The notes below the pieces were generated by a model. It ran no database searches. It had not been told where the DNA came from and worked only from the letters and a program-made list of their open reading frames with translations. From the NCBI GenBank assembly GCA_020433835.1, contig JAGRBY010000301.1, forward strand, positions 1 to 8,574: a DNA stretch of 8,574 nucleotides, in the 5' to 3' direction. Shown one piece after another: positions 1 to 8,574 of this stretch (its first letter is position 1; each line of letters starts with the position of its first letter). A program made the position numbers and the translations under genes. Source of the stretch: Anaerolineae bacterium. GTDB lineage: Bacteria; Chloroflexota; Anaerolineae; 4572-78; J111.

Positions 1-2737
1 TGGCTTGAGCTAACTCCGGGCCACCTCGACCCCAGGCGACCAATCCCAGCCCACCGAGAGCAAGAGAGATACCAAGCCGATTCTTGCTTTGGTTGAATAG
101 CTCCAGACTCTCGTTATAATAAGCTTCGGCATCGTCATATTCGCCCAAAACCCAGGCAATCAACCCCAATTTATCCAGACCGTTGGCGACGCCGTCCGGC
201 ATGTTGGCGGCGCGAAACAGTTCCAGGCTTTCCAGAAAATAGTGTTGGGCCATCGCAAACTCGCCGCTGCCTTCGCCGATAGAGCCGAGGCCGTAGAGGG
301 CTGTGGCTCGGTGGTACGATCCTTCAAAATGCTTGCTGAGGGCGATACTGGCTTCATAATGCTGTTGGGCTTCTTTGTAGCGCCCCTGATCGCGAGCGCT
401 GTCGCCCAGGTAAATAAGCGCCAAGGCGATTTCTTCAGCCAATTCGGGCGGTTGTAAAACACGCAAGGCATCATTGAGCAACCTTTCAGCTTTGTCGTAA
501 AGACCCAGCGCGCCACAGAATGCGCCTTGCCGCAGTTGGAGCCGGGCCAAAAGCTGTTTGTCATCGATTTGGGCCAGACCTTTAACGGCCTCAGCAAATG
601 CGTCTGCCCCCTCATAAAAGCGACTTCGCAGCCAGAAAAAATCGAATAACCCTTCAATACTCGGTTCGATGAGCGACTCTTGGCAGTGCGTTACCGCCCA
701 ACCCCAGCCGGCTCGAATATTATCAATGTCCGGGTTGATCTGGTTGAGCCAATCGAATCGATCAGCGTCCGAGGGTCGCGCATCACGGGCTTGTAGAAAT
801 TTGGCATAATAGCGACAATGCTTTTCCTGGGTTGTCATTTGTTCATCCGGCATTTGGGACAGCTTTTCAGCAGCAAATTGACGCACTAATTCGTGAACAT
901 CATACCGGCCTGAAGGCGATGCCCGCAGTAACGATTTGTCGACCAATGCAGTTAAGGTCAGCAAGGTGGCTCTAACCACTTCTTGGGCAGCATCACGACG
1001 AAAGCCGCCCCGAAAGATCGATAACTTCATAAAGACGGAGCGTTCAAGCTCCGTCAACATCTGCCACGAATAATCAAATACGGCCCGCATACTGCGATGG
1101 CGTTCCGGAATATTACGCTGTGAAGCGCTCAAAAAATCGAGGCTGCGCTCAATTTCTTGCACAACTTCCTCAATCGATAAGACCCGCAGCCAACTGGCAG
1201 CCAAGATTAAAGCCAACGGACAGCCATCGACCAGTTGGCTGATGCGAATAACGTGCGGCGCTTCGGCTTCGGTCAGTTGGAAATTCCCTCGAATTTGACG
1301 CACCTGCTCGCCAAAGAGATTTATAGCGCTGTAGTGCTCGAGGTTGGAGAGACTCGGCCGAGAAAGTTCAGAGGCACGGTGTTGGCTTTGCGGGTGAGCG
1401 AATGCCGGAAGCGTCGTCTTTCCTTTAGGAAAGTCAATAGGAAAGTCAAGCCCATCAAGCTCAATAACCCATTCTTCCATCAGGTTCAAACGTTCGCGCG
1501 AAGTGACCAGCAGTTTGATCCCCTTGGCTCGCTGCAGCAGATCGGGCAGCAACGTTGCTCCTTCTATCAAATGTTCAAAGTTGTCCAGGATAAAGAGGAT
1601 CTCTTTTTCACGTAGGTGCTGGCCCAACTGATCCATCTGATCGGCTGGGCCATAAAAGGAAAAGTCAATCGCATTGGCGATAGCCGCTGCTAAGAGATTC
1701 GATAGGGCATTGCTCCGCGTTGTTTCGGGAGTCGCAATGGGGGCCAGATTGACAACGTAAACCCCATCAAAAAACGTTACGCCGTCAAAGACCTTATCCG
1801 GCTTAAGATATTGCCTGGCTCCTTCCAACGATAGGCGCGTCTTGCCGATACCACCCGGCCCCACCAAGGTCAACAAACGGCAATCAGGATTATCCAGGTT
1901 GGCGGTCAGTTGATCCATCTCGCGCGTCCGGCCCACAAAGGTATTGGTCTGTGATGGTAAATTGTGCGTAATTGGTTTTTCAGTCTTTTTAATGCGTTCG
2001 TACAGAGCCTTGGTTTCGGCCGCCGGCTCGACGCCCAATTCTTCCACCAAGATACGAGAACACGTTTCATATTGGGCCAAGGCGGCACCACGTTGACCCG
2101 TTTGGGCCAGCAGCAGCATCAGTTCCCGGTGCGCCGTCTCGTGCCACGGCTCCAGAACCAGCAAGCGATTGGCATATTCTATCGCCACCAATGGGTCAGA
2201 CTTGGGCTGCTTGGTATAGTGCTCGATAAGGCTATTCAGGACCTGGACCATCAACGTTTGAAAATAATCGCGCTGCTCCGCACTCCACGCTTCGAATGAT
2301 AGCGCATTTTTAACGTAAAAGCCCGCCAGAAAATCACCCTTGTAGAAATTAACCGCCTGTCGCAGCGGGGCCAGGTCGCGCTCCAGATCCGTTGGCTCCA
2401 GATCCGTACTCCCTTCGACAGCCGCTTGAAAGAGGGTTACATCCACCTGATGCGGCGCATCCAGATTAAAAGCCACGCTTTGAGATTCGATAATAATGTA
2501 GGGTTCCACGGCTTTACGCAGCGTGCCCAGCGTCGTGGTTAGATTGCGCTTGGCTTTGGCTTCGGGCATATCACCCCACAGCAGTTCCACCAGGGTTTCC
2601 CGGCTGTGTGGTTGACCGGTCACAGCCAGATAGTACAGCAGCGCTTCAGCCTTGGCCGTAGCCAACCCGGTTAGCGGTCTTTCCCCCAATACAATCTGGG
2701 GTTTTCCCAGCAGATTGAGATGTAAGGTCTCAATCAT
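1..2737 (-). CDS. AfsR/SARP-like transcriptional regulator (BTAD + NB-ARC + TPR), C-terminus outside window
   Basis: The frame is open from ATG at 2737 to the window edge, giving 912 codons without a stop. It starts with AGGAGAC (2741-2747) three bases upstream. Domains seen: winged-helix/OmpR-like DNA-binding region (about residues 5-95); BTAD helical domain (about 97-252) with the typical EELGVEPAAET ending; STAND/NB-ARC ATPase (about 265-520) with VGR at 268-270, Walker A GPGGIGKT (293-300), Walker B LFILDN (D385), the TSRERL motif (412-417) and the GCPLAL motif (505-510); a winged-helix linker around 550-620; and TPRs from about 730 to the edge, with recurring A-x-x-x-Y/F-x-E/D-A-L/S patterns. 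In this family, ATP-dependent oligomerisation relieved through the TPR sensor controls transcription of nearby or distant genes. The target and ligand are unknown. The gene is divergent from whatever lies at 2878-3125. Two in-frame microduplications (TDLEP/TDLER and IDFP/IDFP) are present. The family call is firm; the specific role is not. Confidence 0.93.
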   Translation of the reverse strand, partial: MIETLHLNLLGKPQIVLGERPLTGLATAKAEALLYYLAVTGQPHSRETLVELLWGDMPEAKAKRNLTTTLGTLRKAVEPYIIIESQSVAFNLDAPHQVDVTLFQAAVEGSTDLEPTDLERDLAPLRQAVNFYKGDFLAGFYVKNALSFEAWSAEQRDYFQTLMVQVLNSLIEHYTKQPKSDPLVAIEYANRLLVLEPWHETAHRELMLLLAQTGQRGAALAQYETCSRILVEELGVEPAAETKALYERIKKTEKPITHNLPSQTNTFVGRTREMDQLTANLDNPDCRLLTLVGPGGIGKTRLSLEGARQYLKPDKVFDGVTFFDGVYVVNLAPIATPETTRSNALSNLLAAAIANAIDFSFYGPADQMDQLGQHLREKEILFILDNFEHLIEGATLLPDLLQRAKGIKLLVTSRERLNLMEEWVIELDGLDFPIDFPKGKTTLPAFAHPQSQHRASELSRPSLSNLEHYSAINLFGEQVRQIRGNFQLTEAEAPHVIRISQLVDGCPLALILAASWLRVLSIEEVVQEIERSLDFLSASQRNIPERHRSMRAVFDYSWQMLTELERSVFMKLSIFRGGFRRDAAQEVVRATLLTLTALVDKSLLRASPSGRYDVHELVRQFAAEKLSQMPDEQMTTQEKHCRYYAKFLQARDARPSDADRFDWLNQINPDIDNIRAGWGWAVTHCQESLIEPSIEGLFDFFWLRSRFYEGADAFAEAVKGLAQIDDKQLLARLQLRQGAFCGALGLYDKAERLLNDALRVLQPPELAEEIALALIYLGDSARDQGRYKEAQQHYEASIALSKHFEGSYHRATALYGLGSIGEGSGEFAMAQHYFLESLELFRAANMPDGVANGLDKLGLIAWVLGEYDDAEAYYNESLELFNQSKNRLGISLALGGLGLVAWGRGGPELAQA

Positions 2738-2740
2738 TGC

Positions 2741-2747
2741 GTCTCCT
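2741..2747 (-). promoter_or_regulatory. Ribosome binding site of the BTAD regulator
   Basis: Read on the minus strand the bases are AGGAGAC, directly upstream of the ATG at 2737. This supports that ATG as the start. Confidence 0.75.
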
Positions 2748-2825
2748 ATCATCAATCTTCAGCGAACAATCTGTACGTTATTTGCAACTTTTTTGCATTT
2801 TTTTGGGGCAGCCTGGTAAGGTCTA

Positions 2826-2834
2826 AGTATATCA
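2826..2834 (-). promoter_or_regulatory. Candidate extended -10 promoter for the BTAD regulator
   Basis: On the minus strand the sequence reads TGATATACT, an extended -10 (TGN followed by TATACT). A start of transcription about 7 bases downstream would leave a leader of roughly 80 nt. At 17 bp upstream only a weak -35 (TCCTGA, 2849-2854) is visible. A similar TGNTATACT lies upstream of the ATPase gene at 6222-6230. This is inference from motif only. Confidence 0.35.
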
Positions 2835-2864
2835 CAGCCTGAACTTAATCAGGAATTGAACAAT

Positions 2865-2870
2865 AAGGAG
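2865..2870 (+). promoter_or_regulatory. Strong Shine-Dalgarno AAGGAG before ATG 2878
   Basis: AAGGAG is followed by seven mostly A bases and then ATG. Its quality is the main reason to believe the small reading frame at 2878 is or was translated. Confidence 0.55.
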
Positions 2871-2877
2871 ACAAAAA

Positions 2878-3125
2878 ATGACACGCTCAACCATAGATAT
2901 GCATGTTAGCCAATGGGGCCTTTTTTATGGAGAAATAATGTGGTTCTTTGGAAAGTGTGAAATGATAAAGACGATCTACATCCTCCCGATTTAGCGAATT
3001 TTATAAGATTCGCAGACGTCTTAAAAATTTTGGCTCACTATGGACTGCAAAGAGGTCATAGAAATGGAGACAAGGGGCATGCCCGAATGTCTTTAGCGGG
3101 CATCCAACAACTCTTAGGGCGATAG
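2878..3125 (+). pseudogene. Small unrecognised plus-strand gene, apparently broken by a one-base frameshift
   Basis: AAGGAG (2865-2870) sits seven bases before ATG 2878, an excellent ribosome binding site. The frame runs 38 codons (starts MTRSTIDMHV, includes WGLFYGEIMWFFGKCE) and ends at TAG 2992-2994. A second frame is open from 2961 to TAG 3123-3125 (54 codons) and reads as a plausible soluble sequence (DKDDLHPPDLANF, then FADVLKILAHYGLQRG). Adding one A in the short A run near 2959-2962 joins the two into a protein of about 82 residues. It could be a decayed gene, a sequencing error, or a genuine 38-residue peptide with chance open frame after it. I recognise no family. It is transcribed away from the BTAD regulator, so it could be a target of that regulator, but nothing proves this. 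A 7-bp inverted repeat lies inside the second half (3079-3103). Confidence 0.35.
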
Positions 3126-3132
3126 ATTCCCG

Positions 3133-3869
3133 CTAAACTTGTCCTCGCGTAGGCGGGGAAACATGCGGACATGACAGCGGCCAGCGTTCCTCTTCGTAAC
3201 CTATAGAGAGCCAAAATTTTTTCCCCGCTTCCAATAGAAAAATAGAGTCGGGGAATATTTTTTCACGAATTTCTATAGGTAAACGCCGAGTCGATCCAAT
3301 TTTTCCAACGAATCCTACAAGACTCGCCAATTCTTTCAAATTATTTCCAACGATCCTATAGGAATCTGCCAACTCGTTCTTAGAGGATCGCCGAATCCTA
3401 TAGGAATCTGTGGATCTCTTTCTTGACCTTCATCGAATCCTATAGGAATCTGCCGACTCGTTCTTAGAGGATGGTCGAATCCTATAGGAATCTGGGAATC
3501 TTTTTCTCGACCTTCGTCGAATCCTATAGGAATCTGCCGATCTCTTTCTTGACCTTCGCCGAATCCTATAGGAATCTGCCGATCTTTTTCTCGACCCCCG
3601 CCGAATCCTATAGGAATCTGTGGATCTCTTTCTTGACCTTCATCGAATCCTATAGGAATCTGCGGATCTTTTTCTCGACCCCCGCCGAATCCAATAGCAA
3701 AAGGCGAATCCCTTGCCGGGGATTGGCGTGATCCAATCAAAACACCGGAGTCTTTGAGACGCATGCAGTATGAGACAAAGCATACTTTAACAGCCATCCA
3801 TTGGCCGTGCCAACGACGAAACGATGGTTGCAAAATTTCAACAAACAAACGCACCATCCTACTCGTCAA
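3133..3869 (-). pseudogene. Possible 14-residue-repeat protein on the minus strand of the array, with one frameshift
   Basis: From TTG 3869 (ATGs inside at 3857, 3797 and 3764) the minus frame is open through the whole array, giving repeats such as QIPIGFDEGQERDP and QIPIGFGGGREKDR. It ends after QIPIGSLEII at 3336. The unit at 3351 lacks one base (CGATCC instead of CGAATCC); restoring it continues the frame to a stop at 3133. That stretch still shows repeat-like segments: LVGFVGKIGSTR, LPIEIREKIFPDS, LSIGYEEERW. The edge units at 3733 and 3691 give GVLIGSRQSPARDS and FAIGFGGGREKDP, so I-G-[FSY] and charged positions persist where the DNA has diverged. The plus strand has stops in the left flank. 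Against coding: differences between central units are largely nonsynonymous, and a period divisible by three keeps frames open automatically. It begins about 20 bp after the pentapeptide gene stop. No family is recognised. Confidence 0.35.
3195..3769. repeat. 42-bp tandem repeat array with palindromic core TCCTATAGGA
   Basis: The core CCTATAGG starts at 3355, 3397, 3439, 3481, 3523, 3565, 3607 and 3649, an exact 42-bp period. Units at 3397-3649 share the invariant 19-mer CGAATCCTATAGGAATCTG. It is followed by about 23 bp of three recurring types: A ends TCTTGACCTTC, B ends TCTCGACC with TTC or CCC, and C contains CGTTCTTAGAGGAT. The order left to right is C A C B A B A B. The units at 3397 and 3649 are of one type, while 3397 and 3607 are identical over 42 bp. 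Decayed units continue in register on the right (core positions 3691 and 3733) and on the left (about 3314, 3272, 3231, 3200, with small indels). The 5-bp GAATC flanks the CTATAG palindrome as a direct repeat. The period is 14 codons and also four turns of B-DNA. The array is not CRISPR, because the variable parts recur. Confidence 0.95.
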
Positions 3870-3896
3870 CCAGCCATCCTACGCACCATCCTACTC
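3851..3896. repeat. Short direct repeats GCACCATCCTACTC
   Basis: The 14-mer occurs at 3851-3864 and 3883-3896, with a partial third copy (CCATCCTAC) at 3874-3882 between them. The right copy overlaps the stop codon of the pentapeptide gene. On the minus strand each copy reads GTAGGATGG, which resembles a Shine-Dalgarno and could serve the TTG start at 3869. The stretch 3770-3850 shows nothing else I can support. Confidence 0.6.
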
Positions 3897-4493
3897 ATGC
3901 AAAACAATATCCAGACTATACAGCAGCGACATCGCCTCCGGCAATGAAAATTTGGTACCTTTAAGCCGATTGGCATCCGCGGCGATAGTGTAGTTGACGG
4001 CTCCCGTAAAATCGGCGCTCGTTAGATTGGTATTATGGAAGCGGCTGTTCGTAAAATCGGTCTTGAGACACTGGGCTTCGGTCAGATCGGCCTCGGCAAA
4101 ATCAACCTCTTTGGCGATGCAGTCAACAAACTTGACCTCCTTTAGATTCAAGCCAAAGAACGAGCCATAATTGAGCACGCAACGGATGAAGTCGATGGTT
4201 TTGAGAAAGCTGCGTTGATGCCAATTGGCTTCCGTCCAATTGATGCCGATCAACTGCGAGTCTTGAAACGTGGTTGTTGTAAAGATGCAGTTCTCAACCC
4301 GAACCAGACTTAAATCGGAGCCTTGAAACGTACAATCGCGAAAACGACAGTTGACAAAGGCCGTTTCGCGAAAGGTACAATCGACAAACGTACATTCATC
4401 GAATTCTTTGTCGATGATTTCGGCGTTTTGGTAACTTAAACCTTTGAACTGTTGAGCATTGAATTCTATCTCTGTGGTTAGGAATCGATCCAT
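3891..4493 (-). CDS. Pentapeptide-repeat protein, Qnr-like architecture, 200 aa
   Basis: Starting at ATG 4493 (MDRFLTTEIEF) the protein has 200 residues. Every fifth residue is a central Phe or Leu: positions 31, 36, 41, 46, 51, 56, 61 and again 71, 76, 81, then after an irregular Trp-rich stretch (82-101) at 102, 107, 112, 117, 122, 132, 137, 147, 152, 157 and 162. This predicts a right-handed quadrilateral beta-helix in two blocks, as in Qnr/MfpA-type proteins. The tail (FSLPEAMSLLYSLDIVL, about 182-198) resembles the C-terminal dimerisation helix region of Qnr proteins. The first block is Cys-rich (CTF, DCTF, NCRF). No signal peptide is visible, so it is probably cytoplasmic. Known Qnr/MfpA members mimic DNA and bind gyrase, but most pentapeptide proteins have no known function; quinolone protection is not claimed here. 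The longer frame to TTG 4547 runs into the inverted-repeat element and was not chosen. AAAGGA lies about 15 bases upstream of the chosen ATG, longer spacing than usual. Confidence 0.88.
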   Translation of the reverse strand: MDRFLTTEIEFNAQQFKGLSYQNAEIIDKEFDECTFVDCTFRETAFVNCRFRDCTFQGSDLSLVRVENCIFTTTTFQDSQLIGINWTEANWHQRSFLKTIDFIRCVLNYGSFFGLNLKEVKFVDCIAKEVDFAEADLTEAQCLKTDFTNSRFHNTNLTSADFTGAVNYTIAADANRLKGTKFSLPEAMSLLYSLDIVLHE

Positions 4494-4512
4494 TTTGATC
4501 GAGAATTGTCCT

Positions 4513-4578
4513 TTCAATGAATAAACCGTATGAGTTACGCAGTTCAAAAGGTGACAGTCACTTCAATGCGATAAACCG
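4513..4578. repeat. Near-duplicate TTCAATG-ATAAACCG, two copies
   Basis: TTCAATGAATAAACCG (4513-4528) and TTCAATGCGATAAACCG (4562-4578) differ by one substitution and one indel. The first lies just upstream of the pentapeptide ATG. The second begins inside the left arm of the inverted-repeat element. This suggests a local duplication tied to insertion of, or recombination at, the element. Confidence 0.5.
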
Positions 4579-4631
4579 ACTTTTTTGGGCCAAATGGACA
4601 CGCATTTTAATAAAAAAGTGACTGTCACCTT
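4548..4631. mobile_element. 84-bp REP/MITE-like element with perfect 16-bp inverted ends
   Basis: AAGGTGACAGTCACTT at 4548-4563 is matched by its exact reverse complement at 4616-4631. Each arm contains its own odd palindrome GTGAC-A-GTCAC. A second inner pair, AATGCG (4565-4570) and CGCATT (4601-4606), extends the fold. CAA flanks the element on both sides (4545-4547, 4632-4634), a possible 3-bp target duplication. It contains no gene. It begins 13 bp after the ATPase stop codon, so as RNA it could form a long hairpin between the ATPase and pentapeptide genes and affect mRNA ends. The palindromic arms in opposite orientation resemble REP pairs mobilised by RAYT/Y1-type transposases. That assignment is inference, as no transposase is in the window. 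Confidence 0.7.
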
Positions 4632-4644
4632 CAACGACCCGATC

Positions 4645-6120
4645 TTAATAGGCCTTGCCCAGAGTGATATTCAATCCATCCCGGTAAAGAATCGGGATCT
4701 TATAGGACTCTTTCGTCTGTTCGAAAAAGCCGATATCGATTAAGATTTTGGCAAACGATTTCGCTTTCAGCTTATCGACCCCAAACAGTTCGGCAATCGA
4801 GTCATCATTGTGTTCCGCTTTGCTATCGCGAAAGGCTTCGATAAGCACTGCAACATCACGACTGGCTTCGGCCAAAAGGGTATCTTCGAGCCGATCATGA
4901 CTGAGCCGGGTGAGGGCGCGTTTGATCGCTTCCGGTTCAATAAGGGGTAATCTATCGACATAGACTCGCGGCTGGCGCTGCTCCCGGCGAAGCTGTTCCT
5001 CCTTGGCCTTGTTGACCAGATCGATCAAATTTCGAGGCGGGATAGCGCCGTTCCCGTCTTTGGTATGGGATATCATCCAGTTCCAGGTTGTGGACCGCCG
5101 TTCGCCGACATCGACTTGTTCGGGGAAAATGAAATCGAACAACTGCTCATTTAAGACATCCGGCCGGTCAACCAGGGCTAAAAATGCCTTGTTTTCGCGC
5201 AGTCGCCGGCACAACATAACCAATAAATCTTCTTTGTCCCAAATTATCTCCCGTTTGCGGGCGTTAATGTGGGTCAGATTAACAAATCGGTTCTGCGTAA
5301 TCTTACGAAACAAATCTTTACGCACAAATAACTTTAACTTTATACGCTCAAAAGCCAGCAAGTCCAGATAAGTTCTAAATAAGGCCCGCAGCGCCGGCAT
5401 CTCGACATCGGGAAAACCGACAAAGGCTTCATCCAAACGGTCGAGGGCAATCCAAATGGTGATGTCATTCTCTGCTAAAGACGCATTCAAAAGATAGAGC
5501 GCATCATCGTGGAGAATAAAGTCGGACGAAAAGTCGGCAACTTTGGGTACAGGGTCTTCGAACTCAATTTTGGGTGTTACAACGGGGATGCCGCTAATAT
5601 CGAAGGTTACATCGATGCCGGCGGCTTTGGGGTTGGTGAAGCGCTGTACCCACTGCGTAAGCCGTGAAAAGATAGTAACCGGCCTATCATCTTGGCTGCG
5701 CAAACCAGTTTGAGCGAGCAAGTTGCTCAGTTTTTGGGTATTTTCCAAATACACACCATCACATAGTTGTAACAACCAATTACCAACCAATGACAGAATA
5801 TACATTTTCCAAATGGCGCTATACTGGCCTTCGTCGAGCGGCCCGGTATACGCCAGGCGTTGAAATATGGGATTGCCCGAGGGATTAAAAGCGGTAATCA
5901 GTTCGACATTGGCGAGTTCGTTGAACTCGGTATAGCGATGATGCAGGTAGCGGTAGAGGGCAGTTTTGCCGGTGCCTTTGTCGCCGGCGATGATGTCGGC
6001 TTTGTCTTCTATCAAAGCCCGAAAGATGTCGGTTTCTACAAAATAATTCTTCAACTGGTTATCAAACTCTGCAACGGAGTTACCCACCTCGATGGTGTTT
6101 AATATCTCTTGCACTTTCAT
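4645..6120 (-). CDS. P-loop ATPase, Sll1717-family-like, possible C-terminal winged helix, 491 aa
   Basis: ATG 6120 is preceded by AAAGGA (6128-6133) at seven-base spacing. The N-terminal segment ends in the first strand of the nucleotide fold, followed by Walker A GDKGTGKT (46-53, K52). A Walker B strand IWIALDRLDEAF (222-233) carries D227 with D230/E231 following. An arginine-bearing IPPRNLIDLVNKA segment (360-372) fits a sensor-2-like position. Residues about 415-485 read as a helical region plus a helix-turn-helix and wing (SIAELFGVDKLKAKSF, then GFFEQTKESYKIP). This architecture matches the uncharacterised cyanobacterial and Chloroflexota group named after Sll1717; the naming is from memory and not searched. 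No membrane segments or signal peptide are seen. Such ATPases are generally thought to be STAND/KAP-like switches, but the substrate and partner are unknown. It is 142 bp downstream of the ABC genes and 151 bp upstream of the pentapeptide gene, all on the same strand. Confidence 0.85.
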   Translation of the reverse strand: MKVQEILNTIEVGNSVAEFDNQLKNYFVETDIFRALIEDKADIIAGDKGTGKTALYRYLHHRYTEFNELANVELITAFNPSGNPIFQRLAYTGPLDEGQYSAIWKMYILSLVGNWLLQLCDGVYLENTQKLSNLLAQTGLRSQDDRPVTIFSRLTQWVQRFTNPKAAGIDVTFDISGIPVVTPKIEFEDPVPKVADFSSDFILHDDALYLLNASLAENDITIWIALDRLDEAFVGFPDVEMPALRALFRTYLDLLAFERIKLKLFVRKDLFRKITQNRFVNLTHINARKREIIWDKEDLLVMLCRRLRENKAFLALVDRPDVLNEQLFDFIFPEQVDVGERRSTTWNWMISHTKDGNGAIPPRNLIDLVNKAKEEQLRREQRQPRVYVDRLPLIEPEAIKRALTRLSHDRLEDTLLAEASRDVAVLIEAFRDSKAEHNDDSIAELFGVDKLKAKSFAKILIDIGFFEQTKESYKIPILYRDGLNITLGKAY

Positions 6121-6127
6121 AGCGACA

Positions 6128-6133
6128 TCCTTT
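6128..6133 (-). promoter_or_regulatory. Ribosome binding site of the ATPase gene
   Basis: On the minus strand it reads GAAAGG-A, with the AGGA core seven bases before ATG 6120. It confirms the start. Confidence 0.7.
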
Positions 6134-6195
6134 CAGGGTTGTATACTCATAAAAAGTCAGTGTTTCTGAACGTGTCGAATAAGAAAGGCAGCGAG

Positions 6196-6234
6196 GTTGT
6201 GGCCGGGGTTAAGATAAGCAAAGTATACCACAAC
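6196..6234 (-). promoter_or_regulatory. Candidate promoter of the ATPase gene within an inverted repeat
   Basis: The minus strand contains TGGTATACT (6222-6230), an extended -10 like the one before the BTAD regulator (TGATATACT). The 7-bp arms GTTGTGG/CCACAAC (6228-6234 and 6196-6202) bracket the region just downstream. The left arm overlaps the TG of the extended -10. This could be an operator or a leader hairpin. No convincing -35 is visible (only T-rich sequence at 6245-6250). The evidence is motif only. Confidence 0.35.
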
Positions 6235-6262
6235 TGTATTGGCGAAAAAAGAGGTTTACATA

Positions 6263-8092
6263 TTAGATCGCAAACCCCTTGAACTGGCTCATATACAACC
6301 GATGATAAAAGCCGCGCTGATCCAGCAATTGCTGGTGCGTACCCTGCTCGATGATCTGGCCGTGATCGATAACTAACACCTGGTCGGCGTCGCGGATGGT
6401 ACTGAGTCGATGCGCGATGACGAAGGTGGTTCGGCCGGCCATCAGCTTCAGCAACGCTTGCTGAATGTGAATTTCGGTGCGGGTGTCGATGCTGCTGGTG
6501 GCTTCATCCAGAATTAGGATGTCCGGGTTGGCCAGGATGGCCCGGGCAATGGCCAAAAGCTGCCGCTGCCCCTGGCTTAAATTGCTGCCCCGCTCCGAAA
6601 GGATCATCTCGTAATTCTGAGGAAGCTGCCGGATAAAGAGATCGGCCTCGGCCATCACCGCCGCCTGGATGCATTCTTCGTCGGTGGCATCTAATCGCCC
6701 GTAGCGAATATTAGCCATCACCGTATCGGCGAACAAAAACGTATCTTGCAGCACCAATCCCAGCCGGCGGCGCAAATCGGCCTTTTTAATCTGGCGAATA
6801 TCGGTGTCGCCCAGCGTAATCTGGCCCTGCTTAATCTCATAGAAGCGAGTCAGCAGGTTGATGATGGTCGTCTTGCCCGCGCCGGTCGGCCCGACCAGGG
6901 CCACGACCTGCCCCGGTTCGGCGGCCAGGCTCATATCTTTGATGATGGGGACATCCGGCTGATACTCGAAATCGACATGCTCAAAACGCACGCACTCCCA
7001 GTCGCCGCTCACCGGCACGGCGGCAGGCGCAGCGTCCACCTCAGGCGGAAGATCGATGATTTCGAAGACTCGCTCGGCACCGGCCAGTGCGGCCTGAATG
7101 GCGTTGTACATATTGGCCAACTGGCGCAGAGGTTGGATGAAGTTCTGGGCATAGATGATAAAGGTAGCGATAATCCCCACACTAACCAGCCCGCGCAGAG
7201 CCAGCCAGCCGCCCAAACCGGCCAGCACAATCACAAAAAAGTTACCCAGCACGTTGGTCAGCGGCATCAACAGCAGAGCGTAGCTGTTGGCGTATACACC
7301 GGCCCGGAAAACTTCCTCGTTGCGGCGACGAAAGGCATCGATCACCGACTCGTTGCGCCGAAAGGCTTTGACCACCCTCTGCCCGCTGATCGATTCCTCC
7401 ATTACGCTGTTGAGGCCGCCCAACTGCTTTTGCAAGTCGCGAAAGCCGCGCCGGGTGTAGCGAGCGATGAACTCGGTGAAGCCGATCATCAGTGGCACCA
7501 CCAGCACCGACGCCAGTGCCAGCCACACATCCAGCACGAACATGGTGATTAAAATGCCCGCCATCGACAGCACGCTGGCCAGCAGGGTGGTGACGTTTTG
7601 CGAAACGGCTTGATTGATGGCGTCGATGTCGTTGGTGAGGCGGCTCATCAATTCACCCGTCGGGTTGCGATCAAAAAAACTGAGCGGCAGCTTTTGCAGA
7701 TGCCCAAACAAATCTCCCCGCACCTGCTTGAGCGCCCGCTGCGAGACCGTCGCCATCATCCAGCCGGCGATGACCTGAAATAGGTTGCTGAGGAGGTAGG
7801 CGGCCAGCATCCAGCCGGCAATTTGGGCCAGGCCGGTCGCCTGTTGGGGGGTGATAAAGTGATCAATCGCCACGCCCAGTAAATATGGCCCCACCAACCC
7901 CAACCCGGTGTAAAGAATCACACAGCCAAAAACCAGCGCCAGCGTAAACTTAAACGGCTTTAGATAGGGCAGCAGCCGGATCAAGGCGTGGCGCGGATCT
8001 TTGGCTTTTTCAATTCTGCCCACCGCTGCCGGGCGGCGCGGCTGCATGGTAGTACGGACATTACTGGTTTTGTAGTTATCGTTGTTGCTCAT
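6263..8092 (-). CDS. ABC exporter half, TM288-like subunit with the catalytic Walker B, 609 aa
   Basis: This is a membrane half-transporter of the multidrug/lipid exporter type (type IV ABC exporter fold). A cytoplasmic N-terminal tail (1-45) precedes about six transmembrane helices (about 48-75, 88-112, 165-187, 190-210, 275-298, 303-322). The intracellular coupling region contains [21 protein letters not shown] (135-155). NBD motifs: Walker A GPTGAGKT (401-408), Q-loop Q449, signature LSQGQ (505-509), Walker B ILILDE with catalytic E530, and H-loop H561. The signature has Gln in place of the usual Gly, as in TM288-type subunits, while Walker B and the H-loop are canonical. The ATG overlaps the upstream stop as ATGA (8089-8092), with AGGTGA nine to ten bases before it inside the upstream gene; this points to translational coupling. 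The substrate cannot be told from sequence. Length is normal for a half-transporter. Confidence 0.97.
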
Positions 8093-8574
8093 TCGGTTTC
8101 ACCTGCGGGGGGTGTAACGTCTTCCGCTTTGGAAATGCCGTTGCCGAGTTGCGACTCGTAAATCTCCCGGTAAATGGGGCTGGATTGTAGTAAAGTGTGG
8201 TGCGTTCCTTCGGCAACTATCCGGCCTCTATCAATGACGACAATTTTATCGGCTCTTAGCACCGTACTGATCCGTTGGGCCACCACCAGGCTTGTCCTGG
8301 GCAAAGCCGAAGGATGGGTACCGTTGACCGATATCGGAACCGGGGAGGGTATAGTGTGGTTCGTCAGGCGCTCCAGCGGCGGAGACGAACCATTTGTGGG
8401 CCGGAGGGTGGGCGATGCCAGCGCTTCCTGAATTTTGGTTTCGGTTTCCACGTCCACCGCACTGGTGCTGTCGTCAAGGATCAAAATTTTGGGTTGGGTG
8501 AGTAGGGCGCGGGCAATGGCAATGCGCTGTTTTTGACCACCCGATAGATTTACCCCGCGTTCTTCGATGCGGGT
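8089..8574 (-). CDS. ABC exporter half, TM287-like partner with degenerate ATP site; only the C-terminal NBD part is in the window
   Basis: The frame enters from the right edge with no start in view. It shows [20 protein letters not shown] (canonical signature), Walker B ILILDD where Asp replaces the catalytic Glu, the D-loop SAVD, and AQRIST where Gln replaces the H-loop His. It ends with an ordinary exporter C-terminus ([21 protein letters not shown]) and a short acidic tail. The Asp/Gln changes, together with LSQGQ in the partner gene, mark this as the degenerate-site subunit of a heterodimeric exporter. An extra segment of about 34 residues lies between the D-loop helix and the AQR strand (about 8300-8412), rich in Pro, Ser and Thr. 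It shares an ATGA overlap with the downstream half. Membrane domain, Walker A and start all lie outside the window. Confidence 0.95.

Follow-up and report, generated by a model that had tools for sequence, protein, structure and literature searches.

A 42-bp palindrome array behind a recurring leader in an Anaerolineae genome: a possible BOX-like modular element in helical register

The locus and its surroundings

The window, i.e., the whole 8,574-nucleotide stretch of DNA analyzed here, carries a tandem array of palindromes between two genes of the minus strand. They encode a SARP-like regulator with BTAD, NB-ARC and TPR regions (positions 2–2755; cut by the window end) and a pentapeptide-repeat protein (3891–4547). 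From left to right, the intergenic region contains a solitary palindrome GCGAATTTTATAAGATTCGC (2994–3013, plus strand), an insertion-like stretch, a leader and the array body. An open frame of 177 aa (3336–3869, minus strand) runs through the array and is read as a by-product of a unit length divisible by three rather than as a gene.

On the other side of the pentapeptide-repeat gene, a perfect 16-nt inverted repeat AAGGTGACAGTCACTT lies between two genes, its arms (4548–4563 and 4616–4631) being 52 nt apart. The gene that follows (4645–6120) encodes a P-loop ATPase-like protein of 491 aa, the sole Pfam match of which is a below-cut-off similarity to the ORC-CDC6-like family.

Structure of the array body

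The array body (3350–3704, plus strand) comprises eight 42-bp units, each containing the palindrome TCCTATAGGA (first base of the centers from 3357 to 3651), followed by one more unit, decayed, that starts at 3686. The eight palindromes are exact, advance in 42-bp steps from 3354 to 3648, and are the only exact occurrences of TCCTATAGGA in the whole window (n = 8). A longer 19-mer, CGAATCCTATAGGAATCTG, is repeated exactly seven times at the same step (3392, 3434, 3476, 3518, 3560, 3602 and 3644; span 3392–3662), and an eighth copy at 3350 has three mismatches with TCCTATAGGA intact. The claim of the first-pass annotation that eight palindromes are spaced at exactly 42 bp is thus borne out, as is its description of an invariant 19-bp block beside a variable 23-bp linker: across the seven central units none of the 19 core columns varies, against 17 of the 23 linker columns (Fisher p = 4.8e-7). 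The order of the three recurring linker types, C A C B A B A B, also reads as described from 3350 onward.

Tandem Repeats Finder reports a period of 42 over 3353–3697 with a score of 345. Periods of 84 and 126 score higher (437 and 441, respectively), which makes duplication of several units at a time likely. The unit types probably arose by gene conversion, as suggested earlier, or by slippage. Decay had been proposed for both edges of the array. The right edge does look decayed, the unit from 3686 having five mismatches; the left edge is instead a leader of 41/42-bp modules that recur at other loci, as detailed below.

Orthologous locus and dispersed family in a related genome

Species genomes were scanned for two copies of TCCTATAGGA lying 28–58 bp apart (start to start), which returned 67 stretches. 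Two of them, L040 and L074, belong to the family of the window by sequence, and both come from G001, the fragmented 9.8-Mb metagenome-assembled genome 'Anaerolineae bacterium HKST-UBA12' of an Anaerolineae relative. In all but a few of the remaining 65 stretches and of eight viral stretches, the TCCTATAGGA pairs were compared by sequence and judged not to be this element.

L040 (also retrieved as L095; contig C299) is the orthologous locus, with the same two neighbors, the same leader and 42-bp units with different linkers. The SARP-like proteins of the two genomes (window 2–2755 and L095 889–4077) share 495 of 892 residues, and the adjoining pentapeptide proteins 174 of 200. L074 is a second array adjoining a redoxin-like gene, so named from our reading of its sequence. 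Absence of the array from relatives, or a spacing not near 42 bp, had been named beforehand as evidence against phased binding; the idea survived, since the ortholog carries the array at a 42-bp step.

Pattern, BLAST and profile searches collectively locate the family on nine G001 contigs (C299, C442, C466, C585, C918, C614, C297, C99 and C428). Besides the ortholog, these comprise eight further loci, likewise built of 41/42-bp modules. Contig C442 ends before any leader is reached, and C428 contains a leader and little more. The genes beside these loci differ and are arranged in tandem, convergently or divergently. Chains range from 2 to 16 modules in ten elements, so the internal units are variable in number. 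A conserved 3′ end module, comparable to boxC of BOX elements, was not found in the five elements compared, the right ends being unalignable between loci except for the ortholog pair. At L107, a 130-bp repeat in two copies (97% match; positions 1–255) occupies the contig start and adjoins an array of this family.

The leader and the left side of the array

When the window is aligned with C299, C466 and C585, the left edge proves to be part of a common stretch containing CCAATTTTTCCAACGAATCYTACAAGACTCGCCAATTCTTTCAAAT. The leader (3225–3349, outer boundary approximate, plus strand) is composed of modules of 41, 42 and 41 bp and contains CCAATTTTTCCAACGAATCCTACAAGACTCGCCAATTCTTTCAAAT, which is common to other loci. 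Leaders of C918 and C614 are recognizably similar, but possess other palindromes. In total, the same leader is present on eight contigs of G001 in addition to the window, i.e., as an end module at several unrelated places, and a decayed array was therefore rejected as an explanation of about 3225–3349.

Between the window and the ortholog, 107 of 111 leader bases agree when a composite of the two C299 copies is used, the choice of copy biasing this figure toward conservation, and 96 of 111 do so when only the first copy is used. For four-fold degenerate sites the agreement is 50 of 66 in the pentapeptide gene and 106 of 238 in the SARP gene; relative to the pentapeptide sites, the first copy by itself shows no significant excess of conservation (p = 0.10). 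Over the entire intergenic stretch, 722 of 909 aligned positions agree, with 284 gap columns.

The outlying GCGAATTTTATAAGATTCGC is a further TATA-centered palindrome, corresponding to the first module of the chain in C299. In the window it is separated from the leader by an insertion-like stretch of ~199 bp (3023–3221), which possesses 33-nt inverted ends (82% complementary) and has no counterpart in the G001 ortholog.

Module length and palindrome covariation

Segmentation of the family on TATA-centered palindromes, a method which itself favors a spacing of 42, gave ten chains with 87 spacings: 66 of 42 bp, 20 of 41 bp and one of 43 bp (86/87 at 41 or 42). With the spacing left free between 30 and 54 bp, 63 of 119 spacings fell at 41 or 42, compared with 100 of 1232 in shuffled elements. 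For every one of the ten elements the chain score was higher than in any of its ten shuffles, in C428 barely (8.0 vs 7.5). Adjacent modules share on average 60% identity (86 pairs) at a nearly constant spacing, and length is therefore kept better than sequence.

Body modules in rigid 42-bp phase were used for the analysis of covariation, comprising 26 unique T-type, 15 G-type and 10 D-type modules. The palindrome differs between the three types, yet remains largely paired. Pair 7–14 is C-G in 21/26 T-type modules and G-C in 15/15 G-type and 8/10 D-type modules, and pairs 4–17 and 3–18 are changed on both sides between types, these being few change events, each common to many modules. Pair 5–16 is an A·A mismatch in 20/26 T-type modules and T-A in 13/15 G-type modules. 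Two pairs are poorly kept: 8–13 (standard in 4/15 G-type and 3/10 D-type modules) and 6–15 (2/15 and 4/10, respectively). Mean pairing at the palindrome center is 0.69, 0.68 and 0.63 for the three types, the best of 42 centers in each, against means of 0.26, 0.29 and 0.29 over all centers. Two-sided changes of this kind would suit a DNA-bound dimeric protein and a hairpin equally well, and wobble pairs single out neither strand.

Other arrays of the same genome share a period

An unselected sample of G001 was assembled from 99 stretches (1,218,969 bases; 1.22 Mb) picked by contig number with repeats disregarded; the C450 stretch, fetched for its array, was excluded. Tandem Repeats Finder produced 46 rows with a period of at least 25, 30 of which were set aside by a coding filter based on open-frame length and partly on judgment by eye. 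The 16 rows kept as non-coding represent 15 arrays, as two overlapping rows of L244 were counted once. Nine of these 15 arrays have a base period of 41–43, the shorter period being counted where a 41- or 42-bp row was paired with a 123-bp row; four have periods of 62, 82, 105 and 123, and two (27 and 28) do not fit. At L244 the 42-bp signal is weak (autocorrelation excess of 0.08 at lag 42 and 0.32 at 123).

The filter leaves some latitude: L213:13988 (109 aa) and L237:12072 (171 aa) were set aside despite frames shorter than that of the retained L244 (187 aa), and their inclusion changes the count to 9 of 17. Without any coding filter, 11 of 46 rows have the period, compared with 2 of 56 in a reference set that is not random, most of it having been fetched for TCCTATAGGA pairs (p = 0.003); the count becomes 12 if L242:15554, with periods of 21, 42 and 63 inside a long frame, is included. 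Collapsed to families according to our own grouping, 5 of 10 are at 41–43. A p-value of 5e-11 for the common period is obtained under a crude uniform null of 25–130 bp. From the array density, roughly 70–120 arrays are estimated for the genome.

The unit sequences of most families resemble each other no more than expected by chance, some pairs scoring above 99% of shuffles; near-equal spacing in arrays of different sequence hints that the spacing itself matters. Averaged over 20 arrays, both selected and unselected, the autocorrelation excess at lags 12–37 has just two conspicuous values, 0.056 at lag 20 and 0.066 at lag 21, followed by 0.016. Most of this signal is due to family B and two others, and the window array shows none at lag 21. 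Family B consists of 20- and 21-bp half-units in mixed order. BLAST found 12 matches to it on 11 G001 contigs, whereas 24 further genomes of the order gave no match. Of the eight loci retrieved, seven have a 41-bp period. Higher-order multiples of 82, 84, 123 and 126 were also seen among the arrays.

A strong palindrome is not supported as a feature of all arrays (4/14 units with p ≤ 0.05), and a common binder would therefore not read a palindrome. Predicted curvature, calculated with dinucleotide parameters, is not supported as a common property either (1/14 units with p ≤ 0.05).

Distribution beyond G001

A model of the leader matched only G001 among 100 relatives, 25 genomes of its order and 396 genomes sampled from its class; in the last set, 13 candidates were scored per genome listed under stricter filters, so that weak copies could escape. 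BLAST with the element of the window agrees, finding G001 only among the 100 relatives. Four TATA motifs at exactly 42 bp occur in 2 of the 396 class genomes, namely G001 (nine forward matches) and G098 (two, with a different unit), and a reversed control of this pattern occurs in four, G001 included. The exact leader pattern has no match in viral contigs, and the array has none in plasmids.

Comparison with known repeat systems

Plasmid iterons and centromere repeats consist of binding sites that are directly repeated in helical register, and the array resembles iterons and parS sites in being a phased series of direct repeats of one site. Unlike iterons and centromere repeats, it belongs to many dispersed loci and changes in sequence from locus to locus, and the Pfam matches of the seven window frames scanned include no initiator or partition protein apart from the below-cut-off ORC-CDC6-like one. 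Bacterial intergenic minisatellites (VNTR loci) consist of tandem intergenic units whose copy number varies between related loci and which are homogenized within arrays. The element departs from them in its recurring leader modules, in the invariant palindrome beside variable linkers and in a unit length common to several families.

Like REP sequences and BIMEs (PMC3733652), the element provides short palindromic repeats between genes, often clustered and diversifying into subfamilies. REP elements require a GTAG or CGTC tag, the GTAG types being associated with Y1 transposases (PMC3733652). On either strand of 3350–3704, GTAG occurs zero times and CGTC once. In contrast to these elements, the array lacks a conserved tag, is arranged head-to-tail at a fixed step and has no match to the Y1 loci of G001.

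The nearest counterpart in layout is found in the BOX elements of Streptococcus (boxA-boxB(n)-boxC), for which predicted stem-loops and incidental reading frames are described (PMC3049150). Both are small dispersed intergenic elements with a distinct end module followed by variable tandem units of several module types, and the window element likewise possesses predicted stem-loops and incidental open frames (PMC3049150). Differences from BOX include the 42-bp unit, the 41/42-bp leader modules, the TATA-centered palindrome, the lack of a clear 3′ end module and the unit length shared with other arrays of G001. Within the literature covered, subscription journals being mostly outside it, we recognized no report of this element or of a fixed helical unit length in bacterial intergenic arrays.

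Interpretation and alternative explanations

The leader, the tandem units, their dispersal in the relative and the common module length form the ground on which we read the array as the body of a BOX-like modular element, dispersed in the genome and apparently non-coding, that is held in helical register and is probably a platform for a putative oligomerizing protein. We assign this reading a probability of roughly 0.4. The ruler is read as helical register because 41–43 bp would correspond to about four turns and 20–21 bp to about two; a putative DNA-coating or oligomerizing protein appears the likeliest cause, since spacing and core persist while linkers drift.

The proposed mechanism would operate within one lineage of Chloroflexota (Anaerolineae), whose element consists of a leader followed by a variable number of 42-bp units. 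These units would multiply and become homogenized through slippage or unequal exchange, as the 84- and 126-bp periods and the recurring unit types suggest. The modules and the other arrays would retain a step close to four turns of the helix, which some families build from a pair of 20–21-bp half-units, because function depends on a single face of the DNA. Most probably, a putative oligomerizing or architectural protein would assemble on the array, the TATA-centered palindrome being its candidate sequence-specific site in this family.

Selection on DNA, already suspected in the first-pass annotation, is supported by the core (0/19 variable columns) and by two-sided changes of palindrome pairs, with weaker support from the similarity of the leader in the two species. 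The associated idea of phased binding is strengthened by the step of the ortholog, the 41/42-bp modules and the other arrays at 41–43 bp; its more specific form, an iteron, parS or operator identity, is unsupported given the dispersal, the changing palindrome and the lack of a plasmid match.

A somewhat less likely alternative is a satellite, neutral or selfish, whose unit length is set by a mutational ruler: an enzyme or a replication process of this lineage duplicates segments of ~20.5 or 41 bp of any sequence, and arrays grow, spread and decay unbound. It would account for a common period among arrays with clearly different units, the mixed 20- and 21-bp units of family B, the higher-order multiples of 82, 84, 123 and 126, the decaying right edge of the window array and the differing neighbor genes in tandem, convergent and divergent arrangement. 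Taken alone, however, it leaves unexplained the invariant core beside variable linkers, the two-sided palindrome changes and a module length held at 60% identity between adjacent modules.

We consider it unlikely that the modules act as RNA, i.e., as a transcribed hairpin chain protecting or cleaving neighboring transcripts, as has been suggested for BOX elements. The element does fold better than dinucleotide shuffles (z of -5.6 for the plus and -6.0 for the minus strand; 0/100 shuffles as good), one unit forms two predicted hairpins on the minus strand (-9.6 kcal/mol; -4.1 on the plus strand), and palindrome pairs change on both sides. However, tandem palindromes fold well by construction, the wobble pairs favor neither strand, no Rfam match reaches the gathering score in the window, and promoter-like sites are at chance level (3 found, 3.0 expected). 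An RNA role would also leave the common period unexplained in families whose units form no clear hairpin.

A replicon-type site (iterons, a parS-like centromere) or an operator array for one regulator, such as the product of the adjacent SARP gene, is very improbable. A helically phased series of directly repeated copies of a single palindromic site, next to the gene of a regulator, would suit it, yet nine dispersed loci in G001 have different neighbors and several palindrome sequences, no plasmid match is found, and the Pfam matches of seven window frames include no replication or partition gene except the weak ORC-CDC6-like one at 4645–6120.

Least credible of all is a coding repeat, a protein with 14-residue repeats: open frames do cross the array on both strands, as they do some G001 arrays, but 41-bp modules and 41-bp arrays break the frame, synonymous changes are absent from the core across the seven units, the repeats give different translations in different subfamilies, the main frame has no Pfam family, and two such frames have no protein relatives (E ≤ 0.001 and E ≤ 1), the 41-bp modules and the missing relatives being the grounds of its rejection. 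A CRISPR array was rejected as well, because the linkers recur as three types rather than as non-repeated spacers; no cas families are among the Pfam matches of seven frames within the window.

A Y1 transposase was considered as a mobilizer and rejected, since a BLAST comparison of eight array sequences with the three Y1 loci of G001 gave no hit. Three Y1 matches each are also present in the relatives G006 and G011 of the same order, in 326 kb of which no arrays of 41–43 bp were found. One of the G001 Y1 genes (L263 1495–1986) is flanked by 91-bp direct repeats of its own, and a 41-bp array with a unit unlike that of the window (L263 730–941; 5.2 copies, 93% match) lies ~550 bp before it. Around another Y1 match, a 1.97-kb stretch contains three palindromic 86-nt repeats, 118 and 104 nt apart (L260 541–848).

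Returning to the reading of an element in helical register, we tentatively propose a broader form of it. One lineage of Chloroflexota may harbor an estimated 70–120 intergenic arrays of several families with a common ruler of 20–21 or 41–43 bp, whose formation or function would be set by helical register and not by sequence. Such arrays might represent a bacterial counterpart of satellite DNA, the unit being set by whatever coats or copies it, and the TCCTATAGGA array would be a member in which the palindrome is read as well. If real, a common ruler makes it testable why some bacterial intergenic repeats hold a fixed unit length: insertions of half a turn should abolish binding or function, and insertions of whole turns should not. 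It would also point to a new DNA-coating or unit-copying system of one lineage.

Palindrome arrays in other taxa

Among loci preselected for spacings of 28–58 bp, intergenic-looking palindrome arrays with other periods were noted as well. A period of 52 is seen in three genera of Bacillaceae (L045 913–1734, L075 402–974, L020 2270–2681 and L025 1477–1679), and a period of 51 in Bifidobacterium santillanense (L018 1017–1244, L019 4186–4574 and L055 3659–4130), both corresponding to about five helical turns. Compared with each other, the Bacillaceae units score 9, 13 and 14 against a 95% shuffle level of 11, i.e., at or slightly above the scores of shuffles.
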